Shown here piece by piece: positions 1-56,130 of a stretch of DNA of 56,130 nt; the first letter of the stretch is position 1; each line of letters opens with the position of its first letter. A program made the position numbers and the translations under genes. This DNA comes from Methanocellales archaeon (GTDB lineage Archaea > Halobacteriota > UBA148). Under the pieces are notes generated by a model. It made no database searches, was not told the DNA's origin, and saw only the letters and a list, made by a program, of their open reading frames with translations. The stretch is taken from positions 1-56,130 of the forward strand of contig JASEEV010000006.1 in NCBI GenBank assembly GCA_030019435.1, read 5' to 3'.

Positions 1-85
1 TTGACTCGATCAATGATAGATCAAATTCTTCTGCAAACTTGGCGTTTGCAACCACGTTCTCAACTCTAATGATCGGCTCTGGCAT
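1..85 (-). CDS. tbp: TATA-box-binding protein, N-terminal fragment
   Basis: General transcription factor that binds archaeal TATA boxes. Only the first 28 codons lie in the window; the gene runs off the left edge. The visible protein begins MPEPIIRVENVVANAKFAEE and continues with FDLSLIES. The I-x-V-E-N-V-V-A-x-x-K opening followed by FDL is the first strand of the TBP repeat in archaea. The ATG at 85-83 follows a GGAAG-like ribosome site. It is divergent from the LysRS gene, and the 82 bases between them must hold both promoters. Identification rests on this short stretch but the motif is distinctive. Confidence 0.82.
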   Translation of the reverse strand, partial: MPEPIIRVENVVANAKFAEEFDLSLIES

Positions 86-167
86 GCTCTTCCTTATAGA
101 GCATGACAACGATAAAACCTACGGTAGAACGTAAAGATTTATCTGTTCTGATAACGAGTTAGGCTCA

Positions 168-1622
168 ATGAGCGAAACCGTTCACTGGGCAGATGTGATA
201 GCTGAGGATGTGTTGAGAAGAGGGAATAGGCACGTTGTAGCAACTGGTATAACTCCCTCTGGACCGATTCACATCGGAAACATGCGAGAGGTGGTCATTG
301 CTGATGCAGTATGTCGTGTGCTAAGGGATCGTGGCGCAGATGTGCGATTGATCTATATCGCAGACACGTACGATCCTCTCCGCAGAGCATATCCATTCCT
401 CCCAGATGGCTATGGAGAGCACATCGGCAAGCCACTCTCAGAAATACCAGATCCAGATGGTTGTTGCCCTAATTACGCGGAACATTTTTTGAGACCATTT
501 TTGAACTCGCTTGGATGGTTGGAGGTTGAAATCACGGTGTATAGAGCAGATGATATGTATAAAAGCGGTATGTATGCCGATCTCATAGGAACGGCGCTTG
601 AGAACAGAGACGGCATTGCAAAGACACTCGCTGAAGTCGCTGGTACGTCCATCCCATCAAGTTGGAGTCCACTCAATCCTTTATGCGAACAATGTGGCAG
701 GATTACAGACGCCATCGTCAAGGGGCATGTGGGAAAGAATGTGGACTACAAGTGTATGTGTGGTCATCATGGGACTGCTGATTTTTCAAAAGGCGGAGGA
801 AAGCTCACGTGGCGGGTGGACTGGCCTGCACGATGGAAAATGCTCGACATCACCGTCGAGCCTTTTGGAAAAGATCATGCTGTTGCAGGAGGCTCCTATG
901 ATACTGGGGTGCGTATCTCAAGGGAGATCTATGGCCATGAGCCGCCATATCCCATACCATTTGAGCACATATTTCTTAAAGGCAAGGGCAAGATGTCCTC
1001 CTCTACGGGAATCCTCGTCTCGATCCAAGAGATGTTGGACGTCATCCCACCAGAGGTGCTGCGGCATCTTTTCCTTAGGACCAAACCAGAAAAACACATC
1101 GAGTTCGATCCAGGGATGCCACTGCTAAATCTGATAGATGAATACGACCGAATTCATGAGTGGAAGATTCCATTTCGACATATGGTCACGATCGTACAAA
1201 TCGCGCACGACTTTGACGGCGTGTTGGAGGTGCTCCGACGCAGTGGTTATGATATCAGCGATCTCAATGCAATCGGGCAGCGTTCTCTCAATGCCAGAAA
1301 CTGGTTAAGCAAATTTGCCCCGCCCTCTGTTAAATTCAAAGTGCAGGAAACTCTCCCTGTTGGAGTTAAAAAACTATCTCAGAAACAGAAACTTGCTTTG
1401 GGCATTCTTGCAGATGAAATTGGACGCAAAAAAACTGCAGGGGAATTACACGACGAAATATATAAGATAGCCGAAGAAGTCGGCATAGATCCGAGCGATG
1501 TGTTCAAAGCGGTCTATGTTGCACTGCTAGGAAAATCCTCTGGTCCTAGGGCTGGTTGGTTCCTCGTCTCTCTTGAGGGGAATTTTCTCAGGAAGCGTCT
1601 CAGGGAAGCATCCAAAGCGTAA
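168..1622 (+). CDS. lysS: Lysyl-tRNA synthetase, class I
   Basis: Charges tRNA-Lys with lysine in the cytoplasm. This is the archaeal class I enzyme, not the class II form. The Rossmann catalytic core carries HIGN at about residues 35-38 and KMSSS at about 275-279. Between them lies a zinc-ribbon-like insert with cysteines in CEQCG and CMCG at about 173-202. The C-terminal helical domain is present. The 484-residue length is below the roughly 520-540 usual for the family; the segment between EYDRIHEW and PFRHMV near residue 330 is much shorter than I expect, suggesting an in-frame loss of about 35 residues. The start follows a TATA-like AAAGATTTAT some 35 bases upstream. Confidence 0.95.
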   Translation: MSETVHWADVIAEDVLRRGNRHVVATGITPSGPIHIGNMREVVIADAVCRVLRDRGADVRLIYIADTYDPLRRAYPFLPDGYGEHIGKPLSEIPDPDGCCPNYAEHFLRPFLNSLGWLEVEITVYRADDMYKSGMYADLIGTALENRDGIAKTLAEVAGTSIPSSWSPLNPLCEQCGRITDAIVKGHVGKNVDYKCMCGHHGTADFSKGGGKLTWRVDWPARWKMLDITVEPFGKDHAVAGGSYDTGVRISREIYGHEPPYPIPFEHIFLKGKGKMSSSTGILVSIQEMLDVIPPEVLRHLFLRTKPEKHIEFDPGMPLLNLIDEYDRIHEWKIPFRHMVTIVQIAHDFDGVLEVLRRSGYDISDLNAIGQRSLNARNWLSKFAPPSVKFKVQETLPVGVKKLSQKQKLALGILADEIGRKKTAGELHDEIYKIAEEVGIDPSDVFKAVYVALLGKSSGPRAGWFLVSLEGNFLRKRLREASKA

Positions 1623-1703
1623 ACTATTGGTTGGTATACAATGGAAAGAATAGCTTTATAATCGTTGCAGAAAGATACAAATACGCAGTCCGAAGGTTGC
1701 ACG

Positions 1704-2003
1704 ATGAATCCAGATGACAAAATCAAGGAAAGACTCAAAAGCTATCTAGAGCGAGATGAGAAGGGGATACGAAAGGCAGTTCTATGCTTGTTCTTACAAG
1801 ATGAGTCGTATACGACAGAGGATGTCTATACCTATTTGGTGGAACATGGGTTTGACGTAAGCTATAGGGGAATATCTGCGATGGTGGGCTTGATGAACAC
1901 CAGGTTGGGCATTCTTTCTATTGATGTAACAGGCGAGCATAACGTGTATTCCCTGAAAGAAGGGCATAGGGAAATCGTCAAGTCTGTTTTGGATAATTAC
2001 TAG
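1704..2003 (+). CDS. DUF2551-family winged-helix protein
   Basis: Small archaeal protein of 99 residues. It opens MNPDDKIKERLKSYLERD and has a compact alpha-beta fold with GISAMVGLMNTRLGIL in the middle, which I recognise as the DUF2551 family of methanogen-type archaea. The predicted fold is winged helix, so DNA binding is plausible but not shown. A TTG 13 codons upstream is open in frame, but a TATA-like GCTTTATAA at 1653-1661 would start transcription downstream of that codon, so I chose the ATG at 1704. Ten bases separate it from the following cis-prenyltransferase gene, so the two are probably co-transcribed. Confidence 0.8.
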   Translation: MNPDDKIKERLKSYLERDEKGIRKAVLCLFLQDESYTTEDVYTYLVEHGFDVSYRGISAMVGLMNTRLGILSIDVTGEHNVYSLKEGHREIVKSVLDNY

Positions 2004-2013
2004 TGGTGGACGC

Positions 2014-2931
2014 ATGCTCAAAAAAATCGCAAACACCCTATATGCTGGATATGAGCATCTCCTTACCAAAGAAATCATGGAAAATCCAGTTCCATCGCAT
2101 ATTGCAATCATCCAAGATGGAAATCGAAGATATGCAGCCAAGCTAGGCAAGCCAAGCCACTATGGGCACTTCTACGGCGCAAACACGACTGAGAAGGTGA
2201 TGGAGTGGTGTCTAGAGCTTGGAATCAGGCAGCTAACCATCTATGCCTTCTCTACGGAGAATTTCAACAGACCTTATGCAGAGCGCATGCAGCTCTTCAG
2301 GCTTTTCAAGCAAAAATTCGATGAAATATGCGTTGATGAGCGAGTCCATCGTGATCAAATGCAGGTCCGCGTGATAGGCAACGTGGATTTACTGCCCAGA
2401 GATGTGAGGTTGGCTGCTAAGAGGGCGGAACGAGTTACTCAGCACTATGACAAGTTTTGTCTAAACGTCGCATTGGCATATGGTGGGAGATGGGAACTTT
2501 TGGATGCAATCAAGGCGATTGCGAAAAAGGTAAAGGTTGGTGCGCTAAAAGCCAAAGACATCGACCAAGAGACGATATCGGCTTATCTATATTCCAATGG
2601 TGCGCCGACGAATGTGGACTTGATCATTCGAACAGGGGGGGAAAAAAGAATGTCAAACTTCCTTCCTTGGCAGGCAAGCGGTAACGGATGTGCAGCATAT
2701 TTCTGTGCACCATATTGGCCTGAGTTTCGCAAGATAGACTTCTTACGAGCGATTCGCACTTACCAGATGAGAGAGAAGGAAAGGAGACATAGCACTGTAT
2801 TGCGAGCAATTTCTTTGCTGAAGGAATGCGGTAAGATCGAGCTTGAGGAAGTCATCGAGTTGTCCAAGCGTGCACTTAAGATCACCAGAGGCGATGTGAT
2901 AAAGATACTGAACGACATAAGATCAGAGTAA
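2014..2931 (+). CDS. uppS: cis-Prenyltransferase (polyprenyl diphosphate synthase)
   Basis: Condenses isopentenyl diphosphate onto an allylic diphosphate to build the long polyprenyl carrier used for glycan transfer. The catalytic motif IAIIQDGNRRYA is at about residues 30-41, with the key Asp at 35. The C-terminal substrate motif RTGGEKRMSNFLPWQ lies at about 206-220. Its 305 residues suit an archaeal enzyme with an N-terminal extension. A GGTGG ribosome site stands before the ATG. It meets the minus-strand partner gene exactly: its stop ends at 2931 and the other stop begins at 2932. DUF2551 lies just upstream and DUF92 is nearby. Product chain length cannot be read from sequence. Confidence 0.93.
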   Translation: MLKKIANTLYAGYEHLLTKEIMENPVPSHIAIIQDGNRRYAAKLGKPSHYGHFYGANTTEKVMEWCLELGIRQLTIYAFSTENFNRPYAERMQLFRLFKQKFDEICVDERVHRDQMQVRVIGNVDLLPRDVRLAAKRAERVTQHYDKFCLNVALAYGGRWELLDAIKAIAKKVKVGALKAKDIDQETISAYLYSNGAPTNVDLIIRTGGEKRMSNFLPWQASGNGCAAYFCAPYWPEFRKIDFLRAIRTYQMREKERRHSTVLRAISLLKECGKIELEEVIELSKRALKITRGDVIKILNDIRSE

Positions 2932-3585
2932 CTATTCGCCAAACCTTCTTCGTCTTTTCTGATAGTCTCGCACAGCTCGTAGCAAATCCATTTTTCTAAA
3001 CCCTAGCCAGTTCACATCTGTAAAATATAGCTCTGAGTACACGGCTTGCCATATCAGAAAGTTCGTCAGTCGTTCGCCTCCAGTCTTGATGATCAGGTCT
3101 GGCTCTGATTTGAACACCAGATGCGATTCCACCATCTTCTCATCTATGTCCTCTGGCTTTAGCTCTCCTGCCTTGACCTTTCGCATGATCTGCTTAATCG
3201 CAGTGGTGAGCTCATATTTTCCGCCAAAGCCGATCGAAATGTCTAGCATTAGATCGTGCTTTCCCTCGCTTACATCTATTCTCTCAGATTCTGTGTGGAT
3301 CGTTACATCAGCTGGAGCACATGACATCGTTTCAACCAATCGTTTCGTGAGCTTTGAACAAATCCCCTTGCTAAGCTCTCCAGCTTCGATCACGCTGATG
3401 TACACCGTAATTTGAGGTATTTCGATCTCAGAGCACCAGGAAACAAATTCCTTTAGTTTATCAAACGCCTTGTCGGTCTGCAAATCGTCTTCTGCAATTA
3501 CAAGGATGATGTGCTTTGGTAACTCTTCCTTTTCGATCTGACTGATCATCCTTCTTTCATACAGGCCTGGAACGATTTCGTTCAT
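2932..3585 (-). CDS. Divergent cis-prenyltransferase paralogue lacking the catalytic motif
   Basis: This 217-residue protein is clearly of the cis-prenyltransferase fold: KTGGERLTNFLIWQ at 167-180 and LDISIGFGGKYELTTAI match the C-terminal half of the family, and ELYFTD plus a basic C-terminus follow as usual. The N-terminal catalytic motif is gone: where DGNRR is expected the protein reads IILVIAEDDLQTDKA at about 26-40. Eukaryotes use heteromeric enzymes with a degenerate NgBR/Nus1-type subunit, and heteromeric archaeal forms have been reported in Methanosarcina. I infer that this is a non-catalytic or regulatory partner of the convergent uppS. Alternatively it is an independent enzyme with a shifted active site. 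Confidence 0.8.
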   Translation of the reverse strand: MNEIVPGLYERRMISQIEKEELPKHIILVIAEDDLQTDKAFDKLKEFVSWCSEIEIPQITVYISVIEAGELSKGICSKLTKRLVETMSCAPADVTIHTESERIDVSEGKHDLMLDISIGFGGKYELTTAIKQIMRKVKAGELKPEDIDEKMVESHLVFKSEPDLIIKTGGERLTNFLIWQAVYSELYFTDVNWLGFRKMDLLRAVRDYQKRRRRFGE

Positions 3586-3653
3586 CTTGACTAATTATAA
3601 GTACTAAGGGATAAAGTATTTCTGTATACTAAAGATGTTGGGGAGGGGGAGAT

Positions 3654-4898
3654 TTGGAACCAGGTCTAGAATTATCACAACGGCATAAGACGGTATGCAT
3701 CTTATTTGGTTGTGTTGCCCTATTGCTTCCGTTCCTAGCGATCTGGCAACTGATGCTCATCGTTTTAGCTGTTACGATCGGATTTGCATCTCTCACACCA
3801 CGAGTTTCAGCACACCTCTGTTTTGCTGTCTTAATTCTTGTGGTTCTCTCTTGGGTGCTAAATTTTCCGATATATCTTCTTGGTGCCTCTATCGCCATCG
3901 TCACGTTCAGTGCGATGGCAAGAGATCTCATCGCCCAACGAAAAACGATCAGAGGTAGTGTGACATTCCTTGTGTTTGGCGTGATTTTTGCGTTTTGCAT
4001 CGGCAGTTGGGTCATTGCACTTACAAAGATCGTCATCTCATCGCAGTTCATGTTCTTCTTAGCTGTAATAGGGGCGATCACAGGAGCGCTGTTGGAGTCG
4101 ATCCCACATGCAAATGACGATCTAACTGTACCACTTGGGTCGGCGATGGCAATGTGGTTATTTGCTGATTTTGAATATTGGGTTCCCCCACACCACCTCA
4201 TTCTTGCGTTGGTGCTCATGTTAGCAATTGGTTACGTCTCATATAAGGTGAGCATCGCAGACATCACTGGTGCATTGAGTGGAGTTCTGCTGGGCGTTTT
4301 AATCATCGTTTTTGGTAGCATCAAGTGGTTTGTGATCCTCTTGGTCTTTTTCATCCTGGGCGGCGTATTCACGAGATATAAATATGGATATAAGCAATCG
4401 CTTGGAATCGCGCAGGCAGAAGGAGGCGCAAGAGGATACCGGAACGTGTTTGGAAATGGGCTTGTCGCTCTGATCTTGGCCGTTGCAGAAGGCGTGTTTG
4501 GTGGGCCCATTTTTTTGATCGCATATCTGGGAGCGATTGCCACAGCGACAGGAGATACACTAGCCAGCGAGATCGGTGAAACCTCCAAAACTCAGCCCAG
4601 GGTGATCACGACTTTCAAAAAGGTGCCTGCTGGAACAAGTGGCGCCATCTCTCTTCTCGGAGAGCTGGCCGCCTTGATCGGATCAGCTGTGATAGGAATA
4701 CTTGCGACATTGCTGGGAATGGCTGGTCTTCATGTGGCAGCCATCACGATTCTGGGTGGTTTCATCGGCACCAACATAGATAGCTTGCTCGGCGCTACGT
4801 TGGAGAACAGGGGATATCTGACAAACAGCTCCGTCAACCTATTTGCAACGGCAGCAGGAGCGATAGTATCTGCTGGTTTGTATTATGTTTTGGTTTGA
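3654..4898 (+). CDS. DUF92 integral membrane protein (VTE6-like)
   Basis: A 414-residue protein with about ten hydrophobic segments and the glycine-rich C-terminal block AIATATGDTLASEIGE typical of the DUF92/TIGR00297 family. Plant VTE6 of this family is linked to phytyl-phosphate kinase activity; in archaea the family often sits beside cis-prenyltransferases. I infer a role in isoprenoid-phosphate handling in the membrane, not proven. The likely start is the TTG at 3654, because a strong purine-rich ribosome site (GGGGAGGGGGA, 3640-3650) stands immediately before it; a nearby ATG at 3635 is out of frame. It is divergent from the degenerate prenyltransferase gene. Confidence 0.85.
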   Translation: MEPGLELSQRHKTVCILFGCVALLLPFLAIWQLMLIVLAVTIGFASLTPRVSAHLCFAVLILVVLSWVLNFPIYLLGASIAIVTFSAMARDLIAQRKTIRGSVTFLVFGVIFAFCIGSWVIALTKIVISSQFMFFLAVIGAITGALLESIPHANDDLTVPLGSAMAMWLFADFEYWVPPHHLILALVLMLAIGYVSYKVSIADITGALSGVLLGVLIIVFGSIKWFVILLVFFILGGVFTRYKYGYKQSLGIAQAEGGARGYRNVFGNGLVALILAVAEGVFGGPIFLIAYLGAIATATGDTLASEIGETSKTQPRVITTFKKVPAGTSGAISLLGELAALIGSAVIGILATLLGMAGLHVAAITILGGFIGTNIDSLLGATLENRGYLTNSSVNLFATAAGAIVSAGLYYVLV

Positions 4899-4976
4899 GG
4901 AATTTGTTTTAAATTTCTTCTGAGCACACGGTCCATTGTCACCACTTGGTGGAAAACATAATAAGAAGTAAGTGGA

Positions 4977-5165
4977 TTATTTCTCCTCACTAGGTTTTAG
5001 TAATAGGTGCATCAGTTCGATCGCCAGAGTTGCCCCAATGAAAATGCCTGTAAAAATGAAGAACGGAAATCTAGAATCAACTGACACTCTAGTGGCAGAA
5101 TAAATTGAAACAGCAGCTGCAAGAGCCATTGCACTACCGGGTCCAGGGATATTAATTTGGTTCAT
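4977..5165 (-). CDS. Small two-helix membrane protein, unknown function
   Basis: A 62-residue protein with two hydrophobic stretches (about residues 9-25 and 33-53) and a charged tail ending PSEEK. I do not recognise a family. I believe it is real because the start is well supported: on the minus strand an AAAGGTAAG ribosome site precedes the ATG and an AT-rich TATA element (around 5189-5206, reading AAATATATACAAA) lies about 30 bases upstream. It stands alone between DUF92 and an AT-rich hypothetical gene. Confidence 0.6.
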   Translation of the reverse strand: MNQINIPGPGSAMALAAAVSIYSATRVSVDSRFPFFIFTGIFIGATLAIELMHLLLKPSEEK

Positions 5166-5255
5166 AATACTTACCTTTAGAAGATATTTTGTATATATTT
5201 TTTTCCGATATTTATTAGGGTACCACTATCTAGTCGAGACGAAGTACAAATGGGT

Positions 5256-6050
5256 TTACATAAGGCTTTTCTCAGAAATTTCTTCTACTGTAAGGTAGTA
5301 TTCAGCACTATAGCTATCTCTCAATCCTTCTAATTTGTTTTTAAGTTTAGACGATAAGTCTATTATGCGTTGCGAGATCTCGCATATTTCCCTTATCTGG
5401 CTTCTGACTTCGGGTTCTTCCCTTATTTCAAGCAGTTTCTCTCCCATTTTTGTCCAAAATAGATGGTAAACATTAGTATGAGGGAGTTGCTTTAAATCAT
5501 CAATTACGTAGGAGACAAAATATCCAGGGCAATAATCCCCATAATGGATTTTTTTGTTTTCTTTAGCCTTTTCGTTGAATTCTTCGACCAATTTCTTACA
5601 TTTACTGATAAACTCGGGTGTGTATATTAGTTCATCTAGTTCTGTTAACTTCTTCCTTAATTTTCTAATCTCTTTATCATGTGTTTCTACTTCTTTTGGG
5701 ATTTCAGTATTTCTTTTACAAAAATCACCATAAAGAACTTCTTCCTCTTCTTTGAGTGTAACAAACTCTTTAATATTCCGCATATTTTTAATCCTATGAT
5801 CCCAATCATAGCATTTTTCTTTGAGTAAACGTATTTCATCCTCTAGCTGGCTTATGAAGGGTCCGATAATCTTTCTACTTATTTCAGCTATTTTATGTCT
5901 TTCCTTCTCCTTCCTCATTTCATCCAATTGTCTCTTTCCAAATAAAACAGCTGCAATTGCCATAAAGAAAGTTGAAAATGCTATTACTATGCTACTAATT
6001 GCTGATACCCATTCAGGGGTTATGTTTATGGTTGTGTTTATAATTCCCAT
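5256..6050 (-). CDS. Membrane-anchored coiled-coil protein, unknown function
   Basis: A 264-residue protein with one N-terminal hydrophobic helix (about residues 15-38) followed by a long charged segment rich in Lys and Glu that should form coiled coil (about 40-150), and a further helical C-terminal half. Expected topology is a single anchor with a large soluble domain, probably cytoplasmic. The start is an ATG with GAAGGA just upstream. The DNA is clearly more AT-rich than neighbouring housekeeping genes, which hints at recent acquisition. No enzymatic motif is visible and I assign no function. Confidence 0.6.
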   Translation of the reverse strand: MGIINTTINITPEWVSAISSIVIAFSTFFMAIAAVLFGKRQLDEMRKEKERHKIAEISRKIIGPFISQLEDEIRLLKEKCYDWDHRIKNMRNIKEFVTLKEEEEVLYGDFCKRNTEIPKEVETHDKEIRKLRKKLTELDELIYTPEFISKCKKLVEEFNEKAKENKKIHYGDYCPGYFVSYVIDDLKQLPHTNVYHLFWTKMGEKLLEIREEPEVRSQIREICEISQRIIDLSSKLKNKLEGLRDSYSAEYYLTVEEISEKSLM

Positions 6051-6190
6051 TCCTTCATCTCTTTAAGCGTGACGGTGGTGATAAAAGTCACATATGTTGT
6101 AATTGTGACTCTGTATCCTATTTGTTCGTCATAGGTTATGCTGTTTCCTCTAAGCTCACAGTCCACTTCCCGCCTTTCTCATTTTTTACG
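6038..6190 (-). pseudogene. Frameshifted remnant of a small beta-rich protein
   Basis: Reading the minus strand, one frame gives LLVKNEKGGKWTVSLEETA and stops, while the next frame gives VDCELRGNSITYDEQIGYRV and then TITTYVTFITTVTLKEMKEW before a TAA that overlaps the start of the coiled-coil gene. Joined at the VSLE/GNSITY point they make one plausible beta-sheet segment, so I read this as a decayed fragment with a frameshift. An alternative is a real 42-residue protein starting at GTG 6166 and translationally coupled to the next gene. Evidence is weak because the segment is short. Confidence 0.3.
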
Positions 6191-6210
6191 AGTAATCAGA
6201 CAAAAACTCC

Positions 6211-7713
6211 TCATCGCCTTCTCCTGATCAGATATGCGACTACTAGCAATCCTATGATTGCGAATACTACCTCAAAGCCAGGCACTGGTGTGGGTGTTGG
6301 CGTTGGATATACATATGGCGTTGGCGTGGGCACTGGTGTCAGTATGGACGCTGGCGCTATTTCTTCAGGCGGAGTGATTTCCTTTGGGATACCTACTATC
6401 TCGCCTGGAATGGGGCCCACTAGAGCTGCGTTCAAGTTGGAAATTTTTCCTTCAATCGTCTCTTTAGCGGATTCTGCTAGTTTCATATAGTCTAATTGCC
6501 CTATTTTCTCTCTGCCATAGGTGATTAAAACTAACCCTTCAGGTAGGGATTCATTTATCTGCGTGGATGAGATGACTTTTCCAATATATTTGAATTCTCC
6601 TTCAACATCTGAGAGAACATAGTCTTGGTGATGACTGGAAGCGCCCATTGTCAGGAGGACGTCTTCCTTCTCAGGAGGTACGCTGATTTTATTCCAAGAA
6701 GCTAATCCATGAAGGAGAACGTCTGCTGGAGGATATTCTTCCTCAGATTCCTTGATCGCTTCTTGGACGCTAATTGTCCCGCCTTTTCCGAAGGCAGTAA
6801 ATGTGACAACATTTCCCTTGTATTTGTCTGGATTAGTGGTCATCTCCCTTACAGATGGGACCTCTGTGCTTCTTAGCCTAGTCTCCACGATGTAGAGCAG
6901 CACTTTTTCATCAGTATGGATGAGTTCGCTTTCAAGACCTCCTATATTTCTGATCAAGTCGGCGATTGCGCCTTTAGGATACAAAACTATGGCATTGACA
7001 ACTGCCTTAGAATCAATCCAGAAATCCTCTTCAAAGTGGAAGGTGTGTAGGTACGGCTCCGTAATATCTCCAAGAAGTCTATCAGTAAGATCTCTCGAGG
7101 GGTTATCATGGAGTCCTTTGACCTTCTTTGGCATATAATCAACGAAATCTACAGGAGCTCTGGGAGAGTCAACAACTACACCTACTGTTACTGGCAATTC
7201 AATCCCGGTTCCATCATCAGGGTCATAAAGGATGGAGACTTGCCTCAGCGTGGCATCTACTTTAACAAGCTTCAACACGTATTCATCGGGATTTGACAGT
7301 ATAGCGCTGATAGTGGCTGGATCACCCTCTTTCTTGATGGATACGCTTTCTGCTTTTATCACAGACAACTCAGTATCCTCCCAGGTTAAGCTGCGAAGAA
7401 GTTTTTCACCTTCAACTGTAGCTAAGCCTTTGTCCACCTTTTCCCGAGTGAAAACTAGCGAGAGCTCTTCTTTCGTGGCTAGCAGAAATACGTACGTTGG
7501 AAGTCCCTCGGGCACAACTTTTCTATATTCCGAGACATCGTCTTCAAGGGAATCTGGAATAGGAAATGCAGCCCCTTCCAAAGTAACCAATATAGATTTG
7601 ATTTCTGGCTCTGGTAGCTGAGCACTCACAGCCATCGGCATCGCTAGCAACATCAGCAAAACTAAAACAACAATGATTTTTCCCAACGGCATCTTTCCAA
7701 CCATGGACATCAT
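6211..7713 (-). CDS. Secreted surface protein with PGF-CTERM anchor
   Basis: A 500-residue exported protein. The N-terminus has a signal peptide (hydrophobic core about residues 11-28, ending AVSAQ). The C-terminus has a Thr-Pro-rich linker, then VPGFEVVFAIIGLLVVAYLI and RRRR, the tripartite PGF-CTERM signal that archaeosortase A-type enzymes process for lipid attachment. The middle holds two related blocks, each beginning with a NPDEY or NPDKY motif followed by beta strands (about 145-185 and 288-350), resembling OB-like surface repeats. No catalytic motif is visible. I infer a cell-surface or S-layer-associated role. A TATA-like AACATATTAAG lies upstream on the minus strand. Confidence 0.8.
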   Translation of the reverse strand: MMSMVGKMPLGKIIVVLVLLMLLAMPMAVSAQLPEPEIKSILVTLEGAAFPIPDSLEDDVSEYRKVVPEGLPTYVFLLATKEELSLVFTREKVDKGLATVEGEKLLRSLTWEDTELSVIKAESVSIKKEGDPATISAILSNPDEYVLKLVKVDATLRQVSILYDPDDGTGIELPVTVGVVVDSPRAPVDFVDYMPKKVKGLHDNPSRDLTDRLLGDITEPYLHTFHFEEDFWIDSKAVVNAIVLYPKGAIADLIRNIGGLESELIHTDEKVLLYIVETRLRSTEVPSVREMTTNPDKYKGNVVTFTAFGKGGTISVQEAIKESEEEYPPADVLLHGLASWNKISVPPEKEDVLLTMGASSHHQDYVLSDVEGEFKYIGKVISSTQINESLPEGLVLITYGREKIGQLDYMKLAESAKETIEGKISNLNAALVGPIPGEIVGIPKEITPPEEIAPASILTPVPTPTPYVYPTPTPTPVPGFEVVFAIIGLLVVAYLIRRRR

Positions 7714-7858
7714 GTAGTTCCTATTTCTCTCATCTTTCTTATCATCTCTCTTAATATGTTGTGTTAGAGCATTGCTCGATCAAAGCAGAGTGGAAAATCG
7801 TGAAGAACAGAGTATATCGCTTCTGGAGTGATCGATAGGGCATAGTTGAAAGCTCCAC

Positions 7859-8239
7859 TTATAACAATCTCTTGATCTTGTCAGCCGTTTTCTCCATTTC
7901 CAAAAGGATCAAGCCTAATCCAGCCCCAGGGTTGCTCATGACGACCAAAAGGGCTTTAGGCCCTGCTCCTGCAGCGATCAACTTGCCCTCTTTTGATTCA
8001 ACGATGATCCTATCTGGAACTCCTTTCTTCAGCTCAGAAGTTGCGGTCTCTGCAGCTCCAAGCATCGTTGCACTCATAGCCGCAAAGGTCTTGGCACTAT
8101 AAGAACGTTGAGCAAAATCAGACGCCATCAGCAAGCCATCCCTTGAGACTATCGCAGAGGCTTCCACATCGCCCACATCTCTCAGATCCTCCAACACTTT
8201 TTCCAACATTTCAGCTATGGTCGTCACTTTTTCACTCAT
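7859..8239 (-). CDS. Roadblock/LC7-domain protein
   Basis: A 126-residue single-domain roadblock/LC7 (MglB-like) protein, cytoplasmic and expected to dimerise. Key features are the ASAIVSRDGLLMAS strand-turn-strand near residue 27, the AAMSATMLGAAETA helix near 55 and RIIVESKEGKLIAAGAGP near 78. It is a close paralogue of the protein encoded at 42915-43280, which sits beside a small GTPase fusion; here no GTPase gene is adjacent. Roadblock proteins commonly regulate Ras-like GTPases. It is divergent from a wHTH regulator, with a perfect inverted repeat between them that may control both. GAAGG precedes the ATG. Confidence 0.9.
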   Translation of the reverse strand: MSEKVTTIAEMLEKVLEDLRDVGDVEASAIVSRDGLLMASDFAQRSYSAKTFAAMSATMLGAAETATSELKKGVPDRIIVESKEGKLIAAGAGPKALLVVMSNPGAGLGLILLEMEKTADKIKRLL

Positions 8240-8262
8240 CCTTCTGATCGACGTTGTTGTAG

Positions 8263-8286
8263 CACACTACGATTGATTGTAGTGTG
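8263..8286. promoter_or_regulatory. Perfect inverted repeat between divergent genes
   Basis: CACACTAC and GTAGTGTG are exact reverse complements separated by eight bases (GATTGATT). The site lies 24 bases before the roadblock start and just upstream of the TATA element (GATATAATC, about 8296-8304) of the divergent wHTH gene. Position and symmetry suggest an operator for a dimeric regulator, most simply the neighbouring wHTH protein acting on the roadblock gene and itself. This is inference from sequence. Confidence 0.6.
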
Positions 8287-8320
8287 TATTCAACTGATAT
8301 AATCTTTACTACGATAAATT

Positions 8321-8611
8321 ATGCTGTTGGATATTCTGAAAAGGAAGCACTTCTGCGATGTTTTTCTGCTGATCAAAGACGAGCCAAAGTCGTTCAATGA
8401 GATACAGAAGAAGTTGAACATGTATCCCGATACCCTAAATCGCCGGATAAAAGAGTTGTTAGGATATGATTTGATAGAATCCGTTGTCATCCAGGTAGAA
8501 GGAAGGGATCGCATCAAATATCAACTCACCCAGAAAGGAAAAGATATCTTACCTGAGATCGAGGAGTTTGTAAGGCTATCCAAAATGATCGAGAATAGAA
8601 TTAAATCATAA
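8321..8611 (+). CDS. HxlR-like winged-helix transcription regulator
   Basis: A 96-residue wHTH protein. It reads ILKRKHFCDVFLLIKDEPKS then FNEIQKKLNMYPDTLNRRIK, a helix-turn-helix, with the wing in IQVEGRDRIKYQLTQKG and a C-terminal helix for dimerisation. Family members are usually local regulators responding to small signals. The TATA box centre at about 8300 lies 21-25 bases before the ATG, so the transcript is probably leaderless. A symmetric site at 8263-8286 lies directly upstream, so control of itself and of the divergent roadblock gene is likely. Confidence 0.85.
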   Translation: MLLDILKRKHFCDVFLLIKDEPKSFNEIQKKLNMYPDTLNRRIKELLGYDLIESVVIQVEGRDRIKYQLTQKGKDILPEIEEFVRLSKMIENRIKS

Positions 8612-8757
8612 AGATTTGTTGTTGTTTTGAATTTTCAAGCGTTTTTCATCATAGTTACTGATAGTACTCGCCATTTGCTCCCTGTCCGCCCATCGATAAC
8701 CAATAAATATATATCCAAGGTGCGATGAAAGTTAGCAAAAAATGAGGAGGTGTAGTA

Positions 8758-8877
8758 ATGCACTGCGATCGTTGCACGAAGTGGATTGACATATTTGAGT
8801 ATCACGGCAACGGAGGACTATGCGACGAGTGCAAACGCCTGATCAGCGAATCGAGTACCTTCGCGGGTTTGGAGTGA
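8758..8877 (+). CDS. 39-residue zinc-finger-like protein
   Basis: A very short gene encoding MHCDRCTKWIDIFEYHGNGG followed by LCDECKRLISESSTFAGLE. Two CxxC pairs (CDRC and CDEC), 20 residues apart, form a likely zinc-binding knuckle. It has an excellent ribosome site (GAGGAGGTG eight bases before the ATG) and a TATA box AATATATAT near 8704, so I am confident it is expressed. Role unknown; such mini-proteins often act as adaptors or regulators. It precedes the minus-strand Zn-ribbon/AbrB cluster in convergent orientation. Confidence 0.8.
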   Translation: MHCDRCTKWIDIFEYHGNGGLCDECKRLISESSTFAGLE

Positions 8878-8940
8878 TATGCTTTTCTGCTGTGCTAAAT
8901 TCCGAGCGGTTTATTTTTCACTATGCTCCTGATAACATCG

Positions 8941-9290
8941 CTACTGTGGCGTTAAAATGATCTCATCACCACGTAGAGAGACCTTAACCTTTGTACCCTT
9001 TTTAAGGTTCAACTCCCTTTGAATTTCTTTTGGTATGTAAAAAGCTAGCTGTCCTCCACTCTTTGTAATTGTTCGAGTTAGAGCTCCAACATCACCATAT
9101 AACCCCAATCTTTCCGCCAGCTCTTGAGCATGCTCAGCTTCTCCAATAGATATCAGCTCAAAACCACATGTCTTACACTTATATCCTCCTACAGGAGGCG
9201 ATCCCTGGGGTAATGGGTATAGAGTATGGACTCGTTCATCTCTAGGTTGCACTTCCTACACCTTGGCACCTCACCCATCTTCTTAGTCAT
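8941..9290 (-). pseudogene. Zn-ribbon/AbrB-type DNA-binding protein, frame disrupted
   Basis: The intact family design is a zinc ribbon followed by an AbrB/SpoVT-type swapped-hairpin domain. Here the first CxxC is in one frame (MGEVPRCRKCNLEMNESILY, preceded by more codons from ATG 9290), while the second CxxC and the rest are in another frame (YPLPQGSPPVGGYKCKTCGF, then the AbrB-like GQLAFYIPKEIQRELNLKKG). Removing two bases near 9218-9228 restores one reading frame joining ILY to PLPQGSPP. So the gene is broken, unless this is a sequencing error or programmed shift. It is third in a minus-strand run after two related genes. Confidence 0.7.
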
Positions 9291-9320
9291 CCTCCCATTC
9301 GTCATGACATGTGGTACTGC

Positions 9321-9662
9321 TCAGTCTGCGCTCACCTTCACCGTGAACTCCGTGCTTGACTTCGGTTCTATCAGCACCTTCTTCCCTTTTTCGATGTGAT
9401 AGTAGTCTCGTAGTAGTGCAGGTATTCGTATTATCTGTGTTTTGCCCAAGGCACCGACTTTGACCTCAAACTCTTTTTCCTTTTTGAGTTTGAGCATGAA
9501 GTTTGCATCCAATGGGTGCAGGATCATGAACCCGCAGTCTGTGCATTTCCATGCTCTGAGTAATAGGTTTCTGTCCCTATATTTCGTTGGCTCGGTTGGC
9601 TTTCTACATTCTGGGCAGTTTGGACCTTTTGATGGCCATTCCATCTCTTCTTCTGTCGACAT
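9321..9662 (-). CDS. Zn-ribbon plus AbrB-type DNA-binding protein
   Basis: A 113-residue protein that appears intact. The N-terminus has CPECRKPT and WKCTDCGF, a four-cysteine zinc ribbon (about residues 16-46); the C-terminus has KVGALGKTQIIRIPALLRDY with the AbrB/SpoVT swapped-hairpin pattern. Such proteins are antitoxins or local repressors in many archaea. I set the start at ATG 9662 because GAGGTGA stands eight bases upstream; an earlier start at 9704 lies inside the preceding gene. That preceding gene is a broken partner ending eight bases before this start, so they were probably an operon. Confidence 0.8.
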   Translation of the reverse strand: MSTEEEMEWPSKGPNCPECRKPTEPTKYRDRNLLLRAWKCTDCGFMILHPLDANFMLKLKKEKEFEVKVGALGKTQIIRIPALLRDYYHIEKGKKVLIEPKSSTEFTVKVSAD

Positions 9663-9669
9663 AATCTTT

Positions 9670-9908
9670 TCACCTCTTTTTTCTTCGCTTGGTTGCTCCA
9701 GCATGGGTGATCAACCACACATGTTCGTTGAGGGATATCGACCAATCCTCCACGACAATTTTCTTTTGGTCTTCGAGCAGTCATCTCCATGCTCTAGTAT
9801 CTCAACTACATCGTGTAGGTCGAGTTTGAGATCACCCAGCTCGTGGTATGCGGTCAGCGAGGGGAGAACGAGCCGTCCTCGCCATTTCGGATAGACCTCA
9901 AACTTCAT
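9670..9908 (-). pseudogene. Toxin-like partner of the Zn-ribbon/AbrB protein, frame disrupted
   Basis: The first part reads MKFEVYPKWRGRLVLPSLTA with HELGDLKLDLHDVVEILEHG after it; the frame then runs into nonsense. In another frame the DNA continues KIVVEDWSISLNEHVWLITH then AGATKRRKKR and stop. The join is near 9757-9763 and appears to have lost about 40 bases as well as frame compared with my memory of related archaeal proteins. I recall relatives only as uncharacterised, sometimes beside AbrB-like genes; a toxin role is inference. AAGGGG lies eight bases before the ATG at 9908. Three TGATATC boxes cover the promoter. Confidence 0.65.
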
Positions 9909-9909
9909 G

Positions 9910-9942
9910 TGATATCCCCTTATGATATCCCTATATGATATC
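9910..9942. promoter_or_regulatory. Three TGATATC boxes at 13-base spacing
   Basis: TGATATC occurs at 9910-9916, 9923-9929 and 9936-9942, an exact 13-base period. Each contains the palindrome GATATC. The array lies between a TATA-like GATACATATAC (minus strand, about 9945-9956) and the start codon at 9908, so it would overlap the transcription start. This is the layout of an autoregulated operator; the AbrB-type protein encoded downstream is the obvious candidate binder. Confidence 0.65.
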
Positions 9943-9990
9943 AATGTATATGTATCTTACGCCTGCTTTAAGAATGGTTGAGATCAGCTC

Positions 9991-10824
9991 TCACTTTTGT
10001 TCTCTCTCCATTTCCCTTTTGTACACTATCGTTCGATACGGAAATGGGATCTCGATGCCCTCTCTGTCGAATCGCTTCTTTATGGACTCACGTATATCGC
10101 AACCAACTTCAAACGCAGTCGACCGATCCTTTAGCCAGAAGGACAATCTGAGATTGACGGCAAAATCACCAAGCTCAGTTACCAGGACCTTTGGCGTCTC
10201 GGTCTTCATCACACCCTTGTGCCTCATTGCCTCTTCTATCATGATCTCCCTTGCCTTATCAATGTCGGAATCATAACTGATGCCAACGTTGACATACCAC
10301 AGCGTCTTTGGATCTGATATGGAAAAATTGATTATGGCCTCCTCACCGATGACCGCATTAGGGATTATCAACCGTCGATTATCCCATGTCTTTATCACAG
10401 TATGCCTCAGAGTGATATCCTCGATCTTGCCATGCTCATCCCGCACCGTCACGTAGTCGCCAACCCTGAAGGGTTGAAAGATCGCAAGGAATATTCCAGA
10501 AACGATATTCGAGAACGCGTTTTGGGCTGCCAAACCGAGTACGATAGCTGCGAAACCAGCGCCTGCGACCAAGGATATCGTAAGCTTCTCAAGCCCAGGA
10601 ATTATCGAGATCAAGACTATGATGCCGATCACGTAGATGAGCGCAACGACAAGCCGTCTGAATACCACATATGTGGTCTCGCTGACCTTTAGCCGACGGC
10701 TTACTCCCTTGAAATATTGTCTCAGGAAAACACCAACGATCCTTGCAACTATCCCAGTCGCAACTAAGATGATAATTGCGAGTACTACGATCTCCATTGG
10801 ACTATTTGGATTCAAAAGCGACAT
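9991..10824 (-). CDS. mscS: MscS-family mechanosensitive channel
   Basis: Small-conductance mechanosensitive channel releasing solutes on hypo-osmotic shock. The 277-residue protein has three N-terminal membrane helices, the last (AGAGFAAIVLGLAAQNAFSN) being the Gly/Ala-rich pore-lining TM3 helix, then the beta domain with FQPFRVGDYVTV and the C-terminal cytoplasmic vestibule. It is the short MscS type. Two starts are possible: ATG 10824 or TTG 10830, the latter better spaced from GGAG. It follows ABCE1 by 40 bases on the same strand, so co-transcription is possible. Confidence 0.93.
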   Translation of the reverse strand: MSLLNPNSPMEIVVLAIIILVATGIVARIVGVFLRQYFKGVSRRLKVSETTYVVFRRLVVALIYVIGIIVLISIIPGLEKLTISLVAGAGFAAIVLGLAAQNAFSNIVSGIFLAIFQPFRVGDYVTVRDEHGKIEDITLRHTVIKTWDNRRLIIPNAVIGEEAIINFSISDPKTLWYVNVGISYDSDIDKAREIMIEEAMRHKGVMKTETPKVLVTELGDFAVNLRLSFWLKDRSTAFEVGCDIRESIKKRFDREGIEIPFPYRTIVYKREMEREQK

Positions 10825-10864
10825 GATCAAGTATTCTCCAGAGCCAGTTTAATTTTTTCGGTTA

Positions 10865-12616
10865 TCACAGCTCCTGATAATAATACTCGCCTTTTGCCTT
10901 TTGCTCCCTGTCCAGCTTCGATCCAAGTTTGTTTACCCTCGGTCTCTTGCTTTCTTCGTCTCGCCTAAATGTGATCTCCACCTTCTTTAGGAAGCAATTC
11001 ATGCCTTCGCGCATTTCAAAGGGACCGAGGGCATTTCCTTTCACGCTAGGTTCGCCCTCAAAGACCATCAACCTATCGCTGAGCAGATCGATCATGTAGA
11101 TGTCATGATCCACTATCATCACGCTGACGTCATTGTTCTCTGCAAATCGACGTATCATCTTGGTCGCCAACGCTCGTTGCTCGACATCTAAGTGCGCACT
11201 TGGCTCGTCCAAGATGTATAGATCCGCCTCCCTGCTCAAACATGCTGCTATTGCCACCCTCTGTAATTCTCCACCGCTTAGATCTGCCATATTCTGATCC
11301 AATAAACGCTCAAGTTGTAGCGGTCTGACGATCTCCGTATTATAGTAGCTGGAGCCGAACCGCTCTGTTATTGAGCGGAGGAATTTGTCGACTCTTATGT
11401 CTCGCTCTCTTTTGATGTACTGTGGCTTGTACGATATCTTTAGGTCCAGGTCTATGCTGCCAACATCTGGTTTGATCAATCCAGCAAGTATTTTAGCGAA
11501 TGTGGTCTTACCAATGGCATTTGGACCTACGATGCCCATGACCTCACCTCTTCGAACCTCCCCTCCCTCTATATCTAGTGTGAACTCGGGATATCTCTTC
11601 ATGAACCCATCAAATTGTGCAAGGACGAAAATCTCCTTTTGTGCCCTTGGTGCATGGACCTCAAATTTGATCTCTTCGGGGCGAATCCTAATATTTTCCT
11701 CTGGTAAAAATCCTCGCAGGTACTCATTGATGCCCACCCTAACTCCTTTTGGATGTGCAATGACACCATATCCTCCAGGAGCTCCATATGCTATATGCAC
11801 CGCATCAGCTAGTAGGTCCAAAATGGCCAGATCATGCTCAACGATCACTACTGTACTCTCCTTGGAGATCTCTCGAATCAGCTTGGCCGCTTTGATGCGC
11901 TGGTGTATGTCCAAGTAAGGTGTGATCTCATCAAAGAAGTAGAAATCCGCATCCTTGCTTATGCACATCGCGATGGCAACCCTCTGCAGTTCTCCTCCGC
12001 TGAGGTCAGCAACCCTCCTGTCTAGTATGTGATCGATGTCCAGCCTAGATGCCAACTCGTTTACCTCTCGCTCATCTGGGAACAACTCATGGACATCGCC
12101 ACCCATACTTGCAATCAGATCGATGTGCTGTGGTTTTTGCGCAACTCGAATCTCGCCTCTGGAAATCCTTCGCATGTATTCTTGTAGTTCTGATCCTCTG
12201 TAGTGGGAGATGATCTCATCCCATGGGGGATTCTCCCCTCCCAAATTTGGTTTTAGATCCCCAGCTAATATCCGTATGGCAGTGGTTTTTCCGATCCCAT
12301 TTTGACCTAATATGCCGGTGACCCTCCCCTCTTGTGGTATGGGTAGCCCATATAGGGCGAAACCATTTGCTCCATATCTATGCGTTTCCCTTTCCCTAAG
12401 CTCCTCTGACAGTTGGATGATCATGATTGCATCGAACGGACACTTCTTGATGCATATGCCACATCCAACGCACAGTTCCTCGGAAATCACTGGTTTTCTG
12501 TCATTGCCTATGATTACGGTCTCATCCCCCGTCCGCACCTTGGGGCAAAATCTCTGACATTCGTAGGTGCATTTTCGAGGTTGACATCGATCTTTGTCTA
12601 TAATTGCAATTCTCAT
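10865..12616 (-). CDS. abce1: ABCE1/Rli1 ribosome recycling ATPase
   Basis: Splits ribosomal subunits after termination or rescue, acting with pelota/aRF1. N-terminal Fe-S domain has two 4Fe-4S clusters (CQPRKCTYECQRFCP, residues 11-25; CVGCGICIKKCP, 49-60). Two ATP-binding cassettes follow: Walker A GQNGIGKTT at about 104-112 and GPNAIGKTT in the second, each with LSGGELQR. Length from ATG 12616 is 583 residues, normal for the family. The open frame extends upstream but homologues begin MRIAI, and the EMC6-like gene ends at 12631. Pelota is encoded 4 kb away in the same window. Confidence 0.96.
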   Translation of the reverse strand: MRIAIIDKDRCQPRKCTYECQRFCPKVRTGDETVIIGNDRKPVISEELCVGCGICIKKCPFDAIMIIQLSEELRERETHRYGANGFALYGLPIPQEGRVTGILGQNGIGKTTAIRILAGDLKPNLGGENPPWDEIISHYRGSELQEYMRRISRGEIRVAQKPQHIDLIASMGGDVHELFPDEREVNELASRLDIDHILDRRVADLSGGELQRVAIAMCISKDADFYFFDEITPYLDIHQRIKAAKLIREISKESTVVIVEHDLAILDLLADAVHIAYGAPGGYGVIAHPKGVRVGINEYLRGFLPEENIRIRPEEIKFEVHAPRAQKEIFVLAQFDGFMKRYPEFTLDIEGGEVRRGEVMGIVGPNAIGKTTFAKILAGLIKPDVGSIDLDLKISYKPQYIKRERDIRVDKFLRSITERFGSSYYNTEIVRPLQLERLLDQNMADLSGGELQRVAIAACLSREADLYILDEPSAHLDVEQRALATKMIRRFAENNDVSVMIVDHDIYMIDLLSDRLMVFEGEPSVKGNALGPFEMREGMNCFLKKVEITFRRDEESKRPRVNKLGSKLDREQKAKGEYYYQEL

Positions 12617-12630
12617 GGACATCCCAAGAA

Positions 12631-12948
12631 TCAGTTTAGCAGGAGGGTCCAGCTTACCAACCAAAATGATAAGGTCATAAATCCTATATAGAGCCAATCC
12701 TTTGCCTTAAGCTCCCCAGTCACGTTAATCGACGGATAGATGTACTTTTGGACCAATATCGCAAAAACTAGGACGGTAAACCCAAACCCAGCTCTAGCCT
12801 GCGCTTCACCAGCCAGATAAAATGATGTGATGCCGGCAATAATTCCGAAGATGCCTGATACGACCGTTTTCTTGATGCCATCGATATGTTCTTTCTTTCT
12901 CTCTTCTTCGGTCTTCTCTGGTATTTTTGGAAAATCTGCTTTGCTCAC
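12631..12948 (-). CDS. EMC6-like small membrane protein
   Basis: A 105-residue protein: charged N-terminus with EKTEEERKKEHIDGIKKTVV, then three hydrophobic helices, the last pair around KDWLYIGFMTLSFWLVSWTL. This pattern matches archaeal EMC6-like proteins often found near ABCE1. Eukaryotic EMC6 is part of a membrane-protein insertase; the archaeal function is not established. Its stop is 15 bases before the ABCE1 start, so they form an operon, reading away from the NFACT gene. Confidence 0.7.
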   Translation of the reverse strand: MSKADFPKIPEKTEEERKKEHIDGIKKTVVSGIFGIIAGITSFYLAGEAQARAGFGFTVLVFAILVQKYIYPSINVTGELKAKDWLYIGFMTLSFWLVSWTLLLN

Positions 12949-13023
12949 GCTGGACCTCCATCTATGTTGCTAAGACTTATGTTAACTTTTACGCTTATAT
13001 AATGTGTCCATAATTGAGGCACC

Positions 13024-14952
13024 ATGAAAGACAAAATGACGAGCGTGGATGTAGCAGTTGCTGCAGCAGAGCTGCAGATGCTGGTCGACGCAAAATTGGA
13101 CAAGGCATATCAATACGAAGATGAGATTCGGCTAAAGGCGTACGTCGCTAGGGAGCGCCATGACTTATTGATAGAGGCTGGTAAGCGGATACACCTGACC
13201 AAATATCCACGCCCCAGTCCGAGGATCGCGCCAAGCTACTCAATGTTACTCAGAAAGCACTTGATGGGCGGGCGAATCACATCGATAGAGCAGTATGATT
13301 TCGACCGAATCATCGAAATACATGTCCAACGAGGTGACATGAAAAGAATACTCATAGCAGAGTTGCTTCCCAGGGGCAATATAATACTGCTAAGCGAGGA
13401 TCGGAAGATCATACTACCCCTGAGGACGATGAGTTTACGCGATAGGAAGGTTCGGCGAGGTGAGCAATATACGTTTCCACCACCCCAGAAGAATCCGATC
13501 GATATAACGGAAAGCGAGCTGCAAGCTTTGTTTGAGGGATCTGATAAAAGTGTGGTCAGGATGCTTGCATCTAGGCTAAACATGGGAGGGCTCTATGCAG
13601 AGGAAGTGTGCATTAGGGCAAAAGTGGACAAAAATACGCCAGCTAGAGGTCTCTCATGCGCTCAACTGGGGGCAATTTACAATGCGCTACGCGAATTATT
13701 TGAGCCGATCCCCTCTGGCAAATTAAGTCCACACATAGTCCTTGCAAACGGAGAAGAAGTCGATGTACTCCCATTTGAGTTGTGCAGGTATGAGGGACAT
13801 GAGAAAGTATACTTTGGCTCTTTTAATGAAGCGTTGGATGAGTTCTTTTCTCGAAAGGCGATCCAAGAGGCCAAGCAAATCAAAGATGAGAAATTGTGCA
13901 CGTTGGAGCGAATGTTATATCAGCAAGAGCATGCGATCGAAAAATTCAAACGAGAAGAGAAGGAGTGCATAAAAAAAGCCGAAGCGATCTATGCCCAATA
14001 CCAATACATAGAGAGAATTTTTAAGCTCATTCACGATGCCAGAGAACAAGGTCCCTCTTGGAAAGAGGTCAAGGCTACAATAGAGGAGGTCGATGAGAGC
14101 GCTGGCATTCTGACGATCAGGTTGGATGGGATGCGCATCGATCTGGACATGAAACTGGGCATCCCGCAAAATGCCCAAAGATACTATCAGCGAGCTAAGA
14201 GAATCAGAAAAAAGCTTGAAGGTGCTCAAAGAGCGTTAGAGCAAACAAAAAAGGAGATTGAGCAAGCAAGAGCACGTGAAATCGAGCCCGAGCATGCACC
14301 TCAGCGAAGAATTCGCCAGAGAAAACACTGGTATGACCGATTTAGGCATTTCATATCTTCAGATGGATTTCTCGTCATCGGAGGACGAGACGCTAGCATG
14401 AATGAGGAGATCGTCAAAAAGCATATGGAAGCCAGCGACATATTCTTCCATACGCAAGCACGTGGCGCACCTGCTGTCATCATCAAGGCAGAACGCAAGA
14501 AGGTTCCTAGCTCGACGCTCGTAGAAGCAACTCAATTCGCCATCTCTTATTCTAGCGTCTGGAGAGCTGGACACTATGAGGGAGACTGTTACTGGGTTCA
14601 TCCAGAACAGGTTTCAAAGTCCACTAGAGCAGGGGAATATCTGCCAAAAGGAAGTTTTGTCATCAAGGGAAAAAGAAACTATCTCAAAGCACCGGTTGGA
14701 ATAGCGATTGGCATCGAGATAAATGATGAGACAAGGGTGATAGGCGGGCCTCCTAGTGCAATCAAGCAGAGGGCGAAGTACATCATAGAAATAGAGCCAG
14801 GGGAAAAGACGCAAAATCAGGTTGCGAAGGAGATATCAAAGATATTTTTGCAAGAGGCAGATGACGCAGATCAACTGCTAATCAAATCCATAGCATCCCC
14901 TGATTGCATCTCGAAATTCCTCCCTCCAGGAAACTCGAGGATCAAGATTTAG
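13024..14952 (+). CDS. rqcH: NFACT-family protein (Rqc2/RqcH-like)
   Basis: Binds the 50S subunit with peptidyl-tRNA and takes part in ribosome quality control. The 642-residue protein has NFACT-N (start to about 200, with DVAVAAAELQMLVDAKLDKA), a helical coiled-coil middle (about 290-430), and the NFACT-R domain with FISSDGFLVIGGRDASMNEE near 445-465, including the family's conserved DR-type loop GGRDA. A TATA box (CTTATATAAT, near 12994) and GAGG ribosome site precede the ATG. Together with ABCE1 and pelota it makes this region rich in ribosome rescue factors. An MFS gene follows after seven bases. Confidence 0.93.
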   Translation: MKDKMTSVDVAVAAAELQMLVDAKLDKAYQYEDEIRLKAYVARERHDLLIEAGKRIHLTKYPRPSPRIAPSYSMLLRKHLMGGRITSIEQYDFDRIIEIHVQRGDMKRILIAELLPRGNIILLSEDRKIILPLRTMSLRDRKVRRGEQYTFPPPQKNPIDITESELQALFEGSDKSVVRMLASRLNMGGLYAEEVCIRAKVDKNTPARGLSCAQLGAIYNALRELFEPIPSGKLSPHIVLANGEEVDVLPFELCRYEGHEKVYFGSFNEALDEFFSRKAIQEAKQIKDEKLCTLERMLYQQEHAIEKFKREEKECIKKAEAIYAQYQYIERIFKLIHDAREQGPSWKEVKATIEEVDESAGILTIRLDGMRIDLDMKLGIPQNAQRYYQRAKRIRKKLEGAQRALEQTKKEIEQARAREIEPEHAPQRRIRQRKHWYDRFRHFISSDGFLVIGGRDASMNEEIVKKHMEASDIFFHTQARGAPAVIIKAERKKVPSSTLVEATQFAISYSSVWRAGHYEGDCYWVHPEQVSKSTRAGEYLPKGSFVIKGKRNYLKAPVGIAIGIEINDETRVIGGPPSAIKQRAKYIIEIEPGEKTQNQVAKEISKIFLQEADDADQLLIKSIASPDCISKFLPPGNSRIKI

Positions 14953-14959
14953 GTGGTGC

Positions 14960-16129
14960 ATGAAAAAAAGGTTCTTACAGGGAGTCAGCATCAATGTCAT
15001 CATATTGGGCATAGTCAGCTTTCTAGGAGATACGAGCAGTGAAATGATCATGCCCCTCCTCCCGATGTTCATAGTTGCCCTTGGTGGTGCTGGGCTGATC
15101 GTTGGTTTGATTGGTGGCTTGGGAGATAGCATAGCGAGCATACTAACGGTGTTTTCCGGCTATTGGTCTGATAAATTTGGAAAAAGAAAGCCATTTGTCT
15201 TTTCTGGTTATGCGATATCTGCCACATCAAAAATGCTCCTTGCATTCTCTCTCATATGGCAACATGTCTTTGTACTTAGGTCTTTAGAAAGAGCTGGTAA
15301 GGGGCTGAGAACAGCGCCAAGAGATGCAATCATTGCAGATTCAGCCCTAGCAAGGGGCAAGGCATTTGGCATCCATAGAGCCATGGATACAGGTGGCGCA
15401 ATTCTCGGTTCTATACTTGCTTTTGCTCTCTTCTGGTTTTTTAATCTTGACTTTAGGACGATATTCCTCATCGCCGCTGCTATAGCATTTCTTGCCCTCG
15501 CTCCGCTCCTGTTTGTAAAAGAACGAAAAAGGGAAGGGGGCATACAATCTATGAAGATCAGTTTCAAAGAATTGCCGAGATCGTTCCGTTTGTTTGTCAT
15601 CATAGCCATGATATTTGCACTCGGCAACTTCTCATACATGTTTTTCATATTAAGGGCACAACAATTTTTCCAGGCAAGAATGTCGGTAGCTCTGCCCATT
15701 CTTTTGTACGTATGGTTCAACATCATCTACACGACATTTTCGATCCCAAGCGGTGCACTCTCCGATAGGGTTGGGAGAAAAAACGTTCTTACTCTGGGCT
15801 ACTCATTATTTGGAGTGACTTGTATGGGCTTTGCCCTATCACCATCGTTGCTTTCGCTCATCGCTCTCTTTGGGCTCTACGGTCTGGTCTACGCATTAGT
15901 TGATGGAAACCAGCGAGCCTTTGCATCGGATTTTGTCGCAGAAGAGTTGAGGGGAACTGCATTGGGTACGTTTCACGCAGCCATCGGTCTAGCAACCTTG
16001 CCAGCTTCTTTGATCGCAGGCTTGTTATGGGATTTTGTCGGGTCAACAGCACCGTTTTACTATGGCTGTGTTTTATCCCTTGTGAGCACTGGCCTGTTCG
16101 TCGTATTCGTCAAGGGAAGTCAGTCCTAA
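14960..16129 (+). CDS. Major facilitator superfamily transporter
   Basis: A 389-residue membrane protein with about 12 hydrophobic helices. The loop DKFGKRKPF after helix 2 and its counterpart DRVGRKNVLT after helix 8 are MFS motif A, and FLGDTSSEMIMPLLP matches a common prokaryotic MFS subfamily opening. Substrate is not evident. AGGTGG precedes the ATG and only seven bases separate it from NFACT, so they are co-transcribed. Its stop overlaps the end of a convergent wHTH gene by four bases. Confidence 0.9.
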   Translation: MKKRFLQGVSINVIILGIVSFLGDTSSEMIMPLLPMFIVALGGAGLIVGLIGGLGDSIASILTVFSGYWSDKFGKRKPFVFSGYAISATSKMLLAFSLIWQHVFVLRSLERAGKGLRTAPRDAIIADSALARGKAFGIHRAMDTGGAILGSILAFALFWFFNLDFRTIFLIAAAIAFLALAPLLFVKERKREGGIQSMKISFKELPRSFRLFVIIAMIFALGNFSYMFFILRAQQFFQARMSVALPILLYVWFNIIYTTFSIPSGALSDRVGRKNVLTLGYSLFGVTCMGFALSPSLLSLIALFGLYGLVYALVDGNQRAFASDFVAEELRGTALGTFHAAIGLATLPASLIAGLLWDFVGSTAPFYYGCVLSLVSTGLFVVFVKGSQS

Positions 16130-16461
16130 CCATGCGCAGGGACTTTCTCAGCTTCTACTTCTTTTAGCTCTTCTCGATTCTGCAGCTCGATCTCGATCTC
16201 AGCCATCTCGAGCTGGAACTTCTTGAGCGCTTTCAACGCAGGGGAGTCCATGTTCACCGTATATAAAATCGTTTTTCCGATCTGGTATGTCGGCTTGACG
16301 ATCTGGTAGCGCTCCAAAACATCCCAGAACTTATACAGCGTTGCGCGTCCGATCTCTGCACAATCCGCAATCTCGGTCTTGGTGTATTGTATGCGCGGGT
16401 GTGTGATCAAGAGATCGATCACTTTTACCTGTGGATATTCACCAAATATTTCCGTCAGCAT
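16126..16461 (-). CDS. Winged-helix transcription regulator
   Basis: A 111-residue wHTH protein. The DNA-binding part is YTKTEIADCAEIGRATLYKF (about residues 26-45) followed by a wing in QIGKTILYTV; the C-terminus is an acidic helix rich in Glu, suitable for dimerisation. A TATA-like TTTATACAAG lies upstream near 16492-16500. It shares its upstream region with a divergent wHTH-type gene at 16566. Target genes unknown. Confidence 0.82.
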   Translation of the reverse strand: MLTEIFGEYPQVKVIDLLITHPRIQYTKTEIADCAEIGRATLYKFWDVLERYQIVKPTYQIGKTILYTVNMDSPALKALKKFQLEMAEIEIELQNREELKEVEAEKVPAHG

Positions 16462-16565
16462 TTTACATCGTGTATTTGTTTAAAACGTGCTTGTATAAAT
16501 AAGTTACGTCGTTATCTTCTACGATGGAAAAGTATAAATTCTAGGCAATCCACAGAGATACAAGC

Positions 16566-16817
16566 ATGTACACTGATATAGAAAAAGCGATTCTTGATAA
16601 ATTGCTTTCGCATGGTTATGTCGGCAGGAAGCACACACCAGAAGACAACATTCCAAAGGGCTTCCCAAAGCATATGTACGAAGAGGTCAGAAAGGCGCTA
16701 AAAAGCCTTGTGCGAGAGGGATTGGTCCTTCAGCATCCAACCGCTCATGGAATGGACGTCGCGCTTAACAAAGAGCGGACAAGTGAAATCAAGGAGATAC
16801 TAGGGGTTGACTGGTGA
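16566..16817 (+). CDS. Small archaeal wHTH-like protein upstream of pelota
   Basis: An 83-residue protein with helices then a short wing: HMYEEVRKALKSLVREGLVL and a preceding GYVGRKHTPEDNIPKGFPKH. The fold looks like a winged helix. Proteins of this size and pattern occur next to archaeal DNA-repair or translation genes, but I know no established function. A TATA box AAGTATAAAT near 16529-16538 puts the transcript start close to the ATG. It ends 73 bases before the preferred pelota start. Confidence 0.7.
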   Translation: MYTDIEKAILDKLLSHGYVGRKHTPEDNIPKGFPKHMYEEVRKALKSLVREGLVLQHPTAHGMDVALNKERTSEIKEILGVDW

Positions 16818-16890
16818 AACTAGCACTCATTTTTCATCACTAAAGATAAATCGATACCATTATCTGCCATTATCACTGAGCTACAGATAT

Positions 16891-17931
16891 ATGAGGGTCA
16901 TCAAACGTCGCTTGAAGAGACGAGAGGGTGAGATCTCTCTCATTCCAGAGTCATTGGACGATCTGTGGCATCTGAAATACGTCATAGAGCCAGGAGACCT
17001 GGTATTTGCATTAACGAAAAGGCGAGTTGAAGCTCCGAAGGATAAAATCCGTCCAGAAAAGGTGGAGAAGAAACCCATGCGATTGGGCATATCCGTCATG
17101 GAGACGGAGTTTCACAAGTTCTCTAACCGCTTAAGAGTGAGGGGCACCATTGAGCAAGGAATAGATCTCGGCTCATATCACACGATCAACGTAGAGCCAA
17201 ACACGAAGATTTCGATCATCAAGTCCTGGAGGAACGATCAGCTCAAGAGGATCAATGAAGCCGTCCGTGCGTCAACTCATCCGAGAGTGGTGATCGTTGC
17301 CATAGAGGAAGGGGAGGCATCCATTGGCATAGTTCGGCAATATGGTGTGGAGGAATCTGCGACCATAAGGTGTTCGTCTGGAAAAGGGGAGGGGGGTCTG
17401 AGAAATGAGTTTTTCGGTGAAGTCACTCATCAACTGGAGTTCGCTGCAAAGGACGCTCAAATGATCATCGCCGGACCCGGCTTTACAAAGGAGGATTTTC
17501 TTGTTTTTCTCAAACAGAACAAGCCTGAGCTGGCAGAAAAAGCCGTGCTGGAGAGCACATCATCCATAGGTATATCTAGTTTTCAAGAAGTTCTTCGGAG
17601 AGGTGCAGTTGATAGAATGGTGAAAGAGGCACATATTACAAAAGAGGCAAAACTCATGGAATCTCTACTAGAGGGGATTGCCAAGGACGGAAAAGCAGCC
17701 TACGGCATGGATGAAGTTCGAAGAGCTTTTAACTACGGTGCGATAGAGACGCTCTTGATAGCGGATGAAACGCTCAGAGAGGCACGAGAAAAGGAAGATA
17801 TTGACCAATTTCTGATGAACGTGGAATCCGCCAAGGGCAAAATCGTGGTGTTTAGCACGGAGTTCGAGCCTGGACAGAGGTTACGCTCCCTCGGGGGCAT
17901 TGCTGCATTGCTAAGGTTCAAGATCGAATGA
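16891..17931 (+). CDS. pelA: Pelota (aPelota), ribosome rescue factor
   Basis: Enters stalled ribosomes with aEF1A and, with ABCE1, splits them. The 346-residue protein opens MRVIKRRLKRREGEISLIPE with SLDDLWHLKYVIEPGDLV (Sm-like domain 1), then the central RF1-like fold without the GGQ loop of release factors, and a C-terminal L7Ae-like domain. Homologues start MRV, so I chose ATG 16891 instead of an upstream in-frame start at 16807 that overlaps the previous gene. A TATA-like AAAGATAAAT is near 16843. The last 14 bases overlap the convergent glycosyltransferase gene. Confidence 0.94.
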   Translation: MRVIKRRLKRREGEISLIPESLDDLWHLKYVIEPGDLVFALTKRRVEAPKDKIRPEKVEKKPMRLGISVMETEFHKFSNRLRVRGTIEQGIDLGSYHTINVEPNTKISIIKSWRNDQLKRINEAVRASTHPRVVIVAIEEGEASIGIVRQYGVEESATIRCSSGKGEGGLRNEFFGEVTHQLEFAAKDAQMIIAGPGFTKEDFLVFLKQNKPELAEKAVLESTSSIGISSFQEVLRRGAVDRMVKEAHITKEAKLMESLLEGIAKDGKAAYGMDEVRRAFNYGAIETLLIADETLREAREKEDIDQFLMNVESAKGKIVVFSTEFEPGQRLRSLGGIAALLRFKIE

Positions 17932-18568
17932 ACCTATATTTTAACATCGTTTTCAAAACGATCAGACCATCGGTGACGGGCCTGAATTTTGTCTCACCTA
18001 AGCGGGGCTGATATATGATCGAGATGTTCTTCATCCTCAGCCCCATCTTAACGGCTTTTGCGCTTATCTCGGTCTCTATTCCGAATCCCTCCTCCTCTAG
18101 CCTCATCTTTTCAATCGCCCTCTCAGACAGCCCTCTAAAGCCCGAGAGATTGTCCACTGCCCTCCCATATATAAGTCTAAAGAGAGACCTGGATATTTTG
18201 TCGCCAAAGCGCAGCGCCCTTGGCAACGCCTTTTTGCCAAATGCGGCTCTATCACCTGTAACGACGTCATAGCCCTCTTTTAGCGCTTCAACGAATTCTG
18301 GAATCTTTTCAAGAGGATACGTCATATCGGGATCGACGTAAATGACATCATCACTTGCGTACTTGAAGGCAGTTATCAGGGCATCGCCTTTGCCTTTACC
18401 ATGATCATATATGACCTCTACGCCTTTCTCCCTTGCAATCTCAACCGTTTTATCAGAGGAGCGGGCATCCACCACGACGATGCGGCAGTCACATAATCTT
18501 TTGATCATGTTGATAGTCTTACCTATGCTCTCCTCCTCGTTTTTAGTTGGAAGAACGATCGTAGTCAT
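17918..18568 (-). CDS. Family 2 glycosyltransferase (dolichol-phosphate sugar type)
   Basis: A 216-residue GT-A enzyme: TTIVLPTKNEEESIGKTINM at the start, VVVDARSSDKT near residue 32, and DVIYVDPDMTYPLEKIPEF containing the DxD-type metal site near 75. The RLGETKFRPVTDGLIVLKTM C-terminus matches archaeal enzymes that load dolichyl phosphate (AglJ-like, TIGR04182-type). No C-terminal membrane helices are present. I infer that it charges the polyprenyl phosphate carrier for N-glycosylation. The stop region overlaps the pelota gene by 14 bases, tail to tail. Confidence 0.85.
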   Translation of the reverse strand: MTTIVLPTKNEEESIGKTINMIKRLCDCRIVVVDARSSDKTVEIAREKGVEVIYDHGKGKGDALITAFKYASDDVIYVDPDMTYPLEKIPEFVEALKEGYDVVTGDRAAFGKKALPRALRFGDKISRSLFRLIYGRAVDNLSGFRGLSERAIEKMRLEEEGFGIETEISAKAVKMGLRMKNISIIYQPRLGETKFRPVTDGLIVLKTMLKYRFIRS

Positions 18569-18632
18569 ATTCTCACCTATTGTTAGACCTCAGATATAAT
18601 TTTATATGTTGGTTGTGCATTACCCCCAATAT

Positions 18633-18926
18633 ATGAAGGACATTACGCTGACGATCATTGGAGTTATCGTAGGGATATTTCTGGGTGTCGGTGCAGTTAA
18701 GTCTCTCCTAGACATGCTAGCTGGTTCTGCAGAGCTGATATCGATGCTCAGTTCTGGCACTGGCTTGATAATATTGATCGCGATAGCCATATTCTTGATC
18801 ATCAAAATTCGCTTGATAAGTAGTTTGATCAGCGGAGCGATCATCGGCATCGTGCTGAACGTGCTTGCCAGAGCCGTCATAGGAAAAGACATCGCAACCC
18901 TGATACTTTCACAGCTCGGGCTCTGA
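18633..18926 (+). CDS. Small membrane protein, unknown
   Basis: A 98-residue protein with three hydrophobic helices (about residues 5-25, 35-60 and 65-85). No family recognised. The TATA-like TTTTATATG at about 18600-18608 puts the transcript start at or near ATG 18633, so I prefer this leaderless start to the one nine codons upstream. One base separates its stop from the next ATG, so it is in an operon with the following glycosyltransferase and flippase-type gene, and may be an accessory membrane subunit. Confidence 0.7.
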   Translation: MKDITLTIIGVIVGIFLGVGAVKSLLDMLAGSAELISMLSSGTGLIILIAIAIFLIIKIRLISSLISGAIIGIVLNVLARAVIGKDIATLILSQLGL

Positions 18927-18927
18927 C

Positions 18928-19893
18928 ATGAAGCTAGTTATCATCGTTCCAGTGTCGTTGCATGAGCCGCTTTCTGTGATAGAAAAATCCCTAGGGTCTT
19001 TATCGAGATTGGAGCACGCTTCTATGGAGGTACGCATAACGTATGTCATCGACTCCCTTGGTGATGATCCCCGCGTTAAATACTTGCAAGATCAGCTTGT
19101 CGATGTGATCATCAGAAAGCCTAGGGGAAGGAGGGCTGGTGCGATCAACGATGCGTTGGACAACATCAAAGCTGATTGCATTGCACTTTTTGATGTCGAC
19201 AGTAGGCCAGACGAAAATTTTCTGGTTGAGTGCATCAAGGCTCTGCAAAAAGAAGGTGCTGTCATCGCTTCCGGGCCCAGATATGTTACGAATCCAGATG
19301 CAAGCATGACATCGAGGATCGTCTCAGCTGAATATCTTCTCATAGCAGACCTGTATAGGCTTCTTGATAGAATGGATGGATTTAAGCAGTTTAACGGATT
19401 GATCGGCATTCTCGATGCCAGAATCTTCGATAGGAGAAGATTGGATGAAACTGCGATCTGCGAGGACGTGGATCTTACGCAACAAATCTATCTAGAGGGT
19501 GAGATCGCCGTTCTTGCTAACACACGTGTGGGCGAGCAAGCTCCCACGACGTTAACGGATCTCTTTAACCAGAGGGTCAGGTGGATATCTGGAGCATGTG
19601 AGGGGCTGAAATATTTGCATGAATTCTGCAGAGCAAAAATTCCCCTGAGCAGGAAGATCACATGGTTTTCTGCGATGACGATCCCATTTGTCACGTTCAT
19701 GATCAGCCCACTCGTGCCGTCTTATGGCGTGCGATTATGGCGTTCTTCTGATGGCATAAAGGACTTCGCGATCAAATTGCTCGGGCTGATCGCAGATGCA
19801 TGGCTCATAGAGCTGTGCGCCTTGGTGGCGTTATCCAAAAAATTGCTTCGTGCACAAGTCAAATGGAAAGACATGGCCAGATCCGAGGTGTGA
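18928..19893 (+). CDS. Family 2 glycosyltransferase with membrane segment
   Basis: A 321-residue GT2 enzyme. It has the CIALFDVDSRPDENFLVECI metal-binding region near residue 90, AICEDVDLTQQIYLEG (the ED acceptor motif) near 175, and QRVRWISGACEGL, the Q-x-x-R-W signature of processive or membrane-associated GT2 enzymes, near 215. One or two hydrophobic helices follow near the C-terminus. The R-W signature suggests polysaccharide synthesis or elongation of a lipid-linked glycan. It lies one base after a small membrane protein gene and two bases before the UPF0104-type gene. Confidence 0.88.
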   Translation: MKLVIIVPVSLHEPLSVIEKSLGSLSRLEHASMEVRITYVIDSLGDDPRVKYLQDQLVDVIIRKPRGRRAGAINDALDNIKADCIALFDVDSRPDENFLVECIKALQKEGAVIASGPRYVTNPDASMTSRIVSAEYLLIADLYRLLDRMDGFKQFNGLIGILDARIFDRRRLDETAICEDVDLTQQIYLEGEIAVLANTRVGEQAPTTLTDLFNQRVRWISGACEGLKYLHEFCRAKIPLSRKITWFSAMTIPFVTFMISPLVPSYGVRLWRSSDGIKDFAIKLLGLIADAWLIELCALVALSKKLLRAQVKWKDMARSEV

Positions 19894-19895
19894 GA

Positions 19896-20915
19896 ATGGG
19901 TAAGCTGAGAAGATGGTTGACGATGGCGCTTGCAATCAGCATAGGTTCGATTCTCTTGCTTCTGATCCTCACTGTAGATAGCGAGACGCTCCCATGCCTA
20001 AGACGCATTCAGCCAATCTATCTCTTTATGGCGCTCACAGTCCATGTGCTCTCATGGGTCGTATGGGGCTTGCGCATGAAGGTTCTAAGCGGTGCGGTAG
20101 GTGGTGAAGTTCGTCTCTGGGACTCCACCAAGATGGTCATGTCAAATCTTTTTGCTGCGGGCATAACTCCGTCGCATGCAGGGGGAGAGCCCGTCAGAAT
20201 TCATTTATTGAGCAAGAATGGACTTTCAATCGGAGATGCCACCGCAGTTGTCTTTGGGGAGAGGGTGCTAGATGCATTATTTCTCGGAATTGCAGCTCCT
20301 ATAAGCTTGCTCCTGTTTCGAAGCTTTCTGGGAAGTAACATCGCATCGATATTCGCGCTTGGAGAGATGTTGTTTCTAGGAGCGTTGGGTTTGATGCTGT
20401 ATACGATGTATCGACCTGATAAGGTCAAGCATTTGGCCTCATACATCCAAAAGCTGACATCCAAGCTTGTGGACCAGAAGAAACTGGAGCAAGTCTCCAA
20501 GAGAGTAGAAGTCGAGATAGACAATTTCTACAGCAGTCTATGGAAATTCGTTCGAGAGGGCAAATCGGAATTGTTGATGGGGTTAGGATGCACTATAGTC
20601 ATTTGGACTCTGGAGTTCACCATACCATCTTTCATTCTCATGGGACTTGGGTCGAGTCCGATATTTGTACCATCATTTGCGGCACAAGCCATTTTAACGA
20701 TGATACTCATGGTCCCACTGACTCCTGGAAGCAGTGGAATTGCAGAAGTGGGGGCATCCTCGCTATATGCAGCCTTCGTCGGCTCATCCATTCTTGGGAT
20801 ATTCGTAATGGCGTGGAGGGTCATCATATATCACGTGAACCTTGCAGTCGGCGGATTCGTCAGTTTGAGTATACTAAAAGACATGCAATTGATGAAAGAA
20901 GTGCTGGAAGCCTAA
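19896..20915 (+). CDS. UPF0104/LPG-synthase-like membrane protein
   Basis: A 340-residue protein with about eight membrane helices. AAGITPSHAGGEPVRIHLLS and LTPGSSGIAEVGASSLY are the two conserved parts of the UPF0104/lysylphosphatidylglycerol-synthase TM family. In haloarchaeal AglD the same domain is fused C-terminal to a GT2 domain; here the GT2 enzyme is the separate preceding gene, two bases upstream. I infer a flippase or membrane partner for that transferase. The start ATG 19896 has GAGGTG upstream; an earlier in-frame start lies inside the previous gene. It overlaps the convergent DJ-1 gene by four bases. Confidence 0.85.
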   Translation: MGKLRRWLTMALAISIGSILLLLILTVDSETLPCLRRIQPIYLFMALTVHVLSWVVWGLRMKVLSGAVGGEVRLWDSTKMVMSNLFAAGITPSHAGGEPVRIHLLSKNGLSIGDATAVVFGERVLDALFLGIAAPISLLLFRSFLGSNIASIFALGEMLFLGALGLMLYTMYRPDKVKHLASYIQKLTSKLVDQKKLEQVSKRVEVEIDNFYSSLWKFVREGKSELLMGLGCTIVIWTLEFTIPSFILMGLGSSPIFVPSFAAQAILTMILMVPLTPGSSGIAEVGASSLYAAFVGSSILGIFVMAWRVIIYHVNLAVGGFVSLSILKDMQLMKEVLEA

Positions 20916-21418
20916 GCTAATGCACTAACTATTGCCTTTCCGAATCTCTTAGCGCTCTGGGGACCATCAGCGGTGATCAGGTTACCATCAATGACCACTG
21001 ATTCCGGCACGTATCGTGCTCCACCGCTCTTGATCTCAGAGGCTCCAGAGGAGAACACCGTGGCCTTTTTTCCTTCTAGCACGCCTGCCTTTGCTAGCAC
21101 AATTGGTCCGAGGCAAATTGCCGCCAATACTTTGTTTTGCTCCTTTGCCTCTCTGAGAATCTGGAGGACCTTAGTATATTGCTTCAGCACAGGAGTGCCA
21201 GCACCACCGACTACAACTACTGCATCAAACTCACCCGCATTGAGCTCGTCAATAACCCTATCTGGCTTGGCTCTAGCGCCGAACATGCCAATGCATATGC
21301 TAGCAGTCACGCTTGTTACCACTACTTCAAATCCAGCGTTTTTGAAGATCTCTTTCGGTTCCAACAGCTCTTCATCCCTAAAATTTCTTGGGGCTATGAT
21401 CATCAGTATCTTGCGCAT
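20912..21418 (-). CDS. DJ-1/PfpI-family protein
   Basis: A 168-residue class I glutamine-amidotransferase-like protein. It opens MRKILMIIAPRNFRDEELLE, and has the nucleophile elbow AAICLGPIVLAKAG (Cys near residue 100) and GARYVPESVVIDGNLITADG near the end. Archaeal members include PfpI-type proteases, chaperones and glyoxalase-like deglycases; I cannot choose. The Glu of the EL motif near residue 16 expected next to the reactive Cys is present. A GTG three codons upstream is an alternative start. Confidence 0.9.
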   Translation of the reverse strand: MRKILMIIAPRNFRDEELLEPKEIFKNAGFEVVVTSVTASICIGMFGARAKPDRVIDELNAGEFDAVVVVGGAGTPVLKQYTKVLQILREAKEQNKVLAAICLGPIVLAKAGVLEGKKATVFSSGASEIKSGGARYVPESVVIDGNLITADGPQSAKRFGKAIVSALA

Positions 21419-21504
21419 CCTTACCACAATACATCATGCAACCCAGCATGTCTTAAAATTTTGTGGAACAGATTAATATACTTGCACGGATTCATAGGCA
21501 ACTG

Positions 21505-21945
21505 ATGAACGACCTAGTTGCAGTCACCGTCAAAGGCGTGTATATGGTGGGAACTCCATCAGGACCTGCGCCACTGGTTCTGTTATGCGATGGAGATAGG
21601 GCACTTCCAATATATGTAGGAATAGCTGAGGCAGCCTCCATAGAATGTGCATTGCACAGAGAGACCACACCCAGACCAATGACTCATGATCTGGTCATTT
21701 CGCTTTTGGAGAGTTTGGATGCTAAGATCACATGGGTGTTAATCGATGATCTAAATGACGGCATCTACTATGCCCGACTCATCATCCAGATGGATGGTGT
21801 ACAAAGAGAGTTGGATGCCAGGCCAAGCGATTGCATCGCACTGGCATTACGAGCGAATGCAGAGATTTTGGTAAGAAAAAGTGTAATCGCAAAAGCTGCA
21901 GTAGATAAGAACGAGATAGAGGAAATCATCCCTCTAGATCTATGA
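21505..21945 (+). CDS. Bifunctional nuclease (BFN/DUF151) family protein
   Basis: A 146-residue protein of the BFN family, with LPIYVGIAEAASIECAL near residue 35 and the hallmark ARPSDCIALALRANAEI near 105. Some plant members have RNase and DNase activity; the archaeal function is not established. A TATA-like TTAATATA at 21474-21481 lies about 25 bases before ATG 21505, so the mRNA is probably leaderless; this also decides against the upstream in-frame start at 21463. The last six bases overlap the convergent sugar nucleotidyltransferase. Confidence 0.9.
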   Translation: MNDLVAVTVKGVYMVGTPSGPAPLVLLCDGDRALPIYVGIAEAASIECALHRETTPRPMTHDLVISLLESLDAKITWVLIDDLNDGIYYARLIIQMDGVQRELDARPSDCIALALRANAEILVRKSVIAKAAVDKNEIEEIIPLDL

Positions 21946-23112
21946 TCCCCCCATAGAAGTTCCAAATTTTTCATTCGTTATGTTTTCTTCGACATCTTCT
22001 CCCGATCTTACGACGATCTCTGGCCATATCCGAACATCTGAATGGACGATCACCCCATCCTGAATTATGACTCTGGGACCGATGACAACTCCGCTCTCCA
22101 ATATACAGTCATCCCCTATGATGGCGTTGTTGTCGATTATCGCACCAGAGGTGAATGACCTTTTTCCGATGTGAACATCATCGTATATGTACGAGGACAA
22201 TATCTGTGAATCATCTCCAATTACGCAGTTCCGTCCGATAGAGGCATACGGACCAATTAAGACGTTGCTTCCGATAACCGTGCTCTCACCTACCATCACA
22301 GGGCCTATGACCGAGGAATTTAATCCAAGCGTGACATCATGCTTAAGCACCATCGGACCGCTCAGCTTGGCATTTTCGACGTGCAAGTGTCCATCGATTT
22401 CCGTCGATAAATTCTCCAATTTCCATCTTGCTGCTGCTCTGTACTCAGCAGGATCTCCAATGTCCGTCCAGTGTCCTCTTGCCAACCAACCATATATCGG
22501 CTCGTTTGCCTGCAGTAAACTTGGAAACAGATTCTTGGCGAAGTCGTATCGTCCCCTAGGAATCCACTCAAGCAATTCTGGATCACACACGTAGATTCCA
22601 GTACTCGCTAGGTTGCTAAAGATTTGCCCAGGGGCTGGTTTTTCGAGAAATCTTTTGATCTTATTGTTCACATCCATGTCCGCAATGCCGTATTCTCGTG
22701 GGTCCTCTACAGGGAGAAGGCCTATCGTGACCATTCCGTCATGCTCTTCATGGAACCGATACATCTCTCTAAGGTTGAGATCGAGAACATGGTCTCCGCC
22801 TACGACCAAGAAGGGGGCATCCTTCAAATAGCTCTCCGCGTTCTTGACGCTGCCTGCCGTTCCAAGTTTCTCCTTTTCATATACGTAATTGACGCTCACG
22901 CCGAAAATCGATCCATCTCCGAGATATTCTTCGATTTTGTCTCCAAGATATCCCAAGGTCATCACTATGTCATCGAACCCCCTAATGGATAGCTGTTCTA
23001 CCAAATATCCTATCGATGGTTTGTTCAAAATTGGGATGCATGGCTTCGGTCTTTCGAACGTGAGCGGCCTCATCCTGGTCCCTTCACCGCCGCACATGAT
23101 GCATGCCTTCAT
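21940..23112 (-). CDS. Sugar-1-phosphate nucleotidyltransferase with left-handed beta-helix
   Basis: Makes an NDP-sugar from NTP and a sugar 1-phosphate. The N-terminal domain opens MKACIMCGGEGTRMRPLTFE, the G-x-G-T-R nucleotide site, with PKPCIPILNKPSIGYLVEQL, and VVGGDHVLDLN as the metal site near residue 105. From about 240 to 370 there are imperfect hexapeptide repeats (IGSNVLIGPYASIGRNCVIG), a left-handed beta-helix without an acetyltransferase signature. The 390-residue length and layout match archaeal mannose-1-phosphate guanylyltransferase or glucose-1-phosphate uridylyl/thymidylyltransferase; the sugar is not resolved. Third gene of the operon with PfkB and the ubiquitin-like protein. 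Confidence 0.9.
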   Translation of the reverse strand: MKACIMCGGEGTRMRPLTFERPKPCIPILNKPSIGYLVEQLSIRGFDDIVMTLGYLGDKIEEYLGDGSIFGVSVNYVYEKEKLGTAGSVKNAESYLKDAPFLVVGGDHVLDLNLREMYRFHEEHDGMVTIGLLPVEDPREYGIADMDVNNKIKRFLEKPAPGQIFSNLASTGIYVCDPELLEWIPRGRYDFAKNLFPSLLQANEPIYGWLARGHWTDIGDPAEYRAAARWKLENLSTEIDGHLHVENAKLSGPMVLKHDVTLGLNSSVIGPVMVGESTVIGSNVLIGPYASIGRNCVIGDDSQILSSYIYDDVHIGKRSFTSGAIIDNNAIIGDDCILESGVVIGPRVIIQDGVIVHSDVRIWPEIVVRSGEDVEENITNEKFGTSMGGS

Positions 23113-23142
23113 CAGAATCCCTACAATATACTCGCTATACAG

Positions 23143-24060
23143 CTATAACTCTTTCACCAAAAAATCATTGACGTCTTCCAGCGTGCCATAAGCAGACCAA
23201 CCAATGCCCCCTATGCTTAGAGCAGCTGTGGCGTTCGCAAACATTGCGCACTCGCTAAGATCCTTTCCACTTAGGTATGCCACCACAAAACCAGCATCAA
23301 AAACATCTCCTGCACCAGTGGTATCAACGGCATTAACGTCAAATGCCGCTACCCTAGTTGTCGTTTTTCCATCTGAGACCATGCTCCCCTTTTTCCCCAT
23401 TTTCAAGGCTATGGTCTTGACACCAAGATCGAGGAGCTCGGCTATAAGTTGCTGTGGTCCTCTCTTCCCAGTTATCCTCCTTGCCTCATCGAGGTTTGGA
23501 AAAAAGATATCTATGTTTGGCAGTATGCCTCTGAGTTGCCTTAGTTTTTCAGGATGCCATCCAAATGGGTCCCAGCCCGGGTCAAATGATACCAAGCTAT
23601 CTACTGAGCTGACGATCTCCCCATAATCGCGTTGAAGTGCCTCCAGCAGGAAAAATGAGGATAGATGCGCCAAATCAGCTCTAAGCTCCTCGAAATTCAT
23701 ATCGCTTATCGAAAAGGTGGCGTTTGTGCCCCTGTATGTTATGAAGCTGCGCTCGGCACCCTGAACTATTGCCACCGTCGCACCAGTTTTTTCATCTGAT
23801 AGCAATACGTTGGAAACATCCACGCCGTTGTTCCCTAGCATTGCGAGTACATATCTCCCAAACAAATCGTCGCCCACCTTCCCGAAGAGTTTGACTTCCG
23901 CACCTAGTTTGGCGCATGCAAAGGCGAAGTTCGCTGCGCAGCCGCCGCCGTGAATTTGGAAATCACTCGTAATCACTTGCCTCCCCCTCTTAGGGAGGTC
24001 TTCTACAGAGGCGATCAGATCGACGTTTACATCTCCAATGGCTACAATTTTCATGCTCAT
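23143..24060 (-). CDS. PfkB-family carbohydrate kinase
   Basis: A 305-residue ribokinase-fold enzyme phosphorylating a sugar or nucleoside. HGGGCAANFAFACAKLG near residue 37 is the PfkB signature 1 and VDTTGAGDVFDAGFVVAYLS near 240-259 is signature 2 containing the catalytic Asp. Substrate unknown. The ATG directly follows the stop of the ubiquitin-like gene (stop 24063-24061, start 24060), so translation is coupled. The downstream nucleotidyltransferase suggests, as inference, that the kinase product is a sugar phosphate used for NDP-sugar synthesis. Confidence 0.92.
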   Translation of the reverse strand: MSMKIVAIGDVNVDLIASVEDLPKRGRQVITSDFQIHGGGCAANFAFACAKLGAEVKLFGKVGDDLFGRYVLAMLGNNGVDVSNVLLSDEKTGATVAIVQGAERSFITYRGTNATFSISDMNFEELRADLAHLSSFFLLEALQRDYGEIVSSVDSLVSFDPGWDPFGWHPEKLRQLRGILPNIDIFFPNLDEARRITGKRGPQQLIAELLDLGVKTIALKMGKKGSMVSDGKTTTRVAAFDVNAVDTTGAGDVFDAGFVVAYLSGKDLSECAMFANATAALSIGGIGWSAYGTLEDVNDFLVKEL

Positions 24061-24264
24061 CTAGCCCCCAGACACGACCCTCAGGATTTTTATCTCACCT
24101 GGTTCGACGCACTCGTCTAGGGGCACCACCTGTTGGTCTCTATACACGATAACGGTCTCTGGGTTTATCCCTAGATCGATGAGCAGGCTTTCATAGTCAC
24201 TTCCTTCTGGAACTTCTATGTATTTCTCGTCTCCAGAAAAAGTGGTTACCTTTATTTTTATCAT
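24061..24264 (-). CDS. Ubiquitin-like small protein (ThiS/MoaD/SAMP type)
   Basis: A 67-residue beta-grasp protein ending in the diglycine VSGG, as in ThiS, MoaD and archaeal SAMPs. IEVPEGSDYESLLIDLGINP and EPGEIKILRVVSGG fit the family. These proteins carry sulfur as a C-terminal thiocarboxylate or are conjugated to other proteins. No E1-like gene is in the window, so the pathway is undetermined. It is first in the operon with PfkB and is divergent from tRNA-Ser. Confidence 0.88.
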   Translation of the reverse strand: MIKIKVTTFSGDEKYIEVPEGSDYESLLIDLGINPETVIVYRDQQVVPLDECVEPGEIKILRVVSGG

Positions 24265-24320
24265 CTTTTATTAGATGAAGAGGATAACTATTTAAGTTTT
24301 TGAGCACTCTTACGCATGGG

Positions 24321-24405
24321 GCCGGGGTGGCAGAGCGGACAAATGCGGCAGGCTCGAGACCTGTTGTTCCTTTGGAACGCTTGGGTTCAAATCCCAACCC
24401 TGGCG
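24321..24405 (+). tRNA. tRNA-Ser (CGA)
   Basis: The cloverleaf folds with acceptor GCCGGGG/CCCTGGC (one G-U), anticodon stem GCAGG/CCTGT and loop CTCGAGA giving anticodon CGA, a long variable arm GTTCC-TTT-GGAAC, and a T arm TTGGG-TTCAAAT-CCCAA. The long variable arm and anticodon identify serine. The discriminator is G at 24405 and CCA is not encoded. The radical SAM gene starts three bases later. Confidence 0.95.
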
Positions 24406-24408
24406 TGT

Positions 24409-25458
24409 ATGAGAAGAGCTAAATGGCATCATCTCGGCCATGATAGATGCACAGTCCCTATCTATGAGGCTTCCTCTCCTAGGGGAGTTGTTCCACTATT
24501 GAAAACCCTCATGAGCAGTTATTGCACGAACGACTGCAAGTTTTGCATGTTCAGGTCCTCTAGAAGGATCGACAGGTATAGGTGGGAGCCAGAAGAGTTA
24601 GCTAAGATAGCGATACATCTCTGGGAAATGAAAAAGATCAAGGGGCTTTTTTTGAGCTCTTCTTTCGAGGGAGATCCAGACGAGACGGTTGAGAGACAAC
24701 TAGAGACGGTGCGAATGCTCAGAAGAGACGGATTCACGGGATATATTCATCTTCGCCTTATGCCTGGGACAGGGATGGAAAAGATAAAAGAATCGATGAC
24801 ACTCTGCGATAGAATTGGAATAAACATCGAGTTTCCGAACAAGGAATTGTATGAGGAAATGAAGGGGGGTCCAATCGATTTTAGCCAAGATGTGATGAAA
24901 AGAATGGAGCAAATTTCCAGGATTGCCAGAAAGGAATGCCAGGCAGACGTTGATACCCAAATCGTTGTGGGAATTGAGGACTATGATGATGAAATCCTAA
25001 AGAAAACGGAGTGGCTCTATAAAAAATTGAACCTGGCCAGGGTATATTACTCTGGGTTTGAGCCAATCCCAGACACGCCTCTAGAAAAGCACCCTCCTTG
25101 TCCTAAGCTAAGGGAGCTCAGATTATATCAGACATCTTTCTTGCTCAGAGATTATGGTTTCAAATTAGACGACATGGTATTTGATGGAAAGGGGATGCTT
25201 CCCTTGGACGAGGATCCTAAATTCTTAGCAGCAAAGACGGCGGATTTATTCCTTGACATAAACGAGGCGTCCTATCTTGATCTACTGAGAGTTCCCGGGA
25301 TAGGGCCAGTCAGTGCTAGAAACATATTAGAAGAAAGACCTTTAAGGGACGAGAAGCAACTAAGGTCCATCGGAGTCAATCTCAAGAGGGCTAGACCATT
25401 TATCTTCCTCAAGGGAACGCAGAAGACCCTGGCGGATGAAAAAGTTTATCGTTCGTAG
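24409..25458 (+). CDS. Radical SAM protein with C-terminal helix-hairpin-helix
   Basis: A 349-residue radical SAM enzyme. The cluster motif is CTNDCKFC (Cys 39, 43, 46), embedded in EASSPRGVVPLLKTLMSSYC. A helix-hairpin-helix LLRVPGIGPVSARNILEE lies near residue 290-305. This matches archaeal-bacterial proteins annotated as putative DNA or RNA modification/repair radical SAM proteins. The HhH supports nucleic acid binding; the reaction is unknown. The ATG at 24409 is three bases after tRNA-Ser, so the mRNA may be made by tRNA processing. It is separate from the following radical SAM cluster by 85 bases and has a different domain plan. Confidence 0.85.
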   Translation: MRRAKWHHLGHDRCTVPIYEASSPRGVVPLLKTLMSSYCTNDCKFCMFRSSRRIDRYRWEPEELAKIAIHLWEMKKIKGLFLSSSFEGDPDETVERQLETVRMLRRDGFTGYIHLRLMPGTGMEKIKESMTLCDRIGINIEFPNKELYEEMKGGPIDFSQDVMKRMEQISRIARKECQADVDTQIVVGIEDYDDEILKKTEWLYKKLNLARVYYSGFEPIPDTPLEKHPPCPKLRELRLYQTSFLLRDYGFKLDDMVFDGKGMLPLDEDPKFLAAKTADLFLDINEASYLDLLRVPGIGPVSARNILEERPLRDEKQLRSIGVNLKRARPFIFLKGTQKTLADEKVYRS

Positions 25459-25543
25459 AGCATTAGAGCTTCACGTTCCTAACACCATGGGGTTCTCAAA
25501 TCTGACGATATATTTTTAGTAAGAAGAGGTCAATTGGAAGAAG

Positions 25544-26794
25544 ATGCCTGAGGTGGGGATTTACAAGAGAAGAGGGCTAGAGATCTGGCTTGAGACTGCT
25601 GAGGATAACATCGAGCTTAAGTCCTCGGGTGCGCTCTCTAAATTGGCTTTTCCCTTGTTGAAAAGGGTAAACAAGATGTTAAGGAATGAGAAGCCAATCG
25701 AGGCGACTGAGGAGGAGGTGGTTTTAAGCACGTGGCTTCCACCGATTCCAAGCGAACCATTCCAAAGAGCCATAAAAGCCGAGATGGATATCTTGCTGAA
25801 GAGGAAATTCTCTCCCCAAGCGGTCTCAATGAATATTTCTGATTGTACACTCAATTGTAGCGAGTGCAACATAGTCGAGCATGAAGGAGAGCTCAAAACG
25901 AAAGAGGTGAAGGATTTTATAGCGCAGATCCAAGACCTTGGGGCGATTACAATTGGATTTGCGGAAGGAGACCCTCTTTTGAGAGAAGACCTTTTCGAAC
26001 TTATAGATTATATAGACAAGAAAAAGTCCATTGCGAGCGTTTTTACCCCCGGTCCTTTGTTGACGGATGAGGTGGCTGCGGAACTGAAAGAGCATGGAAT
26101 ATACGCCGTAATAACGGGAATTAAAAGCCCAATTCCCAGGGAGCATGATGCTGCGAGAGGACTAAAAGGAGCATTTGACAAAGCCGTAAGAGGGATGAAA
26201 AACGCGGTGGAGAATGATCTTTATGTTTCTATGCATACGCATGCAACACCGAAACTCGTGGAGAGCGGGGAGCTTACCAAAATCTACAAACTTGCCTCCA
26301 AGATTGGGGTTCATGAGTTGTCCATCTGGGACAGCCATCCAACCTGGAGTTATAAAGACAGAAAAGAGTTGATTTTGAAAGATAGGCACAGAGGGGAGAT
26401 CATGGAACTGTACAGGAAAGCAAACACCTCTAAAGAGGGACCAAGAATATTCTACAACGCTGTCTTTGAATCTCCAAAGCTCTTCGGCTGTATGGCAGGC
26501 AGGAGATGGTTGAACTTGATACACTCCGGAGACCTGACCCCCTGTACCTATGTACCAATCTCTTTTGGAAATATCAGGGAAGAAAGCGTGGAGAGGATTT
26601 GGAGAAGGATGCGCCAGTTTAAGGAATTCAGGAGGAAGAGATCCTGCGTGATGCTCGATAAGGAATTCAGGTCGAAATGTATCGACCCGTTCTCAGTATC
26701 TGACCTGCCCATCAGCTACAAAGATGTTGTTTTAGCCGAAAATCAAAGATTTTCAGGCTGTCAGAAACCCCCAAATGGGTTTCAACTCATTTGA
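25544..26794 (+). CDS. Radical SAM/SPASM-type enzyme, paralogue A
   Basis: First gene of the cluster, 416 residues. An N-terminal domain of about 95 residues ends with LPPIPSEPFQRAIKAE, a motif shared with paralogues B and D of this cluster. Cluster cysteines are CTLNCSEC (101, 105, 108). The C-terminus has CMAGRRWLNLIHSGDLTPCT and further cysteines (SC, KC), resembling a SPASM/twitch auxiliary-cluster region. Members of this type modify peptides or small molecules. The radical core looks less typical than B and D (no GGEPTLR; it reads AEGDPLLRED). TATA GATATATTTTT near 25504. Substrate unknown. Confidence 0.88.
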   Translation: MPEVGIYKRRGLEIWLETAEDNIELKSSGALSKLAFPLLKRVNKMLRNEKPIEATEEEVVLSTWLPPIPSEPFQRAIKAEMDILLKRKFSPQAVSMNISDCTLNCSECNIVEHEGELKTKEVKDFIAQIQDLGAITIGFAEGDPLLREDLFELIDYIDKKKSIASVFTPGPLLTDEVAAELKEHGIYAVITGIKSPIPREHDAARGLKGAFDKAVRGMKNAVENDLYVSMHTHATPKLVESGELTKIYKLASKIGVHELSIWDSHPTWSYKDRKELILKDRHRGEIMELYRKANTSKEGPRIFYNAVFESPKLFGCMAGRRWLNLIHSGDLTPCTYVPISFGNIREESVERIWRRMRQFKEFRRKRSCVMLDKEFRSKCIDPFSVSDLPISYKDVVLAENQRFSGCQKPPNGFQLI

Positions 26795-26803
26795 AGGTGA
26801 ACC

Positions 26804-27994
26804 ATGGAATTTGTCGCATATGATTCAATTCTACTTAAGCTGGTTTTGGAGACCACAGACAGCAGGGTGAGGGTAAAGACTAGAGGGCCACTCTCCCCCT
26901 TCCTGGGAAAAGTGGAGCAGAAGTTTGATGCATATCTAAAAAATCTCCCGGCTGAAATAAGAGGGGACAAGCTTTATCTTTCAACCGCATTCCCGCCTGT
27001 ACCGAGCAATCCTTTTAAAAGACTTGTATTCTCTCAGATGAAAAGGGCTCTTGGTGTTCATACTCCAGATAACCTGACGATTATGGTTACAGGAGATTGC
27101 CAATGTGATTGCGAGCACTGTCTGGCATATAAAATGAATCGGGGCGAAGAGCTCTCTAAGAACGAGATATTCGATGTGATTGACCAAGCTCTGGAGCTTA
27201 GCGTGTCTCAAATCACTTTTGAAGGCGGTGAACCAACCTTAAGAAAAGACCTCCCTGAACTCATTGGATATATCGACAAAAGCAAGGCTACTTCAATGGT
27301 TGTAACAAATGGTCAGTATCTAACTAAGGATTATGTCCAGGAGCTTAAGGAGTTTGGACTGGATTACATAAATGTAAGTATAGATAGCCCTTACCCAGAG
27401 GAACACGATAAGTTTAGGGGGGTTTCAGGACTTTTTGAGGACGCTACAGAAGGGATAAAAAATTCTGTAGATGCGGGCATTCTAACTGGTGTTTTGTACA
27501 TCGCAAGACCGAGGAATTGCGACAGAGAGACTTTAGAAAAGATGGTGAATTACTGTGAAAAGCTCGGCGTCTTTGAGCTGATGATTGACAAAGTTGTTCC
27601 AAGCGGGAGATGGGCAGGTCATGATGTCTTGAGTGAAGAACAGGAGGAAGAGATAGTCAGGTTCCAGAAAGAGGCAGCCGAAAAGAAGGGGAAGAACTTG
27701 ATCACGAACTTTTTCCAGTTAAGGAGACCCGATTTTTTTGGATGCTTTGCGGGCAGAAGATGGTGCTACATCTCTCCCAGTGGGGATGTCATGCCGTGCA
27801 TGCATACTCCCCTCTCCTTTGGCAATGTGAGGGAGGAGAAATTATCAAAGATCTGGAGGAAAATTAGAAGGCACCCCCTCTTCAACAAAAAGCCAAAGAA
27901 ATGTGCATATGAAGATCCCCTATATAGAGGAAACTATTTGAAGAACATCCCTGGGGATGCCCCCCTTCCATATCCCATTAAGGAGATTGATTGA
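26804..27994 (+). CDS. Radical SAM/SPASM-type enzyme, paralogue B
   Basis: A 396-residue enzyme closely related to paralogue D (30120-31325) and less so to A. The shared N-terminal domain ends FPPVPSNPFKRLVFSQMKRA. Radical cluster: CQCDCEHC, with Cys 99, 103 and 106 in CxxxCxxC spacing plus Cys 101. FEGGEPTLRKDLPELIGYID is the GGE SAM-binding motif. C-terminal CFAGRRWCYISPSGDVMPCM and PKKCAYEDP give auxiliary cysteines. GAAGGTGA precedes the ATG, nine bases after A. Reaction unknown; I infer a modification of a small precursor shared by the cluster. Confidence 0.9.
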   Translation: MEFVAYDSILLKLVLETTDSRVRVKTRGPLSPFLGKVEQKFDAYLKNLPAEIRGDKLYLSTAFPPVPSNPFKRLVFSQMKRALGVHTPDNLTIMVTGDCQCDCEHCLAYKMNRGEELSKNEIFDVIDQALELSVSQITFEGGEPTLRKDLPELIGYIDKSKATSMVVTNGQYLTKDYVQELKEFGLDYINVSIDSPYPEEHDKFRGVSGLFEDATEGIKNSVDAGILTGVLYIARPRNCDRETLEKMVNYCEKLGVFELMIDKVVPSGRWAGHDVLSEEQEEEIVRFQKEAAEKKGKNLITNFFQLRRPDFFGCFAGRRWCYISPSGDVMPCMHTPLSFGNVREEKLSKIWRKIRRHPLFNKKPKKCAYEDPLYRGNYLKNIPGDAPLPYPIKEID

Positions 27995-27998
27995 TGTG

Positions 27999-28982
27999 AT
28001 GGCGTTTACTCCCTTAATGCCACTAACGGCTCTGTGGCAGTTGAAGGTGAAAAACAGACCTCTAATTCTTTCCCACGCAATTAATTCGAAGTGCAACCTA
28101 CACTGCAAATTTTGCCCATACTGGGAAGAGGATAGAGGGGAGATGCGCAGGGAGGAGGTGTTCAGCCTCCTTGAAGAAGCTAAGTCTTTAGGAATAATGC
28201 TTTATAACGCATGGACCGTCGAACCCCTTTTGAGGAAAGATCTTCCAGAAATTCTTAAACACGCTCATCACCTTGGGATGATAACCTCCCTTGTAACCAA
28301 TGGAGTCCTGCTGAAAAAGAGAGCCAAAGAACTCTCAGACCTTGATCATCTCTCGGTTTCTGTAGACGGTATTGAGTCCTATGAGGAGATGAGGGGAGTC
28401 AAGCTGGATAAGGTGTTGGATGGGATCAAAGAGGCAAGAGACAGGGGGATCACCACCGTAATAAACTGCGTCATCAGCGGAAAAAATTTGGACGAGATCG
28501 AGGAGCTAATACATTTAGCCCAAGAGTTAGGGGTGTGGATTTCATTTGAACCCATCCATGAATACGAAGACATCCCTCAAGAGGTGTGGGAAGATATAGG
28601 GATAAGAAATATGGGAAAGTATGGAAAAATCATCGACAGGATAATTGAATTAAAAGAAGAAGGCTTTCCTGTTATCAACTCCAAAACTTACCTCAGAATG
28701 ATAAAAAGTCTAAGCCCGGATTTTAGATGTCATGCCAGTGACATTGTGCTCGATGTTACATCGGATGGCAGGATAGAAACCTGCAGGGTTCACAGAGAAA
28801 GCCTAGGTGAGATCAAGGATGAACTGGCTAATGTCTGGAGATCCTCAAAGGCGAGGAGGAAAAAAATATCGATGGAATGCAGGGGATGCCTGTTTTTTGG
28901 ATATGCTGAATTAAGCCTCCTCTATTCCTTAAAACCTGAAGTAGTGCTAAATGGCATTAGAATACTAAATGATATTAGATAG
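27999..28982 (+). CDS. Radical SAM/SPASM-type enzyme C
   Basis: A 327-residue radical SAM enzyme of a different subtype: no shared N-terminal domain. A hydrophobic start (MAFTPLMPLTALWQL) may lie at the membrane. Radical cluster CNLHCKFC (Cys 32, 36, 39), then EDRGEMRREEVFSLLEEAKS. The C-terminal auxiliary region has FRCHASDIVLDVTSDGRIET with CR, then ECRGC. Start ATG 27999 follows the previous stop by four bases. Its stop is one base from the end of the convergent reductase gene, so plus and minus halves of the cluster touch. Confidence 0.88.
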   Translation: MAFTPLMPLTALWQLKVKNRPLILSHAINSKCNLHCKFCPYWEEDRGEMRREEVFSLLEEAKSLGIMLYNAWTVEPLLRKDLPEILKHAHHLGMITSLVTNGVLLKKRAKELSDLDHLSVSVDGIESYEEMRGVKLDKVLDGIKEARDRGITTVINCVISGKNLDEIEELIHLAQELGVWISFEPIHEYEDIPQEVWEDIGIRNMGKYGKIIDRIIELKEEGFPVINSKTYLRMIKSLSPDFRCHASDIVLDVTSDGRIETCRVHRESLGEIKDELANVWRSSKARRKKISMECRGCLFFGYAELSLLYSLKPEVVLNGIRILNDIR

Positions 28983-28983
28983 T

Positions 28984-30123
28984 CTAAAGAAGATATTTCA
29001 CAAATCTTATCAACTTTGGATTCTTCAGAAGAAGGAGAAACCCCATGCTTAGGGAGTTCAGGATAACATTATCGTGTTTGGAGAGCTGTTGGGATATGTC
29101 CACACCCTCTAAAGCCCTCATTGCCTCGTCAAGCTCCTCATCTGGCATCTTCTCTATGGTCTTTAAGCCAAAACGTCCCACCCTATAATGGTTCAAAAAC
29201 TTCTTTTTCCACCGTCTCTCATATCTGGAAAGGAATCTCTTAGAGCTATCTTTCTTCTTCACCGCTTCTGCAGCAACCTCCCCGCAAAGCATGCCAGCAA
29301 CCATTCCATAGGCAATGCCAGCTTGTCCAGCAGCTCCCCCTGCAACCATCAACCTGTCGCCTACTAACTCGTTAGGCATTGTGATTATTTGATCCGCTCC
29401 ATCTGACACGTGAAGAATCTTAGCCTCATCGAACATGCCTCGCTGCAGGAATCTATCAAAATACTTCCTTGGCTCTTCTCCTCTAACAAATACTCCTGCA
29501 CTCGCTTTGCCATCTCCTTTTGGGGAAATCGTGGCTTTCCAGCCAGGTGCAACTTCTTTGCCCAAGAAATAGTGGAAATAATTTTCATCCACTTCTACAC
29601 CCTCCATCTCGGCCTGCATGGCATATGCAAGGTCTTCCGGATACTTCATCGTTTTTAACCCTGTTGCCTTAACGATTTCAGATTGTATACCAGAGGCGAG
29701 TACAAAAATCTCTCCATTGTACCTCTTCTTGCTCTCTCCCTCTTTTACAACCACTCCATCTCCATTGAGAGCCATGGCCTCGGAATTCATTTTGATCTCT
29801 GCGCCAGCATCCCTTGCCTTCTCAGTATAATAAGCATCAAACTTCTTCCTGTCAATAGAGAATCCCGGAGTTTCTATAGTTATGGTCGTCCCAAAGGGAG
29901 AAATTATATTCATTCCTTTGACCTTGTGAATGATGTATTCCTCTTTAGGCTCAAGTCCAATCATCTTAAAAAAGCCATCAAAGGAGGTATCTGCTGGGCT
30001 TGGAGCAGAATTGAAACTTTTCCTTTTCTCCAAGAGTAGAACATTAGCTCCCCCCTCTGCTGCTTTCCATGCCGCCATTAAGCCAGCAGGACTTGCACCT
30101 ATCACTATTACGTCGTATTTCAT
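28984..30123 (-). CDS. Geranylgeranyl reductase-family flavoprotein
   Basis: A 379-residue FAD enzyme. YDVIVIGASPAGLMAAWKAA at the N-terminus is the dinucleotide fold; PGFSIDRKKFDAYYTEKARD and RLMVAGGAAGQAGIAYGMVA complete the FAD-binding family pattern. The geranylgeranyl reductase family saturates prenyl chains of archaeal lipids and of chlorophyll or quinone tails. Next to a UbiA prenyltransferase I infer reduction of a prenyl tail, or desaturation/oxidation of an attached ring. Its ATG overlaps the stop of paralogue D by four bases (ATGA), so it is the last gene of the minus-strand operon. Confidence 0.88.
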   Translation of the reverse strand: MKYDVIVIGASPAGLMAAWKAAEGGANVLLLEKRKSFNSAPSPADTSFDGFFKMIGLEPKEEYIIHKVKGMNIISPFGTTITIETPGFSIDRKKFDAYYTEKARDAGAEIKMNSEAMALNGDGVVVKEGESKKRYNGEIFVLASGIQSEIVKATGLKTMKYPEDLAYAMQAEMEGVEVDENYFHYFLGKEVAPGWKATISPKGDGKASAGVFVRGEEPRKYFDRFLQRGMFDEAKILHVSDGADQIITMPNELVGDRLMVAGGAAGQAGIAYGMVAGMLCGEVAAEAVKKKDSSKRFLSRYERRWKKKFLNHYRVGRFGLKTIEKMPDEELDEAMRALEGVDISQQLSKHDNVILNSLSMGFLLLLKNPKLIRFVKYLL

Positions 30124-31325
30124 TCTTCTACCCGGTATGGTAATCTTTCTTCTTCAATTGCATTTCTAATATCGCCGAAATAATTCTCTCTGTATTGGGG
30201 GTCTCTCCATGTGCATGTTTCGGGCTTTTTCCTAAACAAGGGATGTCTTCTTATTTTTTTCCAAGCACTCTTCAAGCTTAGATCACGCACATTTCCAAAG
30301 GAGAGGGGAATGTGTAAGCATGGCATCACCTCGCCGATTGGCGATATCCACATCCACCTTCTTCCCGCAAAGCATCCCATGATATTTGGGTCTCTATAGG
30401 AGTAAGAAGAAGATACCCTGGGACCGCTTTTCCTCTTATTTGCCTCATTTTGAAATTCAGCTAACCTCTCGTAATCTTCCCTCTTTAAGAGGTTGTCATC
30501 CCTATATTCCCATCTTCCTCCAGGGACCACCTCATCGATCAAAATCTCATGTACGCCAAGAGAACTGCAATGTTTGTATAAATCCTCTAACCTCTCAAAA
30601 TCGGAGTCATATGGGGTGGCTGTGTATTCGACTATTCCTATCAGTCCTTCTTCAACACCATACTTGACTCCTGTAGAGGCTTTTTCAAAAGTCCCTTCAA
30701 CCCCTCTGAACTCATCATGTTCTTCTTGATAAGGACTATCGAGGCTAACATGTAGGTATACAAGTCCAGCATTCTTCAGCTTCCGTACGTATTCTTTTGT
30801 CAGGCGGAGCCCGTTCGTTATCAGGTGAGTGGAAGCCATGTTCGCATCAACATGCTCGATCAAATCGAATATGTCATCCCGAAGCGTCGGTTCTCCTCCC
30901 TCGAAGCTTACATGGTAAGCTCCGAGTTCAAGGGCCTGATCTATCACATAGTAAAGCTCCTTAGTGGAGAGTTCGGGCTCTCCCTCTATCCCATACACTA
31001 TACAGTGCTTGCATTTGCATTGGCATTTGCCCGTGGTTAACAACATTAAGCTCTCCGGTATGGATTTGCGCAAAAGGAGGCGTTTTATCTGGGCCTTTAC
31101 AAGCCTATTAAAAGGTCCACTAGGGGCGGGCGGCATTAAATTGGATATTACGACATCTTCTTCTCGAACAGCTGCTACCTTTTCCAGTGCTGCATGCGCG
31201 TTAAACCCTTCGGCAATATGTTCTACCAATTTTGAGAGTGCTCCTCTTGTCCTCATCTGGGCGCTTCTGCCATCTACATCAAAAAGAATCTCAAAGCCGG
31301 GACCTTTGTAAATCGATAATTCCAA
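30120..31325 (-). CDS. Radical SAM/SPASM-type enzyme, paralogue D
   Basis: A 401-residue enzyme closely matching paralogue B throughout. N-terminal domain ending LMPPAPSGPFNRLVKAQIKR; cluster CQCKCKHC with Cys 101, 105 and 108; SFEGGEPTLRDDIFDLIEHV; and C-terminal CFAGRRWMWISPIGEVMPCL followed by TCTWRDPQYRENYFGDI. Placing B on plus and D on minus strands of one cluster suggests duplication followed by division of labour, acting on successive intermediates or forming a pair. It lies 22 bases after UbiA and overlaps the reductase gene. Confidence 0.9.
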   Translation of the reverse strand: MELSIYKGPGFEILFDVDGRSAQMRTRGALSKLVEHIAEGFNAHAALEKVAAVREEDVVISNLMPPAPSGPFNRLVKAQIKRLLLRKSIPESLMLLTTGKCQCKCKHCIVYGIEGEPELSTKELYYVIDQALELGAYHVSFEGGEPTLRDDIFDLIEHVDANMASTHLITNGLRLTKEYVRKLKNAGLVYLHVSLDSPYQEEHDEFRGVEGTFEKASTGVKYGVEEGLIGIVEYTATPYDSDFERLEDLYKHCSSLGVHEILIDEVVPGGRWEYRDDNLLKREDYERLAEFQNEANKRKSGPRVSSSYSYRDPNIMGCFAGRRWMWISPIGEVMPCLHIPLSFGNVRDLSLKSAWKKIRRHPLFRKKPETCTWRDPQYRENYFGDIRNAIEEERLPYRVEE

Positions 31326-31347
31326 AGTGAATCCTCCTGTTATTCTG

Positions 31348-32274
31348 TTATATGGAAATGATAATATTGTAAGCTGCAGCTATGTTGATTATGACGAGCA
31401 TTATGGTGTAGTTTATAACGCCAACATGTGTCAGCTTTATATGGGCTTTATGCTCATCCGGGTGATTATAGGCATGGGAAAGCGCTCTAATTTTAAAGAT
31501 AGCCAACCCAAGGTATAGCATTAAGAATGTCCAGTTCAAGGTAAAGGTTTGCCAGAGCACTATGAGCCATAAGTATTCAAATATACTCATCACAACCGTG
31601 AATGATATCGTTCCCTTTGGCGTTAGCGGTGTAAAGCGCATCGAATCTTTATCATGGTAGGCCAAGCAGCCCATTATAACTGCCAGAGAAACTACGAAAG
31701 TCTCCCATGAAAGTATTCTTTCTGGGGCAACCATGGCGATGCCGCCCAGGACTATAAGCCCACTCAGGGAGCGGTAAATGCGTCTTTGAAGTTCTGTCAG
31801 CCTTTTCAAAGGTGGGCTTGCGGAGTAGGTTAACCCCCAGATGAGCATTAGGACTGCCACCAAAAAGCAGGTTGGATTGAATATGAAGAGGGCGACTAGT
31901 AGGCAGAATATCGTCTCAACTACCATGAAGAAGATGACGGTTTTTGGTGAGAGAAGCCCAGTTACCAGTGGGAGAGTTGAGTTTGGCGGACCAAGGCGTT
32001 CATCTTCTCCTGTCCACCAGTCATATAACATGTCTGCTTGGGAAATCACTCTTGTAAACAAGCCTGCTGCGAAGAGACCTAAAATAAGCTTCCATGGAGG
32101 GAGGAGGGGAGCTCCCAGTGCCATCAATAAAAGTGCTCCAGTAGCAGCGCACAAAGCACCCCAAGGAAGCCATAGTACTCGATGAACGCAAAGGATTGCA
32201 AGAATTTTAGCCTTTAATCCTTTACCTGTTGGTCCAGCTACGCCAAATCCTATGTCTAAGAGAGATGACTCCAT
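31348..32274 (-). CDS. UbiA-family prenyltransferase
   Basis: A 308-residue membrane protein with about eight helices. It transfers a prenyl diphosphate chain to an aromatic or glycerol acceptor. The first Asp-rich motif is SQADMLYDWWTGEDERLG (about residues 78-95), a variant of NDxxDxxxD, followed by PNSTLPLVTG in the place of the PxRPIPSG motif; the second is AYHDKDSMRFTPLT near 205. It differs enough from digeranylgeranylglyceryl phosphate synthase that I favour an aromatic or other acceptor, as inference. It sits five bases after the NMT1-fold gene. Confidence 0.88.
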   Translation of the reverse strand: MESSLLDIGFGVAGPTGKGLKAKILAILCVHRVLWLPWGALCAATGALLLMALGAPLLPPWKLILGLFAAGLFTRVISQADMLYDWWTGEDERLGPPNSTLPLVTGLLSPKTVIFFMVVETIFCLLVALFIFNPTCFLVAVLMLIWGLTYSASPPLKRLTELQRRIYRSLSGLIVLGGIAMVAPERILSWETFVVSLAVIMGCLAYHDKDSMRFTPLTPKGTISFTVVMSIFEYLWLIVLWQTFTLNWTFLMLYLGLAIFKIRALSHAYNHPDEHKAHIKLTHVGVINYTIMLVIINIAAAYNIIISI

Positions 32275-32279
32275 AACGA

Positions 32280-33161
32280 CTATCCCGATTCAGCTTTCGC
32301 TTTTTTGAGTAGCTCAAAATTACAAAAATCTTTGGGTATCGTTTTGATATAACCCAACTCTTTCATCAGTCCTGCAACTCGCATCATTATATCTATGCTG
32401 CCAGTTATGTCAATACGTGGTTGATTGTATCTTAGGGCCTCTCTTATAATCTCAGCGGAGATTCCGATGTATCTAGAACTGATTTTTGCAGCCTCTTCTG
32501 GCTCTTTATTGCAAAATTCGTCTGCTTTTAAGATTGCTTTTATAAACTTTAACGCCACATCGGAATGGTCTTGAAGAAAATCATCAGTGGTAGTAATGCT
32601 ACAACCTGGTGCTTTTGGAAGGACATCCTTACCTCTGGCGATTATCTTCCCTATCCCTAGTTCAACTGCCATTGTAGCGTAGGGCTCTACATTGGTTGTA
32701 GCATCTACCCTGCCGCTTAGCAGGGCAAGCATGGCTGCATCCCCACTTGGAAGCCGTAGAATCTCTGTGTTTTCTGGAGTTATATCATATTTTTTGAACA
32801 AAGCTTGAGATGTCAAGTCCTTCATACCACCTGCAGCTGGAAGCGAAATTCTTTTTCCCTTGAGCTCGGAAAGGCCGTCTATCTTTGCATCTCTTCGAAC
32901 TACCGTAGCTGGCTCTTCATAGCCTGAGCCAGCGATTACGACCAAGTTATCTCCCTTATCTCTCGCGCTCACTGTCCGCGTCCAGGGAAGAATGCCAAAA
33001 GAAATCTCACCAGAAATAAGTTTATTGGGCAATAGCCAAGCTGTTGGGTCAATGGAATATGAGACATCCAAACCCAGCTCTTTGAAAAACCCCCTCTCGT
33101 ATGCTATATATGCAGGCATCTGGCATATGCCCCTAATAAGCCCTATATTAATTTTTGACAA
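32280..33161 (-). CDS. NMT1/SsuA-fold protein without signal peptide
   Basis: A 293-residue periplasmic-binding-protein fold of the NMT1/THI5/SsuA group: PAYIAYERGFFKELGLDVSY near residue 17 and SGRVDATTNVEPYATMAVEL near 150. It lacks a signal peptide and lipobox and no ABC permease or ATPase gene is near, so a transport role is doubtful. Enzymes on this fold are known (MqnA and MqnD of the futalosine pathway, THI5 in HMP-phosphate synthesis). I infer a cytoplasmic enzyme or ligand-binding chaperone for the cluster. The start is TTG 33161, with the very strong ribosome site AAAGGAGG. First gene of the minus-strand operon. Confidence 0.82.
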   Translation of the reverse strand: MSKINIGLIRGICQMPAYIAYERGFFKELGLDVSYSIDPTAWLLPNKLISGEISFGILPWTRTVSARDKGDNLVVIAGSGYEEPATVVRRDAKIDGLSELKGKRISLPAAGGMKDLTSQALFKKYDITPENTEILRLPSGDAAMLALLSGRVDATTNVEPYATMAVELGIGKIIARGKDVLPKAPGCSITTTDDFLQDHSDVALKFIKAILKADEFCNKEPEEAAKISSRYIGISAEIIREALRYNQPRIDITGSIDIMMRVAGLMKELGYIKTIPKDFCNFELLKKAKAESG

Positions 33162-33275
33162 AGTGGTATCCTCCTTTAACTAAATGATTAGAATCAGTTA
33201 GAGATTTTGCTTTAAAAATCTACTGGTATGGGCAAAAGCTTATTTTAATACGATACATTGAATACATACCATCAC

Positions 33276-33349
33276 GGCCGGGGTGGGGTAGTTGGCTATC
33301 CTTTGGGACTGTGGATCCCACGACCCGGGTTCAAATCTCGGCCCCGGCC
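33276..33349 (+). tRNA. tRNA-His (GTG)
   Basis: Acceptor GCCGGGG/CCCCGGC with an extra encoded G at position -1 (33276) pairing C73 (33349), the histidine identity element. Anticodon stem TGGGA/TCCCA with loop CTGTGGA gives anticodon GTG. T arm CCGGG-TTCAAAT-CTCGG. CCA is not encoded. It stands alone before the broken permease gene. Confidence 0.95.
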
Positions 33350-33371
33350 TGTCTCATAGGACTTGATATAA

Positions 33372-34252
33372 GTGATTGACTTAGTAGTCAGCACCCTACT
33401 CTGGACGTGGAAGTTCACAAAAGAAGCCTCGCCTTGGTTACTGCTTGGCTTCCTGTTCGCAGGGATACTAAAAGCATTTGTTCCTTCTGAGTTCATTTTG
33501 AGATACTTAGGTCAAAGAAGCCTTCGTTCTATCCTAACAGCGACTTTGGTTGGAATTCCCTTGCCATTGGTCTATACAAGTCTGGAGCCTCAAGAGCAGC
33601 AACGCTTGCCTTTTTCATAGCCACGCCTGCGACGACCATCACCGCAATCCTAATCGCCATAGGAATGCTAGGATGGAAATTCACCGTGGCAATGATTCTG
33701 ACATGCTTTGGAGTCGCTTTGTTAACGGGATTGTTGTCTTTTATGGTAAAAGAGCGCGTAAAGCAAATGAAAGTGGAAAAAGAAGCCCACAGGCTAAGAG
33801 AGGTCTTTTCTTGTGAAGAGTGTGGAGATGTGTTCAAAGGGAGATTAAAATTTTCTTTTAGGTATGGGTTTATCGATATGGTCGAGGATATTGGATTGTA
33901 TGTAATTTTAGGGCTCATAATAGCGGGAATCATCGCTGCTCTAGCCCCAGGAGTGGTCATTGAGCGATATCTTGGGAGTGGGATAATTGCCTTGGTCATA
34001 ATGGTCTTGATCGCGACGCCGATGTATATTTGCTCAACCGGCTCCATTCCATTCATAACTGCTTTGATCGCGAAAGGGATGAATCCTTGCGTAGGATTGG
34101 TGTTTTTGGTCGTCGGTCCAGCAACCAACCTATCTACGATCTTCGCTATTGCGAAATCAATGGGTAAGAGAACTGCTTTGCTTTATGTCAGCTCTATAGT
34201 CATCTTCTCGATCCTAATCGCTTATTCCCTTGGTCTAGTGGGATGGATATGA
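33372..34252 (+). pseudogene. DUF318/ArsP-like permease, frame disrupted
   Basis: Two frames together make one permease. The first (33372 onward, GTG start) gives WKFTKEASPWLLLGFLFAGI to LTATLVGIPLPL, then nonsense. The second frame gives IGLYKSGASRAATLAFFIAT to the end VGWI with CSTGSIPFITALIAKGMNPC. Family members carry a CSCGVVP motif between these parts; here it is missing, so about 30 bases are lost as well as frame, near 33566-33570. This is either a pseudogene or an assembly deletion. The family moves metal or metalloid ions; a soluble domain with CEEC lies in the central loop. The next gene overlaps by ATGA. Confidence 0.75.
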
Positions 34253-34448
34253 TAAAGACGATCTGTGCTTTAGTATTGCTTGGCTTGGTGACGTATACAC
34301 TTGGAAAAAAGTTTCAGCTAAGCTAAGGGCTGTGAAGTGTACGTCTTGTGGGAGACCAATCGTCGAGCCCATCAAAAGAGAAGTACAGGGAAAAGAAATG
34401 GTTTTTTGCTGTGAACACTGTGCAGAGGCGTATATAGGCATTTGCTAA
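34249..34448 (+). pseudogene. TRASH/YHS-type metal-binding small protein, one-base frameshift
   Basis: From ATG 34249 (overlapping the permease stop as ATGA) one frame gives MIKTICALVLLGLVTYTLGK, a membrane helix, then stops. The next frame gives KVSAKLRAVKCTSCGRPIVE and PIKREVQGKEMVFCCEHCAE with AYIGIC, a TRASH/YHS-like domain whose cysteines CxxC and CCxxC bind metal. The frames meet at a run of six A (34304-34309); one more A would restore a 66-residue protein. This is a typical homopolymer slip, so a sequencing error or phase variation is possible. Co-transcribed with the permease and probably its metal sensor or chaperone. Confidence 0.7.
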
Positions 34449-34507
34449 AATTTCCTCACCGCAAGTTTTTTTTTACCGATAACTAACATTCCCTTATCAA
34501 CGAGAAT

Positions 34508-36565
34508 ATGAGAAAGATCATAGCGGCTTTTATGGTGCTGGCGTTCATAACCAGCTTATTCCTCGTGAGCGCATCAGCTCGTCCTGCTAACATCGAAAAG
34601 GTGCCAGTCATAATCGGATTTAAAGATAGACCCGATCCAGCTCTAATACGAGCACATGGTGGAGACATAAAATACAAGTATCATGTGATACCAGCGATAG
34701 CGGCTTCGATGTCTCCGCAAGCTTGTGATGCAATGATGAAAAACAAAAACGTGGCATACATCGAGCCAGATCATGAGGTGCATGCATTACAGCAAACACT
34801 TCCATGGGGTGTGGATCGAATAGATGCGAACTTGGTTTGGAGTTATAACAAAGGTACTGGTGTTAAAGTTGCGATCATCGACACTGGGATAGATTACACG
34901 CATCCGGACTTAGATGCCAACTATAGAGGCGGATATGATTTTGTGAACGATGATGCCGATCCAAAGGATGACAATGGGCATGGCACGCATTGCGCAGGTA
35001 TCGTTGTGGCAGAGGACAATGATATTGGTGTTGTCGGTGTAGCACCAGAAGCATCATTGTATGCGGTTAAAGTTCTCGATAGACTTGGGTCCGGTTGGCT
35101 TAGCGATGTCATTGCAGGGATACAATGGTCAGTTGACAACGATATGGACGTAGTATCAATGAGTCTGGGCACGTCCACTTATTCAGCAAGCCTGGAAACT
35201 GCATGCAATAACGCCTATAATGCCGGTCTCGTTCTAGTTGCAGCGGCTGGTAATAGTGGGGATGGGAATCCGGCTACAAATGAATACTCATATCCCGCCG
35301 CATACGGTTCGGTCATTGCAGTTGGCGCGACAGACATAAATAATGTAGCGCCTTCTTGGAGCAACTCAGGTCCATATCTGGAATTAGCGGCACCAGGCGT
35401 AAGCATATACTCAACCCTGCCAACGTACAGGGTTACCTTGACCAGAACATATGGGTATAACTATGGAACTTTGAGTGGAACTTCAATGGCATGTCCGCAT
35501 GCTGCTGGAGTGGCAGCCCTCGTGATGGCCTCTGATCCAACGTTAACAAACACAGATGTAAGATCGCGTTTGCAAACGACCGCTGATGATCTAGGACCAG
35601 TGGGATGGGATTCTGTGTATGGGAGTGGTCTAGTTGATGCTGATGAAGCTGCTCCGGGTGTGGACACAATCCCACCAACGATATCTGATATAACACCTGC
35701 TGACGGAGCATTCGTAAACACAGGAACTCCAACGATTTCTGCTACCGTGACGGATGCGAGTGGCATCGATGCGACCTCTATTGTCATGATGGTAGATGGG
35801 GCGACGGTTGCTCATACTTATGACAGTGCAACTGGTCTGGTGTCTTATGTATCAGCTACACCTTTGGTAGAGGGACTCCATACGGCGACTCTAGATGTAT
35901 CAGATACGGTGGGCAATCTTGCCACTGCCAGTTGGTCCTTCACCGTGGACACCACACCTCCAGCCCAAGTCACTGGTTTAGTAGTCACTACGGTCAGTAG
36001 CAGCCAGCTGGACCTTTCGTGGTATGCCAATACTGAAACGGATCTTGACCACTACAATGTGTACAGAAGCACCACGTCTGGTGGCCCGTATGACTTGGTC
36101 GCATCGCCCACCACGAATTCGTACTCAGACACTGGATTGGTATCTTCAACAACTTACTATTACACGGTAACAGCGGTTGACACGGCAGGAAATAAGGGGA
36201 TACCATCAGAGGAAGCATCCGGAACGACGAGTGAAGCACCTGCTAACCTCATGCACGTAGCAAGCATTGACATGTGGTACACGAGGGTGGGACGGAACTA
36301 CAAAATATACACTAAGGTAATGATAGTTGACTCAGGCGACCTTGCTGTTGAGGGTGCTACAGTTTACCTTGAGATGGCTTTACCAAACGGTGCCACAGCC
36401 AGTGGCAGTGGCGACACAGGTGCTGATGGAACGGTGACCTTCGTGTACGGTCCGACGCGGACGATAGGCACATACACCTCAACGGTAACCGATGTGGTAA
36501 AGCTCGATTGGACCTACGATTCCACTAAAAACGTGGAGACTAGTGAGAAGTTAGTGGTACCATAG
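34508..36565 (+). CDS. Secreted subtilisin-like serine protease (S8)
   Basis: A 685-residue exported protease. Signal peptide residues 1 to about 25; I9-type propeptide about 30-95; S8 catalytic domain about 100-385 with Asp125 in IDTGID, His158 in NGHGTHCAG and Ser326 in GTSMACPHAAGV. Then an Ig-like domain (PPTISDITPADGAFVNTGTP, from about 390), a fibronectin type III-like domain (about 485-575) and a C-terminal beta domain. The triad is complete, so it should be active outside the cell. No PGF-CTERM or membrane anchor is visible. It lies upstream of the rRNA operon on the same strand. Confidence 0.95.
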   Translation: MRKIIAAFMVLAFITSLFLVSASARPANIEKVPVIIGFKDRPDPALIRAHGGDIKYKYHVIPAIAASMSPQACDAMMKNKNVAYIEPDHEVHALQQTLPWGVDRIDANLVWSYNKGTGVKVAIIDTGIDYTHPDLDANYRGGYDFVNDDADPKDDNGHGTHCAGIVVAEDNDIGVVGVAPEASLYAVKVLDRLGSGWLSDVIAGIQWSVDNDMDVVSMSLGTSTYSASLETACNNAYNAGLVLVAAAGNSGDGNPATNEYSYPAAYGSVIAVGATDINNVAPSWSNSGPYLELAAPGVSIYSTLPTYRVTLTRTYGYNYGTLSGTSMACPHAAGVAALVMASDPTLTNTDVRSRLQTTADDLGPVGWDSVYGSGLVDADEAAPGVDTIPPTISDITPADGAFVNTGTPTISATVTDASGIDATSIVMMVDGATVAHTYDSATGLVSYVSATPLVEGLHTATLDVSDTVGNLATASWSFTVDTTPPAQVTGLVVTTVSSSQLDLSWYANTETDLDHYNVYRSTTSGGPYDLVASPTTNSYSDTGLVSSTTYYYTVTAVDTAGNKGIPSEEASGTTSEAPANLMHVASIDMWYTRVGRNYKIYTKVMIVDSGDLAVEGATVYLEMALPNGATASGSGDTGADGTVTFVYGPTRTIGTYTSTVTDVVKLDWTYDSTKNVETSEKLVVP

Positions 36566-36614
36566 GAAAATAGGGCCCCCATCTATTCTATTCTGTGTTG
36601 TAAGCACCATAACC

Positions 36615-36709
36615 CTTAAATACTGACAGACATATCTAGGTGGGCACTCAATAAAAGATGCCCTGCATGCCTGCAGATATCCGATTTCTAAGGCACAACT
36701 CTTATATAT
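36615..36709 (+). promoter_or_regulatory. rRNA operon promoter region with two TATA elements
   Basis: Two TATA-like elements precede 16S: CTTAAATAC near 36615-36623 and CTTATATATC at 36701-36710. The second lies about 128 bases before the mature 16S 5' end, leaving a leader with a hairpin (GGCGTGA/TTCACGTC near 36748-36767). Tandem promoters are common for archaeal rRNA operons. Assignment by motif only. Confidence 0.55.
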
Positions 36710-36786
36710 CATCGAAACCATACTGTATAACTGGACGTAAGGATTATTTCAGATGGAGGCGTGAGCTATTTCACGTCTGACATTCG

Positions 36787-36815
36787 CCCTAACAGTTCGG
36801 TCATTCCGATCAGTG
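36787..36815 (+). other. Pre-16S processing stem, 5' arm
   Basis: This leader segment (CCCTAACAGTTCGG then TCATTCCGATCAGTG) is largely complementary to 38319-38348 downstream of 16S (CAGCCGATCGGAGCCG then AAAAACTGCTAGGG). The two enclose the whole 16S, so they form the long processing helix cut by the splicing endonuclease in archaea. Some mismatches are present; I did not fold it by program. Confidence 0.65.
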
Positions 36816-36837
36816 CGTTTAAACACCAAAAATTCCA

Positions 36838-38309
<1,472 letters not shown>

Positions 38310-38446
38310 AACGAAATACAGCCGATCGGAGCCGAAAAACTGCTAGGGTAGGCATGATAATACGAGATTCGTTGGGACCCCGGGGGAGCTTCTAACGCCC
38401 GAAATGTATATAATCTATTGGGTGTAACGAGATAGGTCGCTATGTG

Positions 38447-38558
38447 GGGCTCGTAGCTCAGTTGGAAGAGCGCTGCCTTTGCATCCGAGGGGCTTCGCCC
38501 CATTCGAACCCCAAGGCGAAATAGGCAGAGGCCCTGGGTTCAAATCCCAGCGAGTCCA
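38447..38558 (+). tRNA. tRNA-Ala (TGC) with intron, in the 16S-23S spacer
   Basis: Acceptor GGGCTCG/CGAGTCC, D arm TAGCTC..GAGC, anticodon stem CTGCC/GGCAG, T arm CTGGG-TTCAAAT-CCCAG, discriminator A. The anticodon loop TTTGCA (anticodon TGC) is interrupted after position 37 by an intron of about 39 bases, 38484-38522, containing the hairpin GGGGC-TTC-GCCCC and ending CGAAAT before A38. The canonical 37/38 position fits the archaeal splicing endonuclease. CCA is not encoded. tRNA-Ala in this spacer is normal in archaea; an intron in it is unusual. Confidence 0.92.
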
Positions 38559-38664
38559 TTTCAAACCCCTTTAGAAAGGTGTTTGATCCCCAAAACCTTT
38601 TAGGAAAAGGTTTGATCCAAAAAGTAATATTTGGGGGAGTCAAGAGGGGGCAGAGCCCCCTTTG
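38559..38664 (+). repeat. Mini-hairpin run in the spacer before 23S
   Basis: Three hairpins follow one another: CAAACCCCTTT-AG-AAAGGTGTTTG (38563-38586, one mismatch), AAACCTTTT-AGG-AAAAGGTTT (38594-38614, perfect), and AGGGGGC-AGA-GCCCCCT (38645-38661, perfect). The last sits in a conserved context TCAAGAGGG...CCCTTTG shared with 40358-40380 and 41834-41854. No gene. They may guide rRNA processing or be a small mobile repeat. Confidence 0.7.
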
Positions 38665-38728
38665 TAGATGCACTCGGTGAGAGAAATCTCGTCGGGGAAG
38701 GGTGGATAGCGTTAATCAGCTAAATGAG

Positions 38729-38750
38729 ACCGCGTATAAGTTTGCGACCC
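38729..38750 (+). other. Pre-23S processing stem, 5' arm
   Basis: ACCGCGTATAAGTTTGCGAC plus CC is exactly complementary to 41798-41819, a 22-base perfect helix enclosing 23S. This is the substrate for the bulge-helix-bulge endonuclease that frees pre-23S rRNA. It helps to bound the 23S gene. Confidence 0.9.
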
Positions 38751-41797
<3,047 letters not shown>

Positions 41798-41819
41798 GGG
41801 TCGCAAACTTATACGCGGT
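41798..41819 (+). other. Pre-23S processing stem, 3' arm
   Basis: GGGTCGCAAACTTATACGCG plus GT, the exact reverse complement of 38729-38750. Marks the 3' boundary of the pre-23S loop; the tRNA-Cys gene follows 37 bases later. Confidence 0.9.
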
Positions 41820-41833
41820 TTTCAAAGCGGGTT

Positions 41834-41854
41834 TCAAGAGGGCGTAGCCCTTTG
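41834..41854 (+). repeat. TCAAGAGGG hairpin element between 23S and tRNA-Cys
   Basis: TCAAGAGGGCGTAGCCCTTT then G: hairpin AGGGC-GTA-GCCCT with flanks identical to the copies at 38640 and 40358. Third copy of the element in the operon, only two bases before tRNA-Cys. Confidence 0.6.
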
Positions 41855-41856
41855 AT

Positions 41857-41977
41857 GCCAAGGTGGCGGAATGGCTAACGCAGCCGCCTGCAGATGAAAA
41901 AGGAAAAAGGTCATCGGAAAACTACGTTTTCCTCGGTGGAGAGCGGCTTTTTGCCGGTTCAATTCCGGTCCTTGGCT
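41857..41977 (+). tRNA. tRNA-Cys (GCA) with intron
   Basis: Acceptor GCCAAGG/CCTTGGC, D arm GCGG..ACGC region, anticodon stem GCCGC/GCGGC, T arm GCCGG-TTCAATT-CCGGT, discriminator T, which is a cysteine identity base. The loop CTGCAG gives anticodon GCA. An intron of about 48 bases (41894-41941) follows position 37 and contains the perfect hairpin GGAAAAC-TAC-GTTTTCC, the same triloop design as in 23S at 40313. CCA not encoded. Location between 23S and 5S is usual in some euryarchaea. Confidence 0.93.
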
Positions 41978-41980
41978 TGC

Positions 41981-42062
41981 GACTACTTCCGAAGGAAGTA
42001 GGAGTGCTGCAACGAAGTTGCAGCTAGGAGATTCTGAGCGAAGAATCGAGGAGACGATAGTC
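41981..42062 (+). repeat. Closed array of three hairpins between tRNA-Cys and 5S
   Basis: Three hairpins in a row: CTACTTCC-GAA-GGAAGTAG (41983-42001), CTGCAAC-GAA-GTTGCAG (42007-42023) and GATTCT-GAGCGA-AGAATC (42030-42047). The outer ends GACTA (41981) and TAGTC (42058-42062) can pair and close a multi-branched RNA. A 26-base stretch, 42028-42053, recurs exactly in the RNase P RNA (45385-45410, minus). No protein coding. Function unknown; could be a processed small RNA or a repeat insertion. Confidence 0.65.
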
Positions 42063-42077
42063 ATTACGTTCATAAGT

Positions 42078-42207
42078 TGAGCATAGCGGCCATGGCGACG
42101 GGGAAACTCCTGGTCCCATCTCGAACCCAGAAGATAAGACCGTCCACGTTCTATGCTGTACTGAGGTGCGCGAGCCCTTGGGAACCATAGGTCGCTGCTA
42201 TGCTCAC
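42078..42207 (+). rRNA. rrf: 5S ribosomal RNA
   Basis: TGAGCATAGC at the 5' end pairs with GCTATGCTCA at the 3' end (helix I). GGCGACGGGG..CTCCTGGTCCCATCTCGAACCC (loop A to helix III) and GAAGATAAGACCGTCCACGT are archaeal 5S landmarks. Length about 130 bases, within the archaeal range. It is last in the operon. Confidence 0.93.
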
Positions 42208-42220
42208 CTGTTTTATTTTG
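42208..42220 (+). terminator. T-rich terminator after 5S
   Basis: Immediately after 5S the plus strand reads CTGTTTTATTTTG. A T-rich run without a required stem is the usual archaeal terminator. Beyond it, 42221-42410 is AT-rich with no ORF or RNA that I recognise. Confidence 0.55.
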
Positions 42221-42410
42221 GGGTTGAGTAGCATTCGAGATATTGTCGATGGCGGCTGGCTCACCTAAGGGTTTTGTTTGTTATGAAAGATAAAAAAACT
42301 TGAATATTTAAATGGACTTGGACAGGAAAGTTGGGAGTTATGTGGAATGCTGGCAGGAGGATGGTTTCTTATATCTAAAAAGGAAATCGAATAAAATGAT
42401 CTATTTAAGT

Positions 42411-42505
42411 GCCAGCCCTTGGGAACCTAGATTGCGAGCGTAGCGAGTAATCGAGGATAAGAAAATCTTTGATTTTCGACCATAGATCGCTGCTATGCTC
42501 ACCTG
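42411..42505 (+). pseudogene. Partial, interrupted duplicate of the 5S rRNA 3' end
   Basis: AGCCCTTGGGAACC (42414-42427) and CCATAGATCGCTGCTATGCT then CACCTG (42480-42505) match the last 40 bases of the real 5S with one change, but are separated by about 53 foreign bases. The insert contains ATTGCGAGCGTAGCGAGTAA (like the GAGCGAAGAATCGAGGA element at 42030) and a perfect GAAAATC-TTT-GATTTTC hairpin. The 5' two thirds of 5S are absent, so it is not functional. It ends inside the 3' end of the convergent universal stress protein gene. Confidence 0.75.
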
Positions 42506-42915
42506 CTTTTTTCGCGCTCCTCTGGAATCACGACAACAGGACATGATGCCATGTTGATCAGATCTTGGGCTGTACTCTGGCGGATAAATCGATAAATCTT
42601 CTCAAATTTGTAATGTCCCATGACGATCATGTCATAATCCTTGGACATGTCAACGGTCTTCTTTGGGATCTCCTCTGCCTTGCATCTTATATCAAGCAGC
42701 TCATGGCTGGTTTCGACGCCTTGCATCCGTCCCATCTCCGCATATTTGTCTATTGCACCACGTCTTTTCTCGAGGGCTTCGTTCGTATCATCTGCGGTGA
42801 CGATGGTGACCATATGAATTCTTGCACCCAGTTGCTTCGCTAGTTCAGTTGCCGTTTTGACAACGTCCTCATCATCCTTCAACGGATTAACTGGAACAAG
42901 TATCTTTTTGAACAT
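42499..42915 (-). CDS. Universal stress protein (UspA family)
   Basis: A 138-residue UspA-fold protein: MFKKILVPVNPLKDDEDVVK at the N-terminus and, near the C-terminus, MGHYKFEKIYRFIRQSTAQD with CPVVVIPEE. The ATP-binding pattern G-x2-G-x9-G(S/T) is imperfect: only MGHYKFEKI is seen, so nucleotide binding is uncertain. The ATG overlaps the roadblock stop (TGATG), so translation is coupled. It is last in a minus-strand operon with a roadblock protein and two KaiC-like ATPases. Its 3' end overlaps the duplicated 5S fragment. Confidence 0.87.
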   Translation of the reverse strand: MFKKILVPVNPLKDDEDVVKTATELAKQLGARIHMVTIVTADDTNEALEKRRGAIDKYAEMGRMQGVETSHELLDIRCKAEEIPKKTVDMSKDYDMIVMGHYKFEKIYRFIRQSTAQDLINMASCPVVVIPEEREKSR

Positions 42916-43280
42916 CACAACAACTCCTTTGCCTTATCAGCTGCCTTTTCCATCTCAACCAATATCAATCCCAAACCCGCCTCTGGTGGTGTCATGACGA
43001 TCAAAAGGGCTTTGGGACCGGCGCCAGTAGCGATCACCTTTCCTTTTGCGGACTCCACGATGATCCTATCTGGGATTCCCTTCTTCAGCTCCGCCGTTGC
43101 GGTCTCTGCCGCACCTAACATGGTGGCACTCATCGCAGCAAAGGTCTCAGCATGTATCCCAGGGGGAATGTCAGATGTCATGATCAGACCATCTCTTGAG
43201 ACGACGGCAGAGGCTTCTATATCACCAGTCCTTTTTAGATCACTCACTATTTTTTGGAGCGTTTCTGCAACTGTTGGCAT
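42915..43280 (-). CDS. Roadblock/LC7-domain protein
   Basis: A 121-residue paralogue of the protein encoded at 7859-8239, with near-identical AAMSATMLGAAETATAELKK and PDRIIVESAKGKVIATGAGP. It is the likely regulator (MglB-like) of the small GTPase domain encoded one base upstream in the operon (43282). Roadblock dimers commonly act as GTPase-activating or scaffold partners. Start ATG 43280 directly follows the GTPase fusion stop. Confidence 0.9.
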   Translation of the reverse strand: MPTVAETLQKIVSDLKRTGDIEASAVVSRDGLIMTSDIPPGIHAETFAAMSATMLGAAETATAELKKGIPDRIIVESAKGKVIATGAGPKALLIVMTPPEAGLGLILVEMEKAADKAKELL

Positions 43281-43281
43281 A

Positions 43282-44451
43282 TCATTTGACCTCTGTTATC
43301 ATGTCGATCAGCGTTTCAAATGCCTCAAACACACCTTTCTTTTCCGTCGCAACGGTTGGGACGATCGGCACCGATTTTGGGACTTTCATTCGCTCTCGTA
43401 GTTCATCCACGCTTAAAGCATCTGGCAGGTCTTGTTTGTTCGCTACGATCACATAAGGAAGCCCGTGTGCCCTCGCAGTCTCTAGCATCTGCTTCGCCCT
43501 GACGAAGTCCATCGGCTTTGATGAGTCTAACACAAGGAACACGCCCATCGCCTCGCCACCGAGCACTTTGAGAATGGGATCAAATCGTTCTTGTCCTGGC
43601 GTTCCAAATATGTCTGCTGCAAATCCTTTGTGGTCTATCCTACCATGATCCATCGCAACGGTAGTTCCAAGGCGGTCCACAGATACGGCTCTGCTCGAGA
43701 TCGCGTGGATAAAAGTGGACTTGCCAGAGTGGTATGCCCCTGTCACAAGGATCTTGGGTATGTATACCCGTATACCAGTAGGTCGAAACACTTTGAACAA
43801 CATCGATCGTTTCTTCACCTCAGCCCAGTCCACCTTTGAGACTCCAAAGTACTGTCCAAATATGACTCGTTCAGCAATTCCTCCGATCGTGACCACCGCA
43901 TCGAACAGCTCTTCTTTTATCTGTTTCAGTGTTTCCTCAGCATAGGGCCAAGCGGTGAAGTTGCAAACAAAGACGTTATTGTACGTCATATGGAGTTTTT
44001 TCCATTTTTTGACATACTCCAACGTCTCCTCCTCTCCACACAGGTCCATGAGGGTCGATAGGGGCTCAAACACGACCAGACCGCTGCCAAGCTCTTCCAT
44101 TGCCTTTGACAAAGTCTCATCCAATGCCCCGATGTTCTCCGGATCGGACACAACGTAGCGTTCATCAGAATCCGCTCCCACTAGTGCCGAATAAGCGTCA
44201 ACGATGATAAATCGATCCTCGAACTTTCCAACATCCCAGCCAAATTCGTTGAAGTGCTCTCTAACCGTATAGGGGGCTGAGCTGATAGTGACATATATTC
44301 CTTTCCCTCCTTGCATCAGATGGTGGTACAAGGTCTGCATCCCAAATACATCACCCTCGACACCAGGTTGTACGTAATATACCAATGACCTGCCTGGTGG
44401 AACTTCTCCACCCATGAAGTCATCCAGTTTTGGAATGCCTGTTTTGAGCAT
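43282..44451 (-). CDS. KaiC-like ATPase domain fused to Ras-like small GTPase
   Basis: A 389-residue fusion. Residues 1 to about 225 have the KaiC/RecA fold (TGIPKLDDFMGGEVPPGRSL, then FEPLSTLMDLCG), but the Walker A position reads QPGVEGDVFG (28-37) without the Lys, so the ATPase site seems dead. Residues about 230-389 are a small GTPase of Arf/Rab-like type: G1 GAYHSGKST (238-246), Thr263/264 for G2, DIFGTPGQERF (280-290) for G3, NKQD (338-341) for G4. It lies between a second KaiC-like gene and the roadblock gene, all within three bases. I infer a switch controlling polarity, motility or signalling. Confidence 0.88.
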   Translation of the reverse strand: MLKTGIPKLDDFMGGEVPPGRSLVYYVQPGVEGDVFGMQTLYHHLMQGGKGIYVTISSAPYTVREHFNEFGWDVGKFEDRFIIVDAYSALVGADSDERYVVSDPENIGALDETLSKAMEELGSGLVVFEPLSTLMDLCGEEETLEYVKKWKKLHMTYNNVFVCNFTAWPYAEETLKQIKEELFDAVVTIGGIAERVIFGQYFGVSKVDWAEVKKRSMLFKVFRPTGIRVYIPKILVTGAYHSGKSTFIHAISSRAVSVDRLGTTVAMDHGRIDHKGFAADIFGTPGQERFDPILKVLGGEAMGVFLVLDSSKPMDFVRAKQMLETARAHGLPYVIVANKQDLPDALSVDELRERMKVPKSVPIVPTVATEKKGVFEAFETLIDMITEVK

Positions 44452-44453
44452 TT

Positions 44454-45143
44454 TCAGTCACCCTTTATCACGATGTTCGCTCCTTCAATCTCATATTCGA
44501 GCCACTCTGTTAGTTTCGAGCCCAATCCTCTTGCCCTAATGAAAAATCGATCGTTCTCTTCTTTGATCTCAATCATACCGTCGACCAGTTGTTTGAGCGT
44601 TGCGATCGTCTGCTCATCGTGCATACCACTCTCGATCACATAGATACCGATGGCATCTGCTACTTTAATTCGGCCCGTGAAGACGTGTAAGAACCTGAAA
44701 ATGGTCTGCAAGTTGGAGTACATCAGCATCGTCGATAATGAGTTGATGATCAGTCTTGTTTTTTGAATACGGGCTCTCATATAGAACTGCTCAAAAAACT
44801 GACTTATCTTGACGCCGATGCCTGTTAGATCCACAGGGCTCGATGCCCTCTTTATGTTTTGCGTGTCGGATACATCCATCCCGAGCGTTCTTGATACGCA
44901 GTCCACGATTCCGAACCGCTCTCTGTCCTTCTCTATGTCCAGCTCGCTCTGCTCAAACCACTTGAGCACACCTTCACCGTGCTCTCTTGTGGATACGAGA
45001 ATAATTCCTTCACCGTTCATTAAGCCAGCATGCACGATGTTGTTGACAAATATCTCTTTCCCGCACATCGGCGGTCCAATTAGCATTATGTTCAGTCCGC
45101 CCTGGACTTTATCCAATTTTGGTATCCCGAGATGATATTCCAC
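44454..45143 (-). CDS. KaiC-like RecA-family ATPase
   Basis: A 229-residue single KaiC-like domain. LGIPKLDKVQGGLNIMLIGP leads to the Walker A variant GPPMCGKE (23-30); RLIINSLSTMLMYSN near 133 is the Walker B region. Single-domain KaiC-like proteins are often signal-transduction ATPases in archaea. Start is GTG 45143, supported by AAGGAG eight bases upstream and a TATA-like GTATTTTATAG before it. First gene of the KaiC-GTPase-roadblock-USP operon. The RNase P RNA gene ends about 70 bases upstream on the same strand. Confidence 0.87.
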   Translation of the reverse strand: MEYHLGIPKLDKVQGGLNIMLIGPPMCGKEIFVNNIVHAGLMNGEGIILVSTREHGEGVLKWFEQSELDIEKDRERFGIVDCVSRTLGMDVSDTQNIKRASSPVDLTGIGVKISQFFEQFYMRARIQKTRLIINSLSTMLMYSNLQTIFRFLHVFTGRIKVADAIGIYVIESGMHDEQTIATLKQLVDGMIEIKEENDRFFIRARGLGSKLTEWLEYEIEGANIVIKGD

Positions 45144-45213
45144 GTTAATCTCCTTCGGATTAAGTTGCCTATTTATTACTATAAAATACTTATCCTTCTT
45201 AATTTTTTGAAAG

Positions 45214-45636
45214 TGAGTGAGGAGAGTAAGCCCCCTTTTGTTTCAGCGGCATTCGTCTGAGCGTCATACTCGGGCATCGGCTGGACTCCTTATCTGCCCA
45301 TCTTTGACTTGCACCTACGAGGTTTCGCCGTTCCATCCATGCATGCACGACCTCATCGTCAAAAATCGCAAAAGCGATTTTCTCCTCCTCGATTCTTCGC
45401 TCAGAATCTCGGTTCCGAATCATCGCATTGGTGCAGCGTGGTATCGTTTCTGTGCCAGAGCCAAGACTCTCGCCTTGTGCGCTTACATGCACTCGTATGT
45501 CCAGACGGTGGGGGGACTTTCCTCGCAACCTTTTTGCAAGCAAAAAGGCGTTTCTGTTGCACAGAAACAGCCTCTTTCTACGCAAGTAGAAAGCTGCTTG
45601 ACCAAAAAGTTGTGGCAGCCGCCCTTCCTCTCTCAA
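45214..45636 (-). ncRNA. rnpB: RNase P RNA
   Basis: Catalytic RNA that trims tRNA 5' ends. On the minus strand GCGAGGAAAGTCCCCCCACC (45526-45507) is the universal P4 5' strand (CR-I). Near the 3' end GAATGCCGCTGAAACAAAAG then GGGGCTTACTC is the CR-V/P4 3' strand. GAGAGAGG at the 5' end pairs CCTCACTC at the 3' end as P1. Length about 423 bases is long for archaea; extra length comes from perfect hairpins CTTTCTAC/GTAGAAAG (45574-45593), GTTTCTGT/ACAGAAAC (45550-45568), CCTTTTTGC/GCAAAAAGG (45529-45548), GATTCT/AGAATC (45391-45408) and AAAATCGC/GCGATTTT (about 45362-45381). End positions approximate. Confidence 0.88.
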
Positions 45637-45652
45637 TCATATATTCACGCAA

Positions 45653-45665
45653 AAAGCATATACCT
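45653..45665. promoter_or_regulatory. Shared TATA element of rnpB and AMMECR1 gene
   Basis: AAGCATATACCTT contains the near-palindrome GCATATAC/GTATATGC. Read on the plus strand it lies about 26 bases before the GTG of the AMMECR1 gene, which would be leaderless. Read on the minus strand it lies about 20-25 bases before the RNase P RNA 5' end. One AT-rich element may thus serve both directions. Confidence 0.5.
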
Positions 45666-45686
45666 TTTGCTCCCAAATAACAAAAT

Positions 45687-46277
45687 GTGTTGACTCTAGA
45701 AGAAGGCGTAAGGGCAGTAAAGCTTGCTAGGAACGCAGTCGAGAAATACGTTAGAGACGGTGAGGTACTCTGCCCAGAGAAGCTGCCGAAAAAATTTAGT
45801 GAGAAGAGGGGCGTATTCGTTACCTTAAAGAAGAACGGCCTAAGAGGATGTATAGGGCATCCATATCCGACTGTGCCATTAGGCGAAGCGATCATCGACT
45901 CTGCGATAAGTTCCGCTGCGAAAGATCCAAGATTTATGCCTCTTAGCGCAGAGGAGCTGGACAAAATAACGATTGAAGTGACGGTGCTAACCCCTCCAAG
46001 ACCGATTCGTGCTAAGCCAACGATGTTACCGAAAAAAATAGAGATCGGGAAACATGGGTTGATCATCACCAGGGGACGAAATCAAGGGCTTCTGTTACCA
46101 CAGGTTGCCGTTGAACATGGTATGGACGAGGAGGAGTTTCTCTCTCAGACATGCATGAAAGCAGGATTGTATCCAGACGCGTGGTTGGAAGAGGGTACGC
46201 AAATATATGTTTTCGAGGGGCAAATATTCGTTGAGAAAACGCCAAGAGGAGACGTAGAGGAAAGGAGAATCACCTAG
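45687..46277 (+). CDS. AMMECR1-domain protein
   Basis: A 196-residue protein with the hallmark [11 protein letters not shown] (LRGCIG at 52-57) and [34 protein letters not shown] near 110-145. The AMMECR1 family is conserved from archaea to human; its activity is unknown, though it often lies beside MEMO and radical SAM genes in archaea. Start GTG 45687 is probably leaderless (TATA 26 bases upstream); a TTG follows directly. It overlaps the convergent DUF47 gene by eight bases. Confidence 0.92.
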
Positions 46278-46950
46278 ATATCATCGTTCTAAGGCGATCG
46301 GCTGCCCTAGCTGCGCTATCTGATACGTCTCCAAGCACGTCCAAGATCCTTGCCAGATGGAAAACACCCACAGCCCCTATTTCATCCTCGGCGAGGAAGA
46401 TTTTTCTGGTCAGCCCCATTCCAATCATGTCAATTTCATGCTCCAATTTCTCCACAAGTGGTATCAGTTCTAGCGTCTCTCCGATCTCCTTTTTTCTAAA
46501 AGATGTTGCCACCAACTGCGAAATTTTTTCCGTCGCTTTGAGATATGCATCCATCGTTTTCGTCGTCATCTTTGTCATTTCCAGTAGCCCGCTCTTGATT
46601 TCCTTTGGCAGAACGTATGATCTGAGCGTCATCAGCTTGGCAACGTCCTCAGCACAGTCTGAGATCGAGTCCTGTGGCTTCAGGAATTCCAGCACATCTT
46701 GTCGGTTAACTGGCAGCAGCACTGAATACGGCAGTCTTTTTCTGATCGTCTGTTTGATCAAATCGGCTTCATGCTCTAGGGTAGAGATCTCATCACTGAG
46801 CTTCTGTACTCTAGACGCATCGCCATCGCAATATGCTTGAACCATCTCTTCCAGTTTATATGCTGCCTCGCATACCTTCTCCGCATGCTTATATAATGGT
46901 TTGAAGGGTGATTCTGCAAATATGCCTGCAATCGAACGCATATATCTCAT
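46270..46950 (-). CDS. DUF47/PhoU-like phosphate transport regulator
   Basis: A 226-residue helical protein of the TIGR00153/DUF47 family: [20 protein letters not shown] at the N-terminus, then [20 protein letters not shown] and [20 protein letters not shown]. It resembles PhoU and regulates or couples to PiT transporters. Start ATG 46950 is chosen because GGGGGG stands six bases upstream; an earlier ATG lies seven codons before. It is divergent from the PiT transporter gene, a common pairing. Confidence 0.9.
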
Positions 46951-47082
46951 ATTGCCCCCCCACTCATCCATATAAATCTAATTGGAACGATTAATCATTA
47001 TGATACTTAAATCAACCGTTGTTAAATGGAAGGTTTATTTCAGCATAGGATTTTAACCTTATGACGAGGAGAACTAGTCTTA

Positions 47083-48087
47083 ATGATAACTGTGCTTGGT
47101 TTCAGTCTGTTGGCATTTGCAGGCCTCTTAGCAGGATTCTACATGGCTTGGAACATAGGCGCCAACGACACCGCCAATGAGATGGCGACCTCTGTAGCAA
47201 GTGGTGCTCTCACACTCAGACAAGCGGTGGCAATATCAGCTACCTTTAACGCACTTGGAGCGGTGTTTATGGGGGCAAGGGTTGTTAGTACCATTGGAAA
47301 AGGAATCGTACCACAAGTCGAGCCCATCGGGGCGTTATGCGCTGTGATAGCAGCCAGTGTTTTTGTCACGCTTGCTACCTGGAAAAATATGCCCGTCTCT
47401 ACCTCTCATTCGATAGTGGGTGCAATGCTTGGGTATGGCCTCGTAGGCGTTGGAATCGCTGGAATAAACTGGTTTGTGATGGCGAATGTGATCCTCGCTT
47501 GGGTGCTCTCCCCCCTTGCTGGAATAGCGATGGGTTTTTTCGTTTTTAAGTTCATCAGAGGTCTTGTGCTAGAAAGAATAGAAGATGTGAGCAAAGCTGA
47601 GAGAGGATATACCCCCCTGCAAATCATGAGCGCTAGTTACGAGGCTTTTGCCACTGGATCAAATGATGTCGCCAATGCGATAGCCCCTGTTGCAGTGATA
47701 ATGGCAGGAGGGTTTGCCTCTGAGCTGAAGGTTCCAATCTGGCTTTTAGCGTTTGGGGGCATTGGAATAGCTGTTGGGACGCTCATGTGGGGATACAAGG
47801 TCATGGAGACCATCGGAAAGAGAATCACCGGTGATATCACTCCTACAAGGGGATTTGCAGCAGAATACTCAGCTGCGACGGTGGTTTTGGTGTGCTCATA
47901 TCTTGGAATGCCTGTCAGCACAACTCATGCATCTGTGGGCACAGTTACAGGCGTTGGATTTGCAGGAGGACTAAGCGCTGTGAACCTTCGCATAGTAGGC
48001 AGAATAATCGCATATTGGCTTCTAACAGTTCCGATTGCAGCGCTATTTGCTATGGCTTTGTTCAAGCTATATATGGTGATGATATGA
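47083..48087 (+). CDS. pit: PiT-family inorganic phosphate transporter
   Basis: A 334-residue membrane protein with about ten helices. The duplicated PiT signature is seen as AWNIGANDTANEMATSVASG near residue 23 and AFATGSNDVANAIAPVAVIM near 187. It moves phosphate with H+ or Na+. GACGAGGAGAAC is the ribosome site. It is divergent from its likely regulator DUF47 and overlaps the next small membrane protein gene by ATGA. Confidence 0.95.
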   Translation: MITVLGFSLLAFAGLLAGFYMAWNIGANDTANEMATSVASGALTLRQAVAISATFNALGAVFMGARVVSTIGKGIVPQVEPIGALCAVIAASVFVTLATWKNMPVSTSHSIVGAMLGYGLVGVGIAGINWFVMANVILAWVLSPLAGIAMGFFVFKFIRGLVLERIEDVSKAERGYTPLQIMSASYEAFATGSNDVANAIAPVAVIMAGGFASELKVPIWLLAFGGIGIAVGTLMWGYKVMETIGKRITGDITPTRGFAAEYSAATVVLVCSYLGMPVSTTHASVGTVTGVGFAGGLSAVNLRIVGRIIAYWLLTVPIAALFAMALFKLYMVMI

Positions 48088-48269
48088 AGGAGACGATGGC
48101 GATGATTACCATATGCTGGATCAGTTGGATATCTATAGCAGCGCTGGCGACATCTCTGATGCTTCCCTCTAAAAGATTTAGCCAATGGTCTAATAGGAGG
48201 ATCATGGGAACAAGCTCTGTGATAGCGACCTTGGTTGTGTTGATCATTTTGTTCATCTTATGGGGATGA
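48084..48269 (+). CDS. Small two-helix membrane protein
   Basis: A 61-residue protein starting MKETMAMITICWISWISIAA with a second helix TSSVIATLVVLIILFILWG. The ATG overlaps the PiT stop (ATGA), so translation is coupled and the protein may be an accessory subunit of the transporter. Its stop is four bases before the dihydroorotase ATG. No known family recognised. Confidence 0.7.
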   Translation: MKETMAMITICWISWISIAALATSLMLPSKRFSQWSNRRIMGTSSVIATLVVLIILFILWG

Positions 48270-48273
48270 TCGA

Positions 48274-49584
48274 ATGTTCGATTTGGTCATCAAAAATGCG
48301 AGATTGGCGTTGGCAAAGGACATCATAGAGGCAGAGCTTGCAATAAAGGATGGCAAGATCGTAAGAATTGCGAAAGATATTGCATCAGAAGACATCATCG
48401 ACGCGCACAACTTGCTTGTGCTTCCAGGCATGGTGGATGTTCATGTACATTTCCGGGATTCAAAGGAAAGACATAAAGAGGACTGGTATACCGGCTCCTC
48501 TGCAGCAGTAGCAGGTGGCGTGACCAGCGTGGTAGATCATCCGAACACGATCCCACCTACTACTTCTGTAAAATCGTTCAAAGCCAAACTGAGAGAGGCA
48601 GAGAGAAAATCGATAGTCGATTTCGGCATCAATGCCGGTGTAGTCGAGGGCGCAGAACTCGAAAAATTGTGGAAAAGAGGCGTAACCGCTTTCGGCGAGA
48701 TATTCATGGCTGAGTCAAGAGGAGAAATGGGCGTTGATGATATGGCGCTATTCAAGGCGTTTCAAACTATCGCCCAGTTGAGCGGCATCGCATGCATTCA
48801 CGCAGAAGACGAGCAAATTATCCTAGAACGTACTAAGAAGTTGAAGGATAAGACCGATCCCAGCGCTTATTCATCATCCAGGCCAAACAGTTGCGAAGTT
48901 GCTGCTATGACAAAAGCGATAGGATTAGCTCATGATGTCGGTGCAAAACTTCACATCTGCCATCTTAGCACGAAAGAGAGCTTGAACCTAATCGGGGCAG
49001 AGATCACATCTGAAGTCACACCTCATCACCTATTCTTATCGCAAAAGGACTGGGAACGATTAGGCACCTTTGGCAAGATGAATCCCCCGCTGAGAAGCGA
49101 ATTAGATAGAAAGAGCCTTTGGGCTGGGCTACATAAAATCGACATGATCGCATCTGATCATGCCCCTCACACTATAGAAGAAAAAAAGCAAGATATCTGG
49201 AGCGCCCCTCCCGGTGTACCGGGCGTCGAGACATCATTACCGTTGATGTTGTCTGCTGTAAAGAAAGGGCGCATATTGCTTCAACGTGTGATCGAGTTCA
49301 TGGCGACCAATCCAGCAAAAATTTTCTGCTTGAGAGGAAAAGGCGAGATCAAAGTTGGAAACGATGCCGATTTCGTGTTCGTCGATCTAAATGACATGAA
49401 GCCCATCAAGGACAGGAACCTGCACAGCAAGGCTGGTTGGACTCCTTTTGAGGGAATGGATGCCATATTTCCCAAAATGACGTTTGTGCGTGGAGAGATC
49501 GTGTACGATGGCGAAATAGTTGGCGAGAAAGGTCAGGGACGCTTCATTCCCGGCAGAGGAGCCGACAAACCTATATATGGATAA
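48274..49584 (+). CDS. pyrC: Dihydroorotase
   Basis: Converts carbamoyl aspartate to dihydroorotate in pyrimidine synthesis. The 436-residue amidohydrolase has VDVHVHFRDSKERHKEDW near residue 54 (metal His and DHO signature HVHFR), HICHLSTKES near 226, and MIASDHAPHTIEEKKQDIWS with APPGVPGVETSLPL near 292. These match type I dihydroorotase. GGGGATGA precedes the ATG. It follows the phosphate transport genes in one run; TATA GATAATGACAAATAATATATT downstream belongs to the next transcript. Confidence 0.95.
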   Translation: MFDLVIKNARLALAKDIIEAELAIKDGKIVRIAKDIASEDIIDAHNLLVLPGMVDVHVHFRDSKERHKEDWYTGSSAAVAGGVTSVVDHPNTIPPTTSVKSFKAKLREAERKSIVDFGINAGVVEGAELEKLWKRGVTAFGEIFMAESRGEMGVDDMALFKAFQTIAQLSGIACIHAEDEQIILERTKKLKDKTDPSAYSSSRPNSCEVAAMTKAIGLAHDVGAKLHICHLSTKESLNLIGAEITSEVTPHHLFLSQKDWERLGTFGKMNPPLRSELDRKSLWAGLHKIDMIASDHAPHTIEEKKQDIWSAPPGVPGVETSLPLMLSAVKKGRILLQRVIEFMATNPAKIFCLRGKGEIKVGNDADFVFVDLNDMKPIKDRNLHSKAGWTPFEGMDAIFPKMTFVRGEIVYDGEIVGEKGQGRFIPGRGADKPIYG

Positions 49585-49611
49585 TGACAAATAATATATT
49601 GTCCTCTACGA

Positions 49612-49822
49612 GACTGGTGTGAGGTTCCGTTGGAAGTATGATCGCTGGTGCAAAAGAGGGCAACTCCGCGTTGTATAGGTCCTTGCGGGAGTTATTGCTT
49701 CGTGCTATCGATGACCGTAAGACAACCCCAATGCGGGACAGCTCCCCTGGCACGAGGGTAACTGAGAGGGACTGCGGAATCTTCCAGAGGATGATCTCTC
49801 GGAGTTAGTGCGTCAGGGGACA
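49612..49822 (+). ncRNA. Candidate structured RNA between pyrC and the Toprim gene
   Basis: A strong TATA-like AAATAATATATTG (49589-49601) lies after pyrC, then about 210 bases with no ORF. Stems seen: AACTCC/GGGAGTT around 49667-49698, and a long rod at 49747-49819 formed by CCCCTG-GCAC with GTGC-GT-CAGGGG, inside it TAACT-GAGAG with CTCTC-GG-AGTTA. The rod is followed by ACA (49818-49820), as after H/ACA hairpins, but the pseudouridylation pocket is not clear. I tested it by eye against SRP RNA and RNase P RNA and it fits neither. Could be an H/ACA guide or a novel RNA. Confidence 0.5.
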
Positions 49823-49852
49823 TCCTTTTATGTTTGCCCTATGGTGATTGAG

Positions 49853-50257
49853 ATGGAAGATCTTGAGCGACTGCAGAAAATCGAGCAGATAATCAGTGAA
49901 ATCCAGGATTTAGCTTTAGAGGGGGCTATCATCATCGTCGAGGGGGAGAAGGATCGAGATGCCTTGGGCGAATTGGGCATTTCAGGTCAAATTTTGCTTG
50001 CGTCTTATCCACCGTTGTTGAATTTTGCTGAGGACATTTCACGAAGAACTGATCTGGCGATAATTCTAACCGATTGGGACTCGCAAGGGAAAAAATTGGC
50101 AAAAAAGCTCTCTGGATATCTACAAGCATCTGGCATGAAGCCCAACAATTTGATAAGAAATAAGATCAAGAAACTCGTACAAAAGGAGATCAAGGACGTG
50201 GAAGGTCTGAGTGGTTACGTTCATAGTCTCAGACGTGAAGTATATACTCGACATTAA
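49853..50257 (+). CDS. Toprim-domain protein (UPF0292-like)
   Basis: A 134-residue protein with a stand-alone Toprim fold: GAIIIVEGEKDRDALGELGI has the catalytic-type Glu, and LAIILTDWDSQGKKLAKKL has D-x-D. It may act in primer or RNA end processing, like small primase-type proteins; function is not established. The TATA-like CTTTTATGTT at 49823-49832 is about 25 bases before ATG 49853 and GGTGA is upstream, so I chose this start instead of ATG 49841. It precedes dnaG, also a Toprim protein. Confidence 0.85.
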   Translation: MEDLERLQKIEQIISEIQDLALEGAIIIVEGEKDRDALGELGISGQILLASYPPLLNFAEDISRRTDLAIILTDWDSQGKKLAKKLSGYLQASGMKPNNLIRNKIKKLVQKEIKDVEGLSGYVHSLRREVYTRH

Positions 50258-50325
50258 CCACAACTTTATTAAACCCTAACACATAATTGTTAGTGTAATA
50301 TGAGAACATCATCACTCTCATAGGT

Positions 50326-50442
50326 AAAAATAGCTAAAGAGGTAATCTTACCGTCATTCATGGTTAACTCACTAGTACTCTGAAGAGTTGTAGAGCGCAA
50401 AGGTCACTTAGTGGTGAAACCTTCCCTCGATTAGCTATTTTT
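50326..50442 (+). promoter_or_regulatory. Structured leader upstream of dnaG
   Basis: AAAAATAGCTAA (50326-50337) and TTAGCTATTTTT (50431-50442) are perfect 12-base complements closing a loop of about 93 bases. Inside are further hairpins: GGTAA/TTACC, AACTC/GAGTT and CACT/AGTG. A TATA-like CTTTATTAAAC near 50269 lies upstream. The closing stem ends 17 bases before the dnaG ATG, next to the ribosome site region (TTAGGGGGG). This suggests a regulatory leader or a separate small RNA. Confidence 0.65.
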
Positions 50443-50459
50443 CCTTAGGGGGGATTTCA

Positions 50460-51623
50460 ATGCAAAATTATGATACCACGAAATACATAATCCATGCTTG
50501 TATCAACGCCGAAGGCGTTGTGGAGAAACCCGACGTAGTGGGAGCGATCTTTGGGCAAACAGAGGGATTGCTCGGTGACGATCTAGACCTAAGAGATCTT
50601 CAGAAGACAGGAAGGATAGGTAGAATAGAGGTCAACATCGATTCTAAGGCAGGCAAATCAAGTGGAACCATCTTGATTCCATCCTCTCTGGATAAAGTCG
50701 AAACGTCGATATTAGCGGCAGCCATAGAAACTATAGATAGGGTGGGACCTTGCGTCGCTGATATCAGCGTGGAAAAAGTCGAAGACGTTAGGGCGACGAA
50801 AAGAAAACAGATCATAGACCAGGCAAAACTCATTCTTTCTGATAAGTTCGATCATGGTATCCCAGAGGGGCAAGAGATAACAGAATCTGTGAGGCAGGCA
50901 GTGCGCGTAGAAAAGATCACCCTTTTTGGTGACGAGAGCTTGCCAGCAGGTCCTAATGTACTTGATTCGGATGCGATACTCATCGTAGAAGGAAGAGCAG
51001 ATGTCATGAATTTGCTACGCTACGGAATCAAGAATGCGATTGCTGTGGAAGGAACCAATGTTCCTTTGACCATAGGAGAGTTGAGCAAAAAGAAAACCGT
51101 CACGGTCTTCTTGGACGGCGATAGGGGCGGAGACCTTATATTGAAGGAACTACTCCAGACCGCAGAGATCGATTATGTTGCAAGAGCTCCAGAGGGTAAA
51201 GGCGTAGAGGAGTTAACTCACAAGGAGATCGTCAAAGCATTAAGGAACAAGGTACCAGTAGAACAAACTATAGAGATGAGAGCTCATCGGAGAATGAAGA
51301 GCGCGAAAAGGAGGATCTTGAGATGGAGTCCACCTAGCAAGCAAAACGAACTCAAGGCATATGCAGAGGAGCTCAACGGCACTTTGAGTGCGAAATTGCT
51401 CAACTCTGATAAGAAGGTCATAAGAGAAGTTGCCGTCAGAGATCTTGCAAATGTGCTTAAAGAGAGCGATAATGTAGAGGGGGTGATCTTTGACGGAGTG
51501 ATTACGCAAAGAATACTCGACATCGCTGCAGAAAAGGATCTTGACTATTTAGTTGGCGTCAAGCTAGGTAACATCGTCAAGAGACCTCTATCTGTGAAAG
51601 TTTTGACCACTAGCGATCTATGA
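50460..51623 (+). CDS. dnaG: DnaG-like primase (archaeal)
   Basis: A 387-residue archaeal DnaG. The Toprim domain lies at about 170-260 with [20 protein letters not shown] (Glu177) and [20 protein letters not shown] (Asp219, Asp221). No bacterial zinc-binding N-terminus is present, as expected. Archaeal DnaG has primase activity in some species and associates with the exosome. GGGGGG stands seven bases before the ATG. The stop overlaps the convergent rimI by 14 bases. Confidence 0.94.
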
Positions 51624-52050
51624 TCTTCCTCATTATGAGCGCACTCTCCCCATCGGAATAGTACTTTGGAGCGACACCAACCATCTCGAAGCCCAGCTTT
51701 TGGTACAATTTCTGCGCGATTAGATTACTTTTTCGCACCTCTAGCCGCACACTTGTAACTCCGTTTCTTCTGAACGCATCCAAGAGCTCTTTTACCAATA
51801 ACGTGGCAACGCCACTCCTCCTATGTTTTTTGCTGACTGCAATCGAGAATATCCTTCCTTCGCTTTCAGAAATCAGCATTCCTACTACGAAGCCCATCAC
51901 AATCCCATCTTTTTCCGCTACCAAAAATCCATCTGAACTCGTCTCATACAGCTTCATATACAAAAATGGGTCATGCTCCCTAAACGATTCTTCTTCTATG
52001 GAGAGTATTTGCTGAAAGTCCCTTGGCATAAATTTTCTGATCAGAAGCAT
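51610..52050 (-). CDS. rimI: RimI-like N-terminal acetyltransferase
   Basis: A 146-residue GNAT protein. [20 protein letters not shown] has the Q/RxxGxG/A acetyl-CoA loop, [20 protein letters not shown] and [18 protein letters not shown] complete the RimI/NAA10 pattern. It acetylates protein N-termini. The first bases overlap the archaemetzincin 3' end by ten bases, so it follows it in one operon. Confidence 0.92.
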
Positions 52051-52523
52051 AGCCTCTCACATTTTTTACATGGGCGTTTCTCCTTATAGTCAACATCAAG
52101 TATGCTCAGCGAAAAGGACATCACGCACCTCTTGTTTGGACAGTGCTCCAGCCCAAATGTGTGTCCAATCTCATGCACAGCCTCTTTTTTAGCTCTTTCC
52201 AAAAGCTCATGACCATGGAGTCTATAAATCGAAATCATACATCCTTTTCCACTCAACTCCGCTTGTCCAAACACGAAGTTTAGCTTAGGCATATACACAT
52301 CTACATCTGTTACTGCAATATTCTTGTCGCCCTCTCCTTTAGAAGCAATGGATACGAACTCGCTAGCGAGATATTGCCCTCTTTTTCCAACATAGGCATG
52401 TTCTGGAATCTCTTGCGCATTCGCAATTTCAGCTGTGACCCCAAATGTTTCTTCCAATGCACCACAAATGGTTTTAAGTACTTCTCCATCGATCTTCCCT
52501 ACTGGAACCACGTCAACGTGCAT
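52041..52523 (-). CDS. amzA: Archaemetzincin zinc protease
   Basis: A 160-residue metalloprotease. The zinc motif HEIGHTFGLEHC at 117-128 has His117, Glu118, His121 and His127, followed by Cys128 and Cys133, then CKKC and C at 152-159, the archaemetzincin zinc-finger-like tail. The Met-turn CVMSFS follows at 133-138. Cytoplasmic, substrate unknown. The ATG 52523-52521 abuts the divergent UPF0146 start. It precedes rimI with a ten-base overlap. Confidence 0.93.
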   Translation of the reverse strand: MHVDVVPVGKIDGEVLKTICGALEETFGVTAEIANAQEIPEHAYVGKRGQYLASEFVSIASKGEGDKNIAVTDVDVYMPKLNFVFGQAELSGKGCMISIYRLHGHELLERAKKEAVHEIGHTFGLEHCPNKRCVMSFSLSILDVDYKEKRPCKKCERLCF

Positions 52524-52533
52524 GGTAGTAATT

Positions 52534-52941
52534 ATGTTTAGAGGTCATAAAGATTTAGCAGAGTACATCCTCCGTTCATACAAGGGAAAAATCATAGAGG
52601 TTGGCATAGGAAAACATCCAGAGGTAGCACTCCTGCTAAAAGACCACTTGGAGATAATCGTGACCGATACCTCTGATCTTTGCATGGAAGGCATCCGTTT
52701 CATCAGAGACGACATATTCGATCCAAACATTCACATATATGAAGGCGCGAGCTTGATTTACTCGATTCGCCCTCCTGTGGAAATTCAGCATGCGATAGCG
52801 TCCGTCGCAAAGCAAGTAGGCGCAGATGTAATCATCAGGCCACTTGGATCAGAGAAGGCAGATCTCAATAAGTATTTTTCTGAGTCAAAGTTGATAAACT
52901 ACGGAGATGCGGTGTTCTATTTGTATAAACAGGGAGATTAG
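52534..52941 (+). CDS. UPF0146-family protein
   Basis: A 135-residue Rossmann-like protein: KIIEVGIGKHPEVALLLKDH and IVTDTSDLCMEGIRFIRDDI look like a degenerate methyltransferase fold, and SLIYSIRPPVEIQHAIASVA is the UPF0146 signature. No catalytic motif. Start ATG 52534 (or 52522) is only 10 bases from the divergent archaemetzincin start, so promoters of each must lie within the other gene. The stop overlaps the convergent OB-fold gene by four bases. Confidence 0.85.
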   Translation: MFRGHKDLAEYILRSYKGKIIEVGIGKHPEVALLLKDHLEIIVTDTSDLCMEGIRFIRDDIFDPNIHIYEGASLIYSIRPPVEIQHAIASVAKQVGADVIIRPLGSEKADLNKYFSESKLINYGDAVFYLYKQGD

Positions 52942-53321
52942 TATCTCCTTCTTTGTGATCTCTCTACATGTTTATCAGACATGTTGAGTGTCTCGTTAAC
53001 TTCGCCTATCTCTTCATCTGATATCAGCATTTTACCATATTTTCCGATGTTCAGTCGCATCGAGTTTCTGACAAGTGAGATATACCCATTTTCAATGGAT
53101 ATGACATTGCCAACACCAACTTTTCCGATCTGGTCATCCCAAAGTGACATCAGTATGCAGCCGGTTTCATCTCCAACCTTTACCTCAGAGACCTTTTTGT
53201 CACCAAATCTTGTGCTTATGTCTCTAAGCTCTCCTATCTCAAGCACTTTAACAAGTGTGTTCACATTCTTTGAATTTACGCCCATGTCCTTGACTTTCAA
53301 ATCTATGGCTTTGTACTCCAT
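52938..53321 (-). CDS. OB-fold single-stranded DNA-binding protein
   Basis: A 127-residue single OB-fold protein resembling archaeal SSB of the SOSS-B/Sso type. KDMGVNSKNVNTLVKVLEIG at the N-terminus, then KKVSEVKVGDETGCILMSLW and VGNVISIENGYISLVRNSMR; the C-terminus is basic (SQRRRY) instead of the acidic tail of bacterial SSB. DNA or RNA binding is expected. Nearest partner gene is UPF0146. Confidence 0.85.
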   Translation of the reverse strand: MEYKAIDLKVKDMGVNSKNVNTLVKVLEIGELRDISTRFGDKKVSEVKVGDETGCILMSLWDDQIGKVGVGNVISIENGYISLVRNSMRLNIGKYGKMLISDEEIGEVNETLNMSDKHVERSQRRRY

Positions 53322-53410
53322 AATATCACATTGCTTAATTACTTCTCCTTTTAAAAAAGAAGTACGCTATTTATGTTCACCCTGTATTTTATACTGTTGG
53401 TTGCTTTAAT

Positions 53411-53446
53411 AGTAAACTATATTAAGTATATTGTTTATAGTATACT
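53411..53446 (+). promoter_or_regulatory. Three AGTATACT-like boxes at 14-base spacing
   Basis: AGTAAACT (53411), AGTATATT (53425) and AGTATACT (53439) recur every 14 bases just before the antitoxin ATG at 53449. AGTATACT is a perfect palindrome. The TATA element is embedded in the array (AGTATATT, about 25 bases before ATG, giving a leaderless mRNA). Such an array fits cooperative binding by the RHH protein encoded next. Confidence 0.65.
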
Positions 53447-53448
53447 TG

Positions 53449-53688
53449 ATGGAAACTGTAAGTACCAAGGTTGACGACCAAACAAGGTATCAACTCGAGA
53501 AACTCCTAAAGAGTGGGGAATTTAAAAGCAAAAGTGAGCTAGTGCGGCGCGCTTTAAGAGATTTTATATCGCGAAAACAACTAAGATGGGAGAGTAGGGC
53601 AGAGATGCGCACATTCTTTAAAAAACGGTCGTTGGCCCCAAGTGGAGAGATAATAGAGAAAATACGAGGAGAAGAGGAAGACCTATGA
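53449..53688 (+). CDS. Ribbon-helix-helix antitoxin/repressor
   Basis: A 79-residue CopG/Arc-type protein: METVSTKVDDQTRYQLEKLL is the beta strand and first helix, SGEFKSKSELVRRALRDFIS the second helix, and a basic linker and acidic C-terminus (EKIRGEEEDL) for toxin binding. It probably neutralises the downstream PIN toxin and represses its own promoter through the AGTATACT boxes. Start ATG 53449 is preferred to an in-frame upstream codon inside the TATA array. The stop overlaps the PIN gene by ATGA. Confidence 0.88.
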   Translation: METVSTKVDDQTRYQLEKLLKSGEFKSKSELVRRALRDFISRKQLRWESRAEMRTFFKKRSLAPSGEIIEKIRGEEEDL

Positions 53689-54167
53689 AAGTCTACTTTG
53701 AACCGAGTGCTCTCCTCCAGTGCTACTTGCCAGACCAGGGTAGCGAAAACGTCGAGTGGGTGCTAAGCAGGCTAAATGAAGGAGAAGGTAAAACTTCTAG
53801 GTGGACCCTTCTCGAGATTACCAGGGGATTCTTGAAAAGAAAAAATTTGGGGGAGATCACCTCAGAGGAGGCAGAGGATTCGATAAATTTTTTTCTTGCT
53901 GACATAGCGACTCTTGAGCAAGAAAAAAGGGTGGAGGTAATAGACATATCAAAGGGTGTGATAGAGGAGGCTTTGTCGATCATGCGTATGTATAACATAT
54001 ATGCTGCTGATGCGATCCATTGCGCCACTGCGAATAGGATAGGTGTTGACATCATCCTCGTCGATGATAGACATTATAAAAAACTTCAGAGTGCAAGCAC
54101 GATTCAGATGCTTAACGTGTCCATGAAACCAAAGGAGTTCAAGAACGCATTTAAGGGAGTAACATAA
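53685..54167 (+). CDS. PIN-domain toxin (VapC-like)
   Basis: A 160-residue PIN nuclease. Acidic positions: Glu6 in YFEPSALLQ (most VapC have Asp here), Glu44 in TLLEITRGF, Asp109 in YAADAIHCATA and Asp127/128 in ILVDDRHYKKL. Expected to cut RNA with Mg2+. The Glu-for-Asp change may weaken or alter activity but can still bind metal. It is second gene of the TA pair, start overlapping the antitoxin stop by four bases. TATA for the next gene lies about 25 bases after its end. Confidence 0.88.
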   Translation: MKVYFEPSALLQCYLPDQGSENVEWVLSRLNEGEGKTSRWTLLEITRGFLKRKNLGEITSEEAEDSINFFLADIATLEQEKRVEVIDISKGVIEEALSIMRMYNIYAADAIHCATANRIGVDIILVDDRHYKKLQSASTIQMLNVSMKPKEFKNAFKGVT

Positions 54168-54202
54168 TACTTAAGACGATTCAACCTGTTGAAGGTATCA
54201 TC

Positions 54203-55201
54203 ATGATCGGCATCATTCTATGTGGCGGACAAGGTAAGCGCCTGCGCCCAATGACATCCAATATCCCCAAATCCCTCATCGAGCTCAGGGAAGGATACAC
54301 GATTTTGAATAAGCAAATGCTTGATTTTGCCTCTGCAGGCATAGATGAGGTTATCTTGCTGACCGGTTATCTAGGTGAAAAAATCGAGGAGCGTTACAGC
54401 GACGAATACAAAGGTATGAAAATCAAATACCTGGTCGAGGATGAACCGCTGGGAACGCTAAACGCCATACGCAGGGGTCTGGAGACCATTGGCGATGAAG
54501 ATGCAGTCGTGAGAAATGGCGACATCGTTGCAGACCTCAACTTAAAAAAGATGATCTCCGAGTTTAATGCTTCTAAATTCCTGGCAACAATGTTCGTCAC
54601 CAGACTAAAAAGCCCGTACGGCATCGTAGTGTTAGACGAAAAACGCATTAAATCCTTTAGAGAGAAACCCATCCTGGATCACTATATCAACGGCGGGATA
54701 TATTGTTTTGACGAAGCTTGCTTAGCGTTCTTCGAACATTTTGAGACAGGTGCCATAGAGGATACGGTCTTTCCAGCACTCGCCAAAGAGGGCAAATTGG
54801 GGTATTATACAGAAGACGCCCTGTGGGCATCGATCGACACGAGCAAAGATTTAGATGAAATCAGGAGGGAGTATGTGAATCGCACGGATAAACCATGGGG
54901 GTATGAAAAGGTTTTAGCTCTCACGAATGAAGAAATGAAAAAGGTGCTGTTTATCAAGGGAGGTTATCAAACCTCATATCACTACCACGAGAAAAGAGAT
55001 GAAACCATGCATATAGCGAGCGGCGTTGGGTACATAGAATTTGAGGACCATAAAAAGACGTTTAAAAAGAACGATGTGATCAGGATAAAGCCGAACACAC
55101 CGCATACCATTGTTGCAGAAGAGAATACGATTATCCATGAGGTTTCGATGCCATATCCAGAGGACGTTATCAGGATAAGGGATTTCTATAAGGCACGGTG
55201 A
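54203..55201 (+). CDS. Sugar nucleotidyltransferase fused to cupin domain
   Basis: A 332-residue fusion. Residues 1 to about 225 form a nucleotidyltransferase: IGIILCGGQGKRLRPMTSNI, PKSLIELREGYTILNKQMLD, VVRNGDIVADLN and VDRR-like EKPILDHYINGGIY. Residues about 229-332 are a cupin: KPWGYEKVL, then GGYQTSYHYHEKRDETMHIA and NDVIRIKPNTPHTIVAEEN, as in type II phosphomannose isomerase. This resembles ManC-type guanylyltransferase/isomerase but is shorter, so product is uncertain. It lies 13 bases before a UDP-sugar dehydrogenase, suggesting a sugar nucleotide operon. Confidence 0.87.
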   Translation: MIGIILCGGQGKRLRPMTSNIPKSLIELREGYTILNKQMLDFASAGIDEVILLTGYLGEKIEERYSDEYKGMKIKYLVEDEPLGTLNAIRRGLETIGDEDAVVRNGDIVADLNLKKMISEFNASKFLATMFVTRLKSPYGIVVLDEKRIKSFREKPILDHYINGGIYCFDEACLAFFEHFETGAIEDTVFPALAKEGKLGYYTEDALWASIDTSKDLDEIRREYVNRTDKPWGYEKVLALTNEEMKKVLFIKGGYQTSYHYHEKRDETMHIASGVGYIEFEDHKKTFKKNDVIRIKPNTPHTIVAEENTIIHEVSMPYPEDVIRIRDFYKAR

Positions 55202-55214
55202 CTTGGGTGAAAAT

Positions 55215-56130
55215 ATGAAACGAATATCTGTCATCGGAATGGGCTTTGTCGGTCTTGTCAGCGCTGCATGTTTCGCAAAGAAATTTGAGGTCATAGCCTC
55301 CACTCATGACTCAAAGAAGGCCGAGCTGATAAACGAGGGTAAAGCTCCCTTTTACGAGAAGGGTCTAGATGGCATCCTGGGGGATGTCATAAGAAGTGAA
55401 AATTTAAGGGTAATATCAGAAAGAAAAGAGGCTGTTCTTAACTCTGATATCACGTTCATCACTGTGGGAACGCCAAGTAAACCAGACGGGGGCATAGATC
55501 TTAGATTCATAAAATCTTCCGCCAAAGAAATAGGAGAAGCTCTAAAAGGCAAGGATCATCATCTCGTTGTCGTAAAAAGCACCGTCGTTCCTGGAACGAC
55601 AGAAAAAATCGTCAAGCCAATCCTGGAAGAACATTCTGGTAAAGAAGTTGGACCTGGCTTTGGGCTATGCATGAATCCAGAGTTTTTGCGAGAAGGCAAC
55701 GCAGTCTATGATACCTTGCACCCTGATCGAATCGTCATAGGCGAGAGCGATAAATCCTCAGGAGATGCTCTGGTGGAGTTCTATCGAGAGTTCTACGACA
55801 AAAAGTGTCCTCCAATCCTAAGGATGAGTCTTGTCTCAGCAGAGATGGTCAAATACGCCTCTAATGCATTTCTTTCTACGAAGATCTCCTTCGCAAATGA
55901 AATCGGCAACATTTGCAAAGAGCTCGGCATCGATACCTATGAAGTTATGGGGGCCGTCAGCATGGATCACAGAATCTCACCGCACTTCCTTCGCTCAGGC
56001 GTAGGCTTTGGGGGCTCATGTCTTCCAAAGGACGTGAAGGCGCTCATTCATAAGGCAAAGGAAATTGGCTACGAGCCAAAATTATTAAAATCCGTGATGG
56101 ATGTTAATGAGGAACAGCCGAAAAGGATGG
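55215..56130 (+). CDS. UDP-glucose/GDP-mannose dehydrogenase family protein, partial
   Basis: The gene runs off the right edge after 305 residues. KRISVIGMGFVGLVSAACFA is the NAD Rossmann motif (GMGFVG at 8-13), VVVKSTVVPGTTEKIVKPIL follows, and GVGFGGSCLPKDVKALIHKA holds the catalytic Cys269. It oxidises an NDP-sugar to the uronate or ManNAcA. About 100-130 C-terminal residues are missing. GGGTGA precedes ATG 55215. Co-transcribed with the nucleotidyltransferase-cupin gene, so both probably serve surface polysaccharide or glycan synthesis. Confidence 0.93.
   Translation, partial: MKRISVIGMGFVGLVSAACFAKKFEVIASTHDSKKAELINEGKAPFYEKGLDGILGDVIRSENLRVISERKEAVLNSDITFITVGTPSKPDGGIDLRFIKSSAKEIGEALKGKDHHLVVVKSTVVPGTTEKIVKPILEEHSGKEVGPGFGLCMNPEFLREGNAVYDTLHPDRIVIGESDKSSGDALVEFYREFYDKKCPPILRMSLVSAEMVKYASNAFLSTKISFANEIGNICKELGIDTYEVMGAVSMDHRISPHFLRSGVGFGGSCLPKDVKALIHKAKEIGYEPKLLKSVMDVNEEQPKRM

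Follow-up and report, generated by a model that had tools for sequence, protein, structure and literature searches.

A conserved archaeal gene module that joins a pseudo-KaiC/MglA-type GTPase fusion to KaiC-like and roadblock proteins

Gene set at the locus and sequence motifs of its products

The window, a 56,130-nt stretch of DNA from a Methanocellales archaeon, is contig C65 of the host genome (G000, 1.42 Mb, 94% complete). It carries a minus-strand gene set at 42499-45143, with the transcription order KaiC-like protein, KaiC-GTPase fusion, roadblock protein and universal stress protein (Usp) (Table 1). The initial annotation had described these genes as a four-gene operon, and our ORF call recovered all four, with 2 nt between the KaiC-like gene and the fusion, 1 nt between fusion and roadblock and a 4-nt overlap of roadblock and Usp. 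Pfam assigned the fusion to KaiC over aa 2-231 (PF06745, 2.5e-21) and to Arf/Ras over aa 233-385 (~1e-12), the KaiC-like protein to DUF7504 (2.6e-24), DUF7090 (2e-15) and KaiC (1.4e-10), the roadblock to PF03259 (1.3e-13) and Usp to PF00582 (3.2e-16). About 70 nt upstream of the KaiC-like gene, at 45215-45634 on the same minus strand, lies an RNase P RNA of archaeal type, and an AMMECR1-like gene diverges on its far side (window 45143-45687). This arrangement of RNase P RNA and module occurs again in order-mates (L021, L023) and in the family f11 loci L025-L027.

Table 1. Positions of the module genes, the two halves of the fusion and a second roadblock gene in the window.
Feature	Position	Strand	Size and start	Basis
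KaiC-like protein, DUF7504/DUF7090 type	44454..45143	-	229 aa, GTG	Pfam, alignment
Pseudo-KaiC/small-GTPase fusion	43282..44451	-	389 aa, ATG	Pfam, alignments, AF2, Foldseek
Pseudo-KaiC half of fusion	43762..44451	-	aa 1-230	motif tally, TM-score 0.86 to PH0284
MglA-type GTPase half of fusion	43285..43761	-	aa 231-389	motifs, tree clade
Roadblock/LC7 protein (MglB-like)	42915..43280	-	121 aa, ATG	PF03259, alignment, adjacency
Universal stress protein (Usp) domain	42499..42918	-	139 aa, GTG	PF00582
Second roadblock gene, operon subfamily, without GTPase	7859..8239	-		PF03259 1.2e-14

The N-terminal half of the fusion has a RecA/KaiC fold, as seen from the Pfam match and from Foldseek, which aligned the KaiC half with PH0284 (2dr3). 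It does not carry the residues of a KaiC ATPase. The Walker A motif had been called dead from the window alone, and this holds for the whole family: the Lys is present in 0/63 aligned fusions, which instead share a conserved P-G-x-[ED]-G motif where the Walker A loop would be. In the window PGVEGDVF stands in place of the P-loop and SS in place of the catalytic Glu pair, a pair that is not conserved among the aligned fusions either. The AF2 model of the fusion (pLDDT 90.7, pTM 0.85) falls below pLDDT 50 only at switch I (260-264), and in it the C-terminal hairpin strand of KaiC (226-237) continues directly into GTPase beta1. The KaiC-like protein encoded upstream has a degenerate P-loop as well, GPPMCGKE, in which the Lys is retained and Glu replaces Ser/Thr; most copies of this partner are degenerate at this site. 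Around aa 100-115 the partner contains a strikingly conserved stretch, SSPVDLTGIGVKIS, with T107 invariant, which may be a binding site.

The GTPase half shows the motifs G1 GAYHSGKS, switch I R260..TT, G3 GTPGQ and G4 NKQD. The G, G and K of G1 (GxxxxGK[ST]) are present in 63/63 aligned fusions, as is the final S/T. G3 starts at G283 and reads GTPGQ in place of DxxGQ (GTPG in 63/63, Q in 60/63), so that the position of Ras Asp57 is Gly in 63/63. T263-T264 of switch I are likewise found in 63/63, with Thr and not Arg beside the G2 Thr, and R260, three residues before TT, is also invariant; a role of this Arg as intrinsic finger is conjecture. The initial annotation had called this half an intact small GTPase, a conclusion which stands with G1 and G4, although the 'DxxG' cited for it (D-I-F-G) is one register off and is not the canonical G3. 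GTPGQ and a Thr replacing the MglA arginine finger mark MglA groups 2-5 (Wuichet and Sogaard-Andersen, PMC4316618), and judged from its sequence the GTPase half fits these groups by motif and context. With 389 aa and the GTPase behind a KaiC domain, the protein lies outside the stand-alone size range of 150-240 aa. The closest plasmid matches of the GTPase adjoin roadblock genes, one of them within an annotated CvnA-B-C-D-like conservon. Two standalone GTPases (L241, L242) have TTPGH instead of GTPGQ, and each of these short loci carries three roadblock ORFs.

In the roadblock protein a DG pair (RDGL) is conserved, Gly31 being present in 25/25 aligned sequences with Asp or Glu preceding it. 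Its PDB relatives are 7f8m, the best structure match, CvnB5 and MglB. The roadblock is known as a dimer from solved relatives.

Distribution, origin and linkage of the fusion

We found a match to the fusion in 70/394 genomes of the phylum and in 29/136 genera. Full-length copies of the fusion occur in about 70 of the 394 genomes; the match in G296 is a lone 179-aa GTPase without fusion. Identity to the window copy is 68-75% in order-mates, ~60% in Methanoperedens/ANME-2 and 50-60% in Archaeoglobaceae. The most distant set, ~30-35% identical and with the same neighbourhood across three families, is tentatively called Methanomicrobiales-like here. The module thus spans Archaeoglobaceae, ANME-2 and this Methanomicrobiales-like set. 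Four genomes of the host's own family (G001-G004) have neither the fusion nor any roadblock, an apparent joint loss. In a tree of the GTPase domain, 30 fused copies form one clade (support 100/96), separate from 16 of 17 standalone archaeal GTPases and from four bacterial MglA/CvnD-type copies; the remaining standalone archaeal GTPase, L089, clusters with the bacterial copies. Since the fused GTPases form a single clade, one ancient fusion event is their most likely origin. The initial annotation had named as refuting case a fusion found only once, possibly by an annotation join; its matches in 70/394 genomes speak otherwise, and full-length copies together with the single clade rule out a join.

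Linkage was tallied over 80 loci from species-level genomes, with loci that have room for the neighbour as denominators. The roadblock adjoins the fusion in 77/77 close-relative loci, and all 77 therefore have it within the four genes used to define MglA-family context. Of 73 close-relative loci, 71 have a KaiC-like homologue upstream of the fusion; in the other two the homologue at this place is more degenerate. Sixteen Methanomicrobiales-like loci have KaiC-like gene and fusion without an adjacent roadblock. Three gene orders were observed: KaiC-like, fusion, roadblock as in the window; roadblock, KaiC-like, fusion in Alkanophagales; and roadblock, fusion, KaiC-like in second copies of G191 and G366 and in the sole copy of G386. 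In G027, GTPase and roadblock are joined in one 546-aa ORF, and its three family members have one in-frame stop between the two. The AF2 model of this natural triple fusion (L027), whose alignment was padded with in-frame read-through rows, contains a full roadblock fold, with a pTM of only 0.77 and roadblock blocks mostly at pLDDT 56-87. APC-corrected mutual information between fusion and roadblock over 94 pairs (effective ~50, too shallow a set for the outcome to weigh as a negative) gave no enrichment of GTPase or switch columns over KaiC-half columns.

At the level of genomes, any roadblock is present in 68/70 with a fusion search match and in 79/324 others (Fisher 4e-32, kinship uncorrected). 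The operon-type roadblock subfamily was found in 37/365 genomes, 33 of them with the fusion, by a model trained on operon roadblocks and so biased towards fusion genomes. The order-mate G009 (82% complete) has this subfamily and no fusion. Three genomes of the Archaeoglobaceae family without fusion have as their only roadblock another type with different neighbours. A roadblock without any MglA-type GTPase occurs in 48 genomes, so roadblocks must have other jobs too.

The remaining neighbours are less constant. Usp, which had been counted as part of the module, follows the roadblock in just one other lineage (G234: L059/L117), and a fixed membership is thereby ruled out. In G155 and in those Archaeoglobaceae loci that had room for a further neighbour, the gene directly after the roadblock has a V4R domain and is nearest to the phenol sensors MopR/PoxR. 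FeoA-FeoB lie directly upstream of the module in Methanomicrobiales-like loci. At L065/L169 the roadblock is duplicated and two or three V4R genes surround the fusion operon.

Roadblock paralogues and the proposed GTP switch

The host genome contains 13 roadblock genes, all matched by the operon roadblock profile and 12 of them at E <1e-28. The second roadblock without GTPase that had been pointed out at 7859 is real, but it is one of these 13. The MglA-type GTPase is single in this genome, where other small-GTPase matches look FeoB-, translation-, Era- or EngB-type. At L190 (12995-15341) a histidine kinase, a response regulator and a roadblock share one overlapping operon; the kinase is a membrane protein with 5TMR-LYT, the response regulator lies behind it, and the roadblock overlaps this regulator by 4 nt. 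Two paralogues, the one at window 7859-8611 and another at L192 260-1026, each have as neighbour a divergent gene of helix-turn-helix-like type, similar at both places, and are likely a duplicated roadblock-regulator pair.

The gene set is a conserved ancient signalling module and no chance arrangement. We favour, with a probability of about 0.7, a GTP switch of the MglA/MglB type that is built on a KaiC scaffold without catalytic activity. The C-terminal half of the fusion is predicted to be the GTP-binding switch. The N-terminal half, a KaiC fold without normal ATP binding, would most likely serve as an oligomerisation or docking scaffold, paired with the degenerate KaiC-like protein encoded upstream. 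The roadblock would bind the GTPase face and, in a putative GAP or GEF role, set its nucleotide state or couple inputs to it. The initial annotation had likewise proposed a GTPase switch with a built-in KaiC-like scaffold and a roadblock partner, a proposal now strengthened by the linkage, the three gene orders, the GTPase-roadblock fusion and the MglA-type motifs. Several of the host roadblocks are probably alternative input adaptors for this single GTPase, and one such adaptor would be under control of the histidine kinase/response regulator. Taken further, the 13 roadblocks, the single MglA-type GTPase and the kinase-linked roadblock suggest that the pseudo-KaiC-scaffolded GTPase is a hub shared by over ten roadblock adaptors, which would be interchangeable and would each have their own input, an idea that we put forward tentatively and hold to be rather doubtful. 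If true, a non-Asgard archaeon would have a G-protein network in which many inputs converge on one switch.

As to the output, the GTP state might steer a type IV pilus or archaellum, as in the surface motility switch of Myxococcus MglA. The host genome has a pilus-type locus elsewhere, with a T2SSE secretion ATPase, TadC-like and pilin-like genes (both named by sequence appearance only) and its own KaiC-like gene, and archaeal T4P loci frequently contain roadblock arCOG02603 and genes of the KaiC family (PMC4858521). This explanation appears unlikely to us, however, as no pilus gene stands beside the fusion in the inspected loci and 0/13 host roadblocks are at the pilus locus. Archaellin (PF01917) gave no match in the host genome or in the fusion-bearing order-mates G006, G008 and G010, which rules out for this lineage the archaellum link suggested earlier, and none in 16/70 fusion genomes overall. 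Similarly improbable is a Ragulator-like nutrient or redox hub, in which roadblock and V4R protein or kinase would report a ligand and the GTPase would relay it to metabolism or iron uptake. The V4R gene with its likeness to phenol sensors and the FeoA-FeoB genes agree with such a role, but each is limited to one or few lineages, and the FeoB neighbours, whose orientation flips in L081 and L087, may be plain synteny. From the KaiC fold of both first genes one could also read a KaiC-type ATPase, or a clock unit, to which the GTPase domain is accessory; this is very improbable given the Walker A Lys missing in 63/63 fusions, the unconserved Glu pair and the mostly degenerate P-loop of the partner. 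Chance clustering or an annotation join, for which nothing was found in favour, can be dismissed in view of the recurrence across the phylum, the conserved linkage and the single GTPase clade.

Relation to known GTPase-roadblock and KaiC-like systems

Ras-type switches with roadblock partners are the basis of eukaryotic Rag/Ragulator and TRAPP signalling and of bacterial polarity. The closest parallel to the MglA/MglB-type switch favoured here is MglA/MglB of Myxococcus and Thermus together with MglA groups 2-5, where a Ras-fold GTPase with GTPGQ and switch I TT is likewise found beside a DG-pair roadblock. Unlike in groups 2-5, the GTPase lies behind a pseudo-KaiC domain in a protein of 389 aa; the MglA census retained proteins of 150-240 aa and reported no conserved neighbours for its methanogen group, group 4 (PMC4316618). 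From standalone archaeal MglA-type GTPases the fused copies differ in forming their own clade. The actinobacterial conservon (CvnA kinase, CvnB roadblock, CvnC DUF742, CvnD GTPase) shares GTPase and roadblock as well as a kinase input, and a CvnD-type GTPase is among the closest plasmid matches of the fusion GTPase; the four genes here, however, include neither DUF742 nor a kinase and have KaiC-like parts instead.

Archaeal KaiC-like proteins also use an inactive KaiC domain as a signalling part, and fusions with REC and HalOD1 are known; inactivated 'iKaiC' forms are included among them (Makarova 2017, cited in PMC5847659). We found no mention of a KaiC-GTPase fusion in the KaiC-like signalling literature covered, a body that did not extend to Makarova 2017. 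The Asgard GTPase/roadblock/TRAPPC3 set (PMC10933270) comprises the same three fold types: V4R has the TRAPPC3 fold too (PMC10933270), so that the Archaeoglobaceae version of the module has a V4R/TRAPPC3-like gene, and we count the roadblock's best structure match, 7f8m, as a further likeness. The Asgard GTPases are Rab-like, and the passages covered mention no KaiC fusion. Across Archaeoglobaceae, ANME-2 and Methanomicrobiales-like archaea the dead-KaiC-GTPase version is conserved, which suggests an old, central and unstudied signalling line in methane-cycling archaea, accessible to testing in cultivable hosts. The module unites KaiC-like hubs and MglA-type GTPases, which the literature covered here handles apart.
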